Assembly: GCF_017745095.1 (NCBI RefSeq)
Contig: NZ_JAGHZZ010000019.1
Location: forward strand, 1 to 64,000
DNA length: 64,000 bases
Source: Sporocytophaga sp.
Lineage (GTDB): Bacteria > Bacteroidota > Bacteroidia > Cytophagales > Cytophagaceae
Direction: 5' to 3'
This document shows positions 1 to 64,000 of this stretch, piece by piece. Position 1 is the first letter of the stretch, and each line of letters starts with the position of its first letter. The notes under the pieces are model-generated. The model saw only the letters and a program-made list of their open reading frames with translations, did no database searches and was not told where the DNA came from. Both the position numbers and the translations under genes were made by a program.

Positions 1-327
1 AAAGTTATCTATTAAAAAGTGAGTTTTAAAAAATGTCTGGAGTTAAAAAAACAAGTGCTTTTTGTTTTGCATAATTTCCAGATTTAGTTTTTGTATTCAT
101 ATGATTATTAATAGTATTCATAGAATGTTTAGACCGTTTAAACAGAATTCCCAGCCGTTAATCTTCCGATTTTGACCGTTCAGTAGTTCGTATTTTTTCC
201 GATGAAAAAACTGATGATCTTTGATTTGTCAATCCACCGAGAGTGGTACTACTTAATTACAGCATTACCTACCGCAAACATCTGCTGATTATTATAGTCA
301 GAACATTAACTGTTCTTTAGCAGAGCT
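1..327. other. Non-coding leader region upstream of the antiterminator gene
   Basis: No supportable gene is visible on either strand; the longest readable stretch is a 24-codon minus-strand frame that I do not trust. The region is AT-rich and probably holds the promoter and 5' leader of the large + strand cluster. Its right end contains nested inverted repeats (separate entry). Confidence 0.5.
281..324 (+). promoter_or_regulatory. Nested hairpin in the leader of the UpxY/NusG-like gene
   Basis: An outer 6-bp arm TCTGCT (281-286) pairs with AGCAGA (319-324). Inside it AGAACA (300-305) pairs with TGTTCT (311-316) around a 5-nt loop. There is no T-run, so it is not an obvious terminator. It lies about 50 nt before the preferred ATG at 376. 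In Bacteroides the 5' leader of upxY genes is needed for antitermination, so a recruitment role is plausible but is inference only. Confidence 0.3.
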
Positions 328-375
328 TTGAATTTTACAATTCAAAAATCATTCACATTTATAAGCATCTCTTTT

Positions 376-915
376 ATGGAAGATACAAATCTATTCTACC
401 ATGAGGCGGCAATATACAATAACTGGTATGTGTTGCATGTGGATCATCATAAAACAGATTATTTTGTCCGTTTTGTTAAAAGGAAGTTAGGTAATGATTA
501 TCCTATCATATCATTTTCCCGTGAGTTGCTGCATTATAAGGATAAAAGGTATTTAGTGATTGAAAAGCCTTTGTTTCCGGGCTATTTGTTTGTTCATAAA
601 CATCCGGAGAAAGTATTGCATTTGCTAAAGGACAATTTCAAAGAGATTTATGCAAAAATCATTCGGTTTGAAGGAGAACCTGCAGAGGTGAATGTCCATG
701 AAATGCGCCTTTTATTAGCTTTGTCAGACCACACAGGCAAGGTGGGTATATCTAAGGCTTATAAAGAGGGAGAGGGAATAGTAATAACATCTGGTCCACT
801 TTCAAATTTGAAAGGAGAGATCAGGTTTATAGATAAAAAGAAAAGGAAAGTGAATGTCTCATTTCCTTTATTAAATACCTTGATGAATGTTTCTTTAAGT
901 TATGATCTCCTATAG
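376..915 (+). CDS. UpxY/NusG-family transcription antiterminator
   Basis: This is a NusG paralogue of about 179 residues. The N-terminal NGN domain begins with the typical NNWYVLHV stretch and contains the conserved LFPGYLFV-type segment. A C-terminal KOW-like domain follows (EGIVITSGPLSNLKGEI). Specialised NusG paralogues of this size (UpxY in Bacteroides capsule loci) are usually the first gene of long polysaccharide or secondary-metabolite operons, where they suppress termination. This one stands directly before a 15-kb co-directional cluster. I prefer the ATG at 376 over the upstream in-frame TTG at 328 because the extra residues are not NGN-like. The target leader is unknown. Confidence 0.85.
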   Translation: MEDTNLFYHEAAIYNNWYVLHVDHHKTDYFVRFVKRKLGNDYPIISFSRELLHYKDKRYLVIEKPLFPGYLFVHKHPEKVLHLLKDNFKEIYAKIIRFEGEPAEVNVHEMRLLLALSDHTGKVGISKAYKEGEGIVITSGPLSNLKGEIRFIDKKKRKVNVSFPLLNTLMNVSLSYDLL

Positions 916-1005
916 GGCCTGTAAACAATGCCTGTAGGGGGGCTTAAATATTTAATATGATAGTTGCTACAATTAAAATGATATATACCCTACTTGCTTT
1001 AGATT

Positions 1006-1647
1006 ATGATTAAAATCAAAGATGTCATTGAAATACCTAAAGAGAATGAAATAACTTCAGTTGAAGATCATCATGGAGAATTCATGCATAACCTTATTAA
1101 GAATAATAATTTAAAAAGTACTCTTGAAATCGGTTTTGCTTATGGGAAGTCTGGCGCTTACATAATGTCTGCAACTCAGGGACATCATGTAGCAATAGAT
1201 CCTTTTCAGGATGATTTTAAAAATATAGGAGTTGATAATATCGGAAGGATTGGCTTAAGTCAACATTTGGAATTGCACAGAGACTTTTCTCATATGGTGC
1301 TTCCTCAATTGTTAAAAGAAGACAGACGTTTTGATTTTGTATTTATTGATGGTGATCATAAGTTTGACGGAATCTTTATTGATTTCTATTATTCAGATCT
1401 TCTGCTGAATCCGGGAGGATTTATTTTGTTTCATGACACCTGGATGAGAAGCACTTGTATGGTTGAGAGTTTTATCAAAAACAACCGGAAAGATTATAAA
1501 TACATTAAGATAGAAGAGAATAATCTCTGTCTGATTCAAAAGGTGGGAAAGGATGACAGAGAGTGGATGCATTTTAAAGAATTCTATACTTTGAAATCCT
1601 TTTGGGCTTATAAAATGACAATTAAGAAGCTTAAATTGAAAAATTAG
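1006..1647 (+). CDS. Class I SAM-dependent methyltransferase (Methyltransf_24-like)
   Basis: This is a 213-residue Rossmann methyltransferase. Motif I reads LEIGFAYGKSGAYI (about residues 40-54). An acidic motif FVFIDGDHKFDGI lies around residue 110, and GGFILFHDTW follows. This pattern belongs to the Methyltransf_24 / cephalosporin-hydroxylase-like group common in glycan and secondary-metabolite clusters. The gene ends one base before the first ABC permease ATG, so the genes are probably co-transcribed. It likely methylates a sugar or other part of the exported product; the substrate cannot be read from sequence. Confidence 0.8.
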   Translation: MIKIKDVIEIPKENEITSVEDHHGEFMHNLIKNNNLKSTLEIGFAYGKSGAYIMSATQGHHVAIDPFQDDFKNIGVDNIGRIGLSQHLELHRDFSHMVLPQLLKEDRRFDFVFIDGDHKFDGIFIDFYYSDLLLNPGGFILFHDTWMRSTCMVESFIKNNRKDYKYIKIEENNLCLIQKVGKDDREWMHFKEFYTLKSFWAYKMTIKKLKLKN

Positions 1648-1648
1648 A

Positions 1649-2452
1649 ATGAGTGTTTTTTATCATGTATTCACACATCATCTGCGACAGGTATTGCAAT
1701 ACAGAGGTGCATTATTGCTATCTCTGTTCTTGCATCCGTTGATAATGGTTTTCCATACGCTCATGTTTAAGGGAATATATGAATACAATCACAAACAAAC
1801 GCTCTTAGGATATACATTGCCTCAAATGATATGGTATTTCGGATCGATACATTTCTTTTATTATCTGGTCTGGAATAATATTGACAAAAGTATCAATGAG
1901 AAAGTATTGTATGGTGGGTTTGAAGTCCAGTTGCTGAAGCCCTTTTCAATCATGGCGTGGGAGTTTTCTCAATTAGCTTCCCAAAAGATACTTTCAGCTA
2001 TTATTGAATTTGTTCCTGTATATCTGATCTATTATTTCATATGTTTTCCGGATTTTATGTCTGTTACAGGTTTATGTCAGTATCTGATATTATCGGTTCT
2101 TGCATTGATACAGTTTTTTCTGATGGGCTTTACTATGGGCATTTTATCTTTTAAGTTGAATAATTTAACATTCCTTAATAGTATTAAATTTATCATTGTT
2201 AACATCTTTGCAGGGGCTGCATTTCCTATAGAATTCTTTCCGGAAATACTAAAGAAAATAATATTGTTGCTTCCGTTCCATTATCTGTATTATACGCCCG
2301 TTCAATTTTTGTTAGGAAAGGTTAATATAGGGATGTGGAGAGTGTTTTCTAATTGCTTTATGCTGCAGATTATATGGATATTAGTCTTCTTCTTTATCGC
2401 AAGAACTGTTCTGAATAGAACGATGAAATCCTATATGTCTGTTGGAGGATAA
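1649..2452 (+). CDS. ABC-2 type transporter permease (COG4587-like)
   Basis: This is an integral membrane protein of 267 residues with about six hydrophobic segments and no ATPase motifs. It resembles the ABC-2/DUF990 permeases that occur as a pair with a COG4586-type ATPase. A segment near residue 90 (NEKVLYGGFEVQLLKPFS) matches the cytoplasmic loop seen in the family and recurs in the partner gene as SKEVLHGGFDRVFLWP. It is followed after 3 nt by the second permease, so the two probably form a heterodimeric channel in the inner membrane. The role is inferred to be export of the product of the surrounding glycosyltransferases. Confidence 0.82.
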   Translation: MSVFYHVFTHHLRQVLQYRGALLLSLFLHPLIMVFHTLMFKGIYEYNHKQTLLGYTLPQMIWYFGSIHFFYYLVWNNIDKSINEKVLYGGFEVQLLKPFSIMAWEFSQLASQKILSAIIEFVPVYLIYYFICFPDFMSVTGLCQYLILSVLALIQFFLMGFTMGILSFKLNNLTFLNSIKFIIVNIFAGAAFPIEFFPEILKKIILLLPFHYLYYTPVQFLLGKVNIGMWRVFSNCFMLQIIWILVFFFIARTVLNRTMKSYMSVGG

Positions 2453-2455
2453 GCA

Positions 2456-3238
2456 ATGAGAGTAATTAAACTTTTCGGGCTGGATATAAAGAATAAATTT
2501 CAGAGAGCCATTGAATTCAGATTGAATTTCATAATCACTCTGATTATTTCATTATGCTATAATACGGCATTGCCAATATTTCAGTTTTTTATCTTTAAGG
2601 GAATAAATGGCTTTCCTGGCTGGACTGTTGAAGAGGTTATTTTATTTCAGGCAGTTCTTCTATTCTGGACCGGTATTATTGAATTTTTATTTGGAGGTGT
2701 AAGAAATAATATCAGCAAGGAGGTTCTGCATGGTGGATTTGATAGAGTTTTTCTTTGGCCTCATCATCCGCTGGTTTCAATATTTACAAGAGGAGTGGAT
2801 GTGTTCGCTTTCCTAACGGTGGTGGCAGGTTTCGCAGGTATCATGATTGTTTCTTTTCGTTTAGGAATACAGATGTCCTGGTATACATTGCTTCTGTTTA
2901 TTTTGTTTTTGTTCTGCGGAATAGTATTTTATGTTTCTCTGCTTATTATTTACTGTGCATTAACTGTTCTGTTGATTAAAATGGATAGACTTCAGGAAGT
3001 GCTGGATAAAATTTTCTTCTTCGGTTCTTTTCCGGTTGACCTATACCATGGCTTTGGAAAGATATTTTTCCTGGTGATTTTTCCGTCAGCCTTGTGGATA
3101 CATATTCCATCAAAGGTATTGCTTGGTGGTGTAGATGAAATTAGTTTTTATTCAGTTATAACAAGCTTGTTATTTTTCATGTGTGCAGTTTTATTCTGGG
3201 AGTATCAGGTTAAAAAATATACGAGCTCAGGAGGATAA
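2456..3238 (+). CDS. ABC-2 type transporter permease (COG3694-like)
   Basis: This second permease has 260 residues, about six membrane segments, and the family loop SKEVLHGGFDRVFLWP near residue 90. It is paralogous to the previous gene and separated from it by 3 nt. Its stop is followed within 2 nt by the ATPase start, with a GGAGG ribosome site inside its own last codons (about 3230-3234). The tight packing of permease, permease and ATPase is the usual arrangement of this exporter type. Export direction is inferred from the ABC-2 class. Confidence 0.82.
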   Translation: MRVIKLFGLDIKNKFQRAIEFRLNFIITLIISLCYNTALPIFQFFIFKGINGFPGWTVEEVILFQAVLLFWTGIIEFLFGGVRNNISKEVLHGGFDRVFLWPHHPLVSIFTRGVDVFAFLTVVAGFAGIMIVSFRLGIQMSWYTLLLFILFLFCGIVFYVSLLIIYCALTVLLIKMDRLQEVLDKIFFFGSFPVDLYHGFGKIFFLVIFPSALWIHIPSKVLLGGVDEISFYSVITSLLFFMCAVLFWEYQVKKYTSSGG

Positions 3239-3239
3239 T

Positions 3240-4214
3240 ATGATTGTAGTAAGAAATTTATCTAAAACATATAAGGTTAGTAGTGCTGATAACTCAAGTT
3301 TAATCAGTTCTTTAAAATCCTTCATAAGCCGTGAATATCGATATATAAAAGCACTTGATCAGATAGATTGGGAAGTGACACAAGGAGATATTCATGCGCT
3401 GATAGGAAGGAATGGTTCTGGGAAATCTACTTTGGTGAAGATACTTTCAGGAGTGATTTATCCGACTGAAGGAGAGGCATTGATTAATCATTGTAATCCC
3501 TGGAAAGACAGGATCAAATATGTGAGGAATATCGGGGTTGTACTTGGTCATAAAACCCAGCTGACGTGGGAACTTCCTGCAATTGATACATTTATCCTAT
3601 ATAAAAATCTTTATTCCGTTAAGACCTGTTTTTTTAATGAAAATTTGAAATACTTAATAAAAGCATTTGATGCTGAGTCTATAATCAGAAAACCTGTAAG
3701 AAACCTGTCTCTGGGGGAACGAATGAAATGTGAAGTCATTTGTTCTTTACTACATGCCCCTAAAGTACTTTTTCTGGATGAACCTACAATAGGCCTGGAT
3801 TTGATATCAAAAGATCAGGTGAGGTCTGCAATAAAAAACATTAATAAAGAATTAGGCACAACTATAGTGCTTACTTCTCATGATATTTCGGATGTTTTAA
3901 GCTTATGTAATAAAATCAGTCTGATTGATAAGGGCAGGTTTCTCTTTAAAGGCTCTGTGAATGAATTGCTGGAAGTTCATGCTTCTTATAAATTAATTTC
4001 AATAGAATTGTTAAAGAGAGTTGACGAGTGCTCACTGGACGGTTTTTCATATATAAAGACTGGTGATTATAGTATTCAGATGGAACTCAATGAGAATACC
4101 AATTCAATTCATAAAAAGCTTTATCAGGTAATTGATGAATTGCCTATAAGTGACATCACAATTGAGTCTGTGAAGCTAGAGCAAGTTGTGAAGTCTTATT
4201 ATGAGAAAGCCTGA
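3240..4214 (+). CDS. ABC transporter ATP-binding protein (COG4586-like)
   Basis: This is a 324-residue ABC ATPase. It has Walker A GRNGSGKSTL (about residues 56-65), signature LSLGERMK, and Walker B VLFLDEPTIGLDL followed by the switch histidine in TSHD. The C-terminal 80 residues form an extra domain, as in the COG4586 group. I chose the ATG at 3240, preceded by a clear GGAGG, rather than an upstream in-frame ATG that would overlap the permease by about 56 nt. It energises the two preceding permeases. It lacks an obvious Wzt-type carbohydrate-binding C-terminal domain. Confidence 0.9.
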   Translation: MIVVRNLSKTYKVSSADNSSLISSLKSFISREYRYIKALDQIDWEVTQGDIHALIGRNGSGKSTLVKILSGVIYPTEGEALINHCNPWKDRIKYVRNIGVVLGHKTQLTWELPAIDTFILYKNLYSVKTCFFNENLKYLIKAFDAESIIRKPVRNLSLGERMKCEVICSLLHAPKVLFLDEPTIGLDLISKDQVRSAIKNINKELGTTIVLTSHDISDVLSLCNKISLIDKGRFLFKGSVNELLEVHASYKLISIELLKRVDECSLDGFSYIKTGDYSIQMELNENTNSIHKKLYQVIDELPISDITIESVKLEQVVKSYYEKA

Positions 4215-4248
4215 TGCTTTTTTATTAAAGTTAAAACGGATAGTATAA

Positions 4249-5430
4249 GTGAAAGTACTTTTTGTTGTATATGAGTTTCAGGATTTCGTCTCTGGTGGAC
4301 TAAGTCGTGTGATAAACGGTGTTGCTCCCGAACTATGCAAACTCACTGAACTTGATGTTCTTCATATTTATCCATCCTTTATCGGAATTAATCTATATGA
4401 TGTATATAGGTGCAACGAGGCCAGCTATGCAGCGTCTTTCAAAAGGATGAGGCTAGCGACGAAGAATAACATAATAAAGCATATCGAAAAAGAAAACTAT
4501 AATATCATTCATTTTTTCTATGTGCTGGATCTGATGGCTGATGTGATGCAAGAATTGAAAGAGAAATCTTACAGTAGTAAACTGATTTATAGCGTTCATA
4601 ATCTTGTTAAAAAGGAGACGTCTATAAGGAGAAATCCTGATGGTTTGTTAGATTGTGAGAAAAGAATGTTTGAACTTTCTGACAGGATCCATCTCCTGAA
4701 TAAATCATCTCATTCATATTTTAAAATATGTTATCCTGAGTTTTCAAAGAATGATAATATTTCAATTATACCAAATGGGCTGGAAGGAAAGTCATTTGTT
4801 AATAAAGATGATGCATTTATACAATCATTAAAAAATAAAATTGGTCCTGATAAGAAGATTATATTTTCATCATCCAGATGGGCACATGGAAAGGGCCTCG
4901 AATTTCTTATAGATTCTATGGAATTACTTCTTGAGAAAAGAGAAGATGTCGTTTTGGTATTAGCAGGAAGGAAATCTAAAAGTTGGGAAACAGAGGGAGA
5001 TAAATATGTTAGAATGATCGACGAGAAAGTTGAGCGAATTAAAAATTCTGTAATCGTATTAGGTTGGATTAATGAGGCTCAGAGAAATTCACTTTTTGAA
5101 ACTACTGATTTATTTGTAATGCCAAGTGAATTGGAATACTTTTCTTATGGATCATTGGAACCTTTGTTTTGTGAAGTTCCTCTTGTGCAATCAAAAATTG
5201 ATTGCCTTGAAGAGTTTCTTGTAGATGGAGAGGATTGTTTATTTTTTAATCCAAAAGATAGTCATGATCTATCCGTTAAAATTGAAATCATGCTAGATGA
5301 TAGTGAGCGTTCATTGTTAACAGCCCGAAATGGGAGCTTGAAAGTTAAAGCGAATTTTATCTGGTCCGAGATCGCAATAAAGTATATGGAAATGTACCAA
5401 AGCGCATTAAACCCTGTACAAGACCTATGA
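4249..5430 (+). CDS. GT4-family glycosyltransferase (copy A)
   Basis: This is a GT-B fold glycosyltransferase of 393 residues with a GTG start. The N-terminus carries the acceptor-domain glycine motif (SGGLSRVINGV). The C-terminal half has the donor-domain segment SSSRWAHGKGLEFL and the EX7E motif within ELEYFSYGSLEP. It should transfer an activated sugar, probably UDP- or GDP-linked, on the cytoplasmic side. It is clearly paralogous to the gene at 9291. It overlaps the next gene by ATGA at 5427-5430, indicating translational coupling. Sugar and acceptor are unknown. Confidence 0.85.
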   Translation: MKVLFVVYEFQDFVSGGLSRVINGVAPELCKLTELDVLHIYPSFIGINLYDVYRCNEASYAASFKRMRLATKNNIIKHIEKENYNIIHFFYVLDLMADVMQELKEKSYSSKLIYSVHNLVKKETSIRRNPDGLLDCEKRMFELSDRIHLLNKSSHSYFKICYPEFSKNDNISIIPNGLEGKSFVNKDDAFIQSLKNKIGPDKKIIFSSSRWAHGKGLEFLIDSMELLLEKREDVVLVLAGRKSKSWETEGDKYVRMIDEKVERIKNSVIVLGWINEAQRNSLFETTDLFVMPSELEYFSYGSLEPLFCEVPLVQSKIDCLEEFLVDGEDCLFFNPKDSHDLSVKIEIMLDDSERSLLTARNGSLKVKANFIWSEIAIKYMEMYQSALNPVQDL

Positions 5431-7340
5431 GGTATGCAATTGTTCAGGAAAACCCAGATGGTCAATTTATTGGTTTTAATCAGTGGAAACACATTACAAG
5501 TGGAGTATTCGCAAGTAGAGAAGATATTATTGAGCTGCATGAAAAAGATAACTTTGATGTAATTCACTTTTTATTTGATGAAGAATCAATTAGCCTAAAT
5601 ATAGATTTGACTGAAAAGCTAAAAAGACTTTCTCCAGATGTCATAATCATTTTGTCTTTTGAAAATAAACTAAGTGAAAAGTTTGATCAGAACTCTGTAT
5701 CGTTTGATTTATTTGATCTGATACTATTTTGCAATGATTCGTATTTAAAACTTTTTGGAAAGAAGTTGGCTGGGAAAATCCACAGGGTATTGACTTCGCC
5801 CACTGATATTAGCTTTTTAGAAGCTTCAATTGTACAGAGTTATCAGGAAAAAAAGTACTTTACTGTTATAGATGAAAGTTTTTCAGTCCTAAGGTTATTT
5901 CTGACTTTCGGTTTCTTTGCTAATAAAATATTGTCGGAATACACATTAAGAGTGATAGATGCCAATGCTTCTGACAGTTCATTGCAGGATTGCTTCCAAT
6001 CAAGTAAATATGTCTATGTCCCCAAACCAATATTTGATAAAGGAAAGATAACTATATTATCAGCTTTGTACGGCACTATACTTATAGCTCATCCATCTGT
6101 TGATGGGGCCAAAAGTATGTATCCATATACAGTATTCAATCCAGAGAATTCTTCAGGTCCCAAATACATGCTGAAGTGGCTTTTTCAATCAAAGGATTAT
6201 GATGATTTTATTAAGGAAAGTGCAAGAATTAATATTATAAGAGAATCGGGAGGAAACAAATTGAATCAATTACTTAATCTGATTAATTATTCTAGAATAA
6301 GTCGCTCTCTTAATAAGATAGATGTTGTTAGAAGTTTTGAGAATGAGCTTTCAATTGAAAATGAAATAAAATTAATAGGTGGAGTTGCTCCTTTCCCGAT
6401 TAGTGATGATGAATTTAGGGTTGTGTGTATGTTGAAAGACGGAGAGGATCATCTGCCTGTTTTTTTATCACATTACAGGAATCTGGGCTGTAAACATTTT
6501 ATTTTCGTTGATAATTACTCAGATGATAACACTATGAACCTCTTACTTCAACAGGATGATGTAACAGTGTATCAGACCAGTTTACCTCATAAGCTATATG
6601 AAAATGATATCAGAAGAATTATGGTCGAGAAACATTGTAAGTTTAACTGGTGCATTTTGCTTGATATAGATGAGTTGTTTGACTTTCCTCTATCGGATCA
6701 GATAGGCATGAGGGGGTTACTTCAGTATCTCAAATCATCAGGATACAATGCAATGGTTGCGAATATGCTGGATATGTATTCTAGTGAAGATTTAGCGTTA
6801 GAAAATTTTGATCCTGAAAATATCAAAGAAATTTATACTTCTTATGATATTTCCCATATCAAAAGAAAGCCATATTTTGCCCAGACTAATATTTCTTATA
6901 ACAGGAGCAATATACTCGGAAATAAAAGAATTTCATGCTATTGGGGAGGTGTTAGAAGCTATATATTCCCAACATTAAAACAGGATACAATACTTACCAA
7001 ACATCCGCTGATATATCCCGACGGGTCATTATTTCCCGTTTCTAATGCTCATTTCTCAGACAATGCAAAGGTCGCAGACATAACAGGTGTTTTACTTCAT
7101 TATAAGTTTATACCATCTTTTAAATTTAAAGTTGCGAAATCGCATAGTCAGGGTAACTATGCAAAGTTTACCCAGGATGAATATGATTCATATCATCAAG
7201 TTATGGAAGGGAATGAAATATTTAAGATCCATACCCCTTATACTCAGCGATTGAGGCATATAGACGAGTTAATAGATTCAGGGTTTTTAGTCATAAGCAA
7301 TGCTTTTAAGAGATTTGTTAAGGATTACTCAGCAGTTTAA
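5427..7340 (+). CDS. Two-domain GT2-like glycosyltransferase (copy 1)
   Basis: The protein has 637 residues. The C-terminal half (about 330-600) is a GT-A domain of the Glyco_tranf_2_4 type: VVCMLKDGEDHLPVFLSHY opens it, FVDNYSDDNT follows, and a DxD-like LDIDELFDFP holds D413 and D415. A WGGVR motif (506-510) and a late HYKF complete it. The N-terminal 300 residues are a separate domain I cannot assign; its alternating strands and helices resemble a degenerate GT-B half. Two full-length paralogues follow in the cluster. The likely role is sugar transfer, with the N-terminal domain as partner or second transferase (inference). Confidence 0.7.
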   Translation: MRYAIVQENPDGQFIGFNQWKHITSGVFASREDIIELHEKDNFDVIHFLFDEESISLNIDLTEKLKRLSPDVIIILSFENKLSEKFDQNSVSFDLFDLILFCNDSYLKLFGKKLAGKIHRVLTSPTDISFLEASIVQSYQEKKYFTVIDESFSVLRLFLTFGFFANKILSEYTLRVIDANASDSSLQDCFQSSKYVYVPKPIFDKGKITILSALYGTILIAHPSVDGAKSMYPYTVFNPENSSGPKYMLKWLFQSKDYDDFIKESARINIIRESGGNKLNQLLNLINYSRISRSLNKIDVVRSFENELSIENEIKLIGGVAPFPISDDEFRVVCMLKDGEDHLPVFLSHYRNLGCKHFIFVDNYSDDNTMNLLLQQDDVTVYQTSLPHKLYENDIRRIMVEKHCKFNWCILLDIDELFDFPLSDQIGMRGLLQYLKSSGYNAMVANMLDMYSSEDLALENFDPENIKEIYTSYDISHIKRKPYFAQTNISYNRSNILGNKRISCYWGGVRSYIFPTLKQDTILTKHPLIYPDGSLFPVSNAHFSDNAKVADITGVLLHYKFIPSFKFKVAKSHSQGNYAKFTQDEYDSYHQVMEGNEIFKIHTPYTQRLRHIDELIDSGFLVISNAFKRFVKDYSAV

Positions 7341-7351
7341 TATTATTTGTT

Positions 7352-9268
7352 GTGAAATATTGCATAGTATCTTCTGGAAGTCAAGGGAATGAAAAATCGG
7401 GATTTTATCAATGGGCAAAAGCATTTGATACCTGTGTTTTGACTCCTGATGAATTTTGCTATAAGGTTCATTCATCCGAAACATTTGATATAATACATGT
7501 ACTGTGTTGCGATGAAGAGTTTGAATTTATAAAGAAAATAGGAGAGAATCCTTTTCTAAAAGGAAATGCCTTGTTAGTGTTGTCATTGAATACATATCTG
7601 CCTGAGGCGCAAGAATATCTTGATCAGTACAGATGCTTACTTTCTCTTGCTGATCAGGTAATAGCCTGTGATCTTTCTATCAAAAATGACATTTATGAAA
7701 AGACGGGAATTCTGGCTAAAGATTTAGCACATCCATTTGATTTTGATTTTTTTAATAATGAGATATCAGATAAAGTAAAGAAGAATACTTTTTTGATTTT
7801 ATCAGATAAAATAAAAAAATGTAAAAGAGAACTTGGATATACTTATTGGTTATTGTCTCTTTTTTTTAATGTCAAAATTACTAATCCTTATGATGAGGAA
7901 AGGATTATTGGGGAGTCTATAAAGAAAAGCAGATATGTTCTTACTCTTGATAATATTAATGATGGCGGCAGAGTTGCTTGTTTATGTGCTGTGGCTGGTT
8001 CTATTATGATTTCAACTGCCAGATATGAAGCTGCAAGAGTAATATTTCCTCTAAATGTTTTCCCTCATGGTGATATGTCTAGAATGAGAGAGATATTGAA
8101 GTGGATCATTTCATCACGAACCTTCAGGAACTATTTTAAAGAAACAGCTCTGAAAAATGTCCTGAACTTTAACTGGGGAAATAGTAAGGATAGTTTTTTA
8201 AAGTTGGTTGGGATACAGTCTTGTTCTCAGCCTGTGATATCAAAAGAAATTATTTACAATAATAATTTCAGTATTAATAATGAGATCAAACATTTATCTG
8301 GCCCTGTTGAAATAAAGTATGAAGAGGAACAATGTATAATTGTATGCTTGCTTAAAGATGGTGAAGAGCATCTATCATCGTTTCTTAAACACTATAGAGA
8401 ACTCGGAATCATTCATTTTATCTTTATTGATAATGGCTCTGAAGATAATACACTTTCAATTCTTACCCATGAGATAGATGTAACAATTTATCAAACTGTT
8501 TTACCTCATAAATATTTTGAAATAGAAATTAGGAGGTATATAGTAGAAAAGCATTGTAAAGGCAGGTGGTGTATGGTAGTGGATATTGATGAGTTATTTG
8601 ATTTTCCTTTATCAGATAAATATTCTTTTAATGACTTTATTCAATACAATAGAACGAATGGTTTTAATGCTGTAGCTGCATACATGTTAGATATGTTCAG
8701 CACTGAAGATCATATGACTTATGATTCGGAAGGTCTGGATTTAAAAGCTACATTCAAATATTTTGATATCTCCAATGTGAGGAAATCTCCTTATTTTGAT
8801 TCATGGAATGTTGCCTATAACCAATGGAATTCGAATAAAAATGAGGCTATATTCAGTTATTGGGGAGGAGTGAGAAAGTCCGTTTTTAAGGGAATTAAGC
8901 ATGATACAATACTTTTAAAACATCCTCTGATATTTCTTGACGATCATATCAAGCCTATCACAAATGCTCACTTCTCTGATCGTATTAATTTATCTGATGT
9001 CACCTCTGTTCTATATCATTATAAATTTGTTCCTTCATTTGCCAGTAAAGTAAATGAAATCAATAATAAAAATAATTATGTTCGGTTTTCACAGGATGAG
9101 TATAGGGCTTATTATAATTATTTATTGAGGAACAAAAATATCAGTATTAAAACTGTCAATGCAACAATTCTTGGACATGTAAATGAATTGATAGAAAATG
9201 GATTTTTAGTGGTTTCTGAAAGATATAAAGAGTATATGAAACGTAGTGATTATAAAGTGTTGATATGA
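7352..9268 (+). CDS. Two-domain GT2-like glycosyltransferase (copy 2)
   Basis: This 638-residue paralogue of the preceding gene has the same two-part design. An unassigned N-terminal domain (about 1-300) is followed by a GT-A domain with CLLKDGEEHLSSFLKHY, FIDNGSEDNT, VVDIDELFDFPLSD and YWGGVRKS. It uses a GTG start 11 nt after the previous stop. It has no GT4 partner directly in front of it, unlike copies 1 and 3, so it may be a later single-gene duplication. Catalytic acidic residues are retained, so it is probably active. Confidence 0.7.
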   Translation: MKYCIVSSGSQGNEKSGFYQWAKAFDTCVLTPDEFCYKVHSSETFDIIHVLCCDEEFEFIKKIGENPFLKGNALLVLSLNTYLPEAQEYLDQYRCLLSLADQVIACDLSIKNDIYEKTGILAKDLAHPFDFDFFNNEISDKVKKNTFLILSDKIKKCKRELGYTYWLLSLFFNVKITNPYDEERIIGESIKKSRYVLTLDNINDGGRVACLCAVAGSIMISTARYEAARVIFPLNVFPHGDMSRMREILKWIISSRTFRNYFKETALKNVLNFNWGNSKDSFLKLVGIQSCSQPVISKEIIYNNNFSINNEIKHLSGPVEIKYEEEQCIIVCLLKDGEEHLSSFLKHYRELGIIHFIFIDNGSEDNTLSILTHEIDVTIYQTVLPHKYFEIEIRRYIVEKHCKGRWCMVVDIDELFDFPLSDKYSFNDFIQYNRTNGFNAVAAYMLDMFSTEDHMTYDSEGLDLKATFKYFDISNVRKSPYFDSWNVAYNQWNSNKNEAIFSYWGGVRKSVFKGIKHDTILLKHPLIFLDDHIKPITNAHFSDRINLSDVTSVLYHYKFVPSFASKVNEINNKNNYVRFSQDEYRAYYNYLLRNKNISIKTVNATILGHVNELIENGFLVVSERYKEYMKRSDYKVLI

Positions 9269-9290
9269 TTGTCTCTTTTTTATTAAAAAA

Positions 9291-10487
9291 ATGAAAATAC
9301 TTTTTGTAACGTTTGAATTTGGAGAACATGTTCTTGGGGGGCTCGGAAGAGTCATTAATGGCTTAACGCAAGAGCTTCGCCATCATTTAGTAGTTGATGT
9401 TTACCATATTTATTTTGATCCCAAAATCATGTCTATATCAGCGAAAGTATATAGGTGTGATAAAAATAGCTATGGAAAGTTGATAGCGAAATATCCATTC
9501 AGATATGGTACTAGTCTTATAAGACATGTAAAGAATGAAAAATATGATCTGATCCAGTTTTTTAGTGTTCACTGGATAATTGGGAATATTATTAATAGAG
9601 TGAATAAGGAGTTGTCGGATTTGAAGATTGTATATAGTATTCACAGTCTTATTAAATATGAAAAAGGAATCAGACTTAATCCCAATTCATTTTTTAAGTG
9701 TGAGCAAAAATTGATTGAATCTGCCAGTTCTATTCATGTTTTAAATAAAACATCCTTTGATTATCTGAAATCTTCATATGATGAGCTTTCTGTACAAAAA
9801 AACGTTGCGATTATTCCTAATGGGGTAAATTTAGATGATTTTTATGAAGACGATATGCAATTTAGAAGAAAGATTAAGGGGAAATTGAAAGATCACGTAT
9901 TTGTGGTCTCTTGCATGTCTCGTTGGGCACATGGAAAAGGCCTGGAATACTTTTTAGATGCTGCTGAGATTTTACTAAAAAAAGGAAGAAGAGTACAGTT
10001 TATACTTGGGGGAAGGAAGTGGATTAGCTGGGAAATGAAGTGGTATAGTTACATGTGGAAGATTGATAAAGCTGCTAAACGGATTAAAGATGGCGTTATT
10101 ATTTTAGATTGGCTTAATTCAACCCAAAGAAATACTTTATTCAGTCTGAGCGATGTTTTTATAATGCCTAGTGAACTGGAGTATTTTCCTTACTCGATTT
10201 TAGAACCAGCAGCAGCAGGCGTTCCGATTATTTCTTCAGATATTCCTTGTGTGAGAGAAATGCTTACGGATAAGGAATGCCTTTTTTTTCAGCCTGGCAA
10301 TAGTAATGACCTTGCAGCGAAAATTGAATTGTTAATGGATAGTGCTGAGTTAGGATGGAAGCTTGCAGAAAGAGCTAAAAAACGAGTAGTCAGAGAATGT
10401 GACTGGAAGAATATAGCCAGTCAGTATGTTGATATGTATCAATTGGTTGCTGATAGCACTGATAAACAAGTTGTGAAACTGGTTTAA
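9291..10487 (+). CDS. GT4-family glycosyltransferase (copy B)
   Basis: This 398-residue GT-B glycosyltransferase is closely related to the one at 4249. It shares the N-terminal LGGLGRVINGL motif, the internal VYRCD segment, SRWAHGKGLEYF and the EX7E motif (ELEYFPYSILEP). A segment CMSRWAHGKG marks the donor-binding half. It is followed after 2 nt by the third two-domain glycosyltransferase, repeating the GT4 plus GT2* order seen at 4249-7340. Donor and acceptor are unknown. The paralogue pair probably adds two related sugars, or one sugar at two positions. Confidence 0.85.
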   Translation: MKILFVTFEFGEHVLGGLGRVINGLTQELRHHLVVDVYHIYFDPKIMSISAKVYRCDKNSYGKLIAKYPFRYGTSLIRHVKNEKYDLIQFFSVHWIIGNIINRVNKELSDLKIVYSIHSLIKYEKGIRLNPNSFFKCEQKLIESASSIHVLNKTSFDYLKSSYDELSVQKNVAIIPNGVNLDDFYEDDMQFRRKIKGKLKDHVFVVSCMSRWAHGKGLEYFLDAAEILLKKGRRVQFILGGRKWISWEMKWYSYMWKIDKAAKRIKDGVIILDWLNSTQRNTLFSLSDVFIMPSELEYFPYSILEPAAAGVPIISSDIPCVREMLTDKECLFFQPGNSNDLAAKIELLMDSAELGWKLAERAKKRVVRECDWKNIASQYVDMYQLVADSTDKQVVKLV

Positions 10488-10489
10488 AT

Positions 10490-12367
10490 ATGAGGACTGC
10501 CTATTTAACATCAGATATAAAGCTTAATGCTGCATGGATAAAGGGGCTAAAGGCTGATTATATTAAATGGAAAGAATTAGTTAATATCAATTCTCATAAT
10601 TTAACCTATGATCTAATTATAGCAGATATCTATGCGGATTGTAGTATTTATATACAAGAGTTATTAAGGATTAAAAATATTTATCCCGATTTATTGTTGG
10701 TTTTAATCATCAAGGAGTCTTTTGCTATTACAAATTTATGGATGAGAGCTCTTACAGAGGCTGATTATATTTTTGGGAATTCATATAACTTAAGCAAAAG
10801 GATTGAGTTGCAATCAGGATTTAAAGTTACAGAATTTTTTGTGCCTGAAGATATAAATCTTGAAGATAAGTATATTGAGTCTGTCAAATCTGATAAGCTA
10901 CTTATAGTTTCTCAGAAGCCCTATTCACTATGGGATTTTATAAGAGAAGTAGGAGTGTTAGCTGGTTTATTTGCTTTAACAAAATATAAACTAAGAATAA
11001 TTAATTGCCAGGACCTTACGAAGGTTTATAAAGAAATAGAATCAAGCAAAATTGTTTATTTGTCAGACCCCTTGGATGATGAAGGGATGTTAGTTCAATA
11101 CTGCTGTAATGCTAAAACGATCCTGGTTTCTATAATTGACTATAATCCTGCTAAGGTTTGTTATCCTTATACTATATTTCACAAAGGACATAAAAGGCAG
11201 GGACTATTGCTTTTGTGGATTTTTACATCAAAAGCTTTTTCGAACTTCTTTATAGATACTGCTAAGCATAGCAGCGTTAATCTGGACAATGAAAATAGGG
11301 TATATAACTTTTGGGAAAAATTAAGATATAGGATTACAATTCCAGAATTTGAAAGCAATCAATCATTGATGAGCTACATTCATCATTATTTTGGAGATAG
11401 TAATATACAATGGGGTGAAGATGAATGTGGGTTGGTTTGTCTTTTAAGAAATGGTTCTGAGTATATAGAAACTTTCTTAATGCACTACCGTCAAATGGGC
11501 ATTGCTCACTTTATCTTTATTGATAATGGCTCTGATGATGATACATTAGATCTTTTGAGAGGAGAAAAGGATGTTACAATTTACCAAACTTCATTGCTTC
11601 ATAAATTTTATGAAAATGATATCAGAAGATTAGTTATAGAGAAGCATAGTAAAAATAGATGGTGCCTGAACGTTGATATTGATGAACTATTCGACTATCC
11701 TGATTCTGATAAAATTTCCTTGAAAGATCTGCTTGGGTATTTATCCGGAAATCGATACACTTCTATGGCAGGCTACATGCTGGATATGTTTACTAAAGAA
11801 GTTATCTTTAGTAATAGGGAAAAAATAAATTTGAAAGAATCATACAGGTTTTATGATATTTCAAATATAGAAAAGAAAGATTATTATGCTCCTGATGTGA
11901 TTGCTTATTGCAATTATAATAAGTTATCATCTAACGATATTAAATGTTATTTTGGTGGTATACGGAAGACCCTTTTCTCCAGCAATGTTGCCGGTCATTA
12001 CCTGTTGACCAAACATCCGCTTATATACCTAGATGGTGAGCTTGAACCTGTTACGAATCCTCATTATTGTAATAAATCCAAAGTAGCTGATGTGTCTAGT
12101 GTTTTGTACCACTATAAATTTACTCCATCTTTTAAAGAAAAAGTACTTGAAAGCCGGAAAACAAATAGATACATCAAGTTTGCTCAACGTCAGTATGATC
12201 AGTATTATAAGAAAATTGGAGATGATAAGTCTTTAATTATAGATACTCCCGGAAGTAAAGAATTATTTAGTGTTAATGATCTTGTATTAAATGGGTTTAT
12301 ACAAGTGTCTCCCGCATATAAAAAATATGTAGAATCTGTTTGCCTGCAGCAGCAATTGATTCCTTAG
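10490..12367 (+). CDS. Two-domain GT2-like glycosyltransferase (copy 3)
   Basis: This third paralogue has 625 residues. The N-terminal domain is the most divergent of the three. The GT-A half keeps CLLRNGSEYIETFLMHY, FIDNGSDDDT, NVDIDELFDYPDSD and a YFGGIRK motif in place of WGGVR. The start is 2 nt after the GT4 copy B stop. It likely transfers a sugar in the same pathway. The shared late motif HYKFTPSFKEKV appears in all three copies and may belong to the acceptor site, which is inference from conservation inside the cluster only. Confidence 0.7.
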   Translation: MRTAYLTSDIKLNAAWIKGLKADYIKWKELVNINSHNLTYDLIIADIYADCSIYIQELLRIKNIYPDLLLVLIIKESFAITNLWMRALTEADYIFGNSYNLSKRIELQSGFKVTEFFVPEDINLEDKYIESVKSDKLLIVSQKPYSLWDFIREVGVLAGLFALTKYKLRIINCQDLTKVYKEIESSKIVYLSDPLDDEGMLVQYCCNAKTILVSIIDYNPAKVCYPYTIFHKGHKRQGLLLLWIFTSKAFSNFFIDTAKHSSVNLDNENRVYNFWEKLRYRITIPEFESNQSLMSYIHHYFGDSNIQWGEDECGLVCLLRNGSEYIETFLMHYRQMGIAHFIFIDNGSDDDTLDLLRGEKDVTIYQTSLLHKFYENDIRRLVIEKHSKNRWCLNVDIDELFDYPDSDKISLKDLLGYLSGNRYTSMAGYMLDMFTKEVIFSNREKINLKESYRFYDISNIEKKDYYAPDVIAYCNYNKLSSNDIKCYFGGIRKTLFSSNVAGHYLLTKHPLIYLDGELEPVTNPHYCNKSKVADVSSVLYHYKFTPSFKEKVLESRKTNRYIKFAQRQYDQYYKKIGDDKSLIIDTPGSKELFSVNDLVLNGFIQVSPAYKKYVESVCLQQQLIP

Positions 12368-12369
12368 CT

Positions 12370-13728
12370 ATGGATATTATGTATTATATTTTATTGATCA
12401 TGAATTACTTTTATGGATTCATGGGATTTTTGTGTCTGCTTATGTTCTTATTTCCTGTTTTCTATTATTTGCAAAAAGGACTATTATCAAAACAATACTT
12501 TTCATTAGTTCTTTTTTTATTGGCAGGAGTTTTTATCTTTTCAGAGATAGGCGTTTCAATCATTTCAATTATTCTTTCTGCAGTTATTGTTATTAATGTC
12601 TTATTCTATACTTTTTTTTCTATTAGAGGATTAAAGAAAAAAAAGATCTTAAATGATCCATTTACATTTGAGCCCTCTGTGTCCATCGTAATAGCCGCAA
12701 AAGATGAAGGAAATGTGATAGGAGATACATTACGATCTTTATGTGAGATCGATTATCCTAGGGATAATTTTAATATAGTTGTCATTGATGATGGATCTTC
12801 AGATAATACCTGTTTTGAGGTGGAAGAGTTAAGAAAAGTTTTCCCAAATATAATTTTGGAAAGTAATGAAAGTTCCAAAGGTAAAGCCTGGTCTATAAAT
12901 TCTGTGATTTCAAGGTTAGATAGTGAGTTTATATTAATATTAGATGCGGATCATTTGGTAGATGAAAATATACTTAGAAATATGGTTAAAAGTTTTGAGT
13001 ATGAAGATGTATCCTGCGTTCAGTCTGCCAGTCTGGTAAGAAACGGAAGCGTCAATCTTTTGACTAAAATGTTGGAGTTGGAGTATATCTTCAGATGTAA
13101 AAGCATATATCCAGGAAAATCAATAGGCATATTTGTAGGTTCCGGGGGAATGTTCAGAAGAGTAGATCTCATTGATCTAGGTGGATTTAATACTGAAATG
13201 CTTACAGAGGATGTAGAATTATCTTACCGCATTTATAAAAGCGGAAAACGTATTGCGTACAATTGTGATATTACAACATTTGAATTAGCAACTCCGGATT
13301 ACAAAAACTTTTACAACCAAAGATATCGATGGATGAGAGGATTATGGAGCGCAATGTTCAGACATCTTTTTCATAAAGACAGCTATATGCTGGACTTCAG
13401 AACAAAAGTTCAGTTTATTCAGTTTACACTTGATGGTTTTGTTGTATTTTGTTTCTGTTTATTACAGGTTTATTTTTTTCTGGGATTGATTGAATTAATA
13501 ACATTTAAAATGCAATGGCCAATATTTATTCTGTCTTTGAATTGCATTTTCACATTTGGTATAGGTTTTTGGAGAGTTAGTAAATGGTCTAATTTTAATT
13601 ACCTTATTCTTTTTTCATTTTACATGATCGCTCATACCTATCCGTTTATGATGGCTTTAATTGATAGTTATCTTCTTAAAAAGCCAGAAGTATGGATCAA
13701 AACAGACAGGTCTGTATTAGTAAAGTAA
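12370..13728 (+). CDS. Membrane GT2 glycosyltransferase, processive (cellulose/chitin/hyaluronan synthase-like) type
   Basis: This is a 452-residue membrane glycosyltransferase. One or two N-terminal transmembrane segments precede a cytoplasmic GT-A domain with VVIDDGSSDNT, LILDADH, TEDVELSYRI and the QxxRW signature (QRYRWMRG). Three C-terminal hydrophobic segments follow. The D,D,D,QxxRW set is typical of processive beta-glycosyltransferases, and also of some ceramide or lipid glucosyltransferases and of single-transfer enzymes. The ATG at 12370 lies just past the preceding stop; an in-frame ATG at 12340 would overlap it. It may build the chain or add sugar to a lipid. Confidence 0.8.
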   Translation: MDIMYYILLIMNYFYGFMGFLCLLMFLFPVFYYLQKGLLSKQYFSLVLFLLAGVFIFSEIGVSIISIILSAVIVINVLFYTFFSIRGLKKKKILNDPFTFEPSVSIVIAAKDEGNVIGDTLRSLCEIDYPRDNFNIVVIDDGSSDNTCFEVEELRKVFPNIILESNESSKGKAWSINSVISRLDSEFILILDADHLVDENILRNMVKSFEYEDVSCVQSASLVRNGSVNLLTKMLELEYIFRCKSIYPGKSIGIFVGSGGMFRRVDLIDLGGFNTEMLTEDVELSYRIYKSGKRIAYNCDITTFELATPDYKNFYNQRYRWMRGLWSAMFRHLFHKDSYMLDFRTKVQFIQFTLDGFVVFCFCLLQVYFFLGLIELITFKMQWPIFILSLNCIFTFGIGFWRVSKWSNFNYLILFSFYMIAHTYPFMMALIDSYLLKKPEVWIKTDRSVLVK

Positions 13729-13803
13729 ATTATACTGCCGAATTAGTTACTGCTAGGCTCTTCATCAATTACCTCTTTAGTTTTAATTTCTGATAAATAA
13801 GTT

Positions 13804-14952
13804 ATGTTATACCAGGATCGCGATTACGTTTTGACTGGTGCTACCGGTATTTTAGGTAGTCATGTCCTTTATGAATTGCTAAGAATGCGTAAAGAAAAAA
13901 TACTTAGTGGAAAAATTATTTTGTTGTCAAGGTCCATCAAATCTTTGAATGTTTCAGAGAGAATTGAAAAACTCTTTGATGACGATCTCATTCCTGATTA
14001 TATAAAAGCATATGATAAGAGAGAGCTACTAAGCATGATTCATATCATCGACGCTGATCTCAAAACGCCTGGATTATTCTCTGAGACTCTTAAAAGTTTA
14101 ACCAAAAAAGCTGTATTTATACATCTCGCAAGTATTGTAGATTTGGGAACAAAAAAATCAACCAGAGAAAAGATATATGAGAATAATTACCTTCCTACAA
14201 TTAACCTTCTTACAGAACTTGAAGAAATAATAGATAGATTCATTTTTGTAAGTACAGCTTTTGCATCTGGAGAAAGGGAGGGGATCATAGATGATGAATT
14301 TTTAGGTTTAGATTTCAATAAAAGAAAATTCAGAAATCATTATGAAAGGATTAAACTGGAAACAGAACATGAAGTGAGTAAAATCTGTATTGAAAAGAAG
14401 ATAAGCTATCAGATCCTTAGACCCAGTATTATATGTGGCAGATTAATGGATGCTCCTTATTTCGTAATGCCTAAGTTTCTAACCTTTTATTTGGTCGGTG
14501 GATTTTTTTATTCTATGAAAAATAGAAGTAATGGAAATATGGAAATGATAAGAATTTCCGCTAACAATTCCTCTGTATTAAATATAGTTCCAGTTGATTA
14601 TGCTGCAAAGGCAATAGTGCGGGCAATGGAAAGAGACGATATTACGGAATTAAATATCGTTAGTAATTGTGGCGTTACTATTGCCGAAATCGGATCGATC
14701 ATTTTTAATTGTCTTGACTTTGAAGATTATATGATTGTAATGAAAGAGCCAGAAGAGAAAAATCAGTTAGAGCAACTGTATTATAAAATAGTAGGAGAGC
14801 AGTTTAATAGATATATTCATAGCGGAAAAACAGAGTTTGCAACAAATCTGTTGGAATCTGTTATGAATGATCTTGAATCGCCGGATGTACGGAAAAATTT
14901 GGGAAGTTTGTTTGAATATGCTTTTCAGAAAAAATTTATTGATTCCTTATAA
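13804..14952 (+). CDS. Extended SDR / thioester reductase-like protein (NAD_binding_4)
   Basis: This 382-residue NAD(P)-dependent enzyme has the N-terminal Rossmann motif TGATGILGSHV (about residues 12-22). An active-site tyrosine and lysine appear in HYERIKLETEHE, and LRPSIICGR follows. The layout matches the thioester-reductase / fatty acyl-CoA reductase branch of the extended SDRs, which reduce acyl thioesters to aldehydes or alcohols. A sugar epimerase or dehydratase is the main alternative. With a fatty-acid-hydroxylase-family enzyme next door, a lipid-modifying role is favoured (inference). It starts 75 nt after the GT2 gene, with no terminator between. Confidence 0.7.
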   Translation: MLYQDRDYVLTGATGILGSHVLYELLRMRKEKILSGKIILLSRSIKSLNVSERIEKLFDDDLIPDYIKAYDKRELLSMIHIIDADLKTPGLFSETLKSLTKKAVFIHLASIVDLGTKKSTREKIYENNYLPTINLLTELEEIIDRFIFVSTAFASGEREGIIDDEFLGLDFNKRKFRNHYERIKLETEHEVSKICIEKKISYQILRPSIICGRLMDAPYFVMPKFLTFYLVGGFFYSMKNRSNGNMEMIRISANNSSVLNIVPVDYAAKAIVRAMERDDITELNIVSNCGVTIAEIGSIIFNCLDFEDYMIVMKEPEEKNQLEQLYYKIVGEQFNRYIHSGKTEFATNLLESVMNDLESPDVRKNLGSLFEYAFQKKFIDSL

Positions 14953-14988
14953 GATCATATTAAATATTAAAATATCAGGATTAAGGTT

Positions 14989-15768
14989 ATGGACAGGTTT
15001 TTCTATGGTTGGTACATCTCAGTACTTGAAACTATTAAAGATTATCTCTTATTTGGTGGTACTGCGTTTTTAATTTTCTATATTTTATTTAAAGGATTTT
15101 TTTACTCAAGAAAGATTCAAAAAAAGTATCCCAAATTTGATGATTATAAAAGAGATATATTTTATTCCTTTCTTTCAATGATCATACTAGGCCTCAGTGG
15201 TGCATTGGTGTTTTTTGTTTTCAGTGAATATACTTTAGTCTATTATAATATTTCAGATTATGGTATTTTATATTACATTATTTCAATACCACTGGTTATT
15301 TTTTTACATGATACATATTTTTACTGGACACATAGATTTATGCATTTACCTTCATTTTTTAAGATCTTTCATAGTATTCATCACAGAGCATATAATCCAA
15401 GTCCATGGTCTGCTTATGCCTTTAATCCTTTAGAGTCTATTGTTGAAGCTGCGATTGTGCCTATAATAGCTTTTATAATTCCTGTCCATATTCACGTATT
15501 TTTATTTTTTTTCTTATTTCAGATCTTTTTTAATGTTTATGGACATCTAGGATTTGAGTTGTACCCGAAGGGGTTTAATAGAACACTAATTGGAAGATGG
15601 CTTAACACTTCTGTTGGACATAACATGCATCACAAGTATTCTAAAAATAATTTTGGCCTGTATTTTTTATTTTGGGATAGATGGATGAATACATTGGATA
15701 ATAGGTATGATGACCACTTTGATGCTATTACAAATCCGTTAAAGGAGGAAGATAAAGTCTTGAATTAA
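14989..15768 (+). CDS. Fatty acid hydroxylase / sterol desaturase superfamily membrane protein
   Basis: This is a membrane-bound di-iron oxygenase of 259 residues with about four to five hydrophobic segments. The histidine clusters are HDTYFYWTHRFMH (about residues 105-117), HSIHH (about 125) and HNMHH (about 206), the eight-histidine ligand pattern of the superfamily. Such enzymes hydroxylate or desaturate lipid chains or carotenoids using O2. It is the last gene of the + strand cluster and sits 36 nt after the reductase. It probably tailors the lipid part of the product; the substrate is unknown. Confidence 0.8.
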   Translation: MDRFFYGWYISVLETIKDYLLFGGTAFLIFYILFKGFFYSRKIQKKYPKFDDYKRDIFYSFLSMIILGLSGALVFFVFSEYTLVYYNISDYGILYYIISIPLVIFLHDTYFYWTHRFMHLPSFFKIFHSIHHRAYNPSPWSAYAFNPLESIVEAAIVPIIAFIIPVHIHVFLFFFLFQIFFNVYGHLGFELYPKGFNRTLIGRWLNTSVGHNMHHKYSKNNFGLYFLFWDRWMNTLDNRYDDHFDAITNPLKEEDKVLN

Positions 15769-15809
15769 GTATTAATATTGTCGTTTTGAGACACTTTTAA
15801 TTCAATTAG

Positions 15810-16382
15810 TTATCTGATAAATAGTTTACCTTTATTATTCAAGCCATAGATTATTCTTTTTTGAATTCCACTTTTGTTTCTGATTTTCCTGATTATAGAC
15901 TTCTTCCCAACTTCAACAACTTCACTCGAATTTTCATTTTGTAGATTATCCGAAGGTGGAGGTATTTCCTGGCAAATCCATTTGTTGCTTTCTTTGGTAT
16001 AACAAAAAATACGGCATTTTAGATATTCAGTTGAATCTGTTCCTTTTTTAAAATAGCCCGTCACAAATACAAGTTCCCCAATTGAATCATTATTTAAATC
16101 TACTGCTTTTACCAGGTAACTTAATCCTTTTATTGAATCGATTATTTGCTGTTCTAATTTATTGTTTTCAAAAAAGTTAATTTTCCAGTACAACCAGTCA
16201 TTTTTTACGTTACTTACAGCCTTAAATGATTGCTTGTAGATGGAATCATTATCATGAAAAATGAAAGATGATTGTAGCGGAGTTAATGTGTCATAGATTT
16301 GATGTACAGCACTAGCATCATCCTTTTTATTGATACAAGAGAACAAAATGAATGTTATGGATATAATCAGATTCTTTTTCAT
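15810..16382 (-). CDS. Putative lipoprotein of unknown function
   Basis: The 190-residue protein begins with a lipoprotein signal (ILFSCINKKDD; cysteine near residue 16), so it is probably tethered to an envelope membrane. The rest has no family I recognise. It contains short repeats of the form LxNDSIGELVF, as in proteins related to FG-GAP or descriptive surface lipoproteins, but this is weak. It sits 23 nt downstream of the adenylate-kinase-like gene and is probably in the same transcript. The gene converges on the glycan cluster. Confidence 0.6.
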   Translation of the reverse strand: MKKNLIISITFILFSCINKKDDASAVHQIYDTLTPLQSSFIFHDNDSIYKQSFKAVSNVKNDWLYWKINFFENNKLEQQIIDSIKGLSYLVKAVDLNNDSIGELVFVTGYFKKGTDSTEYLKCRIFCYTKESNKWICQEIPPPSDNLQNENSSEVVEVGKKSIIRKIRNKSGIQKRIIYGLNNKGKLFIR

Positions 16383-16405
16383 TAGTCCAGATATTGAAGA
16401 AAGGG

Positions 16406-16975
16406 TTAGGTATAAATTACCTTTTTTAGCTTATCCGTTATTTCTTCTATGCTTGCTGATCCATCAATAGAAATGACATTCAATTTAGATTTCATGTATT
16501 CTATAGCAGGTCGTGTTGTCGATTCAAATATATTGATGCGTTTAAAATGAGTTTTGGGATCCTGATCGTCTATTCTATCAGATGTTTCAGCACGCTTTTT
16601 TGCACGAATTAATAATTCATCCTTTGGTACTTCTATGTTGATCACTTTGTCAATTAGCATTCCTTTTTCCTTAAAAAGATCGATCAACGTGTCGACCTGA
16701 ATTTCTGTTCTAGGATATCCATCTAGTATAATACCCGTCTCCTCTATATTCTCATCAACAATCTTTCCAAGTAAAGTTTTCATAATTGAATCTGGTACCA
16801 AATCACCCTTCTTTTCATATTCATTCGCAATTATCCCGAATTCGGTATTCTGTTCTTTTTCCAATCTGATTCTATCTCCCGTTGAGATATGGCGAAAGCC
16901 TAGTTCATTTTTCAATATTTCGCATTGTGTTCCTTTACCCGAGTAAGGGGGGCCGGTTATTACCAATATTTTCAT
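16406..16975 (-). CDS. Adenylate kinase-like nucleoside monophosphate kinase
   Basis: The 189-residue protein has the adenylate kinase architecture: a P-loop GPPYSGKGTQ (about residues 7-16), an NMP-binding part with STGDRIRLE, GIILDGYPRT, and a short lid without zinc cysteines. The usual P-loop reads GxPGxGKGT; here tyrosine replaces the middle glycine. It could be a second, divergent adenylate kinase, or a kinase for another NMP. The downstream lipoprotein does not help define its role. The probable housekeeping adk is outside the window. Confidence 0.75.
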   Translation of the reverse strand: MKILVITGPPYSGKGTQCEILKNELGFRHISTGDRIRLEKEQNTEFGIIANEYEKKGDLVPDSIMKTLLGKIVDENIEETGIILDGYPRTEIQVDTLIDLFKEKGMLIDKVINIEVPKDELLIRAKKRAETSDRIDDQDPKTHFKRINIFESTTRPAIEYMKSKLNVISIDGSASIEEITDKLKKVIYT

Positions 16976-17025
16976 CTGAATTAATTGAAATTTAAATCAA
17001 TATAATTAAAATTTTGATATTTTGT

Positions 17026-17049
17026 AGAGACGCCATGCTGGCGTCTCCT
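17026..17049. repeat. Hairpin repeat, copy 1 (GAGACGCCA stem)
   Basis: A 9-bp perfect stem, GAGACGCCA (17027-17035) and TGGCGTCTC (17039-17047), closes a 3-nt loop. It has the same stem sequence as the hairpin at 17174-17203, about 140 nt away. Hairpins of the form GTAGAGACGCnnnnGCGTCTC are, to my knowledge, dispersed repeats in many Bacteroidota. It may act as a mobile repeat rather than a dedicated terminator. Confidence 0.6.
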
Positions 17050-17172
17050 TTTCTATAATAGATATGCTTTCAAGCTAGCACAATTTGCGATGTTCTTAAT
17101 TTCAGAATGGTGATTAATGATTTTTTAGATAGTAGAATGAATGATGAGATTTTTTTCATTGACCTGTTATCG

Positions 17173-17203
17173 AAAAAGAGACGCCATGCTTGGCGTCTCT
17201 TTT
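17173..17203 (-). terminator. Probable terminator of the RND efflux operon; hairpin repeat copy 2
   Basis: AAAAGAGACGCCA (17174-17186) pairs with TGGCGTCTCTTTT (17191-17203) around 4 nt, giving a 13-bp stem flanked by A and T runs on both sides. Read on the minus strand it lies about 30 nt past the outer-membrane efflux gene stop and ends in a U-tract. The stem is shared with copy 1. Confidence 0.65.
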
Positions 17204-17232
17204 AGTAGTATTAAATAAGTTCTTATAAATTC

Positions 17233-18654
17233 TTATCGCCAGCCACCTCCAAGAGCTTTATAAAGATTGGTCTTTGCCATGTTCTGCCTTTTTCTTGCTT
17301 CCACAAGTTGTAATTGTGCATCAAGCGACTTCTGCTGTGAAATGATCACTTCAAGATAGGTAGCTCTTCCTGATCTGAAAAGCTCAGTTGAAATATCTAC
17401 TGACTGACTCAAAGCAAGAGATTCATTGGTTCTCAGGTCGTGAATCTCCTGAAGTCTTTTTAGTCTTGCCAATTCATTGTACACTTCAATATATCCATTC
17501 ATGATGCTTTGCTGGTAATTATACAAAGCTTCTGTTTGTGCAGCATTAGCATTCTGGAATTCTGCTTTTATCTGACTTCTGTTTAGTAATGGGGCTGTAA
17601 GTCCTCCGAATATTGTATAAGCTATGGATTCCGGACTGGTAAACAGTAAACTTGTTCTGAATGCCTGATAACCATAAGCACCTGTAATGTTCAACGATGG
17701 ATAAAAGGCTGCCTGCGCAGCTTTGACATTTGCTTTGGCCGCCTTTAATTCAAATTCTGATTGTCTTATATCCGGGCGGTTTCCAAGTAGGTCAGTTGGA
17801 ACCCCAACATTGACAAGAAAATCAAGCGAGTCTTTATATTGATCTTTATTGCGTCTTACAGGCTGTGGATATCTACCAAGCAGATAGTTTATTCTGTTTT
17901 CAGTCTCAAGGATTTCCTGAAGGGTTTCTTTTTCCATGGTTTTTGAATTTAAAACCTGACCTTCAAATTGTTTTACAGCAAGTTCATTGGTAATGCCAGC
18001 TTGTTTCTGAGTTTGTACGATCATTAGCGCATCTTCCTGAAGCTTTATATTTTCTCGCAAAATATCCAGTCTGTTATCAAGAGCCTGAAGCTCATAATAG
18101 CTATTTGAAACTTCAGCAATAATATTGGTTACTACAAGATTTTTAGCTTCAATGGAACCTAAGAATCTTGCAACTGCTGCTTTCCTTCTGTTACGTAGTT
18201 TTCCCCAGATGTCAGCCTCCCAGCTTGTTTGAAGACCGAGGTAATAATCACGAAGGTTTATTGGTACAATTTCATCTTGTCTGATATACGTCGAAATGTT
18301 ACCGGCTCCATCCATTGTATAAAGTCCATATCTTCTCTGTGCCATTGTACCGAATCCACTTACAGTCGGGAGCAAAGCTCCGGTGGAAGATCTAACGCCA
18401 GCTCTGGAAGCTTCAATTCGTTGAAAAGCTTTAAGAATATCAAAGTTTTGATTTAATGCCGTGTCAATCAAATCAATGAGAATGGGGGTATTGAAGTATT
18501 CTCTCCAATTGATTTTTGCAACGTTCAATGAATCTTTTTCTCCATAATAGGAAGATGGAATCCCCTTGGAAAATCCGGCGTTGGGATCGGTGATTTTGCA
18601 TCCCGAGATAAGAATGCAAAAGGATATGTTTATTAATATGAATAAATATTTCAT
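17233..18654 (-). CDS. RND efflux outer-membrane lipoprotein (OprM/NodT family)
   Basis: This is a TolC-type outer-membrane factor of 473 residues. A lipoprotein signal (ILISGCKITDP, cysteine near residue 19) is followed by two OEP repeats rich in long helices. Recognisable family stretches are the LGNRPDIRQSEFELKAAKANVKAAQAAF-type segment near residue 290 (conserved core RPDIRQSE) and a second PSLNITG block. It forms the outer duct of the tripartite pump. The ATG is 3 nt after the pump gene stop, so the three genes form one operon ordered adaptor, pump, duct. Confidence 0.92.
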   Translation of the reverse strand: MKYLFILINISFCILISGCKITDPNAGFSKGIPSSYYGEKDSLNVAKINWREYFNTPILIDLIDTALNQNFDILKAFQRIEASRAGVRSSTGALLPTVSGFGTMAQRRYGLYTMDGAGNISTYIRQDEIVPINLRDYYLGLQTSWEADIWGKLRNRRKAAVARFLGSIEAKNLVVTNIIAEVSNSYYELQALDNRLDILRENIKLQEDALMIVQTQKQAGITNELAVKQFEGQVLNSKTMEKETLQEILETENRINYLLGRYPQPVRRNKDQYKDSLDFLVNVGVPTDLLGNRPDIRQSEFELKAAKANVKAAQAAFYPSLNITGAYGYQAFRTSLLFTSPESIAYTIFGGLTAPLLNRSQIKAEFQNANAAQTEALYNYQQSIMNGYIEVYNELARLKRLQEIHDLRTNESLALSQSVDISTELFRSGRATYLEVIISQQKSLDAQLQLVEARKRQNMAKTNLYKALGGGWR

Positions 18655-18657
18655 TGT

Positions 18658-21600
18658 TTAAATTGACTCAGTTAATGAAAATTGTTCTTTCATAGCTTTC
18701 TTTTCTCTCTTTTCTACTATTGTTGCAAAGAAGACATATAAACCCGGGATAATGATTAAGCCGAATACTGTTCCGAAAAGCATTCCTCCAGCTGCCGCAG
18801 AACCTATGGTCCTGTTACCTACTTCTCCGGCTCCGCTGGCAAACATAAGCGGAATAAGCCCGGCAACGAATGCAAATGAAGTCATTAGTATGGGCCTTAA
18901 TCTTATCTGAGAACCTTCTATAGCGGCTTGCAAAGGCGTTTTCCCTTCTTTCTGTTTTTGTATTGCAAATTCAACTATCAGAATGGCATTCTTACCCAAT
19001 AAGCCGATAAGCATCACCATGGAGATTTGGGCATAAATGTTGTTTTCAAGTCCCAATATTGCCAGCATGAAAAATGCTCCAAATACTCCAACTGGAAGTG
19101 ATAAGATAACTGATAATGGTAATATGAAACTTTCGTATTGAGCAGAAAGGAGCAGATATACAAAAAGTAGACAGATCATAAATATATAAATGGTCTGATT
19201 CCCCGACATCACTTCATCACGTGAGATCCCAGCCCAGTCAATGCCATATCCCTTTGGTAGTTTTGTTTCTGCTACTTGCTGTATTGCCTTAATCGCGCTG
19301 CCGCTGCTATAGCCTTCTGCTGCTTCACCATTTAGCTCTGCGGAAGGGAACATGTTGTATCGGGTGAGCTGCTCCACCCCGAAAACTTTCTCTAGAGTTA
19401 CAAATGCGGACAAAGGCACCATTTCATCCTGGTCATTTTTCACAGTAAGCTTTAAAATGTCATCCGGATCTGCTCTGTATTCTGGTAAGGCCTGAACCAT
19501 AACTTTGTACATTTGTCCGAATTTGATAAAGTTGGTAGCATATTCGCTACCAAGCAGGGTCTGTAATGTGGCCATTGCATCACCAACTGTAACACCTTTC
19601 TGTGCAGCTTTGTCATGATCGACATGCAATAGATATTGAGGATAGCTGGCATCGAAAATGGTGAAGGCTGTAGCAATTTCCGGCCGGGCTCTCAGATCTT
19701 CCATGAATTGATTTACAACTCCTTCCATCTTTTTAATATCACCTGTGCCCGTCTTATCCAAAAGTCTGAGCTCATATCCGCTAGCATTTCCGTATCCGGG
19801 CACAGCAGGAGGGGGAAAGAATTCAATCTTCGCATCTTTGATATGCGCTGTCTTTTCTGAAACAAGTTCAATGATTTCATCAACAGATTCTTCTCTTTTA
19901 TCCCATGGTTTTAAATTAATCAGGCAAGTTCCGAATGTAGCACCCGTGCCGTCTGAGAGTACATTTGTTCCTGCCAGTGATGATACGGATTCAATTGAGT
20001 TGATGTCTTTGCAAGATCTTTGTATTTCATTCACAATAGCCTTGGTTCTTTCCAATGTAGAACCGGAAGGTGTTGTAATACTTGCATAGAACATCCCCTG
20101 GTCTTCTTCAGGAATAAAACCGGAAGGGAGTGTGGTGCTTAAAAGTCCTGTGCCAGCTGAGAATGCGAGCAATACTGCGAAAGTTACAACTTTTCTGTTA
20201 GCTATGATGCTTAATAGTTTTTGATACCTTGCAGAAATATTGTCATACCAAAAATTAAATATTCTGAAAAATCTTCCTAAGAAATTATTTTTGGGTTCAT
20301 CGTGATGCACGGGTTTCAGGAATAGTACACAAAGAGCAGGGGTAAGGGTAAGTGCTCCGATGCCTGAAAGAATAATGGCAATAGCCATCGTTAAGGAAAA
20401 CTGCTTATAAAAGATACCGACAGGACCCGTCATGAAAGAGGTAGGAATGAATACAGCTGACATGACGAGTGTAATGGCAAGTACTGCCCCGCTGATTTCT
20501 TTCATCGCTCTTTCAGTAGCTTTCTGAATAGTGTATTTTCCGGTCTCCAGTTTGGCATGTACAGCTTCCACAACAACGATCGCATCATCAATAACAACTC
20601 CAATAGCCAGTACCAATGCAAATAGTGTAATAAGGTTAAGTGAGAAACCGAATAACTTCATGAAAAAGAATGTGCCTATCAATGATACAGGAACTGTTAT
20701 GGCTGGAATTATAGTAGACCGGAAATCCTGAAGAAATATGAAGACAACAAGAGATACAAGTATGAATGCTTCAATTAAAGTTTTGATCACTTCATGAACA
20801 GATGCATCAAGAAATCTTGATACATCATAACTGATCTCATAATCCATTCCTTTCAGGAATGTAGATTGCTTGAGTTCCTCCATTCGGATTTTCACATTTT
20901 TGATCACCTCACTGGCGTTGGATCCTGGCAATTGTTTAAGCATTAAAGATGCAGAGGGTTTGCCATTAAGCTTTGATTCCACATCAAAGTAAGTTGTTCC
21001 GAACTCAACATCTGCAACATCTTTTATGCGAAGTATTTGTCCGTCCGAGTTAGCTCTTATGGGAATATTGGCATACTGTTCTTCAGTATTGTATCTTCCG
21101 GTATACTTTACTATGTATTGCAGAGCCTGAGCTGACTTATCAGAGCTTTCGCCTATTTTACCGGGAGCTGCTTCGATGTTTTGTTTCTGCAAAACCTGAA
21201 TGATATCATCTGTATCAATATTATAAGCCAGCATCTTGTCAGGCTTGAGCCATATTCTCATGGAATATTCTTTGGCACCAAGAATATCTGCATAGCCTAC
21301 TCCTTGAATACGTTTTAATTCAGCCAGAATATTGATATCTGTAAAGTTGTAAATGAATTTCTCCTGAAAGCTAGAGTCGGTGCTGAAAATATTGAGGTAC
21401 ATGAGCATGCTGTTTTCTTCCTTCGCTATTTTGACACCGTTTTTTATAACCTCTGAAGGCAGTTCTCCCATTACCGCAGAAACTCTGTTTTGCACATTTA
21501 CAGCAGCAATGTCCGGATCTGTACCAACTTCAAAAATGATCTGAACAACACCTACACCGTCGTTTCCTGCGTCTGAAGACATGTATTTCATCCCTGGAAC

Positions 21601-21813
21601 ACCATTAATAGCTCTTTCCAGAGGTACAATAGCTGCTTTGGTAACTGTTTCTGCATTGGCACCTGTATATTCAATAGTCACGTTTACCTCGGGTGGCGCA
21701 ATGCTTGGAAATTGCGTCATAGGCAACTGAGTCAGTGATAGTAATCCCATTAAGGTGATGATAAGGGATATCACTATTGATAACACAGGCCTGTGTATAA
21801 ATCTTGAAATCAT
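18658..21813 (-). CDS. RND multidrug efflux pump, inner-membrane subunit (HAE1/AcrB family)
   Basis: The protein has 1051 residues, the standard length for AcrB-type pumps, with 12 membrane segments and two large periplasmic loops. The N-terminus MISRFIHRPVLSIV and the proline-rich FPSIAPPEVNV match HAE1 pumps. The TM4 acidic pair is in GVVIDDAIVVVE and the TM10 lysine in LIGLLGKNAIL. These proton-relay residues favour drug or hydrophobe export over metal export. It pairs with the adaptor and outer-membrane duct on either side. The substrate range is unknown. Confidence 0.95.
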   Translation of the reverse strand: MISRFIHRPVLSIVISLIITLMGLLSLTQLPMTQFPSIAPPEVNVTIEYTGANAETVTKAAIVPLERAINGVPGMKYMSSDAGNDGVGVVQIIFEVGTDPDIAAVNVQNRVSAVMGELPSEVIKNGVKIAKEENSMLMYLNIFSTDSSFQEKFIYNFTDINILAELKRIQGVGYADILGAKEYSMRIWLKPDKMLAYNIDTDDIIQVLQKQNIEAAPGKIGESSDKSAQALQYIVKYTGRYNTEEQYANIPIRANSDGQILRIKDVADVEFGTTYFDVESKLNGKPSASLMLKQLPGSNASEVIKNVKIRMEELKQSTFLKGMDYEISYDVSRFLDASVHEVIKTLIEAFILVSLVVFIFLQDFRSTIIPAITVPVSLIGTFFFMKLFGFSLNLITLFALVLAIGVVIDDAIVVVEAVHAKLETGKYTIQKATERAMKEISGAVLAITLVMSAVFIPTSFMTGPVGIFYKQFSLTMAIAIILSGIGALTLTPALCVLFLKPVHHDEPKNNFLGRFFRIFNFWYDNISARYQKLLSIIANRKVVTFAVLLAFSAGTGLLSTTLPSGFIPEEDQGMFYASITTPSGSTLERTKAIVNEIQRSCKDINSIESVSSLAGTNVLSDGTGATFGTCLINLKPWDKREESVDEIIELVSEKTAHIKDAKIEFFPPPAVPGYGNASGYELRLLDKTGTGDIKKMEGVVNQFMEDLRARPEIATAFTIFDASYPQYLLHVDHDKAAQKGVTVGDAMATLQTLLGSEYATNFIKFGQMYKVMVQALPEYRADPDDILKLTVKNDQDEMVPLSAFVTLEKVFGVEQLTRYNMFPSAELNGEAAEGYSSGSAIKAIQQVAETKLPKGYGIDWAGISRDEVMSGNQTIYIFMICLLFVYLLLSAQYESFILPLSVILSLPVGVFGAFFMLAILGLENNIYAQISMVMLIGLLGKNAILIVEFAIQKQKEGKTPLQAAIEGSQIRLRPILMTSFAFVAGLIPLMFASGAGEVGNRTIGSAAAGGMLFGTVFGLIIIPGLYVFFATIVEKREKKAMKEQFSLTESI

Positions 21814-21841
21814 AATTTTTTATATAATTAAAAAGCCTGTA

Positions 21842-22963
21842 TTAATTTATCACTGTAGTACCTTCATTTGGAGCAATAGAAGCCGGTTCCGGTATGATTT
21901 TATCTCCTTCACGGACCCGTTGTAATCCTTCATAGACTATTTTGTCTTTGGGAGTAAGGCCGGATTCAATCACATATAAATGAGGAAGTCTTAGTTTGGG
22001 TATGATGTTTTGCATCTTAACCTCATTGTTCTGATCGACAAGGAAAACAAAGGTTCTGTCCTGTACATCAAAAGTAGATTTCTGAGGAATGATCATCACC
22101 TTGCTAAGGTTAGTCTTCAGAAGGACTTTGCCACTAGCTCCATGCTTAAGTATCTTATCAGGGTTTGGAAATCGTGCTCTGAAAGAAATGTTTCCCGTTG
22201 CTTTGTCAAACTCTCCCTCAATGGTTTCAATCTTACCTTTGTATGGATGCTCTGTTGAATTGGCAAGAAGTAAGCTTACCTCTTTAGTCTCGGCCTGTTG
22301 CTTTGTATGTGTTACAAAATTCAGATATTCATTTTCTGAGACATTAAAATATGCGAAAACTTCTTTGTTGTCAGATATGGTAGTAAGTAATGTGCCTTCG
22401 TTAACAAGGCTTCCCATTTTCAAAGGTATCCTGTCAATAATGCCATCAAACGGAGCTTTGATTTGTGTAAATGATAATTTCAGACTTGCATTTGCTGTCT
22501 GAGACCTGGCTTCATCGATTTTTGCATTAAGAGCCTCCAGCTTAGCTTCGGCTCTAGCTACTTCTGTTGGAGAGACAATATTTTTTTCAAGGAGAGCTTT
22601 GGTGTTTATTAAATCAAGCTCAGCAGATTTAGCTTCTGCTACCGCATTTTTTAGCTGAGAATTAGCTTTGGAAAGTTCTTCTCTGTATGAATAATCTTCT
22701 ATGCTAAACAGCAGCTGCCCCTGTCTTACACCCTGTCCTTCATCTATGTGGATCTTTTTAATTTCACCATATACTCTTGCTCTTATTTCGACATTTTTTA
22801 TCGCATGCAGGTCGGCAACATATTCCTTGGTATATGAAGTGTCCAAGATAACGGGACTTGTTACTGGAAAAGTCTCTATTCTGGTTTGGTTTTCTTTATG
22901 TGAAGAGCAAGACATTATGAGTATGCACAAAAGCATACATGCCTTGCCTGTATATTTTTTCAT
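21842..22963 (-). CDS. RND efflux periplasmic adaptor (membrane fusion protein)
   Basis: This is an AcrA/MexA-type adaptor of about 373 residues with a lipoprotein signal (CILIMSCSSHKE). A lipoyl-like half motif (IHIDEGQGVRQGQLLFSIE) leads into a coiled-coil hairpin (about residues 95-160). The second lipoyl half (IKAPFDGIIDRIPLKMGSLV) and beta-barrel follow. It bridges pump and duct. I prefer the ATG at 22963, which gives a compact signal peptide, over the in-frame ATG at 22996. An inverted repeat about 60 nt upstream may be the operator. Confidence 0.92.
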   Translation of the reverse strand: MKKYTGKACMLLCILIMSCSSHKENQTRIETFPVTSPVILDTSYTKEYVADLHAIKNVEIRARVYGEIKKIHIDEGQGVRQGQLLFSIEDYSYREELSKANSQLKNAVAEAKSAELDLINTKALLEKNIVSPTEVARAEAKLEALNAKIDEARSQTANASLKLSFTQIKAPFDGIIDRIPLKMGSLVNEGTLLTTISDNKEVFAYFNVSENEYLNFVTHTKQQAETKEVSLLLANSTEHPYKGKIETIEGEFDKATGNISFRARFPNPDKILKHGASGKVLLKTNLSKVMIIPQKSTFDVQDRTFVFLVDQNNEVKMQNIIPKLRLPHLYVIESGLTPKDKIVYEGLQRVREGDKIIPEPASIAPNEGTTVIN

Positions 22964-23022
22964 ATATAAGTTTTTAAAAAGAATGGGATATTTCAAGCAG
23001 AATTTTCTTCAATAGAATTCTG

Positions 23023-23044
23023 ACTAAATGAAATATCATTTAGT
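23023..23044. promoter_or_regulatory. Inverted repeat upstream of the efflux operon (candidate operator)
   Basis: ACTAAATGA (23023-23031) and TCATTTAGT (23036-23044) form a perfect 9-bp inverted repeat with a 4-nt spacer, 60 nt upstream of the adaptor start. There is no T-tract, so a terminator is unlikely. A dimeric repressor or activator site is plausible, but no TetR or MarR gene is adjacent. Confidence 0.4.
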
Positions 23045-23108
23045 AAATAATAAACATGCAAGTACCATAGCTGCGAACAGCAATGAACTTGTTGAATTAT
23101 AGAATGGA

Positions 23109-23465
23109 TTATGCCTGTTTAGGCGGAGGTGATGAGTGTTCTAAAAATGAAGAATAAGGCCTTATAATTAAGGGTGATTTAGGGTCCTCAATTAAAATGA
23201 ATTGTTCTATAGAAATATCTATAATCTGGCAATAATAAAAATCATTGGTCTTCTTGAGCCAGTCCGGATTGTCGTCATCCTCGTCTTCAGGGGTATCATC
23301 GGGAATTTCCATATATACCTCTTTAACCAGCTCAACAACACTGTTATATTCTTCTTCAACTTCTTCAACTTCATTAAATGGAGTATCATCTTCATTTTCG
23401 CCAGGCAAAAATGCAGTATTAAGGAAGCATAATAAAAGTATATATGTCAGTGCTTTTTTCCACAT
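23109..23465 (-). CDS. Small acidic exported protein of unknown function
   Basis: The 118-residue protein starts with a signal peptide (about residues 1-20). A very acidic middle contains EVEEVEEEY and a run of DDTPEDEDDDNPDWLKK type, and the proline-rich tail ends SSPPPKQA. I do not recognise a family. It lies 145 nt upstream of the efflux adaptor on the same strand, so it may be the first gene of the efflux transcription unit or be separately expressed. The acidic patch could bind cations. Low-complexity frames on the opposite strand are shadows. Confidence 0.6.
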   Translation of the reverse strand: MWKKALTYILLLCFLNTAFLPGENEDDTPFNEVEEVEEEYNSVVELVKEVYMEIPDDTPEDEDDDNPDWLKKTNDFYYCQIIDISIEQFILIEDPKSPLIIRPYSSFLEHSSPPPKQA

Positions 23466-23570
23466 ACCTTGGCCAATATAACGAAAAGATTTTCTTCATT
23501 TGTACTATTCGAATGGGAAAATATTTAAATAGTTTAAAATGTAATAGGTCGTTGTATTATTATTAGAAAT

Positions 23571-23587
23571 AATTGATTAAATCAATT
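23571..23587. repeat. AT-rich palindrome
   Basis: AATTGATT and AATCAATT flank a single A, an 8-bp perfect inverted repeat. It lies 106 nt upstream of the small acidic gene and 60 nt past the end of the next minus-strand gene. It resembles a Crp/Fnr half-site pair but with a spacer one base shorter than usual, so the function is uncertain. Confidence 0.3.
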
Positions 23588-23646
23588 TGTAGGAATACAG
23601 GATAGATTCAGATGATGCAAGAGATTTAGCTCTGAAATCATCTGTT

Positions 23647-24321
23647 TTAGATTTCTTTAAATTTTTGATAAAGGGAAAAAATAAAGGTGATTGGGAAAAT
23701 GATAAGTCCTATAATAAATATAGTCTTCCCATGTTTTCGGTCGTTCTCTGAATAAGCATATATTTTTTGGCCGTTTGGGAGAGATTTTTTATAAGTTATT
23801 ATATGCCAGCCTATAAAAATTCCTGAAAGTCCGCCTAGTATGGTCATTATATAAGCAAATAGAATCCAAGCCTTCTGACTTGCCTCCGGTTTGGCAAGGT
23901 CCTCAATCCTTTGTTTTCTTAATGCATTTAAAAGTTCAGGATCAAATTGCTTTCCTCTTTGTATCAATAGTTTGTGAGCAATTTTATAGTCAATATTACT
24001 CCACTCATCAGGCTTCATTAATATCTCATAAAGTTCTTCATCTGAAAAGCTGTGCAAATAGTGTGAATCTTCAATCTCTGTAGTCAGATTATCAGCCTCT
24101 TTGTCCAGAAATGCATTGGCTTTAGCAAAATCCTTCTGATGTATTTTTAGTTGTACAGAATTAGAAATGAGTACATCTCCACTATAGAGTGTTCCTTCAA
24201 GAGGTTGATTGTTGTGTATTAGTTCGGCTTCAATACCAATTTCTTTAAGAACATCAGCAAAGTCTCTGGCCTGCTCTATATTAGTGAAATTGCGGAATAC
24301 TGAGTAATCGTCGGAATTCAT
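23647..24321 (-). CDS. DUF2007-like domain membrane protein
   Basis: The protein has 224 residues. The N-terminal 70 residues (FTNIEQARDFADVLKEIGIEAEL) look like the DUF2007/putative signal-transducing fold, a small ferredoxin-like domain found in many Bacteroidota. A charged helical linker (about 85-145) follows, with two membrane helices near residues 150-172 and 198-217 separated by a short polar loop. There is no signal peptide, so the N-terminal domain should face the cytoplasm. It lies just downstream of the RDD-family gene and is probably co-transcribed. Function unknown. Confidence 0.6.
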   Translation of the reverse strand: MNSDDYSVFRNFTNIEQARDFADVLKEIGIEAELIHNNQPLEGTLYSGDVLISNSVQLKIHQKDFAKANAFLDKEADNLTTEIEDSHYLHSFSDEELYEILMKPDEWSNIDYKIAHKLLIQRGKQFDPELLNALRKQRIEDLAKPEASQKAWILFAYIMTILGGLSGIFIGWHIITYKKSLPNGQKIYAYSENDRKHGKTIFIIGLIIFPITFIFSLYQKFKEI

Positions 24322-24363
24322 TAGTTTATTTAAATCAGAATTTTTAATTGAATTTATTGTGAA

Positions 24364-24924
24364 TTAAATAGTTGAAGTATCGTTTGTTGTTTCTGCTTCT
24401 GTTACTGCATTCTCTTTTTCTACAAGTCTTTTTAGTTTTTCTGCATAATCTTTTGCTACAACGTATGTATCACTCCATTTGTCATGCCAACCTCTGCTTG
24501 GAGAGCCGAGACAGGAAAATGCTTCAAATGGGACATATCTGATTAAAGCTCTCAGCAAGCAGGTTCTAAAATCTGGTTTTTGAGCAAATTTGTTTATTAC
24601 AATGTACCCTGTAATCATTTTGCCAGGTGTTTGTTGAAAATAATATTCAAAAAGGCAATTTAATAGAGGGTAGGAAAGTATGATGATAAGGTTTGTGAGC
24701 GCTAAGATAGCTTCATTGATTGCTGGTATTGCGGCTATCAGGTAACCAATAATTATAAGTACAAAATAATCAGTAATTAAATGAACAAACCTTAATCCAG
24801 CATTGATGGTTCTTACCTCAACTTTATTCTTGTAAGTTCTTGTAATTTTTCTTGCTATTCCGTCTTTGCCACTCTCCATATGAGAGATTGTTTTTTCGAC
24901 AGTAATTTCTTCGAGAGATTTCAT
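24364..24924 (-). CDS. RDD family membrane protein
   Basis: This is a membrane protein of about 186 residues. The RDD signature is visible in AGLRFVHLITDYFVL (the arginine and aspartate of the first helix) and in the QQTPGKMITGY motif that opens the second half. Three hydrophobic segments lie between about residues 45 and 130, and the tail is charged. RDD proteins are widespread, with proposed roles in ion exchange or envelope homeostasis. The ATG at 24924 is used; a start at 24939 would overlap the upstream lipoprotein gene. Function in this organism unknown. Confidence 0.7.
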   Translation of the reverse strand: MKSLEEITVEKTISHMESGKDGIARKITRTYKNKVEVRTINAGLRFVHLITDYFVLIIIGYLIAAIPAINEAILALTNLIIILSYPLLNCLFEYYFQQTPGKMITGYIVINKFAQKPDFRTCLLRALIRYVPFEAFSCLGSPSRGWHDKWSDTYVVAKDYAEKLKRLVEKENAVTEAETTNDTSTI

Positions 24925-24928
24925 ATGG

Positions 24929-25297
24929 TTAATCGTCAATTTTGCAGTATCTAATTATAAATGATTTTTGTTTGTTTTTATTTGTAAAAATTAATTGTAC
25001 TCTGTCGATGTCACAAAAATCTTTCATTTTTGATTTGAGAGAATCATTAATTTGAGATGCAATTTCTTTTGGAGTGTGCTTAGAAAAATCAGCTCCGATA
25101 ATTTCTAATGAAGCATATGATCTAAAGGCATCTTCGGAGTATCCGGTTAACATGACTTTGTCACAATTACAAGCTGAGGTCGTTATTTCTTCCAATTGTT
25201 TCGTTTTGTTTTGTAACCTTTCAATTGCATCACTAAACCAGCAGCTGGAAGTAACCAAACAAAATATTATTGGCAGGAAAAATTTGAAACTTTTCAT
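24929..25297 (-). CDS. Putative small lipoprotein
   Basis: This 122-residue protein has a lipoprotein signal peptide (CLVTSSCWFSDA; cysteine near residue 19), then a short coiled region (IERLQNKTKQLEEI). A mixed alpha/beta part includes two more cysteines (SACNCDKV). No family is recognised. It stands first in a three-gene minus-strand run with the RDD protein (about 4 nt apart) and the DUF2007-like protein. The C-terminal strand pattern could be a small binding domain, but nothing in the sequence defines a ligand. Confidence 0.55.
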   Translation of the reverse strand: MKSFKFFLPIIFCLVTSSCWFSDAIERLQNKTKQLEEITTSACNCDKVMLTGYSEDAFRSYASLEIIGADFSKHTPKEIASQINDSLKSKMKDFCDIDRVQLIFTNKNKQKSFIIRYCKIDD

Positions 25298-25456
25298 TAA
25301 AACTATTGATGCTGAAATAATAATACGAATTTACAAAAAAAATGGATAAGTCTTATGGCTGTTGATCTGGATTAAATTTGTGGAGAAATTTTTGGGGAAA
25401 TACGTAACTTTATAGATCTGTAATCCTTCATCAAACTATGCCGTATTAAAGGTTTA

Positions 25457-25477
25457 TAAGTCAGTTACATTGACTTA
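25457..25477. promoter_or_regulatory. Inverted repeat just upstream of a lipoprotein gene
   Basis: TAAGTCA (25457-25463) and TGACTTA (25471-25477) form a perfect 7-bp inverted repeat with 7-nt spacing. It ends 9 nt before the ATG at 25487, so bound protein or RNA structure there would block expression. Operator function is inference. Confidence 0.3.
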
Positions 25478-25486
25478 AGACGAATT

Positions 25487-26590
25487 ATGAGGAAATTTTT
25501 AATGCTCCTATTTATCACTTTTTTAGTGATAGCCTGTCAGGAATCAAAAAAGGGGAAAGAACCTTTAACTACAATAATAAATGATTCAATCATATCAGAA
25601 CATGACGGTCGTTGCCTTCAGTGTTTCAGTCTTTCTAAAGAAACTAAGGATACGACTTTGTTAATTAATAACGAGCCATATGTATTAACATATTCTTCAG
25701 TTATTGATACTTCTGAAACGCTTACACAGATTGATGTTTATTCTAGTAATGGTAAAAACTATAAAGATATTTTCAGAGGATATAATGCTTACTATACAGT
25801 TTCGCTAAAAGATTCAAATAGGCATACAATATTCTCAAAGAAATTTCTGAAAAAGGAGTTTGGTGGAGATAGCTATGATAAATCTATAGTGGTAGAAAGT
25901 GGTGCTAATATGCCCAAATTCAAAGGATATTTGTCAAAGTTTGATTCATTTTTATTTACTCTAGAATTTTGGGTTCCTGACAGTGATATAGGTCTTGAAT
26001 GTTTTTTTATGTTAGACCGAAAAGGGAATATAATAAAGAACTTTGTAAACAATTGGTTTGGTGGTGGAGATTGTGATGGAACTATTGAAGTATCACCATC
26101 TAAAGATTTCATTCTTACTTGCAGAAGTATAATTAATACTAATGGGAAGATTGTTAATCTTGACAAAGAAGATGTTGGGCTTGTGTGTACTAAACTCATT
26201 AATGATAGTATTATATTAGTAATCGAACAGTTTAATGATACAACCAAACTTCCCAATGCTATTTTGATGAATAATTTTGGAAAGGTTTTAAAGAAATTCA
26301 ATTACCAGGGATATTATAATGTTTTAGGTTATATTGTTCCCATACGCTACGACAGCCGTTCTGAGAATTATTATCTTTTTGACCAAACCTTAAAAAATAT
26401 CAGAACTATAAACCGTGATAGGCCGTTAGGGTCAGAAGCTCTGAGGCTGGACCTGATTGAGTCATATGATGGCAATCAAAGAGCGCATGAAGTCAAGGTC
26501 GTTTTCAAAACAGAAGGTAGAGCTAATAACTTTTATATAGATTCAATAACACAACAGATAAGGTATGAAGGAGGTATTGGAAAGAAATAA
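25487..26590 (+). CDS. Large putative lipoprotein of unknown function
   Basis: The 367-residue protein begins with a lipoprotein signal (ITFLVIACQESKK, cysteine near residue 17). Beyond that it consists of alternating short strands with repeated aromatic and glycine positions, suggesting a beta-propeller or beta-sandwich exposed at the cell envelope. A WFGGGDCDGTIEVSPS stretch near residue 190 looks like a propeller blade turn. I do not recognise the family. It overlaps the following membrane-protein gene by 26 nt, which suggests coupled translation. Confidence 0.55.
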   Translation: MRKFLMLLFITFLVIACQESKKGKEPLTTIINDSIISEHDGRCLQCFSLSKETKDTTLLINNEPYVLTYSSVIDTSETLTQIDVYSSNGKNYKDIFRGYNAYYTVSLKDSNRHTIFSKKFLKKEFGGDSYDKSIVVESGANMPKFKGYLSKFDSFLFTLEFWVPDSDIGLECFFMLDRKGNIIKNFVNNWFGGGDCDGTIEVSPSKDFILTCRSIINTNGKIVNLDKEDVGLVCTKLINDSIILVIEQFNDTTKLPNAILMNNFGKVLKKFNYQGYYNVLGYIVPIRYDSRSENYYLFDQTLKNIRTINRDRPLGSEALRLDLIESYDGNQRAHEVKVVFKTEGRANNFYIDSITQQIRYEGGIGKK

Positions 26591-27197
26591 TGTAAAACCA
26601 CAACACATTTTTATTAGTGCTATGATAGTTGATATTGTCATTTATTTATTATGGCATACTATAAAAATTTTTGATCCGGAAGTAGCGGATTCCAATTATT
26701 TCGAAATAATACTGTCTATTATAGATCTTGCGGCCTATTCTTTTTCATTATATTTTCTTATTTGGATAGAAAGTAGAATAAATGAAAAAAAAATGCTCAG
26801 ATTCCCAGTTTATGGTTTAATATTATCACTGGTTATACAAAGGCTTGCTTATTTTTATCCCATTATCGCTCTTCCTGCTAACAGCATTTTGATTTATATA
26901 CCAGGTTTAATATTGATGGTTATTCTGATATCTTTTCTTATTAAGAAAAAAGGAGTTTATTCTTCGGAATTTAAATTTATCGGAATTACTTTTCTTGTTT
27001 CATTAGTTGTAATGCTCACTTATCCTGTGATGTTTGCTATGATTACAACTCAGTATCCAGAGCTTATTTCGTTTAATGTGATATCCGAAATTATTCAACT
27101 TATTATGATACTTCCCAAAATAGCAATTCTAATGCTGACGATTAAGTCTCTCAAAGAATTTAAGAAGGAAGAAACAGAGGTATTAGAAAATTATTAA
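26565..27197 (+). CDS. Multi-pass membrane protein of unknown function
   Basis: This 210-residue protein has about six hydrophobic helices and short polar loops, and ends in a lysine/glutamate-rich tail. There is no recognised catalytic or transport motif. The listed ATG overlaps the upstream lipoprotein gene; an internal ATG near 26622 is a weaker alternative that would remove a short cytoplasmic N-terminus. The pairing with the preceding lipoprotein suggests a joint envelope role, which is inference. Confidence 0.5.
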   Translation: MKEVLERNNVKPQHIFISAMIVDIVIYLLWHTIKIFDPEVADSNYFEIILSIIDLAAYSFSLYFLIWIESRINEKKMLRFPVYGLILSLVIQRLAYFYPIIALPANSILIYIPGLILMVILISFLIKKKGVYSSEFKFIGITFLVSLVVMLTYPVMFAMITTQYPELISFNVISEIIQLIMILPKIAILMLTIKSLKEFKKEETEVLENY

Positions 27198-27291
27198 ATT
27201 CAACTTTAAGGATTATATATTTAGAATTCAAATCAAGCAACTAAATTGCCTCTTAATCTTTTTCTCTGAAGGCAATAGTGGGGAGTTATCA

Positions 27292-27325
27292 ACTTTCTAC
27301 TTTAAGCTTTCAGCTTTTAACTTTA
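27292..27325. repeat. Short AGCTTAAAG-type intergenic repeat (copy 1)
   Basis: The stretch contains CTTTAAGCTTTC (27300-27311) followed by AGCTTTTAACTTT. The same words recur in the intergenic region at 41179-41273. This type of AT-rich, AGCTTT-based element lies between convergent genes here and may serve as a weak bidirectional terminator or be a dispersed repeat. Confidence 0.35.
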
Positions 27326-27816
27326 CTATACCTATATTCATCACATATAACATCATTCTTAATGGCAGATTTTTCGAATATACATTCAAATTTGAATCCT
27401 GCTTTTTCAAGTACTTTTTGAGAAGCTTTATTAAAATCAAATATACCACTATATATACGAATCAGGTTTAATTGATTAAATCCATAATCTGTAATGAGAT
27501 GTACAGCTTCCGTTGCAATGCCTTTTCCCCAATATGGTTCACCTATCCAATAACCAAGTTCAGCTGATATCCTGTGAACATCATCCTGTGGGACTAATCC
27601 TATGCATCCGGCTAATTCTCCTCTATACTCTATTGCAAATGTAAGATAGGGTTTCTGAGATATACAGAAATTAATGAACTCCATTGCGTTTTGTACAGTA
27701 TATGGATAAGGAAAATAATCCCGGACATTGTCCCATATATTTTTATTGTTGGCTAGCTCTGATAATCTGTCTCTATCTGAAATCTGAAATTTCCTCAATA
27801 AAATATTATTACTCAT
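27310..27816 (-). CDS. GNAT-family N-acetyltransferase (RimJ/RimL-like)
   Basis: This 168-residue acetyltransferase belongs to the Acetyltransf_3 group. An N-terminal LRKFQISDRDRLSELA is followed by beta-strand 4 ELGYWIGEPYWGKGIATEAV, which holds the acetyl-CoA pyrophosphate-binding loop (about residues 85-104). The late segment NKASQKVLEKAGFKFE is typical of the RimJ/RimL branch. It probably acetylates an amino group on a protein N-terminus, amino acid or small molecule, with substrate unknown. It stands alone, converging on the membrane-protein gene. Confidence 0.82.
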   Translation of the reverse strand: MSNNILLRKFQISDRDRLSELANNKNIWDNVRDYFPYPYTVQNAMEFINFCISQKPYLTFAIEYRGELAGCIGLVPQDDVHRISAELGYWIGEPYWGKGIATEAVHLITDYGFNQLNLIRIYSGIFDFNKASQKVLEKAGFKFECIFEKSAIKNDVICDEYRYSKVKS

Positions 27817-27960
27817 ATTTGGTTATGGGTATTGATAATCAATAAGGTATGTGGTAAAATTTTATTTTCGGTAATTTAGGTATATCATATTGGAAAAAAA
27901 ATAATTTTTCAGAGGTGACCTTTTATCCGATCTTCCATTAATAGTAAAAAAACAATAATC

Positions 27961-28515
27961 ATGAGTGACGAGCTTATTATTGAGTTGATTAAAACTAACA
28001 AAGAGGATAAAGCTTTTCGAGCCTTATATAAGTATTTTCCAATGATCAGGAAAATGATCATTTCTAAAGGTGGCAAATTGGAAGATGCAGAGGATGTCTT
28101 CCAGGAGGCTCTTATCATTTTATATAAAAAAGTAAGATACACTGAATTCAGGCTTACTGCTAAGCTAAGTACCTATTTATACAGTGTTTGTCGGTTTCTA
28201 TGGAAGGACGCTTTGATAAAAAATGGAAGGCAGGATTTCTCTGATATGATTGATGCAAATGAAGATAATGAAGAAAGTATGTGGGCAGAAATGAAAGAAC
28301 AGGAGAGTGATCTTAGTACTTCAGAGAAAATTATAAATGATCTGGGGGGGCGCTGTAAAGAATTATTAATGCTTTTCTATATGGAAGCAATGAAACTAAA
28401 GGATATTGCATCCAAGATGGGCTACAGTTCCGAAAATACAGCTAAAAATCAGAAATACAAATGTCTGGAAGCTGCAAAGAAGAGGCTAAAAGAACTAAAG
28501 AAGGTAGGTATATAA
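27961..28515 (+). CDS. ECF-type RNA polymerase sigma factor
   Basis: This is a sigma-70 family protein of 184 residues with two domains. Region 2 has the core-binding helix AEDVFQEALIILYKKV (about residues 41-56) followed by the -10 recognition part. Region 4 near the C-terminus carries an HTH (MKLKDIASKMGYSSENTAKNQKYK). The gene immediately downstream encodes a membrane protein with an anti-sigma-like N-terminus, the usual pairing. It probably answers an envelope signal. No candidate target promoter could be picked out by eye. Confidence 0.85.
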   Translation: MSDELIIELIKTNKEDKAFRALYKYFPMIRKMIISKGGKLEDAEDVFQEALIILYKKVRYTEFRLTAKLSTYLYSVCRFLWKDALIKNGRQDFSDMIDANEDNEESMWAEMKEQESDLSTSEKIINDLGGRCKELLMLFYMEAMKLKDIASKMGYSSENTAKNQKYKCLEAAKKRLKELKKVGI

Positions 28516-28539
28516 TTTAAGCTTGAAAATATAAATCTG

Positions 28540-30744
28540 ATGAGCAAGATATATGAAATAACAGAGAAGATAGATCGATATCTGTCGGACAAGCTTAGTG
28601 AAACTGAGAAATTACAGTTTGAAAAGATGATATCAGAAGATCCTGGCCTTCAAGAAAGCGTGGAACTTCAAAGGGAAGTAATGAATGGCGTTGAAGGTCT
28701 TGTATTAAAGCAGAAAGTTTCAAAAGCATACCATCGTTTTAAACTGACAAAAGTACTGATTAAAGCAGGGCTGATTAGTCTTGGAATAATAGCAGTTGTC
28801 CTGGCCGTGGCTATTTTTAGGTCAAGTAAACATCATACTCATTCATCCCATCCGCATAAAGAGAAGGTGTTTGATTCTAAAGATATAAAGACTGAAGAAA
28901 ATCATTCTCTGCCAATAATAGAACTATCACCACAAGAAGTTGAAAAGGTTGATGAGAATATTAAAAAGGATTTATCTGAAGCAGGTCAATCTCTTCAATT
29001 ACAATTATTCACATTAAATTCTGAAAAGGATACTGTAATACAGACAAACGCAGGTACAGTACTTTCAATTCCCGCATCATGCTTTATTAATGAGAATGGC
29101 AAGCCAATAAAAGGTGAAATTCAATTGACGTTTAAAGAAGCTATGGATGCAGCGTCTATCATGAAAAGCGGACTGACAAGTACGACGGATGGTGCTTTAC
29201 TGGAAAGTGCAGGTATGTTTTTTATCAGCGCCAGGCATAATGGCCAAGAATTAAAAATTGATTCGTTAAAGAATATTTATGCGGAAGTACCTACAAATAA
29301 CAAAAGGGGTGATATGCAATTGTTCGATGGAGTACATACGAATGATGGTAAAATTAATTGGGTTAAGCCCAAGCCTTTGAGTAATTATTTAACTCCAGTT
29401 GATATTCATTCTCTCAATTTCTATCCTCCAGCATACCTTGATTCTCTTGCAAAGTGGGGATATAATGTTAGGGATAAGAAATTTACAGACAGTCTTTATT
29501 ATTCTTTTGCAGGTTTGTTTGTAAAGGTAAATAATTTGGAACCCAAGGAGGAGTACGTTCCCGAGGACACTTCAGTTGCCAGAGACAATCAAGAAACTCC
29601 GGTTTATAAGAACAATCAGCAAAGGAGCAAGCTTGGGTTTGTAACTAATGACGTTCAAGCTATAAACCCAGGCAAGATTAAGGCCATTTGGAATGATCGT
29701 TTTCAGAAGACTTTAATTGCTACACGTGAGTTTCAAGAGCGAATACCTTTCATTCATAAAACATGCGATAGTAAAATTTTAGACTTGTATGTAAAGAATC
29801 TGAATAAGCCAATTTCAGCAATTGACCTAATGGCGGCTCAGCAGCTAAACGGAGAGTTGAAAAAAGTTTTTCTTGATTTTGCTTCCAGAAAAGAAGGAAA
29901 GGTAAATGTACGCAACAGTCAGATGGAGAAGCTTCGTGAGTTTTATTCAATTCAAGCTAAAGCAGTCTCGGAAGCTGCATTTAAAACTGAAGAGGCAATC
30001 AGACAAGAACAGAATAGACTTGAACGAATTGCTCAAAAGAAAAAAGCCACTCATGTGAGTGAAGATAAGGTAAGAGAAATTATGAATCTTCAAGAGGAAT
30101 ATGATCTTAATCTTACTGAGGCCTGCAGGCAATTAGGAATTATCAAACCAGTTTTTGCCTCTACACAGGTTTATGGTTTTTCAATACGATCTAATGGTTG
30201 GAAAAATATAGATAGATTGGTCTGGGAGGCCGCTGTGAATAGGACTACATTCAAATACTCTGCAGGTGGAAAGAAAGCAGAAATTAAATATCTTCCATTT
30301 TCGGTTAAGTTAAATGAGTATAAGCAGTATGATAGGATCTATGTCTACCTGCTGGCAGATAAGCTTAATAGCTTTATGCGACTGCAACAGGACAATGACC
30401 TCTTTAAAGAGCAGCTTAATGAGCTAATGAAATACAAAATGGTTTGCCTGGGTTTTAAAGGTGATAAGCTTTATTTCTCTGAAGTTGAAAATGTAGAATC
30501 AAAAGTATATGAGGATATCATTTTAAAGGAGATAGATGAAAAGATTTTAAATCAAAAGCTTAATTCATTAAAGAATTTAAATCAACTGGAAGGTATTGTG
30601 AAAGAAGTGGATTATTGGAAAAGTGAACTTCAGGAGGAGAAAAGAAGGAAGAAAGAAAGAGATAGAAGGAATTTCAGAGTGAAAGTTATGCGGGTGATAT
30701 TTCCTTGTGCGTTGATCCCTTCAGATGAGGAGGTGTACGACTAG
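28540..30744 (+). CDS. Large single-pass membrane protein, probable anti-sigma partner with extracytoplasmic domain
   Basis: The protein has 734 residues. The first 60 resemble an anti-sigma N-terminus of the Bacteroidota type (IDRYLSDKLSETEKLQFEKM). One transmembrane helix (about 75-94) follows, then a His-rich linker (HHTHSSHPHK). The extracytoplasmic region has a beta-sandwich-like domain (about 165-260; NAGTVLSIPASCF resembles ZU5-type strands) and a charged coiled-coil stretch (about 470-525). It lies 24 nt after the sigma gene. The size is unusual: most anti-sigmas are 200-350 residues. The sensing role is inferred, with no zinc-binding anti-sigma motif seen. Confidence 0.6.
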   Translation: MSKIYEITEKIDRYLSDKLSETEKLQFEKMISEDPGLQESVELQREVMNGVEGLVLKQKVSKAYHRFKLTKVLIKAGLISLGIIAVVLAVAIFRSSKHHTHSSHPHKEKVFDSKDIKTEENHSLPIIELSPQEVEKVDENIKKDLSEAGQSLQLQLFTLNSEKDTVIQTNAGTVLSIPASCFINENGKPIKGEIQLTFKEAMDAASIMKSGLTSTTDGALLESAGMFFISARHNGQELKIDSLKNIYAEVPTNNKRGDMQLFDGVHTNDGKINWVKPKPLSNYLTPVDIHSLNFYPPAYLDSLAKWGYNVRDKKFTDSLYYSFAGLFVKVNNLEPKEEYVPEDTSVARDNQETPVYKNNQQRSKLGFVTNDVQAINPGKIKAIWNDRFQKTLIATREFQERIPFIHKTCDSKILDLYVKNLNKPISAIDLMAAQQLNGELKKVFLDFASRKEGKVNVRNSQMEKLREFYSIQAKAVSEAAFKTEEAIRQEQNRLERIAQKKKATHVSEDKVREIMNLQEEYDLNLTEACRQLGIIKPVFASTQVYGFSIRSNGWKNIDRLVWEAAVNRTTFKYSAGGKKAEIKYLPFSVKLNEYKQYDRIYVYLLADKLNSFMRLQQDNDLFKEQLNELMKYKMVCLGFKGDKLYFSEVENVESKVYEDIILKEIDEKILNQKLNSLKNLNQLEGIVKEVDYWKSELQEEKRRKKERDRRNFRVKVMRVIFPCALIPSDEEVYD

Positions 30745-30764
30745 CACATTTGAAGGATGAGAAA

Positions 30765-30797
30765 CAGGGCACTTCCATCGGGAGTGCCCTGCTTTTT
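30765..30797 (+). terminator. Rho-independent terminator after the sigma/anti-sigma pair
   Basis: CAGGGCACT (30765-30773) pairs with AGTGCCCTG (30783-30791) around a 9-nt loop and is followed by CTTTTT. It begins 20 nt after the stop of the 734-residue protein gene and closes that transcription unit. Confidence 0.85.
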
Positions 30798-30975
30798 ATG
30801 ACATTTTCCATTAATTATTGATAATTTTTTAATCCTTAATTTAAGTTTTAAACCAGTTATGACATGCTAGTACATTACGGAATCAAGGGGGATGGGAAGA
30901 AAATATTCTTTTTAATTTAGTTTGTGTGTAAATATTTTTTTATTTCCTTCGCTATGTTTTTAAATAAATAGCGAT

Positions 30976-33525
30976 ATGAAATATTTTATTTTAGGAATTT
31001 TTTTATTCGTCGTTGCAGACGCATTAGGTCAAAGCGATTCCCTTTCTTCTTCTGATACCATAAGACATCAGAAGTTACAGGAGATAATAGTGACGGCATC
31101 TAAGACAGAAGAGAAGCTATTGCAAGCTCCAGTTAGCATTGAAAAACTAAATTTAATGGAAATAAGAAATTCCGGACAGCCTACCTTTTTTGAAGCCATT
31201 GGAAATTTAAAAGGTATACAAATGATTACACCCAGTCTGGGATTTAAAGTGATCAATGCAAGAGGGTTTACGAATACAACAAATGTCAGATTCGTGCAGA
31301 TGGTCGATGGTGTGGATAATCAGGCGCCACACATTGGCGCTCCGATTGCCAATTCCCTTGGTCCAAACGAGCTGGATATATACAGGGTAGAAATTGTGCC
31401 TGGGTCCGCATCTGCTGTATATGGAATGAACGCAATTAACGGAGCCGCAAATTTTATAACTAAAGATCCATTTAATTTTCAGGGATTCAGCTTTCAGCAA
31501 AGGTCAGGAGTTAATCATATAGGAGATAAGGAAACTGATCTAAAATATTTCAACGAATCAAGTTTCAGATGGGCTAAGAAGCTGAACAATCAGTTCGCTG
31601 TTAAATTTAATGGATCTTTTATGAAAGGAACGGACTGGTATGCAACCACCATGACCGACCTAAATCCCAAAGCCAATACCTCAACGGGGCTTCTGGGTGC
31701 AGAGAACGTTGGTAAGGATCTAGTTAATAATTATGGTGATGAGTCTTCTAATCGAAGAACCATTAGTTTGGGAGGCAAGCAATATGTAGTAAGCAGAACA
31801 GGGTATTCAGAACAAGACGTTACCAGTTATAATCTTCAGAACATAAAAGGCGATGCAAGCTTTTATTACAGACCTAATGAGAAAATCGAAGTATCTTATC
31901 TATATCGATTTGCATATATGAACAATGTTTATCAAAGGACAAACAGATTCAGATTTGACGATTATCTGACTCAACAACATGTGCTGACTGCAGGGACAAA
32001 GAGTATAAGATTTAAAACATACCTTACAACTGAAAATACAGGGGAATCATATAACATAAGATCAATGGCAGAAAATGTAGAGAGAAGTTTTAAAAGTGAT
32101 GATGCCTGGTATAAAGATTTTACTACTCAATACAATAATAGCGTCACAGCTGGAAAGACAGTACAGGAGGCCATGGGTGATGCAAGGAATTTTGCAGATA
32201 AAGGCAGACCTGAACCAGGGTCTAAAGAAATGAAAGACCAGATAGCAAAGCTAAGAGATATCAATAATTGGGATTATGGAGCGGCTTTAAAAGTAAAGGC
32301 ATACCTGGCGCATACAGAAATTCAACATAATCTTACAGACGAATTATGGTCTTCCTTGAGAAGAAAGCATAAAATAAACATCAACTATGGCCTGGACTTC
32401 AGGGAATATATCATTGTTCCTGACGGAAACTATTTTATTAATCCTGTTGAAAACGGACAGAACCTGACTTATTGGAAAACAGGTGGATTTGTTCAGGCAA
32501 CCAAATTACTATTTAATGAAAAAGTAAAGATTAACGCAGTATTAAGAGTTGATAAGAACCAGTACTATAAAGCAAAGTTTAATCCGAGACTTGCAGTTGT
32601 ATATACGCCTGTTCAAAATCATAACTTCAGGGTTTCTTATCAAAATGGATACAGGTTTCCAAGTATTTTTGAAGCATTTTCAAATATCAATAGTGGTGGC
32701 GTAAAAAGGGTAGGCGGATTGCCAGTGATGTCTAATGGGATTTTTGAAAATAGTTACCTGAGAAGTTCTATCGATGCTTTTCAAGCCGCTGTTACCAATG
32801 ATGTGAATAAAAATGGTTTGACTCAGGCGGCAGCTATTGAAAAGAATAAAGGCCTGTTAAAAAAGAATACTTACACTTATTTACAACCAGAACAAGTCTC
32901 TAGTATCGAAGCTGGTTACAGAACATGCGTGTTAAACAAAACTCTGACGTTTGATGTGGATTTTTATTACAATATATATAACAACCTCATGGCTCAGGTG
33001 GAAGCCAATATGCCTAAGACAAGCAATGCTGACAGTGTTGCCTATTATCTCAATGATAAAAAGAAGCAAGACAAATACAGGCTTTGGACCAATTCTAAAA
33101 CAGTAAGTTACAATTATGGTGGAACAGCCGGAGTTTCTTATTTACTTCCACAAAATTTTGTGATAGGAGGAAATGTGACTTTTGCAAAACTATACAGAAG
33201 AGATCAGCAAGACGGGCTGGAAGATGGATTTAATACCCCAAAATGGATGTATAACATTTCTTTAGGTAATCCTAGAATGTACAAATCTTTAGGATTTAAT
33301 ATTAACTACAGAAACCAAAGTGGTTTTTTATGGCAGTCAGCTCTTGCTACTGGAACTGTACCGAGTTATTCAACAGTGGATGCTCAGGCTCAATATAACC
33401 TTATGAGGGAATGTTTAAATATCAAATTAGGAGGAACTAATATATTTAATAAATACTATTATACTTTTCTCGGTGGACCGTCTGTTGGAGCTTTTTATTA
33501 CATAGCTGCTACCATCAATCTATAG
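30976..33525 (+). CDS. TonB-dependent outer-membrane receptor
   Basis: This is an 849-residue receptor with a signal peptide (about residues 1-18) and a TonB-box-like start (QEIIVTASKTEEK). A plug domain (about 40-165) contains GFTNTTNVRF, VQMVDGVDNQAP and VEIVPGSASAVYGMNAINGAAN. A 22-strand barrel ending in an aromatic terminal strand (FYYIAATINL) follows. It has no carboxypeptidase-like N-terminal extension and no SusD partner, so it is not a SusC-type glycan importer. Substrate is unknown; siderophore, metal or vitamin are all possible. It is monocistronic, with terminator hairpins on both sides. Confidence 0.88.
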   Translation: MKYFILGIFLFVVADALGQSDSLSSSDTIRHQKLQEIIVTASKTEEKLLQAPVSIEKLNLMEIRNSGQPTFFEAIGNLKGIQMITPSLGFKVINARGFTNTTNVRFVQMVDGVDNQAPHIGAPIANSLGPNELDIYRVEIVPGSASAVYGMNAINGAANFITKDPFNFQGFSFQQRSGVNHIGDKETDLKYFNESSFRWAKKLNNQFAVKFNGSFMKGTDWYATTMTDLNPKANTSTGLLGAENVGKDLVNNYGDESSNRRTISLGGKQYVVSRTGYSEQDVTSYNLQNIKGDASFYYRPNEKIEVSYLYRFAYMNNVYQRTNRFRFDDYLTQQHVLTAGTKSIRFKTYLTTENTGESYNIRSMAENVERSFKSDDAWYKDFTTQYNNSVTAGKTVQEAMGDARNFADKGRPEPGSKEMKDQIAKLRDINNWDYGAALKVKAYLAHTEIQHNLTDELWSSLRRKHKININYGLDFREYIIVPDGNYFINPVENGQNLTYWKTGGFVQATKLLFNEKVKINAVLRVDKNQYYKAKFNPRLAVVYTPVQNHNFRVSYQNGYRFPSIFEAFSNINSGGVKRVGGLPVMSNGIFENSYLRSSIDAFQAAVTNDVNKNGLTQAAAIEKNKGLLKKNTYTYLQPEQVSSIEAGYRTCVLNKTLTFDVDFYYNIYNNLMAQVEANMPKTSNADSVAYYLNDKKKQDKYRLWTNSKTVSYNYGGTAGVSYLLPQNFVIGGNVTFAKLYRRDQQDGLEDGFNTPKWMYNISLGNPRMYKSLGFNINYRNQSGFLWQSALATGTVPSYSTVDAQAQYNLMRECLNIKLGGTNIFNKYYYTFLGGPSVGAFYYIAATINL

Positions 33526-33551
33526 GGTTTTTAGACGAAGATTTGATTAAG

Positions 33552-33586
33552 TTATCTTTCCAAGATGCATAATCTTGGAAAGATAA
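33552..33586. terminator. Bidirectional terminator between receptor and ModE-like gene
   Basis: A 15-bp perfect inverted repeat, TTATCTTTCCAAGAT (33552-33566) and ATCTTGGAAAGATAA (33572-33586), has a 5-nt loop. It lies between the two convergent genes, 26 nt after the receptor stop and 6 nt before the ModE-like stop. The T-rich flank (ATTTT) supports termination in the + direction. Confidence 0.7.
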
Positions 33587-33592
33587 TTTTAC

Positions 33593-33967
33593 TCAGATTT
33601 TTAATTTTGCAGATTTTTTGTCAAGAAACTCTTGAATATCACTTTCAAGGTCTTCAAATAACTTTATCATCTTTTCACCTTCTTTGGTGAGTATTGCACC
33701 TCCGCCGCCTTTTCCACCAATAACCTTTTCTACAAGTGGAGAAGATGCCTTCTCATTCATTGACTGGATCAGATGCCAGGCTTGTTTATAGGCCATTTCC
33801 ATGGATGCGGCGGCTTTTGAGATGGAACCATGTTCTTTTACCTTTTTAAGGAGTTCTACACGTCCCCGGCCTAAAAACGGGCCTTTTTCAGAGTTTATCC
33901 AAAATCTGCCATCTATGCTATATTCAGAATTAGAAGCCTTGCTCATTTTTTTTATTTTTACCTCCAT
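33593..33967 (-). CDS. ModE-type winged-helix DNA-binding protein (no molbindin domain)
   Basis: The 124-residue protein matches the N-terminal DNA-binding domain of ModE (COG2005). A winged HTH contains GRGRVELLKKVKEHGSIS and KAAASMEMAYKQAWHLIQ. The wing segment GGKGGGGAILTKEGEKMI is highly typical. The C-terminal molybdate-binding domains of full-length ModE are absent, so the ligand is not defined. Short forms regulate molybdenum uptake or cofactor genes in other bacteria. The convergent TonB receptor is the only substantial neighbour. It may autoregulate through the 204-nt region upstream. Confidence 0.85.
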   Translation of the reverse strand: MEVKIKKMSKASNSEYSIDGRFWINSEKGPFLGRGRVELLKKVKEHGSISKAAASMEMAYKQAWHLIQSMNEKASSPLVEKVIGGKGGGGAILTKEGEKMIKLFEDLESDIQEFLDKKSAKLKI

Positions 33968-34171
33968 AAAGATATATAAATGATTTAATTAATGAATTAG
34001 CATTTTTCAGGCACCAATGTAAGGGAAATTTTTAATTAGTTGGGTTAAGTATTTGATTTATAGTATGTCATTTTGTTCGATAATCTGCATAAAATATTTT
34101 TAAAATAAGCTGTAACTTTTGAGTTGAGTCGGTTGTCTTATGACTGATTTATCTGATACGTGAGAATTTAA

Positions 34172-34672
34172 ATGATTAGCACTAGGGAATATAATACTGC
34201 TGTAAAGGAGTATTCCAGAAATATTTTCAGGTATGTATTCAAATGCATAAAGGACGAAGACGAAGCTAAGGATATCGTCCAGGAATGTTATTTGAAGCTG
34301 TGGACGTGGAGAACTAACGTCAATCCTGACAAGATAAAGTATTGGCTGTTCACCACTGCGCATAATACTATGCTCAACCATTTAAAAAAATCATCAAAGG
34401 TTGTCCCTATGGAAGGGTTGTCAAATATAGATCCTTTCGTAGTTCCCAATGACGGATTTGATTTAAAAGGCCTCATAGATAAATCACTGGATTTGCTTCC
34501 TCAGATGCAAAAGACAATTATAATTTTACGAGATCTTGAGGGGTATAATTACAATGAAATAGGGGAGATGCTTGAGCTGTCAGAGTCTCAGGTAAAGGTA
34601 TATTTATTCAGAGCGAGGCAGAAGATGAAGGAGTCGTTAAAAGATTTAAATAAGTATTATGAGAACAATTGA
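34172..34672 (+). CDS. ECF-type RNA polymerase sigma factor
   Basis: This 166-residue sigma factor has region 2 with DEAKDIVQECYLKLWTWR (about residues 28-45) and region 4 with an HTH in LEGYNYNEIGEMLELSES (about 125-142). The C-terminus overlaps the next gene by 14 nt, and that gene encodes a probable anti-sigma. It precedes two PorP/SprF genes. In Porphyromonas gingivalis an ECF sigma factor (SigP) controls T9SS genes, so a similar control is plausible here, but that is inference from position. Confidence 0.87.
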   Translation: MISTREYNTAVKEYSRNIFRYVFKCIKDEDEAKDIVQECYLKLWTWRTNVNPDKIKYWLFTTAHNTMLNHLKKSSKVVPMEGLSNIDPFVVPNDGFDLKGLIDKSLDLLPQMQKTIIILRDLEGYNYNEIGEMLELSESQVKVYLFRARQKMKESLKDLNKYYENN

Positions 34673-35429
34673 CCAAAGTAATTATGAAGAATGGATCTTC
34701 GAATATTACGAAGGTACATTGAATGCTGAAGAAAAAGCCCAGGTGTTAGACTTTGTGCAGATGGATTCTTCATATATGGAGGAATTTGAAGCTTTTGCAA
34801 AAACTTATTTAAGAGAGCCTCTTCCCGATAAATTGCCTATTGAAAGTTCTTTATTAAGAAGAGAAAATTATTTCAGTATCAATTATGTAATAGCTTCAAC
34901 TCTTGTAATAATTGTCTCCGGATTATTACTTGTTAAAAAGTCCGAAGTGAAATCTGAACAGGTCAATATTACAAAGCATTCAGTGATTAATGAATTACAT
35001 CAACAGGGGGAATTATCTAAAGAAAAAAGACTTCCTGTTCAGAGGCTGAATTACAGTAATCCTACAGTGAAAAGGGTTGAACCTTTTGTGCAATTTGGTA
35101 TTAACAATGAACATATAATAATTTCAGATACCAACCATACTTCTTTACCCAATGTTGTTAGGGACCTTAAAGAAGTTCAGGAAGTGCCTAAAGTAAATGC
35201 CTATGACAGTCTTTCTGGGGAAAAAGCTACAACTACTATCGCACCAGAGAAGATAACCGACAAAGATGCAATAACAGCTCCAAAATCAAGGTTGGAGAGG
35301 AAAGCTGAAAAGAGAAAGTTGAAGCAAATTGCGAAAGCTAAAGAAAAACAAAGAAGAGAAAGGGAAGCTCAAAAGCTTATGAAAGGGAATATGCCTTATG
35401 TAGTGCCACTAGATCCTAATACTTTTTAA
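34659..35429 (+). CDS. Probable membrane anti-sigma factor
   Basis: The 256-residue protein opens with EEWIFEYYEGTLNAEEKAQVLDFV, the pattern of Bacteroidota anti-sigma N-termini that bind a partner sigma factor. A single transmembrane helix (about residues 74-91) is followed by a periplasmic part of about 160 residues ending in a strongly basic, helical Lys/Arg/Glu-rich stretch. It overlaps the sigma gene by 14 nt, indicating coupled expression. The signal sensed is unknown. Unlike FecR it has no visible FecR/DUF4974 domain. Confidence 0.65.
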   Translation: MRTIDQSNYEEWIFEYYEGTLNAEEKAQVLDFVQMDSSYMEEFEAFAKTYLREPLPDKLPIESSLLRRENYFSINYVIASTLVIIVSGLLLVKKSEVKSEQVNITKHSVINELHQQGELSKEKRLPVQRLNYSNPTVKRVEPFVQFGINNEHIIISDTNHTSLPNVVRDLKEVQEVPKVNAYDSLSGEKATTTIAPEKITDKDAITAPKSRLERKAEKRKLKQIAKAKEKQRREREAQKLMKGNMPYVVPLDPNTF

Positions 35430-35575
35430 AAAAATCAATAAATATCATAGTTAATATTAAACTCTCCTGAAATAATGGAATGCAGATATTCTTTGCCTAA
35501 TGAAAGTGATAAAGTTGAAATCTTGAAATTAAAACAATCATAAAACAAAATTTAAAATCATTAATCTATTTGGAA

Positions 35576-35590
35576 TTGAGCAAAGTCTTT
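35576..35590 (+). promoter_or_regulatory. Shared upstream element of the PorP/SprF genes (copy 1)
   Basis: TTGAGCAAAGTCTTT lies 22 nt before the ATG at 35613. It matches the element at 36692-36706 in 14 of 15 bases, in the same position relative to a paralogous gene. It may be a promoter or operator for the neighbouring ECF sigma, or simply a remnant of gene duplication. Confidence 0.35.
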
Positions 35591-35612
35591 TACAAAAATT
35601 TTTAAACACAAT

Positions 35613-36605
35613 ATGAAAATGAAAAACATATATTTTTTATTTCTGATAATGATTATTGGAATGTGTGAAAAGACTTTCGCTCAATCCAGATGGGTTGGCA
35701 TAATGCCTATGGAGTTTAATCCTTCATTTGCGGGTAATGCCGGTGGGCATAGAATCGTTTCTTTGGGGGCTGGAAATACTGTAAGCACAGAATTTTCTTA
35801 TGCTAAAGGTAGAATACTTAATACAAGTGTTTCATATGATAATTTTATTTCCAGATTAGCCACTGGTGTTGGAGTTATAGCTTCCTGGTATGATGGAAAT
35901 ATTAAATCAACTTCATACGAAGGGAAATTATCAGCTTTAAAAACTGGTTTAATTGTTTCACCCAAGATAAGTATCAAAGGTAAATATACGATAGCGCCAT
36001 CTGTTGGATTGTATTATAGACACCTTGACTTATATACAAATAATTATGATTACAATACCTTAGCTTTAATGTCTGATTTTTTTAATCTTAAAGTAGGCTT
36101 GCTGTTTAATTCTGAAAAATTTTATTTAGGGTATGTCCATAATTTTTTGCCCTTAGAAGTTAGGAACCCAAAAAATACGAATATGGGCCCTTATTATGAA
36201 GATGATTATCGTGGTTTTAAAACATTTGGTATAATTCAAACAGGCTATAAATTTCAAAAAAACAAAGAGTCAAAGATAGCATCAACATTGCAGGCCGCAA
36301 TAAGGGTAGGTAAATACACAGAGTTGTCTGATTTGATGAATAAGGTGAATTATACTGTTAAATATAAGAAAGTCCTTTTAGGAGTATCAACGGCAAGTGG
36401 ATCAAGGCCTCCACCAGTGCTTTCAAAAGTATCTTATTTAAAGCAACGACTACATTTTGATTTTCTTGCAGGTATTGGGTTTCAGACAAAAAATATAAAG
36501 ATTTTTTATGGACAGAATATCTCGAATTTGAAATATTGGTATAACGGAGAATTATCATGTCGCATCATTATATCGAACAAAACTAAAATAATTAATCAGT
36601 TTTAA
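35613..36605 (+). CDS. PorP/SprF-family type IX secretion outer-membrane protein (copy 1)
   Basis: The 330-residue protein has a signal peptide ending near KTFAQS. It then has a short PorP/SprF-type N-terminal motif (MPMEFNPSFAGNAGGHR), and the rest is alternating beta strands of an outer-membrane barrel. PorP/SprF proteins support T9SS export or anchoring of particular cargo; SprF acts with the SprB gliding adhesin. No large adhesin gene is adjacent. The gene lies 183 nt after the anti-sigma gene. A second in-frame ATG two codons in is an equally possible start. Confidence 0.78.
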   Translation: MKMKNIYFLFLIMIIGMCEKTFAQSRWVGIMPMEFNPSFAGNAGGHRIVSLGAGNTVSTEFSYAKGRILNTSVSYDNFISRLATGVGVIASWYDGNIKSTSYEGKLSALKTGLIVSPKISIKGKYTIAPSVGLYYRHLDLYTNNYDYNTLALMSDFFNLKVGLLFNSEKFYLGYVHNFLPLEVRNPKNTNMGPYYEDDYRGFKTFGIIQTGYKFQKNKESKIASTLQAAIRVGKYTELSDLMNKVNYTVKYKKVLLGVSTASGSRPPPVLSKVSYLKQRLHFDFLAGIGFQTKNIKIFYGQNISNLKYWYNGELSCRIIISNKTKIINQF

Positions 36606-36691
36606 TATATCAGATAGTAATAATAGTTTGACAGGACCATTTACGTTTTGATGTTGAGCTTATAGTTATAATGGGTTAAATCCATCCTGGG

Positions 36692-36706
36692 TTGAGTAAA
36701 GTCTTT
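36692..36706 (+). promoter_or_regulatory. Shared upstream element of the PorP/SprF genes (copy 2)
   Basis: TTGAGTAAAGTCTTT lies 25 nt before the ATG at 36732. It differs by one base from the element before the first PorP/SprF gene. The flanking bases are otherwise dissimilar, which argues for some constraint on this 15-mer. Confidence 0.35.
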
Positions 36707-36731
36707 AGGCAATTAAAAAACGAATAAGTAG

Positions 36732-37691
36732 ATGAAAAACATTTATTTTTTATTATTGATAGTGATCATTGGAAAGTGTGAAGAGACTTATGCTCAATCG
36801 GGTTGGATAGGGTTAATGCCCATGGAGTTTAATCCTTCATTTGCCGGAAATTCAGGTGGACATAGGATTGCAGCATTAACAAGCTATGAGCATTCTGTAA
36901 AAAGAAGTAGGGAAACAAGTCCATTGAATTCAACACTTGCCAGTGCTTCATATGATAATTTTATATCTAATATTGGAAGTGGAGTAGGCTTTTATATGTC
37001 CTCCAGAAAATATTCTTCTGGGGATACCAGTTCTCCTTATCATATTTCTTATACTTCATTTAATGCATTAAAAGGTGCCCTTATTATCAGCCCTAAAATC
37101 AGTATTCGAGGTAAATACACTATCGCCCCTTCTTTAGGATTGAATTATAAACATTTAAGTTATGATTTTCAAGCTCCAGGGGGAAACGTCAATTATGATT
37201 CTTCGAAAATTAAGTTCGAAAATTTTAAGTCTGAGATTTTTTATCTAAGCATGGGTCTGTTATTTAATACTGAAAAATTTTACATTGGATATTCACATTT
37301 TTTCCAGGCCTTTAATGGTGCTCGCAACATGAATTCTTTTTATGAGGAAGATTATAGATCAGGCAAGCAATATGGTATAATTCAGGTGGGTTATAAATTT
37401 CAGAAAAATAAAGATTCTAAATCTTCATATACTCTACAAAAAGTTGTTTGGACGAATCGAAAGTTTGATTTAATTACTATAGTAATAGACGGTCTTACAT
37501 TTACATATAAATATAAAAAAATCCTTGCAGGGATTTCTACTGGAAGCTCATCTCATTTTGGGATTGGTTATCAATCAAATAAATTAAAAATATTTTATTC
37601 ACAGAATTTAGATTTAAGTAATTTTTACCATGGCGAATTATCTTGCCGTCTTTTAATTCCAAACAAGAAGAAAACTTTTTATCAGTTTTAG
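36732..37691 (+). CDS. PorP/SprF-family type IX secretion outer-membrane protein (copy 2)
   Basis: This 319-residue paralogue of the preceding gene has the same start (MKNIYFLLLIVIIGKCEETYAQS) split by a cleavable signal peptide. It shares the MPMEFNPSFAGNSGGHR motif and long stretches such as SYDNFIS, SPKISI and GYKFQKNKDSK. Middle loops differ, as expected for barrels that recognise different partners. Separate translation starts and the repeated upstream element suggest tandem duplication. The role is inferred from family: anchoring or exporting T9SS clients at the outer membrane. Confidence 0.78.
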   Translation: MKNIYFLLLIVIIGKCEETYAQSGWIGLMPMEFNPSFAGNSGGHRIAALTSYEHSVKRSRETSPLNSTLASASYDNFISNIGSGVGFYMSSRKYSSGDTSSPYHISYTSFNALKGALIISPKISIRGKYTIAPSLGLNYKHLSYDFQAPGGNVNYDSSKIKFENFKSEIFYLSMGLLFNTEKFYIGYSHFFQAFNGARNMNSFYEEDYRSGKQYGIIQVGYKFQKNKDSKSSYTLQKVVWTNRKFDLITIVIDGLTFTYKYKKILAGISTGSSSHFGIGYQSNKLKIFYSQNLDLSNFYHGELSCRLLIPNKKKTFYQF

Positions 37692-37741
37692 CATCACGTA
37701 TACAAAAAACTTAAATTGAGGTTAGTTATATTCTAACAATC

Positions 37742-38116
37742 ATGAATTTAAATCAGATAACAGTTCCATCATTAGACCTTGCGAAGTCAGTCGCATTTTA
37801 TGAAAAGATAGGTTTAAGATTAATCGTAAATGCATTGCCTGAATATGTCAGGTTTGAATGCCCTGATGGAAGTTCAACCTTCTCTCTGCATAGAGTAGAT
37901 GATCTGCCTTCCGGTGATGGTATATGGGTATATTTTGAATGTGAAAATCTTGATGATGTGGTGAATACCTTATGTGAAAAGGGAATTGAATTTACTGAGA
38001 TGCCCAATGATAAATCCTGGTTATGGAGGGAAGCAAGATTGAAAGATCCTGATAATAACCAATTGATATTTTTTTATGCGGGAGTAAATAGAGTTAATCC
38101 TCCATGGAGGGTGTAA
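37742..38116 (+). CDS. VOC-family (glyoxalase/bleomycin-resistance-like) protein
   Basis: This 124-residue protein has the paired beta-alpha-beta-beta-beta modules of the vicinal oxygen chelate fold. LNQITVPSLDLAKSVAFYEKIGLRL opens the first module, and LKDPDNNQLIFFY closes the second with the usual DPDGN-like turn. Metal-binding candidates are glutamates in FECPDGS and FECENLD. It could be a lyase, dioxygenase or drug-binding protein; the family does not allow more. It is unlinked to its neighbours by function. Confidence 0.8.
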   Translation: MNLNQITVPSLDLAKSVAFYEKIGLRLIVNALPEYVRFECPDGSSTFSLHRVDDLPSGDGIWVYFECENLDDVVNTLCEKGIEFTEMPNDKSWLWREARLKDPDNNQLIFFYAGVNRVNPPWRV

Positions 38117-38273
38117 GGGTTATGCTTGCAAGATGTCTTTATTCTGGATGATTTTTGTTCTCTCTTTGATATATATTTTGATTTTAAGTCTTTAAATTCT
38201 TTCTATTATTGATCTATTCTTTCGCTGATTTGAATAATTAAATCTGAATGGGTAGATTGTTAAAATTTTTATT

Positions 38274-38834
38274 ATGAAAGAACTCTTAAAATCATTTAAC
38301 CTCCTTTCTGAAGAGGAGATAGCTGAAATATATTCTGTCACAGAGGTGTGCAATCTTGAGCGAGGTGAGTTTTTTATCAGGGAAGGTAGCATTTGCAATG
38401 TCGTGGCATATATTGAATCTGGTATTATAAGATCTTTCTATACTACTGAAGATGGAGAAGAAATGACGTACTGTATTTCTTTCCAAAATTCATTTATGAC
38501 CGCCTATTCTTCTTTTATTACAGGCCAGCCTACTTTGGAAAATGTTCAGGCTATAACTCCTGTAAAGCTTCTTATACTAAAAAAAAAGGATTTGGAGCAA
38601 ATTTCTGAAAAAAGTATAAACTGCCTCAAATTTGGAAAGTTTATGGCTGAAAAGGAATACCTGGAATTGGAAAGAAGGGTCTTTTCTTATCAGCGTGAGA
38701 GTGCAAAGGAACGCTACAACAGTCTTTTACTGAATCATCCTAAATACATAGAGCAGATTCCTCTCAAATACCTCGCGTCTTATCTAGGAATAACTCCAAG
38801 ACATTTAAGTCGCTTAAGAACTGAAATGATTTAA
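38274..38834 (+). CDS. Crp/Fnr-type cyclic-nucleotide-binding-domain regulator
   Basis: The 186-residue protein has an N-terminal cNMP-binding beta-roll (about 20-130) without the cAMP arginine-glutamate pair of true CRP. The C-terminus carries an HTH of the HTH_Crp type (PLKYLASYLGITPRHLSRLR). Short regulators like this are common in Bacteroidota, where they control nearby stress or redox genes. The oxidoreductase gene starts 67 nt downstream in the same direction and is the obvious candidate target. The signal is unknown. Confidence 0.82.
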   Translation: MKELLKSFNLLSEEEIAEIYSVTEVCNLERGEFFIREGSICNVVAYIESGIIRSFYTTEDGEEMTYCISFQNSFMTAYSSFITGQPTLENVQAITPVKLLILKKKDLEQISEKSINCLKFGKFMAEKEYLELERRVFSYQRESAKERYNSLLLNHPKYIEQIPLKYLASYLGITPRHLSRLRTEMI

Positions 38835-38900
38835 TAGACATTTGTCTTTTCAGACTTCTATTCCTTATCCTACTTTTACCGGAAACTCATTTCGGTATAT

Positions 38901-39479
38901 ATGAAAAATGTTGTAATTATTAATGGTCATCCTTTCAAGGAAAGTTTTAATGCTTCTCTTGCTTATGCTTATAAGACCGGCGTACAAGAAGCAGGGGCTA
39001 ATGTATCTGAGATTTTTATTGGCGATCTTACTTTTAATCCAAACCTGCAATTCGGATATAGTAAAAGAATGGAACTGGAGCCTGATCTTCAGGATGCCTG
39101 GAAAACTATTAAAGAGGCAGATCATCTTGTTTGGATACACCCTGTCTGGTGGGGAGGTATGCCATCTCTTATGAAAGGATTTATAGACAGATTGTTTCTT
39201 CCCGGAATGGCCTTCAGTCCTAAGGAAAATTCTATATGGTGGAATAAATTACTTATTGGTAAAACTGCAAGAATCATTACTACAATGGATCAGCCTGGAT
39301 GGTATTACAGACTTGTTTACGGAAGACCTAGTATCAATCAACTTAAAAGATGTACTTTAGAGTTTTGTGGAATAAGGCCTGTCGAAGTTACTACCATAGG
39401 AATAATAAAAACTTCCGATAATGCAAAAAGGGAAAGATGGCTCAAGAAGGCTTATGACCTAGGGTTAGCCTTAAGTTAG
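38901..39479 (+). CDS. NAD(P)H:quinone oxidoreductase, flavodoxin-like fold (MdaB/Kef-accessory family)
   Basis: This 192-residue FMN or FAD protein has the flavodoxin_2 layout. VVIINGHPFKESFNASLA binds phosphate at the N-terminus. WIHPVWWGGMPSLMKGFIDR (about residues 78-97) and FCGI with a late helix complete the fold. Relatives reduce quinones by two electrons and protect against quinone or electrophile stress. It lies directly behind a Crp-type regulator, so it may be inducible. The exact acceptor is not readable from the sequence. Confidence 0.82.
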   Translation: MKNVVIINGHPFKESFNASLAYAYKTGVQEAGANVSEIFIGDLTFNPNLQFGYSKRMELEPDLQDAWKTIKEADHLVWIHPVWWGGMPSLMKGFIDRLFLPGMAFSPKENSIWWNKLLIGKTARIITTMDQPGWYYRLVYGRPSINQLKRCTLEFCGIRPVEVTTIGIIKTSDNAKRERWLKKAYDLGLALS

Positions 39480-39577
39480 TTGTTCTTGGTCGGCTGATCT
39501 TTTTGTTTGGTCAAAAATGAATAGTTCGTAAAAACTTTTTGAGACTTGAAGGCGTTTATTTTATCTTCATTACTTCT

Positions 39578-39973
39578 ATGGTTTCAAACAGACTTTTTGA
39601 CGCTCCTTACTGTGAAATAAAGGAGCGAAATGACGGTATTATTTATGCCAAATGGAAAGGCTTTCTAAAACCTGGGCAGGTTAAAACAGGATGTCGATTT
39701 ATGACTGATTATGTCAGGAATAATAAAATTACTGTTCATCTGAGCGATCATAGAGATCTCAGAGTGCTTTCAAAAGATGTTCAGGATTATTTGATAACTG
39801 AATGGTTTCCAGAAATCGAAAATCAGGGTATGAAGAAAATTGCTGCATTGGAGGCTCCAGATCCCTTTGCAAAAGTAACTGTAGATAAAGTAAATAAAGA
39901 AGCGCAGGTTGGCAATCTTATTATTCGTTCATTTGAAACGGAAGAGGATTGTATCAACTGGCTGCTTGAATAA
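39578..39973 (+). CDS. SpoIIAA/STAS-like small protein
   Basis: The protein has about 131 residues from the ATG at 39578 (an upstream in-frame TTG at 39539 adds hydrophobic residues I do not trust). It resembles the SpoIIAA-like/STAS fold widely found as stand-alone proteins in Bacteroidota. YAKWKGFLKPGQVKTG starts the domain, and HLSDHRDLRVLSKDVQDYL follows with the usual DxR-like turn. The C-terminal EEDCINWLL helix is also typical. The role is unknown; proposed functions include lipid or membrane binding and partner-switch signalling. Confidence 0.6.
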   Translation: MVSNRLFDAPYCEIKERNDGIIYAKWKGFLKPGQVKTGCRFMTDYVRNNKITVHLSDHRDLRVLSKDVQDYLITEWFPEIENQGMKKIAALEAPDPFAKVTVDKVNKEAQVGNLIIRSFETEEDCINWLLE

Positions 39974-40002
39974 AAGCTAATAAAAACTATATTTAAGTTA
40001 AG

Positions 40003-40041
40003 GGAGAATATAAGTTCAATTCAGAAATTATATTCTCCTTT
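40003..40041. terminator. Bidirectional terminator hairpin between convergent genes
   Basis: GGAGAATATAA (40003-40013) pairs perfectly with TTATATTCTCC (40028-40038) around a 14-nt loop, followed by TTT on the + side and AA on the opposite side. It sits between the SpoIIAA-like gene and the convergent baeRF gene and probably ends both. Confidence 0.6.
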
Positions 40042-40055
40042 CATTTTAATAAAGT

Positions 40056-41132
40056 CTAATACCTGGTAACAAGCGCTAATCCCTGAAATTTTCCTAAATC
40101 ATCTTCTTCTACAAAAACGGTTTCACCTCCCTTGCTGAGATTTTTCTCAATCATTTCATCTATCAGGTCATCAATAACGTCGGGCTCATGGAGGGCACTA
40201 TGATCTTTTAATTTGATGCCATCATTTTCAACTATGCCTGGCTGAAAAAGGCCTTTTTGCACGTATAATGTTTTTCCTCTTCCTTGTTCGATGGCATTCC
40301 ATATTTCATTGATGTCGCTGAAGAATTTACCGGTTCCTACAGCGGATTTAAGTTCATTTATTCTCTCCCTTGAAGTATTTTTATGAAACTCATTTACAGT
40401 AGGCCAAGCTTTTGCTATAATCTGATTTGGCTTTACTTCATTCCTGTCAATCGAAACTGATCCTATGATCGCAGATTTATTGTCTGCAACATTCATATAA
40501 TGTACATAGTTTCGTTCTTCAGTTGCCAGAATAAGAGGTTTGGGATTATTTATAAGAACCTTCTGAACCTCCTTATCAACTTTGTTGAAAAACTCCTCTG
40601 TAAGATTTTCTTGTCCTTTGGACATAGACGCAGCATGCTTACTCTCGGGAAACGGTGAGTCATTTATTATCGGAAACGGTGAAACGTTTTCAGTAATTTC
40701 CTGATCATTGAAAGCTTCTATTAGCCGTGCTTCCTGGTGACTCAATACCAGTATATAATAAGAAACTTGTTCATGAAGAGCCCTTATAAGGTCTCTTGTA
40801 GCAAAAGTATTATCTATAATTACTCTGTCTTCAACATGGATTGGTAAACGAGTATATTCCAGAATATCAGCATTTGCGAAAATTACCAGACTTTCTTTAT
40901 TATGGTAGCTATGATTTAAGGTTACCGAAAGTTGATTTAATTTATCTATGATATTTTTGGTTAGCTTTTTATCATTATATGCAGAGAGTCTTTCTTCTGC
41001 TTCATTTATAAGGTTTTTAAGCTGAATGGGATCTTTTTTATTATCAGGGTGTGTTCGATGCGTATTTAAAATGATCGTAACACAGACGTCAGATCTGATA
41101 TCCTTTAACTTTTCAAATAGTTCATTTATCAT
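40056..41132 (-). CDS. baeRF-family protein (bacterial archaeo-eukaryotic release factor-like, probably family 3)
   Basis: The 358-residue protein matches the baeRF group, relatives of eukaryotic release factor 1 and Pelota domains proposed to act on ribosomes or tRNA. Visible landmarks are the N-terminal SDVCVTIILNTHRTHPDNKKD, the middle RALHEQVSYYILVLSHQEARLIEAF (strand-helix unit) and the closing GKFQGLALVTRY. The eRF1 GGQ loop is not obvious. It is a single gene bounded by hairpins. The family is predicted to act in translation quality control, but no member's substrate is settled, to my knowledge. Confidence 0.7.
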   Translation of the reverse strand: MINELFEKLKDIRSDVCVTIILNTHRTHPDNKKDPIQLKNLINEAEERLSAYNDKKLTKNIIDKLNQLSVTLNHSYHNKESLVIFANADILEYTRLPIHVEDRVIIDNTFATRDLIRALHEQVSYYILVLSHQEARLIEAFNDQEITENVSPFPIINDSPFPESKHAASMSKGQENLTEEFFNKVDKEVQKVLINNPKPLILATEERNYVHYMNVADNKSAIIGSVSIDRNEVKPNQIIAKAWPTVNEFHKNTSRERINELKSAVGTGKFFSDINEIWNAIEQGRGKTLYVQKGLFQPGIVENDGIKLKDHSALHEPDVIDDLIDEMIEKNLSKGGETVFVEEDDLGKFQGLALVTRY

Positions 41133-41178
41133 ATCTCTTTCCTTTTGGTTCCTTCTTCATAAAAGGTAACAATGAATC

Positions 41179-41273
41179 CGAAGCTAAAAGTTTACAGATA
41201 GGCTAAAAGCTAAAAGCAGAAAGCTTAAAGTTTTATGTTCCGCTTTCGGCTTTAAGCTTTTCGCTTTGTGCTT
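41179..41273. repeat. AGCTTAAAG-type intergenic repeat with hairpin (copy 2)
   Basis: The region contains several AGCTAAAAGC-like words and a hairpin: AAAGCTTAAAG (41220-41230) pairs with CTTTAAGCTTT (41250-41260) around 19 nt. It lies just past the end of the OmpA/PD40 gene and could terminate it. The words match those at 27292-27325, suggesting a dispersed element. Confidence 0.4.
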
Positions 41274-41274
41274 A

Positions 41275-43359
41275 TTAAAACTTAACAATTTTAAACTCAA
41301 CCCTTCTGTTTAGTTTTCTTGTTTCTTCTTTATTATTGTCAGCTATAGGCTTAGCTCCTCCATAGCCTTTTCCTGATATCCTGTCTCCTGAAATTCCTTT
41401 GGAAATAAGATAATTTTTAACAGTTTCAACTCTTTGCTCTGAAAGCGTTACATTTTTATCCGGATCCCCCATATTGTCTGTGTGTCCTGATAGTTCAATC
41501 TCTATTGTAGGATTTTCAAGAAGCAGATTTGCAAGTTTGTTTAATTCTGGGTAAGATATAGGCAGTAATTTTGGTTCACTTCTTACGAAGAAAACGTTTT
41601 TCAATGGAATGTCTTCACCTACTTCCAGCGGAGTAAGATAGATATTACGCTCTATTTCCATATATTCACTAATGTTAGGAACGCTGATAGTATCACGCAC
41701 TGAATAAAAACCGGGGTGCTCGGCAAAAAAAGAATAAACCTGGTTATATGGCAATGCTATTTTATAATCTCCATTATGTGGATCTGAGCTTGCTATACCA
41801 GCTTCCTTATCGTCATCCAGGTCTCTGTAAGTAATGCCTGTTTCAATAGGTTCCTTGGTCTTGCTGTTAAGTACTTTTCCATAGATAAGTACCAGAGGGT
41901 TAGGTTTTATAGGGCCTGGTAGCTTTATTCTGAAGATGTCACTTTTACCTGTTGCTTTTTCCTCAGATATAAAATACGCATATTCTCCGGATGCAGGGAT
42001 GCTGTAGTAAGCGTCCATTCCTTTCGAGTTTACAGGCAAACCTATATTTTGAGGGACAGACCAGTTTGTCCAGGAATTATCTAGTCTTCTCGTCACGAAT
42101 ATATCATTCTTTCCATATCCCGGATGTCCTGTGCTGCTAAAGTATAATGTAACTCCATCCGCTGCCAGAAAGGGCGATAATTCCGTTCCCGGTGTATTAA
42201 CAATAGAACCAATGTTTTTAGGTACTGACCATGTATTATCATCTTCCAGAAATGAAACATAAATATCTCTTGATCCATAAGTTTCATCTCTTTGCAGAGC
42301 CATTAACAATACTTTCTTGTCACTACTTAAAAAATATTCATTGAAAGTACTTTTATTATAATAATTTCTGACGTTAATTCTAGTAGGCATGCTCCATCCA
42401 TTCTTGGTCTTATTAGACATGGATAATCCCATTCCCTGAGCCGCACCTTTGGAGTCGTAAGTATTCATCAACAAAACAGTATTGCCGTCAGGACTTACAG
42501 AAGATACTGCATTTGGACCGTCGTTATTAATAGGAACTCCGACATTTATAGCTTTACCCCACTTACCATTTTGAAAACTTGAATAATATACATCCTGATA
42601 ATCACCCGCACCGCCTTTGTTTTCAGGAGAATAATTTCTCGTGAAATATAATCCGTTTCCATCAGGAGTCACAACTGGCGTTAACTCTCCATATACAGTG
42701 TTTACACCAGCTCCAAGATTTTCAGCCGGCGAACTGTAACTCAGGTTAGGAGCAGTATTGATTTTAAGTTTAGTCCCTTTGATGAAAAAATCATCCACAT
42801 CAAATGAGGAAGCTCCCCATGCTGCAAAGCCCACTGCTTTACCAGTAAGAGCATAATTGATCTCCGACAACACATGATCATTTGCAAGAAAGCGGACAGT
42901 TGAGCCACTCTTTTCTATTTTTAAAATATTATTATCAACCTTTATTTTTAATGATGTAGTAAAGTCCTTGATAAGTGTTGGCTTTCCTTTTTTAACTTCA
43001 AGTACCCGGTATTGCAGGTTTTTGACATTGAAATATAAAGCGTTCTCCTGATCTGTTCCAATCATGAGGCCATATTCGCTTCCTGGTTTACGTATTCCAA
43101 ATTTGGCTTCTGCTGAAAAGTTTGCAGAGGTATTGAGTAGATTAAAGTAATTATTAATGCTACCACCAGCAATGTCGTTGTGTTGCCATACCAGTTTGCC
43201 ACCTCTGATGTCTGATTGATCTGTTGGGCCATTAGGAAGCCGCCATCCTGTATCGTTATTATCAAAATGATCCTCTTCTACTATCCCTGCTGTCTGTGCA
43301 AAGGAAGTTTTAGTTAAAATGAAAAATAGCAAAATAAGGATGTTGGTTGGTCTTGTCAT
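41275..43359 (-). CDS. OmpA-family protein with PD40 beta-propeller repeats
   Basis: The protein has about 694 residues from the ATG at 43359 (signal peptide ending TSFAQ). Order: a concanavalin-like beta-sandwich (about 20-190), a WD40-like PD40 propeller (about 205-470, with blades such as LSPFLAADGVTLYFSS), a carboxypeptidase-regulatory-like sandwich (about 485-570), and a C-terminal OmpA peptidoglycan-binding domain with ELSGHTDNMGD. This is the typical Bacteroidota outer-membrane or periplasmic PD40/OmpA architecture, sometimes tied to T9SS. A longer in-frame start at 43434 is unlikely because it hides the signal peptide. Confidence 0.85.
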   Translation of the reverse strand: MTRPTNILILLFFILTKTSFAQTAGIVEEDHFDNNDTGWRLPNGPTDQSDIRGGKLVWQHNDIAGGSINNYFNLLNTSANFSAEAKFGIRKPGSEYGLMIGTDQENALYFNVKNLQYRVLEVKKGKPTLIKDFTTSLKIKVDNNILKIEKSGSTVRFLANDHVLSEINYALTGKAVGFAAWGASSFDVDDFFIKGTKLKINTAPNLSYSSPAENLGAGVNTVYGELTPVVTPDGNGLYFTRNYSPENKGGAGDYQDVYYSSFQNGKWGKAINVGVPINNDGPNAVSSVSPDGNTVLLMNTYDSKGAAQGMGLSMSNKTKNGWSMPTRINVRNYYNKSTFNEYFLSSDKKVLLMALQRDETYGSRDIYVSFLEDDNTWSVPKNIGSIVNTPGTELSPFLAADGVTLYFSSTGHPGYGKNDIFVTRRLDNSWTNWSVPQNIGLPVNSKGMDAYYSIPASGEYAYFISEEKATGKSDIFRIKLPGPIKPNPLVLIYGKVLNSKTKEPIETGITYRDLDDDKEAGIASSDPHNGDYKIALPYNQVYSFFAEHPGFYSVRDTISVPNISEYMEIERNIYLTPLEVGEDIPLKNVFFVRSEPKLLPISYPELNKLANLLLENPTIEIELSGHTDNMGDPDKNVTLSEQRVETVKNYLISKGISGDRISGKGYGGAKPIADNNKEETRKLNRRVEFKIVKF

Positions 43360-43462
43360 TATGTGCGTATTTTTAGGGAGTAACGATTGGATTGAAGATA
43401 ATATTTTTGATGAATATATAAAATCTACTTCCATATATATTCTATTCTCAGAATAGATGATA

Positions 43463-44698
43463 TTATAAGTCAGTCGTTTGCCTTGTTTTCATTTCTTTTA
43501 TCATTTTATAAGACATGTATCCAAGGCCCGTCATTATAAGAAATATTGTAACCCATACCCAAAGCATTGAGGAGAAAAATGTTTTCTCAGGCGTTTCAAT
43601 TTGTTGGGGAATATCATGGATGGCTCCGACATTTATAATGCTTAGATTTTTCGGAATGCTGTCTTTAAAGTACCCTAAATCATACTGAGGATAAGATAAT
43701 TTTTTATCTCCGAATTGAAGCGTATACGCTTTCCCTTTCTCAAGCATAGCTGTCATGTAATATACAAGTTGATAGCTTTCTATGTTTTTTATTTTTAATG
43801 GCTGATTATCTTGGTTTTCAATGATCAGTTGGAAATCCTTAACTTTCAAATGATCGAATTCAATGATATTGTCGCTGTTCGAACGAAGTGTAGTCTCAGT
43901 GATAGTGTTATAATGTTTCTTGCCTTTTTGGTAATAGGTGGTGCATATTGCAGTATTCCTGAAGTAATAATGGGGCTCTAGAGCAGTTATTTTTATTTTA
44001 TCTATCAGTTGAGCTGAAGGAAAAGAGATAGAGATGTAACTTTTCTTATCGGAGCTGTCTTTCCTATGTACATGGGCCCTGGGAAGTTCGATAAACTTCC
44101 CTTTTTGGGTATAAGAGTCATAATATCCTGCCTTTAAAATGTTGAGAGGAGCGCTCCCTGAATCGCCTATTTCGAGCATATAGTACTCATAATCCAACAA
44201 AGGGAAGTTCAGAATTTTAACTTCTGAAGTATTATTAGCAGAAGGGTAGGACTCTAGATGATAATCGTCTTTAATAATATACCAAAGTTTATTGTCACTA
44301 CTACCGCTAAGTTTTGCTTTCTTTCTTACATCTGAATTTTTAATGATCAGGCTTATGTTATCTATTTTATTTTTAGCAGTATTCTGAAGTATCAGTTTGG
44401 AACAACATTTTGATTGAGATTTATATTCTTTAATGTTGTATTCTTTAAATATCTGATGTACCTGTAAAGGGACTTCTCTGCTTAATATATATGGGATTTC
44501 CTTTTGGGTATTATCATAAATTCTTATATCTGACAGATCATCGTTCAGATGAGTCACGATTTCGGGAGTCAACAGAATTTTATAGAACCTGCTTTCATTT
44601 ACTTTACTTAATGAGGCTTTCTTCTTAAATGCTTGTCCATATGAGTGTCCGAGAATAAGGAAGAATAATGTATATAACAATAAATTTTTCATAATCAT
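43463..44698 (-). CDS. DUF3999 family protein
   Basis: This 411-residue exported protein has a signal peptide (about 1-22). A long beta-rich periplasmic region includes the family-like ILLTPEIVTHLNDDLSDIRIYD and SNSDNIIEFDHLKVKDFQL stretches. A single C-terminal membrane helix (about residues 377-397) follows. DUF3999 genes regularly sit beside DUF2339 genes, as here: the start codon overlaps the DUF2339 stop by one base. The pair probably works together in the envelope, but no biochemical function is established. A second start two codons later is equally possible. Confidence 0.8.
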   Translation of the reverse strand: MIMKNLLLYTLFFLILGHSYGQAFKKKASLSKVNESRFYKILLTPEIVTHLNDDLSDIRIYDNTQKEIPYILSREVPLQVHQIFKEYNIKEYKSQSKCCSKLILQNTAKNKIDNISLIIKNSDVRKKAKLSGSSDNKLWYIIKDDYHLESYPSANNTSEVKILNFPLLDYEYYMLEIGDSGSAPLNILKAGYYDSYTQKGKFIELPRAHVHRKDSSDKKSYISISFPSAQLIDKIKITALEPHYYFRNTAICTTYYQKGKKHYNTITETTLRSNSDNIIEFDHLKVKDFQLIIENQDNQPLKIKNIESYQLVYYMTAMLEKGKAYTLQFGDKKLSYPQYDLGYFKDSIPKNLSIINVGAIHDIPQQIETPEKTFFSSMLWVWVTIFLIMTGLGYMSYKMIKEMKTRQTTDL

Positions 44699-47076
44699 TA
44701 AGAAGTAATAGTTGTTTCATCATCTATGATCAGCTTTTTAAGCTTTTGATACATAAATGAAATTACTAGTAATAGAATACCGAGACAGATAAATGAGGCT
44801 ATTTTGCCGCCTTCTGAAATTCCTCTTAGGTCGAATATAAATAACTTAAGCAGAGTGATAAAGAATGTTGTCAAAGAAATGATACGAAGCTCCTTTCTTT
44901 TTTTCTTCATTCCAAGAACCATAAATACGAGGGAGCTTATACCCCATAGTATAGGATAGCCAATTTTATGATTCTGACTTATAATGTAGCCAGTTCCTTG
45001 CATTTCTTTAAAGAAAATGAAAAGTACTATATGGTCCAGTTCACTACTTAGTATGAAAAGTGCAACAAATGAAATAAACCACAAAAAGACTTTGCCAGTT
45101 TTCACTTTAAAGCCAAATACCGCTTTGACTTTACGGTACATAAAAACTAAGATCCCAATGAACAGTAGCGTATCAATGTATTGGTAGGAAAAGCTGAGGA
45201 AAGAAGTGTTTTGATTTATAAGATACTCTTCTCTCAGTTTAATAATTTCCTGATGATAATAAGTGGTATAGAAAAGGCTTGACAATAATCCCAGAACCAT
45301 TGTTCTGATCATCGATAATCTTGATGTGTCCTTGTGGTCTAAAAGCAAGAGGGAAAGCACAAACATGAGGTTGTAGCTTCCTGTAATGGTAGCTCTTAAG
45401 CTGCCAATTGATATGTGGTTTAGTAATTGATAATGAAGTTCCAGGAAGCCTGAAAAATATAATAGAATAAGGAATATGGTGCCCAGCGCTTCGTCATAAT
45501 ATTTGACAGGCAGGAAAATTATATTTGTAGTAGTTTCTTTCTTCAGTAATAGTCTTGTAAGGATTATAGAAGTAAGAGATATTAGGCTTGTGATAAATCC
45601 TTTGTTTAAAATGATTGTTTCAGAAAAGTTTCTGTCGTAAATATTTATCCAGTCCATTATAAGGCTTATTAGCATGAGAGCTGTAACTACTAAAGATCCG
45701 GTCTTAATAAGTGTAATACCCGATTTCTGAGATAACCACAACAAAAGCACAGCTTCTGCTGCCCAGAATAGCGTGATGTAGTTTCCTTCCAGCTGAACAG
45801 GCGCGGCAAGGCTGAGGAATGTAAGAACAAGACCTATAAGTAGGTAAATAAGGTTGGTGTCTGCTTTTTTGGTTTTATACAATGTGAAGGCAAAGATAAA
45901 ATTGAAAATTGCTATCACCGCTGTGAATAATCCCTGGAACATTCCTCCTTTAATATTGGCAAGTATGATCATACCAGCAGTGTAATAGAGGAATGTGTTG
46001 CTCAATAATATACTGATATCTATGGCTGCGAATCTTTTGTTTTCTTTTATATTGTTAATGATATTCATGAGGAAGAATATCAAGTAAAAGATTGTGGCAA
46101 ATACCATTGCTCCAGTATATGGAGCATCAGGGATGCCCTTTACTTTGGTTATAAGCCAACCTCCATAAAGCACAATAGTGAAGAGGTAAGAGATTATATT
46201 CAGAATCTTCCAACCTTTAAAGTAAGCCAATACCAACATGCCCGTGTTTAATGTAATGATGTAGGTGAAAAGTATAATGTAATTACCTTCTCCTGTGCTT
46301 ACCATGAATGGAGACGCAAAGCCTCCGATAATAGCAAGTATGGCAAGTTCTTTTCTGTTATAGGTTATGGAAAAGAGTACTGAAAATCCTGTGATCACTA
46401 CCATTATCAGAAACGCTGCTGTTTGACTGAATAAATGATATTCATGAAATGCAATTGAAATCGTAAAATAAAAGATAGACATTCCTCCACCTATCAACAC
46501 AGAGCTAAACGCAGCGAATGTCTTGCGCATTTTATGAGCAAGTCCTAGTAATATTCCTCCGCATAGTATTCCTATAAATACCCTTCCGATTTCATGTATC
46601 CAGTTTTGGTCTATTGCATATTTTACAAAAAATCCAATACCTAAAACCAAGATGGCAATACCAATTTTATTGATGAGGTTTTCTCCAATGAATTTTTCAA
46701 TGTCCGGATTCCTTTCGAAGAAGCTCGGTTTTTTCTCTTTTGGTTTGGCTGCAGGAATTGCTTTTGCAGGAGGTAAAATAGGAACCTGTTTTTTTATTGG
46801 TTCTTGCTCCTTTGATTGTCCTTCAATTTTAGGCTCGTTAATCTTAACGGGTTCGGGTTTTGGGGTGTCAAGATTAAATATTTGTGATAATAAAGATTCA
46901 TCTTTCTTCTCCACTGACTTAGAGGGCTTAGGTTCAGGGACTGAAAGTTTTTTAATGTCGTGTTTTAGACTATCAATTTTTTTTGATAATTCATTGAATT
47001 TATTGTCGACTAAGCTGTTCTGTCTGATTAGCAATATGATGATTATCAGTAGTCCAATAAAAATTAAAAGTTCCAT
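44698..47076 (-). CDS. DUF2339 family multi-pass membrane protein
   Basis: This membrane protein of 792 residues has an N-terminal helix, a proline/lysine-rich cytoplasmic linker (about 40-120) and roughly 24 hydrophobic helices. The first family signature is seen in FLGENLINKIGIAILVLG-like text near residue 130 (EKFIGENLINKIGI) and repeated GGFASPFMVSTGEGNY motifs. The family may transport or sense glycan- or lipid-linked compounds, but the function is not known. It heads the DUF2339-DUF3999 operon. Confidence 0.85.
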   Translation of the reverse strand: MELLIFIGLLIIIILLIRQNSLVDNKFNELSKKIDSLKHDIKKLSVPEPKPSKSVEKKDESLLSQIFNLDTPKPEPVKINEPKIEGQSKEQEPIKKQVPILPPAKAIPAAKPKEKKPSFFERNPDIEKFIGENLINKIGIAILVLGIGFFVKYAIDQNWIHEIGRVFIGILCGGILLGLAHKMRKTFAAFSSVLIGGGMSIFYFTISIAFHEYHLFSQTAAFLIMVVITGFSVLFSITYNRKELAILAIIGGFASPFMVSTGEGNYIILFTYIITLNTGMLVLAYFKGWKILNIISYLFTIVLYGGWLITKVKGIPDAPYTGAMVFATIFYLIFFLMNIINNIKENKRFAAIDISILLSNTFLYYTAGMIILANIKGGMFQGLFTAVIAIFNFIFAFTLYKTKKADTNLIYLLIGLVLTFLSLAAPVQLEGNYITLFWAAEAVLLLWLSQKSGITLIKTGSLVVTALMLISLIMDWINIYDRNFSETIILNKGFITSLISLTSIILTRLLLKKETTTNIIFLPVKYYDEALGTIFLILLYFSGFLELHYQLLNHISIGSLRATITGSYNLMFVLSLLLLDHKDTSRLSMIRTMVLGLLSSLFYTTYYHQEIIKLREEYLINQNTSFLSFSYQYIDTLLFIGILVFMYRKVKAVFGFKVKTGKVFLWFISFVALFILSSELDHIVLFIFFKEMQGTGYIISQNHKIGYPILWGISSLVFMVLGMKKKRKELRIISLTTFFITLLKLFIFDLRGISEGGKIASFICLGILLLVISFMYQKLKKLIIDDETTITS

Positions 47077-47321
47077 AAGTATCTTAATTCCGGATGTTTA
47101 TTTCAATTACGAATGGGATATCTTTCCGTTAAAAAAAGGATAAAATTTAGGTAATTGAATTTTAAATTTATATTAAATTATTGTAAAACAGTTTATTGTG
47201 ATTGTTTATTTTTCAGCCGGATTACAAGCAAACTCCTGGCCAGACTATCAAATTTTCCCGCTTGCACTTTTAAGCGCGTTGTTATGTTTTTATAATAAGA
47301 ATTTAAAAAAAGGAGGGGAGA

Positions 47322-47489
47322 ATGAAAAGTGCAGTAATTGGTAGAATTTATACACTGATATTTTTTGTGCTATTTCTTTCAGGATGTCAGGTGGTAGAAG
47401 GTATTTTCAAGGCGGGTATGTGGACTGCTTTCATTATTATAGCCTTGGTAGTAGTGCTCATTATATTCGTATTGCGAAAGATATTTTGA
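47322..47489 (+). CDS. Short membrane lipoprotein (55 residues)
   Basis: The ATG at 47322 is preceded by a strong AGGAGGGG ribosome site. The 55-residue product starts with a lipoprotein signal (LFLSGCQVVEG, cysteine 22). A short link (GIFKAGMW) and one transmembrane helix ending RKIF follow. This cysteine, GIFKAG, helix layout is common in Bacteroidota as very short proteins, some misannotated as phosphatidate cytidylyltransferase. It is too short for routine gene finders. It is isolated between the DUF2339 and receptor genes. Function unknown. Confidence 0.8.
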   Translation: MKSAVIGRIYTLIFFVLFLSGCQVVEGIFKAGMWTAFIIIALVVVLIIFVLRKIF

Positions 47490-47589
47490 GGACGGATTGA
47501 TATTATTTTCTCTGTTGTTCTCTGATTTTAATAAATTACAAAGAGAAATACATGGTGAAGTGCGTAATTGTGCAAGCGATTAAGTACTC

Positions 47590-49446
47590 TTAATCACTAG
47601 TATGACTTATGCTTTCTATTGTTCTATCTACTACAAGAGAGTTCCATCCATTGAATTCTTTTTTATCAAGTACTTTAATTCTGTCCTTAATTTTTTTCTT
47701 GAAATTTGAGCAAGTAGATTTTCTTAATGACAACATTTCGGATAATTCATCTGATGTGATGTCCTGTTTGTTTGAAACAAGATACATGATGTAAAATGCC
47801 TTTACTATCGGAAATTTAAGTTTATGGAAGATTGTATTTGCTGTTACAGATTCATTGTATCCGCATTTGCTGCATCGTCTGTCAAATTGTTCCTTGCCTT
47901 TACCGCAGCTTGTTGAATTGCATTTTTTGCATTGAAATTTGGTTTGGCCTTTAAGTTCTTCCAGATATCTGAAACAGGTAAGCTCATCAGGATAAACTTT
48001 AACAAATTCTTCAAAATTTACCTGGTTTTTCATGATTCTGGTCATGGCTATATCAGACATATCCTTCTTCAGTGCTCTGTTTGCAAGATCAAGCTGCAGG
48101 TTCATCGTAGTGATTTCTTCAGTTTGGTTGATTAGCCTTTCATATGCCTGTTTAAGCTGTTCTGTTCTTTGTGCTACTTTTTCCTCTAGTTCCTTGTTAA
48201 TCTTGTCCTTTAATAATTCCTTCTCTTTCATTTCTTCAATAGACTTATTTTGTGCGGCTTGCCTCATTTTGATTTCAGCCCCCATTCTGTCTGTCAGCGA
48301 CATAGAAAGTAAGATTATATCGAGAATGATACCAATATTTAGACTGTACACAGTGAAGATGGTTGATTTGATAAAGCCATAGTTTTCTAATGCAGTTATT
48401 GTAAATGCTGCAAACAAGCTTGTATATGCAATCCATAAGAAAAAGGCAGTTTTGTTTCCTCTTAAGTAACTTCTGAGAGATATTTTATATGCTAGTAAAA
48501 ACGGGATAGTATCAATGTAAATAGCATATAAGATATTTCTGTTCAAGAATAAACCATATAATAATATCAATCCTCTGATGACTATTACAAAGTTTATGAC
48601 TTTGTTAAAAAAAGGTTGAGTTTCTTTTAGATTTAAAAATCCTTTTATGAATAACAAGGCGAAAGTAATGATTCCATATAAAGCAAGACTAAAGGCATAT
48701 AGATTCCACTCCGGGTTTTCAGGCCAGAGATATTGGAATGCGAAGCCACTTTGACACATAGAATAGAGACTGAATGACAGTACATAAAAAACATAATATA
48801 GATAAATGCTCATTTTGATTGATATGTACATCAAAAGATTGTACAAGGCCATCATAATTAAAATGCCATAAAAAATTCCTAACACATAGTACTCTGCCAG
48901 GGCATAGGATATGAATTTCTTATAAGATCTGATTTGGGGACTTAAATTGTTTTCGTTTTCCGATTTTACCCGAATGTAAAAAGTCAATGTTTGGTTCTGG
49001 GGAATCCGTAATTCAAATTCAGGATTTTTATGCAAAAACATACGTTTGTTAAATGAAATCAGATTACCTGCCTGAGTCAATTGGTAATGCCCATTTTCAT
49101 CTGGGGCATAAAATGAAATATAATTTATGTTATGATCATATAGCTCAATCAGCCAGTTTCTCTCATTTTTTGTCAGGTTTTTAACAGAAAATCTAAGCCA
49201 GTAGGAGGAAGCTTTGTTAATGTTTACAACATCAGAAGTTTGATATCTGAAGCTGTCAGCATAAATAGGGCTTGTAATTGTTTTAATATCAAGTTTGTTG
49301 GTTTTATCTTCAAATACTCCTAGGTACTCTTTTCTGACTCCTTTTTCTTCAATTTTATTAGTCAATAAAAATACATGCTCTGCATTTACAGAGGTATTTA
49401 AAAAGTGTATTAAAAAAATGCAAAAAATATAATAATATGTTTTCAT
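47590..49446 (-). CDS. 7TMR-DISM receptor fused to an IS1595-type transposase zinc ribbon/HTH
   Basis: The protein has 618 residues. Signal peptide 1-22; a 7TMR-DISMED2-like extracytoplasmic sandwich (about 35-165); seven transmembrane helices (about 183-385); a cytoplasmic coiled coil (about 395-465). The C-terminus is a zinc ribbon with C506/C509 and C525/C528, then the transposase-like segment TANTIFHKLKFPIVKAFYIM and a helix-turn-helix (about 560-592). That tail matches the N-terminal region of IS1595-family transposases (Zn_Tnp_IS1595), but the DDE catalytic domain is absent. It may be a membrane-tethered DNA-binding regulator. No histidine kinase or cyclase output domain is present. Confidence 0.75.
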   Translation of the reverse strand: MKTYYYIFCIFLIHFLNTSVNAEHVFLLTNKIEEKGVRKEYLGVFEDKTNKLDIKTITSPIYADSFRYQTSDVVNINKASSYWLRFSVKNLTKNERNWLIELYDHNINYISFYAPDENGHYQLTQAGNLISFNKRMFLHKNPEFELRIPQNQTLTFYIRVKSENENNLSPQIRSYKKFISYALAEYYVLGIFYGILIMMALYNLLMYISIKMSIYLYYVFYVLSFSLYSMCQSGFAFQYLWPENPEWNLYAFSLALYGIITFALLFIKGFLNLKETQPFFNKVINFVIVIRGLILLYGLFLNRNILYAIYIDTIPFLLAYKISLRSYLRGNKTAFFLWIAYTSLFAAFTITALENYGFIKSTIFTVYSLNIGIILDIILLSMSLTDRMGAEIKMRQAAQNKSIEEMKEKELLKDKINKELEEKVAQRTEQLKQAYERLINQTEEITTMNLQLDLANRALKKDMSDIAMTRIMKNQVNFEEFVKVYPDELTCFRYLEELKGQTKFQCKKCNSTSCGKGKEQFDRRCSKCGYNESVTANTIFHKLKFPIVKAFYIMYLVSNKQDITSDELSEMLSLRKSTCSNFKKKIKDRIKVLDKKEFNGWNSLVVDRTIESISHTSD

Positions 49447-49869
49447 ATTATTTTATGGTTATCAATAAGATGTAAAGGCTAAATTAATAAGATTTTTTTA
49501 AATGAGAATTGATAGTCTGAAAAAAAATATGGATAAATATACGCCTATGTTAGACGAATAAAAAGTTTGTCTTTTAAATGTTTTTAAAATTAATAATCGT
49601 TGAAATTTGAATTTTTGGGCATGTTTTTATTGTCTTTTAAGCGAAAAATATAAGTAATTTACATGCTTTCAAAAGGTTATAAAACCAATTTTTCCTCTCC
49701 TAAAATTTGACTTCTTCTCATCTTCTCGATAGTATGGTTTATAATCAAGCCCGAAAGTGAATAACTGGATTATTAAGTTCACTATTCTGGGAATATTCAA
49801 ATTTGATAAGTAAAAGAGTCATTAAATTTTATCTGAAGATTTTTGCCTAAACATTAAGTAATAAGACTT
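49447..49869. other. Intergenic region between divergent genes
   Basis: This 423-nt AT-rich stretch separates the minus-strand 7TM receptor and the plus-strand Crp/Fnr gene. I see no reading frame that could be a gene and no clear hairpin. It must hold promoters for both genes, but no confident -33/-7 pair could be read. Confidence 0.5.
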
Positions 49870-50523
49870 ATGGAAAGAATTTTAAGTACACCTGTAATTG
49901 AATTAGAGGATCAGTTTAATTTCTTTGAACGGGACTTAAGAGTTGAACTGGCTGCTGCTAAAATTGAAAAATTTGAAAAGGGAAATCGAATTCACAGACA
50001 GAATGCCTTCCTGGTTTCTGTACCTATTCTTTTAGAAGGGAGTTTAAGGATTTTTCGTCAAACTGAAGACAGAGAAATTTTGCTTTATTATGTAAATAAA
50101 GGAGAAACCTGTATGATGTCTTTATTGTCGTGTTATGGTCAAACACCAATGAATGCGGCAATGGAAGCTTCTGAGAGATCGGAATTAATTCTGGTTCCGA
50201 GAATTAAAGTGTATGAATGGCAAAGAAAATATTCTTCCTGGAATGATTTTGTAATTAAGACTTTTGCACAAAGACAGGAACAATTGCTGGATTCATTCGA
50301 TTCTCTGGCGTTTTCAAGTATTGACAAAAGAATTAAGGATTATCTTATCCGTCTTTCTTCTAAAACCAAACAACAAATCGTTTCAATTACACACCAGGAA
50401 TTGGCCAATGAACTTGGCACAACCAGGGTGGTAATTTCCAGAATTTTAAAATGCCTTGAAATTGAAGGCGCGATCGAATTGCTTCGGGGGGCAATAAAAG
50501 TTAAGGACTTAAAACTTAACTAA
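49870..50523 (+). CDS. Crp/Fnr-family transcription regulator
   Basis: This 217-residue regulator has an N-terminal cNMP-binding beta-roll (about residues 20-130) and a C-terminal HTH_Crp_2 domain. The recognition helix is in LANELGTTRVVISRILK (about 177-193). There are no cysteine clusters of an Fnr-type iron-sulfur sensor near the N-terminus. It sits upstream of the iron-related imelysin genes in the same direction, but a terminator and separate promoter lie between. It could control them or the divergent 7TM receptor (inference). Confidence 0.85.
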   Translation: MERILSTPVIELEDQFNFFERDLRVELAAAKIEKFEKGNRIHRQNAFLVSVPILLEGSLRIFRQTEDREILLYYVNKGETCMMSLLSCYGQTPMNAAMEASERSELILVPRIKVYEWQRKYSSWNDFVIKTFAQRQEQLLDSFDSLAFSSIDKRIKDYLIRLSSKTKQQIVSITHQELANELGTTRVVISRILKCLEIEGAIELLRGAIKVKDLKLN

Positions 50524-50553
50524 CGCTTTAACTTAATTTTCTGCTTGTTTCGT

Positions 50554-50590
50554 AGCTATTGATAAACTAGTTTTTGTCAATAGCTTTTTT
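50554..50590 (+). terminator. Rho-independent terminator after the Crp/Fnr gene
   Basis: AGCTATTGA (50554-50562) pairs perfectly with TCAATAGCT (50577-50585), with additional inner pairing, and is followed by TTTTTT. It begins 31 nt past the stop codon. Confidence 0.75.
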
Positions 50591-50637
50591 GTTTTTGATA
50601 ATAAGAGAGTTATACTTTTTAAGACGTTTTATTTTAA

Positions 50638-50669
50638 TTTGGATTAATTTTAAATAAAAATTAGCTTTG
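50638..50669 (+). promoter_or_regulatory. Bacteroidota-type promoter of the imelysin operon
   Basis: TTTG (50638-50641) and TAGCTTTG (50662-50669) are separated by 20 nt, matching the Bacteroidota sigma consensus TTTG-N19/20-TAnnTTTG. Transcription should begin near 50675, about 20 nt before the ATG at 50697. No clear Fur-like palindrome was seen here. Confidence 0.6.
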
Positions 50670-50696
50670 CGTGTATAAATTAATTTTATCCACCCT

Positions 50697-51881
50697 ATGC
50701 TTTCTTTCTATACGAAACGAATTTTCCCCATTGTCTTTAGTGCAATCCTTTTGTCTTCGACAACATCCTGTAAAAAAGATAAAGATCCCAATCCTTCTTC
50801 TTCAGGTTCTAAAGAGCAGGAGGTAGTAAACAATTATGCTGAGATTGTTTATGCTTCCTATTTAGATTCATATAATAAAGGTAAAGATTTGCAAAACAAA
50901 ATTAACGCTTTTTTAGCAGAGCCTTCTGCACAGAAATTAAATGAAGCAAAACAAGCCTGGCTGGATGCCCGTGTGCCATATCTTCAGACTGAAGCTTATC
51001 GTTTTTATGACGGCCCTATTGATGATCCTGAAACTGGGGTGGAAGGTTTGTTAAACGCATGGCCAATGGACGAGTCGTATATTGACTATGTTGAAGGTAA
51101 TGAAAATGCTGGAATCATTAATGACTTAGGTGTGAGTCTTACCAAGGAAAATCTAACTGCTTTAAATGAAGGAGGAGGGGCGGCAGAAACTTCTATCAGT
51201 GTGGGATATCATGCAGTTGAATTTTTATTATGGGGCCAGGACTTCAGCAATGATGGCCCCGGTAACAGACCATATACCGATTTTATAGATGGTGGAACTG
51301 CTAAGAATCAGGAAAGAAGAGTTCAGTATCTTCGCACAATTACAGATATACTTGTGGAGGATCTTGATTATTTAGTTAAATCATGGGCACCAGGTTCTAA
51401 CAATTATCGTAAATCTTTTGAAGCTAATGTAGATGAATCTCTAAGAAACATTCTGTTCGGTTTTGCAAGCTTAAGTGGTGGTGAGCTAGCTGGTGAAAGA
51501 ATGCAGGTTTCCCTTGAGTCAGGTCAGCAGGAAGATGAGCACTCATGCTTCAGCGATAATACACATAATGATATCATCTATGATGCTCTTGGTCTTGAGA
51601 ACGTTTATTATGGAAGATATACCAAACTGGATGGAACTATCATTGATAAAGCAGGCATCGACGAACTTATAGCAGCTAAAGATGCTAATTTGAGCAGTAA
51701 GATGAAAACTCAACTTGCAACTACCAAAACAAGTGTCAATGCAATTCATCATCCTTTTGATCAGGAAATTACTGATCCGGAAGGTAAAAAGCGTATTCAG
51801 GCTGCAATAGAATCGCTTTATAAACAAGCCGATCTATTAACAGAAATAGCTGCTAAACTTGAAATTACATTTAATAAGTAG
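50697..51881 (+). CDS. Imelysin-family lipoprotein (IrpA-like)
   Basis: This 394-residue lipoprotein has a signal ending LLSSTTSCKKDK (cysteine near residue 25). The imelysin (peptidase M75) fold carries the diagnostic GxHxxE motif as GYHAVE (G170, H172, E175) within SVGYHAVEFLLWGQDF. Imelysin-like proteins such as IrpA and EfeO are iron-regulated and linked to iron uptake; protease activity is disputed. It is the first gene of a three-gene run with a di-heme protein and a second imelysin, a recurring iron-related arrangement. Confidence 0.88.
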   Translation: MLSFYTKRIFPIVFSAILLSSTTSCKKDKDPNPSSSGSKEQEVVNNYAEIVYASYLDSYNKGKDLQNKINAFLAEPSAQKLNEAKQAWLDARVPYLQTEAYRFYDGPIDDPETGVEGLLNAWPMDESYIDYVEGNENAGIINDLGVSLTKENLTALNEGGGAAETSISVGYHAVEFLLWGQDFSNDGPGNRPYTDFIDGGTAKNQERRVQYLRTITDILVEDLDYLVKSWAPGSNNYRKSFEANVDESLRNILFGFASLSGGELAGERMQVSLESGQQEDEHSCFSDNTHNDIIYDALGLENVYYGRYTKLDGTIIDKAGIDELIAAKDANLSSKMKTQLATTKTSVNAIHHPFDQEITDPEGKKRIQAAIESLYKQADLLTEIAAKLEITFNK

Positions 51882-51882
51882 A

Positions 51883-53325
51883 ATGAGTTTATTAAATATA
51901 ATAAAAAGCTGTACCAGGGGATTATTATTCCTTGGTACGGCTTTTTTATTTACCTTCCTTTTTATTATCACTTCTTGTAAAAAGGATAAAGAACCTTCCA
52001 CAGAAAATGCTGCAGAGGCTGGTGAAGAGCTGGCCGGTGGCTTGGCAACAGTTTTTGATCAGACTGAAAATGCTTTTGGCCATTCTATTCCGGGAGTAAG
52101 TATAGAAGACAATGCCAGATTTGTAGTTGGCAATTCTTTCTTTCGTGATAACTGGGTAATCGCCCCTTCTTCAACAGCGGGTCGCGACGGAGTGGGGCCT
52201 TTGCTCAACACATTATCATGTTCAGGATGCCATTTCAAGGATGGAAGAGGCCAACCTCCTCTCGATGGGAACGATCCCGTTTCTATGCTTATGAGACTTA
52301 GTATCGCTGGTACCGATATTCACGGTGGGCCACTAGGGCATCCTGATTATGGAACTCAGCTAAGCCCTAATGCCATTTCTGGTGTACTTCCTGAAGGGAC
52401 ATTTAAAATTACTTACCTCCCTCTTGATGGCAGTTTTGATGATGGAGAGGTTTATCAATTGAGAAAACCTGTATATGAATTTATAAAGTTGAATTATGGA
52501 GACCTTGGTGCAAATGTACTAACTTCTCCAAGAGTAGCTCAGCAATTGCCGGGCCTAGGCTTGCTTGAAGCTGTTGATGAAGCAGTCATTCTTTCTTACG
52601 CCGATGAGAATGATTCAGATAAGGATGGTATTTCAGGTAGACCAAACTATGTTTGGGATGAAGCTCAGAATCAAAATGTCCTTGGTCGATTTGGCTGGAA
52701 AGCGAATCAGCCTAATATCAGACAACAGGTTGCAGGAGCTTTCTCTGGTGATATGGGAATTACATCATCTCTGTTCCCTGAAGAAAACCTTAGCCCTATC
52801 CAGTTTCAGAATTATGCCAATTTGCCTAATGGCGGGACTCCAGAAATTCAAGATGACCTCTTTGATAAAGTAGTTTATTATACGACCACTTTATCTGTAC
52901 CAGGAAGACGTAATTGGACAGCAACGGAGGTATTGAGAGGTAAGCAATTATTTACCGAAGCCAAATGTAGTAAATGTCACATTCCTAAAATGAAAACAGG
53001 AATTTATCGTCCTGTTAAAGAATTGTCTAATCAGGAAATTCGTCCATATACAGACCTGTTGTTACATGATATGGGAGTGGGCCTGGCGGATGGTCGTCCT
53101 GATTTTCTTGCTAACGGTAACGAATGGAGGACACCACCACTATGGGGGATAGGTCTTGTTAAAAATGTAAATAAACATACATATTTTCTTCACGACGGCC
53201 GTGCTAGAAACTTTCAGGAGGCCATACTCTGGCATGGAGGCGAGGCAGAGCAATCTCAGAAAGCATTCAAAGCAATGTCAAAATCAGATCGGGCCTCACT
53301 TGTGAAATTTCTGGAATCTCTATAA
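51883..53325 (+). CDS. Di-heme c-type oxidoreductase lipoprotein (thiol oxidoreductase/DUF1111-like)
   Basis: The protein has about 480 residues with a lipoprotein signal (IITSCKKDKEP, cysteine 32). Two CxxCH heme sites are visible: CSGCH (113-117) and CSKCH (362-366). The latter lies in a late cytochrome c domain with HDMGVGL-type sixth-ligand region. This is the di-heme family often found with imelysins in iron-regulated loci; it resembles MauG/CCP peroxidases but substrate is unknown. The ATG at 51883 is used; an in-frame start at 51859 overlaps the imelysin gene. A terminator-like hairpin lies inside its first codons (separate entry). Confidence 0.85.
   Translation: MSLLNIIKSCTRGLLFLGTAFLFTFLFIITSCKKDKEPSTENAAEAGEELAGGLATVFDQTENAFGHSIPGVSIEDNARFVVGNSFFRDNWVIAPSSTAGRDGVGPLLNTLSCSGCHFKDGRGQPPLDGNDPVSMLMRLSIAGTDIHGGPLGHPDYGTQLSPNAISGVLPEGTFKITYLPLDGSFDDGEVYQLRKPVYEFIKLNYGDLGANVLTSPRVAQQLPGLGLLEAVDEAVILSYADENDSDKDGISGRPNYVWDEAQNQNVLGRFGWKANQPNIRQQVAGAFSGDMGITSSLFPEENLSPIQFQNYANLPNGGTPEIQDDLFDKVVYYTTTLSVPGRRNWTATEVLRGKQLFTEAKCSKCHIPKMKTGIYRPVKELSNQEIRPYTDLLLHDMGVGLADGRPDFLANGNEWRTPPLWGIGLVKNVNKHTYFLHDGRARNFQEAILWHGGEAEQSQKAFKAMSKSDRASLVKFLESL
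51904..51947 (+). promoter_or_regulatory. Terminator-like hairpin inside the start of the di-heme gene
   Basis: AAAAGCTGTACCAGGG (51904-51919) pairs with CCTTGGTACGGCTTTT (51930-51945) in a 16-bp stem with two wobble pairs and a 10-nt loop, ending in a run of six T. It lies in codons 8-21 of the di-heme gene, 22 nt past the imelysin stop. It has the form of an intrinsic terminator and may act as an attenuator opened by translation of the downstream gene (inference). Confidence 0.6.
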
Positions 53326-53335
53326 TCATTATCGA

Positions 53336-54457
53336 ATGAAACACACCATATTTATTTTGCCCTTATTATTTTTGTTTTTTATCGGATGTAAAAAGGATAC
53401 AGAACAGAAACCATCAGATGCCTTCAATTCTTTTGACAGAAAAGGAATGCTGGAAAATATAGGTAGAAATATTATTATACCTTCTTATAAGGAATTGAAT
53501 AATTCTTCACACAACATGACGACTGCATGTGAAGGATTTGTAAGCAACCCGACAGAGGAAAATCTAATAGCATTACAAAACGCCTGGAAACAGACAGCAG
53601 GTGCATGGAAGAGATGTGAGCTGTATAAAATAGGTCCGGGTGATGATCTGTCTGTTGCTCTTTATAGCAGTATTGATTTTTCGCCTGTTAATACTTCTTT
53701 AATTGAAGATGCAGTTAATACAACTTCGGTAATTGATACAAACTATGTTAAAAATAAGGGAGCCTCTGTAAAAGGCTTTCCAGCTATTGAATACCTTCTT
53801 TTTAACTATGCTAATGGCAATGCTTATATTCTCAATAAGTTTGCAGGAACAGAAATTTCAATACAAAACAGGAAAAATTACCTTCTTGCATTGTGTAGGA
53901 CTTTGGAATCCAAGTCTATTGAAATACTTGGTCTTTGGGAATCTGGCTATATCAATATATTTATAGCTTCGGATGGGAAGGATATCAATAGCTCAATAGG
54001 AATGTTGGTCAATCAGCTGATCTACCTTACAGAGGTTGTTAAAAATAAAAAGCTTGGAAAGCCATTGAACAATATGGGAGTTCCACAAATTAACCAACTC
54101 GAGGCCCGCGAGAGCGGAATGTCCCTGAGTCATATTAAAGAGAATGTTATTTCTCTTGAAAATGCATTTCTTGGTAAAAGTTCTAAGGGAGATTTGGCTG
54201 GGTTTGATGATCTTCTGAATTATATTGGTGCCAGACATGAGGATGTACTATTAAGCAATAGGATAAAACAACAGTTTGATAGTATCTATATTGCCATAAA
54301 TAGGGTCGAACCATCTTTGCAAACAAGTCTTGAAACTTCTCAATCAAACGTTAAGGACTTATATTTGAAAGTACTGGAACTCGTTGGTTTATTTAAAGTG
54401 GACATGACAACTGATCTCGATGTCTTGGTTACTATCTCCGATAATGATGGGGATTGA
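53336..54457 (+). CDS. Imelysin-family lipoprotein, second copy
   Basis: The 373-residue lipoprotein has a signal ending LFFIGCKKDTEQ (cysteine near residue 18) and an imelysin-like all-helical fold. The motif that is GYHAVE in the first copy is here GFPAIE, so the histidine is replaced by proline while glutamate is kept. This matches the divergent imelysin type usually found as the second gene in such loci. It starts 10 nt after the di-heme gene. It probably acts with the two upstream products at the envelope in iron handling. Confidence 0.8.
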   Translation: MKHTIFILPLLFLFFIGCKKDTEQKPSDAFNSFDRKGMLENIGRNIIIPSYKELNNSSHNMTTACEGFVSNPTEENLIALQNAWKQTAGAWKRCELYKIGPGDDLSVALYSSIDFSPVNTSLIEDAVNTTSVIDTNYVKNKGASVKGFPAIEYLLFNYANGNAYILNKFAGTEISIQNRKNYLLALCRTLESKSIEILGLWESGYINIFIASDGKDINSSIGMLVNQLIYLTEVVKNKKLGKPLNNMGVPQINQLEARESGMSLSHIKENVISLENAFLGKSSKGDLAGFDDLLNYIGARHEDVLLSNRIKQQFDSIYIAINRVEPSLQTSLETSQSNVKDLYLKVLELVGLFKVDMTTDLDVLVTISDNDGD

Positions 54458-54487
54458 GTTGTTAAAATGAGATTAGAATAGAAGGGG

Positions 54488-54512
54488 CCTGAGTATTCGG
54501 GACTCTTTTTTT
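54488..54512 (+). terminator. Weak terminator after the imelysin operon
   Basis: A short stem CCTGA / TCGGG (54488-54501, with one wobble) is followed by ACTC and a run of seven T. The stem is short, so termination efficiency is uncertain, but position and T-run are right for the end of the operon. Confidence 0.4.
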
Positions 54513-54677
54513 GAAAAAATTAAATAAAAGAACAAAGAATTCTTAGCTAAATACAATGAAAGGTCAATTTAGCTACATGTTATTGTATTATTTGTATATG
54601 TAGTAGGATTAAAGATTAAAATTGGAAGTTACGGGAAATTAATTTTGGGTAATTTCATCCTGGAAATAAATTCTAAC

Positions 54678-56870
54678 ATGATGAATAAACCCATATTGTT
54701 TTTTTTATTGACTGTATTGCTGGCACCGCTGACAGCATCTTCTCAGTCTGCTACTCCTTGGCTTCACGTTGAGGGAAACCTAATTAAAGATCCTGCAGGA
54801 AACACTGTTATTCTTAGGGGCGTTGACTTTCAGGATATCAAAGAACAAGCCACTGATAGAACTGTTGGTTTGAATGGATTGATTGACGTAGTAACAAACC
54901 TTGATGATACTTTATCTGAGTCTCCAGGATGGTATACAAGGGTGCTAAGATTTACGGTAGAACCACCCATCTCCAACCTTGAACAATATTATCAGCAAAC
55001 TTTAAAACCTGCTGTAGATTATGCTACATCTAAAGGGCTCTATGTAATTATCGACTGGCATTATATTGCCGATGTAAACGGGAATATAGCGACTACCAAT
55101 GCTTTCTGGAGCTACATGGCGCCTAGGTTCAATAATTACTCCAACGTATTATATGAGGTATATAATGAACCTATTAATAATAACCTTACCTGGGGACAAT
55201 TCAAACCATATATGCAGGCTTGGGTAGATCTCATAAGAAAGTATGCCCCGCACAACCTTATTCTTGCTGGAAGTCCAACGTGGGATCAGAAAATGGGAGA
55301 TGCCGCTACTAATCCTTTAACCGGAGGAAACATTGTATATGTCGCGCATATCTACCCTGGTCATTGGACTGCAACAGGCGCTGGTTCTGTGAAAGCACAG
55401 GTAGAAAAGGTTGTAAAAGTTCATCCTGTATTTTTATCAGAGTGGGGCTTTAGCCAGACTGTTTCTGCTACAAGTACTTTGTTGAAAGGTACTATTACAA
55501 GCTATGGAGATCCAATAGTTAAATGGGCTGAAAGCCTTGGCCTAAGTTGGTCTGCTTGGGTAGCTGACAACGACTGGGAACCAGCCATGTTTACAAGAGA
55601 CTGGAAATTAAAGGTTGGTCCTGGTGAAATGGGGGGCTTTGCTAAAGATAAACTGTATGAATTTAAAGATGATCACCAGCCTACTGATGTACCATGTTTT
55701 GCTCCGTATTTAGGCCTTCCTCAGACTTTGTGCGGTAAGAACTCTGTTACAATCGGTCTTCAATCAACTGCTGAAGATGTTTCTTTCAAGTGGTTTAAAG
55801 ATGGAGAAGAATTAACTGACCAGATGGGAGCAACAATTGAGGCAACCGAAACGGGTAAGTATAGGGTAGAAGCGACTTTAGGCACATGTACTATGGCAGA
55901 CGAAGTGGATGTTGTAAAAACTATGTTTCCTATTAGCCTAGGAAAAGGTGCTGTTCTAAAACAAGATCCTCTTGTTATAAAGGTTGATAATGCAGAAGAA
56001 AAGTTTACTTACCAATGGTATCATAACAATCAACTGATCGAAGGGGCAGATTCAAGTTCATTAGCTGTCTTTGATACATGTGGCGCATTTTATTCTGTTC
56101 TTGTTACTTCTGAAGATTGCGGATCTGTTTCTGATACATTTAAAATTTTATGTGCAAGAGGATATTTTAAAGGTAAACCTTTCGATATCCCTGGAATTAT
56201 TCAGGCAGAGGATTATGATTTTCAAAATATAGCGAATACAACCTATTTTGACTCGGATCCTTCCAATCAGGGAGGTTCATATAGAAATGACGAAGTAGAT
56301 ATTGAGGCGACCAAAGACGTTAACGGTGCGTTTAACGTAGGCTGGACAGCAACAGGGGAATGGCTGGAATATTCTATATCAGTAAAAGAAAATGGGGAAT
56401 ATCCTGTATATCTTAGAGTAGCTGGAAATCCGACACCAGCTGTTGGTGCAAATGTTCATATAAAACTGAATGGTAAAAAAGCATCTTCTACAGTTACACT
56501 TCCAATTACTGGAGATTGGCAAAAATGGGAAACAGTATCTTTAGGTATTGTTACTTTTAACACCACTGATACTTTATTAAGGTTCTTTATTGAATCCCCT
56601 GGCTTTAATCTGAACTATATAGAAGTTGGTCCTAAGGTAGAAACCAGTATTTTCGGCAGACGCAATGCATCTTCATTAATAGTTTATCCTAATCCGGTAA
56701 ATGATCTCGTCTTCTTCTCAGAGGAAATACCATATGACTGGACAATCACTACGCTTATGGGAAATGTATTATTGAGCGGAAATGGTATTAATGCGGATGT
56801 GAGCAGCTTAAACAGAGGTACCTATCTGTTGAATGTCAATGGCAACGTTGCGAAAATAATGAAGTATTAA
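54678..56870 (+). CDS. Secreted GH5 cellulase with CBM6 and T9SS sorting domain
   Basis: The protein has about 730 residues from the ATG at 54678 (an upstream in-frame TTG at 54645 is unlikely). Signal peptide ends ASSQS. A GH5 domain (about 25-335) has the acid/base glutamate in YNEP (E164) and nucleophile in LSEWGF (E255). Ig-like modules follow (about 345-495), then a CBM6 (about 505-652; IIQAEDYDFQ). The last 65 residues (IVYPNPVNDLVFF ... GTYLLN) form the type A T9SS sorting domain. It should be exported across the outer membrane and hydrolyse beta-1,4-glucan. CBM6 may bind xylan or cellulose. Confidence 0.92.
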   Translation: MMNKPILFFLLTVLLAPLTASSQSATPWLHVEGNLIKDPAGNTVILRGVDFQDIKEQATDRTVGLNGLIDVVTNLDDTLSESPGWYTRVLRFTVEPPISNLEQYYQQTLKPAVDYATSKGLYVIIDWHYIADVNGNIATTNAFWSYMAPRFNNYSNVLYEVYNEPINNNLTWGQFKPYMQAWVDLIRKYAPHNLILAGSPTWDQKMGDAATNPLTGGNIVYVAHIYPGHWTATGAGSVKAQVEKVVKVHPVFLSEWGFSQTVSATSTLLKGTITSYGDPIVKWAESLGLSWSAWVADNDWEPAMFTRDWKLKVGPGEMGGFAKDKLYEFKDDHQPTDVPCFAPYLGLPQTLCGKNSVTIGLQSTAEDVSFKWFKDGEELTDQMGATIEATETGKYRVEATLGTCTMADEVDVVKTMFPISLGKGAVLKQDPLVIKVDNAEEKFTYQWYHNNQLIEGADSSSLAVFDTCGAFYSVLVTSEDCGSVSDTFKILCARGYFKGKPFDIPGIIQAEDYDFQNIANTTYFDSDPSNQGGSYRNDEVDIEATKDVNGAFNVGWTATGEWLEYSISVKENGEYPVYLRVAGNPTPAVGANVHIKLNGKKASSTVTLPITGDWQKWETVSLGIVTFNTTDTLLRFFIESPGFNLNYIEVGPKVETSIFGRRNASSLIVYPNPVNDLVFFSEEIPYDWTITTLMGNVLLSGNGINADVSSLNRGTYLLNVNGNVAKIMKY

Positions 56871-56900
56871 TAGTTAAATGAATAAAGCAGAATGAAAAAA

Positions 56901-56929
56901 GAAGGCCGGATTTCCGGCTTTCTTTGCTT
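56901..56929. terminator. Bidirectional terminator between cellulase and siderophore operon
   Basis: GGCCGGA and TCCGGCT (about 56904-56919) form a GC-rich hairpin flanked by AAAAAAG on the left and TTTCTTTG on the right. T-rich tails exist on both strands, so it probably ends the cellulase transcript and the convergent siderophore operon. Confidence 0.75.
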
Positions 56930-56960
56930 TTATATATAGGAAATGTAAACTTATTGAAGT

Positions 56961-58766
56961 TTAATTCTTAATAGGATTGTCAATTGTCCCACAGACCTCA
57001 GGTACTGGTATATCGGTATTTTCAGAATATCCATAGGTAAGAAGTCTTACTCTGTTAATACAAACTCGTATAAACTCCGGAACAAACAAATCAAATTTTT
57101 TATATGATGAACTCAATTCAGGATGTCTTTGCTGATATTGAATAACCACATCTTTTACCTGTTCCCAGAACTTGTCTTCAGAATATCCGGCATAAGTATG
57201 AAGGATATTGGATATATATCTGAATACTCCATCAAAAACACCAGACAAGATAAACAAAGTTGCATATTGATCTTCGATGTCACGTAGTATTGACCTGATA
57301 TTATCAGGAACATTTTGTTTGCCTTCTTTTGTAAGAACGATCTCTTCAACAAAGTCTTTGATAATAATTCTCTCCGGTACATAGTTTTTCATTACCAGTA
57401 TTGTGTTTTCTCCATGAGGACTAAAGAAAAATTTATGTTGATAGAAAATGTGAAGTATTGGTGTGAAATAGTTGTTCAGATATTTTCCTACCCATTCTTC
57501 TGCACTCAATCCCGACTTTTCTATCAGGGTTCCAATAAATGATTTACCTTTTGAGTCAACATACATTAATGAAGCCATGGTCATCATATTCTCTTCTTCA
57601 TTAAGGTAGGGCGTAGCACTTTCCCTCCAGACAGCTCCTAGAAGTTCTTTATATTGATAAGGAGCTCCTTCAATCAATTCGTATTCTGAATGCTTGTATC
57701 CTACAGTTGCTACTTCTCCCAATAGGGTAAAGCCTGTTGATTGAAGCTCACTGTCTGAGCTCAGTTGATCCTTTACCCATTTTGTCACTAAAGGCGCTAC
57801 TTTTAATTTTTTGTGAGATAATCCTCTGTATATAGAAGTATTTAAAATTGATATGGCAGTTTTTACATAGAATCTGTCAGGATTGGATATGTTAAAGAAA
57901 GTCCTGATAGATTGTTGGGGTGTATAGTCATCTTCTCCTGGCCCAAGCGGTACAATACATTTAGAAGCAATATCTCCGGCAAACTGAAATACTATTTTAT
58001 TTTTCCATTGCCACTCATGTACAGGCATCATCCAATAGTTTTCAGGATTGAGATTTTGTGATAAAAGTACTTCTTTAAATTTTGAATATTGTTCATCTCC
58101 TAATTCAGAATAGGCTAGAGTTTCAAATGGCAATTCCTCGATGTTACTGTATTCAGCTTTTAATTTGTGAACAGCTATCCAGTTTAATTTAATAATCTGA
58201 TCTGCTTCTGGCACAAAGGAACGGTAGTCATCAAGGTTAAATCCTATACGTCCTTTATTTACTGTAGCCCAAGGATGTCCGTCCATCTGATGCTCTATTA
58301 GTTGGTATCCAGCATCTGCAAGCTTGTCGGATTGTATTTTTCCTTTCGATTCGAGAAAGGCATCTGCATAAAGGGTATTGTTGGTTTCCTCAATGAAGTG
58401 GGTTAAGGTAAAAGGTTTTATTCCAAAAGTCTCCTGCATTTCTATGAAAAATAATGTAGCGCTGATATTTGGGACTTCTTGTTCATCGTGAAATTTACAC
58501 AGTGAATCCTTATGGATATGCCAGTAGTCCATTTTGCGATGTTCTCCGGTAAATTCATAATATGTATTAGACTTATCTGTATATAACCTGAAATGTGTGA
58601 TCCTTTTATCCGAAGAGCGGATCACAGGAGTTGCCAGTTTTTCGTGTATAAGCTCTGTTATGGCTTTGCAAAGGTATGCCCGGTTTACTTTGTTCCATAG
58701 GTTAATATTCAATACATCTGTTCCTGGTAATTTTGCAATTGGAGTATTTATTTGTTCTTCTATCAT
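56961..58766 (-). CDS. IucA/IucC-family NIS siderophore synthetase (second synthetase)
   Basis: This 601-residue enzyme belongs to the NRPS-independent siderophore synthetases, which couple citrate or dicarboxylate to an amine using ATP. Visible family features are HPWATVNKGRIGF (about 168-180), PQQSIRTFFNIS in the adenylate-binding segment (about 286-297), and HGENTIL near residue 455. The C-terminal FhuF-like portion is present. It ends the operon and overlaps the MFS gene by ATGA. By analogy with IucC or RhbF it may attach the second hydroxamate arm, but the order of steps is inference. Confidence 0.85.
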   Translation of the reverse strand: MIEEQINTPIAKLPGTDVLNINLWNKVNRAYLCKAITELIHEKLATPVIRSSDKRITHFRLYTDKSNTYYEFTGEHRKMDYWHIHKDSLCKFHDEQEVPNISATLFFIEMQETFGIKPFTLTHFIEETNNTLYADAFLESKGKIQSDKLADAGYQLIEHQMDGHPWATVNKGRIGFNLDDYRSFVPEADQIIKLNWIAVHKLKAEYSNIEELPFETLAYSELGDEQYSKFKEVLLSQNLNPENYWMMPVHEWQWKNKIVFQFAGDIASKCIVPLGPGEDDYTPQQSIRTFFNISNPDRFYVKTAISILNTSIYRGLSHKKLKVAPLVTKWVKDQLSSDSELQSTGFTLLGEVATVGYKHSEYELIEGAPYQYKELLGAVWRESATPYLNEEENMMTMASLMYVDSKGKSFIGTLIEKSGLSAEEWVGKYLNNYFTPILHIFYQHKFFFSPHGENTILVMKNYVPERIIIKDFVEEIVLTKEGKQNVPDNIRSILRDIEDQYATLFILSGVFDGVFRYISNILHTYAGYSEDKFWEQVKDVVIQYQQRHPELSSSYKKFDLFVPEFIRVCINRVRLLTYGYSENTDIPVPEVCGTIDNPIKN

Positions 58767-59968
58767 GATATTTTCGGGTTTAATATGGTTGAGTATTTTT
58801 TTGAATATTTAAAATGTAGCATTAAAACTATAGGTAGGGATAGTATTGCACATATTGACGCCATCATAAATGGAGCTATATATCCATCTCGTCCAACTAA
58901 AAATCCTGCTAATAATGGTGCTGACATGTAGGCAATATTTTGTGTAATATGCATTAGGCTATAAGCTTTAGCAGAATCCTTACCTGGAATTGTTTCGAAA
59001 AAAGATATGTCAAGATGGACGAAAATCAGAAAGATAGATATTCCAAAGAGACTTCTAAATATTATTTCTGAAATCAGAGACTTTACATAAGCTTGTAAAA
59101 GTAAAACACTAAATATGATGAGAATTACACCACAAATGAATGCCGTGTTTTTAATTATTGAACTTTTGCCTGCAAGCGGTAGCAGAAATAATGCAGATAA
59201 GCTTGGTATTATGAATAATACTGCTGCCCATGTATAGTTAGCCTGCGGAGCATACCTGTCTATGATAAATTCAGTATAAAATGGCCTTATCAAAGTTGAT
59301 GACAGATAAAACAAAAATGTGATCATACAAATCCATAGAAGCCTTGTTTTATCAAATGATATAGATTCAGAATTAGATTGAATCTGAGCACTTTTTTGTA
59401 CGTCTTTTAACCTGAGGCTAATTCCCATTTGTATAAAATCAAACAGTCCTATGATTATAAACAGGTATTGAACCGAAATCTTATCTATGATAAAAGCACC
59501 GGATATTGCAGAAACTATCATTGATAAGTGTACCAATATTCCGAGCTTGGTAACAACCGATGTCTTGTTTTCACTCTTGCTTATCAGATGGGGATACATT
59601 AACAGATAACTGCTTTTGAATAGAACCATCAGAATAGAACATACATAAAATAAAGTGATGTCGTTTGTTAAGCCGCAATAAACACTAGCTATACCTGCTA
59701 TGAATTGAGTTAGGCAGAGCAGCCTGAAGATATCTGTCTTTTTTGAAACCAAGGCCCACAAAGGATATGATAACATAAATATCAGTCGGAGTATACATAA
59801 ATAAGTTCCTGTATATGCTGGATCATTTATTCCAAATATCTCTTTGAATATCCTCGGATAGAAAGGAGCAGGAAGAGACTCTGCTAACGCAGCAAGAAAC
59901 GCAATAAGTAAAATGGGGCTACTGTGTTTGTTATCTGTCATATTACTTCTTTTATATAACAGACTCAT
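58763..59968 (-). CDS. MFS transporter, probable siderophore exporter
   Basis: This 401-residue major facilitator protein has about 12 hydrophobic helices and a central charged loop near residues 195-205. The start is uncertain. The ATG at 59968 has a good GGAAG upstream but overlaps the hydroxylase end by 17 nt; an in-frame ATG at 59941 gives a start outside that overlap. It lies inside the siderophore operon, between the hydroxylase and the second synthetase. MFS proteins in this position usually export the finished siderophore, so that is the favoured role over import. Confidence 0.8.
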   Translation of the reverse strand: MSLLYKRSNMTDNKHSSPILLIAFLAALAESLPAPFYPRIFKEIFGINDPAYTGTYLCILRLIFMLSYPLWALVSKKTDIFRLLCLTQFIAGIASVYCGLTNDITLFYVCSILMVLFKSSYLLMYPHLISKSENKTSVVTKLGILVHLSMIVSAISGAFIIDKISVQYLFIIIGLFDFIQMGISLRLKDVQKSAQIQSNSESISFDKTRLLWICMITFLFYLSSTLIRPFYTEFIIDRYAPQANYTWAAVLFIIPSLSALFLLPLAGKSSIIKNTAFICGVILIIFSVLLLQAYVKSLISEIIFRSLFGISIFLIFVHLDISFFETIPGKDSAKAYSLMHITQNIAYMSAPLLAGFLVGRDGYIAPFMMASICAILSLPIVLMLHFKYSKKYSTILNPKIS

Positions 59969-61268
59969 TCAATACTTCCATTGCAGAGGTTGTGAACGAC
60001 TGAAATGCAATTTGTTTTTCTATAGCATATATTTCTTTACCTGCAATAGCATTGATAATGGTAGCATTCCTGTATGCGCCCATGCCCAAGTCTGGTGTAA
60101 CGAATCCATGTGTATGCAGCTCAGCATTCTGGACAAATATTTCATTTCCTTTATAGTCTATTGAATAATTTCTGTTTACATCAAACCTACCAGATTTATC
60201 CCATTTAATCCTGTCATGGACCGGTCTGATACAGTCCGGGACTCTATACTTATAGCCGGTAGCGAGAATGATAGCATCAGTTTCCAGTTCTGTATCCTGA
60301 TCAGTCTGAACATGCTTGAAGGAAAGTAATTTCTTATTCAGAACAGATGTAGTGATGGCTTTTAATTCATGACTTGGTTTAATGCTCACTGGAACAGGCC
60401 CTTCCAGGGTTAGATGATATAGAGTGTCATATATTTCATTGATCAGGTCATAGTTGATGCCTTTGTATAGCATACCCTGCTTATTCAATACGTCTGTTCT
60501 TTTATCCGGAGGCAGTGAATAGAAATGGTCTACATATTCAGGAGAGGTAAGCTCGAGTGTGAGTTTGGAATATTCCAGAGGAAAGAGTCTGTCAGGCCTT
60601 GTGTACCAGTTTAACTCCTGTTCTTCAAAAGAAATACTATTAAGCAGATCATGAAATATCTCCGCAGCACTTTGCCCTGATCCTATGATAGTGATAGATT
60701 TTTGCTTTAGAATATCTTTTTTTCTGAATAGGTATTCTGAAGTATGAAAAGTATTATCCAGCTTTTGATTTTTAACAAAAGCGGGAATGGAAGGAGAGGT
60801 CCCCGTTCCGATTACTAACCTTGGGGTACGGTAGATGCTTTCTTTTTCCGTATTGTTTTTCTTAACTATTACTGTGTATAAATTTTCTTTTTGATCAAAT
60901 GTAATAGCTTCGACAGTATGTCCAAAAATACATTCAGGAAGCTGTCTGCAGACCCATTTGCAATACATATTGTATTCTTTTCTCAGGATAAAAAAATCTT
61001 CTTTTATATAAAATTTATAAATCCTGTTATTCATTTTCTGGTAGTTCAGAAAACTAAAAGGGTTGCATGGATCAGCCATTGTGACAAGATCAGCAAGAAA
61101 AGGTACCTGAAGTGTAGTATTGTCAAGCATCATTCCCGGGTGCCATTCAAATTCCGCATTGTTGTCAAAGAATATTCCACTTAAACCAGCCTTACCATGG
61201 GTTAAAGCAGCAAGGCCCAGATTGAATGGACCTATGCCTATACCTATAAAATCAAAGTAGTTATTCAT
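59952..61268 (-). CDS. Lysine/ornithine/diamine N-hydroxylase (IucD/PvdA family)
   Basis: This 438-residue FAD- and NADPH-dependent N-hydroxylating monooxygenase has the FAD motif GIGIGPFNLGLAAL (about residues 9-22), the NADPH motif GSGQSAAEIF near residue 200, and a late ATGYKYRVPD (about 353-362). It hydroxylates a terminal amine. Because a PLP decarboxylase precedes it in the operon, the substrate is likely a diamine such as diaminopropane, putrescine or cadaverine rather than the amino acid itself. Its start overlaps the preceding synthetase gene by 8 nt. Confidence 0.88.
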   Translation of the reverse strand: MNNYFDFIGIGIGPFNLGLAALTHGKAGLSGIFFDNNAEFEWHPGMMLDNTTLQVPFLADLVTMADPCNPFSFLNYQKMNNRIYKFYIKEDFFILRKEYNMYCKWVCRQLPECIFGHTVEAITFDQKENLYTVIVKKNNTEKESIYRTPRLVIGTGTSPSIPAFVKNQKLDNTFHTSEYLFRKKDILKQKSITIIGSGQSAAEIFHDLLNSISFEEQELNWYTRPDRLFPLEYSKLTLELTSPEYVDHFYSLPPDKRTDVLNKQGMLYKGINYDLINEIYDTLYHLTLEGPVPVSIKPSHELKAITTSVLNKKLLSFKHVQTDQDTELETDAIILATGYKYRVPDCIRPVHDRIKWDKSGRFDVNRNYSIDYKGNEIFVQNAELHTHGFVTPDLGMGAYRNATIINAIAGKEIYAIEKQIAFQSFTTSAMEVLNESVI

Positions 61269-63723
61269 TTTCCTGATTTAATGGTATTGATGAATGAATA
61301 TTAATGTTGCAGTTGGGGAATCTTTCTTTATACCATTCCCTTGTACAAAAAGTAAGATTGGATGTTTTGTGTGGCATCGCAATTACCTTTTGAAGTTTGA
61401 AGCCTAATCTGGTCACCAGGATATGCATCGGCTTGGCGTTAATGTCTGCTTCACCGATGCATTTTCCCACCTCTGGCTGGCTGAAGATAAATTCCATTGT
61501 GAGTTGTCCTACCGGCATGGTAAATTTTTTGTTTTTATCTGTTGGTGCTATCAACAGGTGAGCACCATAGTCACCGGGAAGTGATTCATAATACTTTCCA
61601 ACTGTATCTCTCATTGGCCAGTATGGTTCCAGTGTAAATGTTGGTTCACCGTTAATCATTCCAATAAATCCATTCGAATGATCGGCGTCTTTAAGCATGA
61701 TATAGAAGGCTTCCAGGTCTCGTATAGGTCCATCCATTTTCCAAAATGTTTTTGTATGCTCTTGGTTGAACCAGTCATGTACCATCTCCAGATCTTTGGA
61801 TAAGTCAAATGGCCTAAGCGTTATTTCAATTCCGAGATCAGGGAAATCTTTCTTGAATGCAAGACTGTTGATGTCAGGTTTAATTATGTTTTTTGAAAAA
61901 TACCGGAAAACAAGAGGGTTGGGGTAATCCACGTATTCAGCAGGATTCTCAATAGGTGCCCGTGCTTCGTCTTTGTTACCTATGGTTGTAAGGAGGTTTC
62001 CTTTCGCAGTCCAGTCTCTGGCATAAAGGAGGTATTCAACAAGACCTGTTGTGTCTTCAATCTGAAGGGCTTCCAGTTCCTTAATTAATATTTTAATGAG
62101 ACGTTCTTCATCAGCAAGACCATTCGATCCGAATGCGCCAATGATTCCGAATATGTTATTGATCAGAAGGTAATATGTATACTTTGGATGAATATAATCT
62201 TCAGGAATGATAGATTGGCTGGCTTCACCAAGGTCCGGAAGGAGATAATGTAGTTCTTCTGCTTTGCCCGCTCTGAAAAAGTATCCCTGATTGTCTCGGA
62301 AATACAACTGTTTAGGAAATCCTATATTATCCAGCTCTACCATAATATTTTGCTGATGCGCTTCGCAGGCAAGTCCAAAACGGTTGTATATTCTTATCAG
62401 TGGTGTCAGACTTATCTGTAAGTACTTTTTAAACCATTCTTCAGTAAGATTCTCAAAGGTTTTTCCGGTTTTTAGCGATTCACTTTTAATGATTACAGAT
62501 AATCTGGAATCCTGGCCAAGCAGACCATCCTGAGTTAAGGCAGCAATAGGAGTGACATTCTTTTCTGAACCATCTCCTTTTTGGAAGATATTTTTTCTTA
62601 TTACAGTATTAAACCCTTCAATGAAAGCTCCTTCAAGATTTTTTATTGCGATGAATCCCGGATCTGTAACAAATGTTATTTCAGGAAATTTATCTTTTAA
62701 TTGTTCTCCCCAGGCCGTGTGCATAAGCCTGCTTATATCATAGCCTCTGTGCAACTCTCTTTCTAGGTTTACCCGTTCAGAATTGGTTATTTTTACGTGC
62801 AGGGAAAATTTAAACATGAACTCACTGTATGCACTGTAAACTGTTCTTACTGAAGAGGTGGCAGTGTATTCAGGTCCGAAAGGTCCTATATGAAGGAGTT
62901 TTCCGACTTCTATAAGTTTGATTACATCAGCTTGTTTAAGTAAATATGCAGCTTCCCATGGGTGTATAGGCAGAAGTTTTTTGTCATAATGGAAATTAAC
63001 TAAATCTTTTGCCTCAGTTGAAGTTCTTGGGCTTTCCAATAATGAAGTTCTTATCTTTTGGGTTAATTCTGTTGCATAAGTACTTTTCTCCACAACGATT
63101 TCCGGATCAGCAAGGAAATAATGTAGTTGAAAGCTATTGCGCATTTCAGGAGTATAAAGAGCAAGTTCTTTTTTGCTGAAACCCATTCTGCTTTTTGATA
63201 CTGGATGAAGTTGATGACCCAATAGCATAGATTGCTCTGCTTCAATAAATGGTATTGAAAGCTTGTTAAGTTCTCCTAATATATTGTCATGCAGCGCTTC
63301 TTCCAGGAATATAGCTGTATTGGTAATGCTATCGTTAATTCTTTCAAGCAAAAGATTTTGATGAGAGCTATTGCCTAGCTCCTTTGCTATAAGGAAAAGA
63401 AAGGAATCAATGTTGGTTTCAGATATTACATCTGTTTCTGCATTCCTTTCTATGATAGGGAATTTAAATAAATGTCTACCCGTTGCTGAATAATATATGA
63501 GCGGGCAATACACTTCTTTTTGGGATTCAGGAAAAAGAATTTTTATCCATTTATCATGATTTACTTTTAAGAAGTAATCTCTTAAAGTCTGGTCATATTT
63601 TGGAATATAGAAGAATCTATGCCAGTTTTTGTATTCTCTTAGAAAACAATTTAAAAGGGCTGTGAAATTTATTTCTTCTGATATATGCTCAATCTTAGTT
63701 GTTCTTTGCATAGTCGCGTCCAT
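61261..63723 (-). CDS. NIS siderophore synthetase fused to a GNAT acetyltransferase (IucA-IucB-like)
   Basis: The protein has 820 residues. Residues 1 to about 605 are an IucA/IucC synthetase: GHQLHPVSKSRMGF (169-182), HPWE (254-257), TATSSVRT (287-294) and EAHQQN (454-459). After a short linker, residues about 630-805 form a GNAT domain (LRPFDLSKDLEMVHDWFNQ, then GEADINAKPMHILVTRLGF) like the hydroxamate acetyltransferases IucB/AlcB. Fusion joins the acylation and condensation steps. The gene overlaps the upstream decarboxylase end; a start at 63711 is an alternative. Aerobactin-type operons usually have separate genes. Confidence 0.88.
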   Translation of the reverse strand: MDATMQRTTKIEHISEEINFTALLNCFLREYKNWHRFFYIPKYDQTLRDYFLKVNHDKWIKILFPESQKEVYCPLIYYSATGRHLFKFPIIERNAETDVISETNIDSFLFLIAKELGNSSHQNLLLERINDSITNTAIFLEEALHDNILGELNKLSIPFIEAEQSMLLGHQLHPVSKSRMGFSKKELALYTPEMRNSFQLHYFLADPEIVVEKSTYATELTQKIRTSLLESPRTSTEAKDLVNFHYDKKLLPIHPWEAAYLLKQADVIKLIEVGKLLHIGPFGPEYTATSSVRTVYSAYSEFMFKFSLHVKITNSERVNLERELHRGYDISRLMHTAWGEQLKDKFPEITFVTDPGFIAIKNLEGAFIEGFNTVIRKNIFQKGDGSEKNVTPIAALTQDGLLGQDSRLSVIIKSESLKTGKTFENLTEEWFKKYLQISLTPLIRIYNRFGLACEAHQQNIMVELDNIGFPKQLYFRDNQGYFFRAGKAEELHYLLPDLGEASQSIIPEDYIHPKYTYYLLINNIFGIIGAFGSNGLADEERLIKILIKELEALQIEDTTGLVEYLLYARDWTAKGNLLTTIGNKDEARAPIENPAEYVDYPNPLVFRYFSKNIIKPDINSLAFKKDFPDLGIEITLRPFDLSKDLEMVHDWFNQEHTKTFWKMDGPIRDLEAFYIMLKDADHSNGFIGMINGEPTFTLEPYWPMRDTVGKYYESLPGDYGAHLLIAPTDKNKKFTMPVGQLTMEFIFSQPEVGKCIGEADINAKPMHILVTRLGFKLQKVIAMPHKTSNLTFCTREWYKERFPNCNINIHSSIPLNQENE

Positions 63724-64000
63724 AGAGTTTAATTTGTGTCAGTATATTTTTAATATCATCAATGGTTGTTTCGGGATTTAAAATTGTAAATTTCAGGTAC
63801 ACCTCTTTATTTACCTTAGTGCTTGCTATTAAAGCTTTCCCGGATTCAAACATTTTCTTTCTGATATAGGCATTGATTGCGTTCAGCGATATATCATTTA
63901 CTCCATAGGGATTGTATCTGAAAAGAATTGTACTGATCTCCGGATGATTGAGTAGTTCAAGCTCCTTATCTTTTTCTATTGATTTAGCTGCTTTAACAGC
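63695..64000 (-). CDS. Group II PLP-dependent decarboxylase, C-terminal fragment (runs off window)
   Basis: Only the last 101 codons are inside the window; the gene continues beyond base 64000. The visible C-terminus contains HPEISTILFRYNPYG, SGKALIASTKVNKEVYLKF and LNPETTIDDIKNIL. These match the C-terminal part of diaminobutyrate or lysine decarboxylase-type (DABA DC/DesA/RhbB) enzymes. It opens the visible siderophore operon and overlaps the synthetase-GNAT fusion by up to 29 nt. It should make the diamine backbone. Which amino acid it uses cannot be told from this fragment. Confidence 0.8.
   Translation of the reverse strand, partial: AVKAAKSIEKDKELELLNHPEISTILFRYNPYGVNDISLNAINAYIRKKMFESGKALIASTKVNKEVYLKFTILNPETTIDDIKNILTQIKLYGRDYAKNN

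Follow-up and report, generated by a model that had tools for sequence, protein, structure and literature searches.

The window analyzed here is a 64,000-nucleotide stretch of DNA from Sporocytophaga sp. (contig NZ_JAGHZZ010000019.1), and one of its genes raises the question of what a seven-helix membrane receptor does with an output domain that resembles the DNA-binding end of a transposase. The usual intracellular modules of 7TMR-DISM receptors are a kinase, a cyclase, GGDEF (diguanylate cyclase), or PP2C. Pfam detects no kinase, cyclase, GGDEF, or PP2C module in the window receptor, and a putatively transposase-derived zinc ribbon and HTH take their place.

Architecture of the receptor and its transposase-type head

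The 7TMR-DISMED2 and 7TM domains of the window protein are followed by a signaling-helix coiled coil and then by the zinc ribbon and HTH. The features, all on the minus strand, are as follows.

47590..49446, minus strand: receptor gene, 618 amino acids, an intact ORF
49381..49446, minus strand: signal-peptide-like N terminus, approximately residues 1–22, recognized by eye; helix 2–17 in the model
48931..49329, minus strand: 7TMR-DISMED2 sensor domain, residues 40–172 (Pfam, 6e-30; RetS periplasmic fold)
48286..48894, minus strand: 7TMR-DISM seven-helix membrane domain, residues 185–387 (Pfam, 2e-44; model)
48022..48276, minus strand: coiled coil of the signaling-helix type, residues 391–475 (model; aligned receptors)
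47827..47940, minus strand: IS1595-type zinc ribbon, residues 503–540, with Cys506, Cys509, Cys525, and Cys528 (profiles, alignment, model)
47671..47808, minus strand: HTH, residues 547–592, recognition helix approximately 576–592 (IS1595 transposase profile; models)

Both 7TMR-DISM domains score far above their Pfam cut-offs. The full-length AlphaFold model (49 receptors) has a mean pLDDT of 83 and consists of a beta-sandwich (residues 25–174), the membrane helices, the coiled coil, and then the head. The coiled coil continues the last membrane helix to approximately residue 472, and the pLDDT is below 50 over its residues 444–463. The sensor matches the RetS periplasmic domain (PDB 3jyb) both by sequence profile (E 2e-4) and by fold (E 1e-4); RetS-like 7TMR-DISM receptors share this sensor domain and belong to the same 7TM family. 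The ERT signature described for signaling helices (PMC1592074) is present in the coiled coil of the 49 aligned receptors, with Glu426 in 34 (Gln in the window protein), Arg427 in 48, and Thr428 in all 49. Asn417 is also found in 49 of 49. No kinase or receiver domain passes Pfam in the window receptor, and its NCBIfam kinase matches are weak, lie over the coiled coil, and are far below the cut-off.

The tail of the window protein was compared with IS1595 profiles together with the tails of its family. The window tail is a sub-threshold member: it scores E 0.02–0.14 against the Pfam model Zn_ribbon_IS1595, with no match at E 0.01, and its matches to the NCBIfam IS1595 transposase model are weak (E 0.0019 and 0.0043, far below the model cut-off). 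At E 0.01, Zn_ribbon_IS1595 matches 30 of 32 family tails (best 7e-11) and the NCBIfam model matches 31 of 32 (best 1e-9). The four cysteines are invariant across the 49 aligned receptors, and the AlphaFold model of the tail alone is a confident zinc ribbon and HTH (pLDDT 85). Sequence comparison of the tail with solved structures gave only weak HTH or zinc-ribbon matches (best E 0.04), and Foldseek returned no solved structure matching the head at E 0.001. The first-pass annotation had described a 7TMR-DISM receptor fused through a coiled coil to an IS1595-type zinc ribbon and HTH without a DDE domain, and had proposed the profile comparison; Pfam, AlphaFold, and the family profiles confirm this architecture.

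IS1595 transposases have the zinc ribbon and HTH in common with the window receptor, whereas the receptor lacks the DDE domain, has no related terminal repeat nearby, and carries the head fused to a membrane sensor. Pfam finds no DDE catalytic domain in the window receptor. The last 60 residues were also checked for a VDE-type catalytic motif in 116 head-bearing ORFs of at least 450 amino acids, and it was missing from every one; the 116 include some genes more than once through overlapping loci. The window was searched for a single terminal repeat, that of a related insertion sequence in the sister genome G003, and matched it only at chance level (one match with 3 mismatches, 13 kb away). A DDE remnant or terminal repeats beside the gene had been named as signs of a recent insertion at the end of an ordinary receptor gene. 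Neither a DDE remnant nor the related repeat was found, all 80 kept loci carry the tail, and the reading as a recent insertion was rejected.

The receptor family and its gene order

Tail-bearing receptors are a widespread family. The best 80 of 295 foreign relatives were kept, and 80 of 80 carry the tail, although the set is biased toward tail-bearing receptors because one of the two search patterns sits in the tail. In one of them (L126) the contig end cuts the receptor within the HTH. Genera with such receptors include Pedobacter, Mucilaginibacter, Chitinophaga, Fulvivirga, and Roseivirga. Using frame length as the criterion, the tail lies inside a frame of at least 590 amino acids in 19 of 19 genomes of the taxonomic family, own genome included, and in 5 of 20 other genomes of the order. 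At least 11 genomes besides the source genome have a tail-bearing receptor in a phylum sample of 392, a lower bound with at most 10 candidates scored per genome. The closest foreign copy of the window receptor in a scan of genome contigs is that of a Sporocytophaga MAG, with 90% identity.

In the Sporocytophaga genome itself, five receptors have the tail, one further tail is decayed, and one head of 151 amino acids stands alone. The decayed solo copy (L010:1381-2100; G000:C11:622016) has a very similar counterpart in an intact receptor, L171, of the sister genome G003. The stand-alone protein (L012:1426-1881, minus strand; G000:C6) is a distant zinc-ribbon/HTH head with matches in frames of similar length in genomes G001 and G002.

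The origin of the head was examined with a tree of 78 heads, which is based on 128 columns and leaves many forks unresolved. The 49 receptor heads and one solo head group together (aLRT 91, not starred), and this group sits inside a 99* group with VDE-bearing IS1595 transposases. We infer from this placement that the head originated as the DNA-binding end of a transposase from one IS1595 lineage, and one fusion event would be the simplest reading of the tree. The solo head among the receptor heads (L140:1197-1607, minus strand; genome G196) has 137 amino acids and is possibly a freed receptor head.

Gene order was parsed in 79 of the 80 loci (the script missed L080 despite its tail), and 78 have a next gene. 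This gene, on the same strand, encodes a SusC-type TonB receptor in 49 of 78 loci. On the other side of the receptor, SusC occurs at position −1 in 0 of 74 loci and at −2 in 2 of 70. SusD is found at +2 in 46 of 77 loci. Glycoside hydrolase clusters occupy +3 in 35 of 75 loci, +2 in 15 of 77, and +1 in 9 of 78, and they are also found at −1 in 13 of 74. Pfam identified SusC, SusD, LamG, GH30, GH16, GH3, GH5, GH18, GH9, GH2, and the PF10091 family among representative neighbors, a mix of hydrolases that would point to beta-glucans in many loci. The synteny comparison had been suggested at the outset; what it brought out, unseen by the first-pass annotation, is that the likely targets elsewhere are polysaccharide-utilization loci (PULs). 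By eye, an apparent histidine kinase and response regulator occupy −1/−2 in 11 Pedobacter loci, including L083 and L084.

Operator-like repeats in the relatives and in the window

The gap set consisted of 56 gaps of 150–650 bp between a receptor and the following SusC (49) or GH30 (7) gene. These gaps total 17.8 kb and contain 49 exact copies of AAGCGTATCA, versus 4 in the remaining 723 kb of the same loci; when one mismatch is allowed, the counts are 65 versus 41. One of the 49 exact copies, in L110, is inverted and likely part of a terminator hairpin, and it lies outside the helix-type count, which took one strand. The motif is often present as two direct copies: core-site pairs were found in 33 gaps, and 20 of the pairs are 91 or 92 bp apart.

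The motif agrees with the recognition helix of the receptor. Receptors with the helix (I/V/L)RQ(S/G)TCW, which form one clade, have AAGCGTATCA in 35 of 38 gaps, and receptors with other helix types have it in 0 of 18 on the gene's strand (Fisher 6e-12, which overstates independence, the sequences being related). The 18 other-type gaps contain TGTTATTnAAGCG-type pairs and TGTTATTnAAGCGnAATA-like sites, and in 16 of 18 the two sites that score highest by a leave-one-out matrix are spaced 64, 65, or 66 bp apart. This B-type matrix was seeded with a word composed from enriched words, and each gap was scored without its own site. The pair test was positive in 18 of 18 other-type gaps and in none of the 780 control segments; for the AAGCGTATCA type (A-type), a looser 8-mer test was positive in 16 of the 780. 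TATTnAAGCG is common to both operator consensus sequences. Many of the loci are close relatives, so the counts for motif, spacing, and helix do not represent independent events. A second Pedobacter xixiisoli receptor, unused in motif finding, provides an independent check: it has AAGCGTATCA in the gap before a further operon with SusC, SusD, and GH2. These data suggest that the direct repeats in the gaps are candidate operators bound by the receptor heads.

The next gene is neither SusC nor GH30 for 22 receptors, and an operator-like site lies within 600 bp downstream of 4 of these and of none of the other 18. A scan of the same 22 loci found a pair upstream of the receptor in L050, a Sporocytophaga ortholog, and exact AAGCGTATCA copies elsewhere in L068, L075, L089, L094, L099, and L118. 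The single 10-mer is common in whole genomes, with 16–20 copies per genome versus 2–10 in the reversed control for six genomes of the AAGCGTATCA type, and 6 versus 6 and 23 versus 10 in two genomes of the other type. It was dropped as a genome-wide regulon marker because it is too common. The tight two-site pattern occurs once, inside the gap, in the 5.2-Mb genome of L084, the one genome tried. The idea that the operator is the terminal repeat of the related insertion sequence was also rejected, as TAGGATTACCCATTTA bears no convincing likeness to AAGCGTATCA. GGATTA-type words are present in just 11 of 56 gaps.

The window receptor adjoins neither a PUL nor SusC/SusD genes. The following features of the divergent region and beyond were identified.

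49568..49585, plus strand: operator-like repeat 1, TGTCTTTTAAATGTTTTT (TGTCTTTTAAATG), identical in 3 orthologs
49631..49648, plus strand: operator-like repeat 2, TGTCTTTTAAGCGAAAAA (TGTCTTTTAAGCG), best single matrix match in the window, identical in 3 orthologs
49870..50523, plus strand: Crp/Fnr-family regulator (Pfam; position), the predicted target
50697..54457, plus strand: imelysin, di-heme oxidoreductase, and imelysin genes 3' of Crp/Fnr (Pfam), possible indirect targets

The two repeats are direct, lie between the receptor and the divergent Crp/Fnr gene, and face Crp/Fnr. Both 18-mers are identical in the Sporocytophaga orthologs L174, L175, and L176 (L050 is the same record as L176), and the divergent region is well conserved among orthologs. 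The matrix derived from the 18 foreign gaps, all of other genera, has its best single window match at 49631, which ranks second in 140 kb with a score of 14.8, barely above the best reversed-sequence score of 14.1. None of the other tiles (151 across the window) reaches this single-site score. The pair 49568/49631 scores 19.6, and the next best pair in the 64 kb with one site of at least 11 scores 1.1. Its spacing of 63 bp is one below the foreign 64–66 and was admitted after it had been seen. The divergent region and the Crp/Fnr gene had been put forward as possible targets in the first-pass annotation. For the window copy, the paired repeat pointing at Crp/Fnr favors this proposal, and the window receptor probably acts on the divergent Crp/Fnr gene.

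The downstream gap, 47077-47589, was considered as a target region and rejected; it is poorly conserved apart from a small ORF. The conserved part of this gap contains a small lipoprotein-like ORF (47322-47489, plus strand; MKSAVIGRIYTLIFF..., by eye). A few kb from the receptor, 54678-56870 (plus strand) encodes a GH5 enzyme with a CBM6/35-type module and a weak secretion-tail match. A single-site scan recognized no adjoining operator at the four other Sporocytophaga receptors. One of the other receptors of this genome (C56) is divergent from a GH3 gene, and a receptor paralog in L158:8808-16569 is divergent from genes that resemble an RND efflux operon by eye.

Proposed mechanism, rival explanations, and known regulators

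The protein is very likely a membrane-tethered one-component transcription regulator, mostly of PULs, that works in a SusR-like manner through a domesticated transposase head. The periplasmic DISMED2 beta-sandwich would bind a ligand, probably a glycan breakdown product, and the seven-helix domain would relay the change to the cytoplasmic signaling-helix coiled coil. The coiled coil would determine how the C-terminal zinc-ribbon/HTH heads are arranged in a dimer, and the heads would bind the direct repeats that lie upstream of the target's promoter and turn on transcription, activation being predicted rather than repression. For the majority of the Bacteroidota loci examined, this target would be the SusC/SusD–glycoside hydrolase operon directly downstream; for this Sporocytophaga copy it is probably the divergent Crp/Fnr gene. 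A single fusion would have joined the IS1595 head to a 7TMR-DISM receptor, and the head would have persisted without the catalytic domain. A one-component, membrane-tethered regulator had been suggested from the window sequence alone. That reading is strengthened by the conservation of the receptors, by their position before SusC/SusD operons, and by repeats that match the recognition-helix type, DNA binding itself being predicted from sequence.

The repeats could instead be bound by another regulator, either the adjoining kinase/response regulator pair or an unlinked factor, with the head acting through protein contacts. Zinc ribbons can bind proteins too, and the apparent pair lies directly upstream of the receptor in the 11 loci noted above. 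However, loci of Mucilaginibacter, Chitinophaga, Siphonobacter, and a Cyclobacteriaceae MAG have the same repeats but no such pair in the flank examined, the repeats go with the recognition-helix type of the receptor, and a related repeat pair lies beside the Sporocytophaga receptor. We regard binding by another factor as improbable. Still harder to credit is the view that an IS1595 element inserted into an ordinary receptor gene and left the head behind as a functionless remnant. Homology of the head to transposases in the sister genome and one decayed copy of such a tail in the Sporocytophaga genome speak for this view, but no block of the receptor is more conserved than the zinc ribbon (mean 0.68 versus 0.48 for the sensor), which contradicts it. 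Also against it are the retention of the tail in the 80 kept loci and the failure to find a VDE motif behind the head or a related terminal repeat.

For the window copy, the target might not be Crp/Fnr, and the receptor might instead act on its own gene or on the downstream DUF2339 gene. With the repeats situated between two divergent genes, a response from either promoter is conceivable, and the DUF2339 gene is the next one on the receptor's own strand. We consider this assignment unlikely, because the repeats point at the following gene in other clades and at Crp/Fnr here, and because conservation among orthologs is good in the divergent region but, save for the small ORF, poor in the downstream gap. 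The Crp/Fnr gene remains the preferred target of the window receptor.

Three types of PUL regulator have been proposed, namely SusR, HTCS, and ECF sigma/anti-sigma systems (PMC3878776). SusR of Bacteroides is likewise a membrane protein with a periplasmic sensor and a cytoplasmic C-terminal DNA-binding domain, and it activates sus operons (PMC3878776). Compared by description only, it appears to be the closest in working principle. The SusR DNA-binding domain is reported to have no significant similarity to known ones, and the available portion of that source mentions neither a 7TMR-DISM domain nor a transposase head for SusR (PMC3878776). HTCS are also membrane glycan sensors of PULs with direct-repeat operators, and direct-repeat motifs with long spacers are reported in the same portion (PMC3878776). 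HTCS differ in having a kinase and a receiver in the chain, neither of which passes Pfam in the window receptor. For a DNA-binding output on a DISM receptor, ChiS-type architectures provide a precedent, since a figure legend lists 7TMR-DISM among the domains that co-occur with the ChiS-family DNA-binding domain (PMC8092284). The ChiS-family proteins are proteobacterial and have a different DNA-binding domain, for which the available portion of the source mentions no transposase origin (PMC8092284). The 7TMR-DISM/GGDEF protein of PMC5342196 has, as far as the available portion describes it, no bearing on this case. Among the matches listed in a search of titles and abstract openings of the open-licence literature, none describes an IS1595-type head on a 7TMR-DISM receptor, or a 7TMR-DISM receptor in a PUL.

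The receptors probably constitute an undescribed fourth class of PUL regulator that arose when a 7TM receptor captured an IS1595 head in a single ancient event. Its members would be membrane-anchored glycan sensors with a two-site operator of fixed spacing, the susC promoter would be drawn to the inner membrane, and operator specificity would have diverged with the recognition helix. If this is true, the Bacteroidetes have a fourth type of PUL regulator beside SusR, HTCS, and ECF sigma/anti-sigma (the three types proposed in PMC3878776), and a bacterial transposase head has been domesticated as the output of a membrane receptor. The predicted operators are testable in culturable Pedobacter, Mucilaginibacter, and Roseivirga, and related transposases that keep VDE allow a comparison of how site recognition changed.

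The closest non-receptor heads are 41–50% identical to the five Sporocytophaga tails and come mostly from a group of genome G198 that appears to have lost DDE. The VDE-bearing L172 head is 41–42% identical to the Sporocytophaga tails where listed. The sister genome G003 contains two near-identical 1-kb IS1595-family elements (L161/L162) with the terminal repeat TAGGATTACCCATTTA and an intact-looking transposase. The G198 proteins (L134, L164-L169, L173) form one clade of eight diverse, scattered IS1595-like proteins of approximately 305–330 amino acids. Five of their loci were tested for terminal repeats, and none were clear. They appear to lack the DDE residues (TNGW instead of TDGW, for example, and no VDE) and are perhaps a separate domesticated family.
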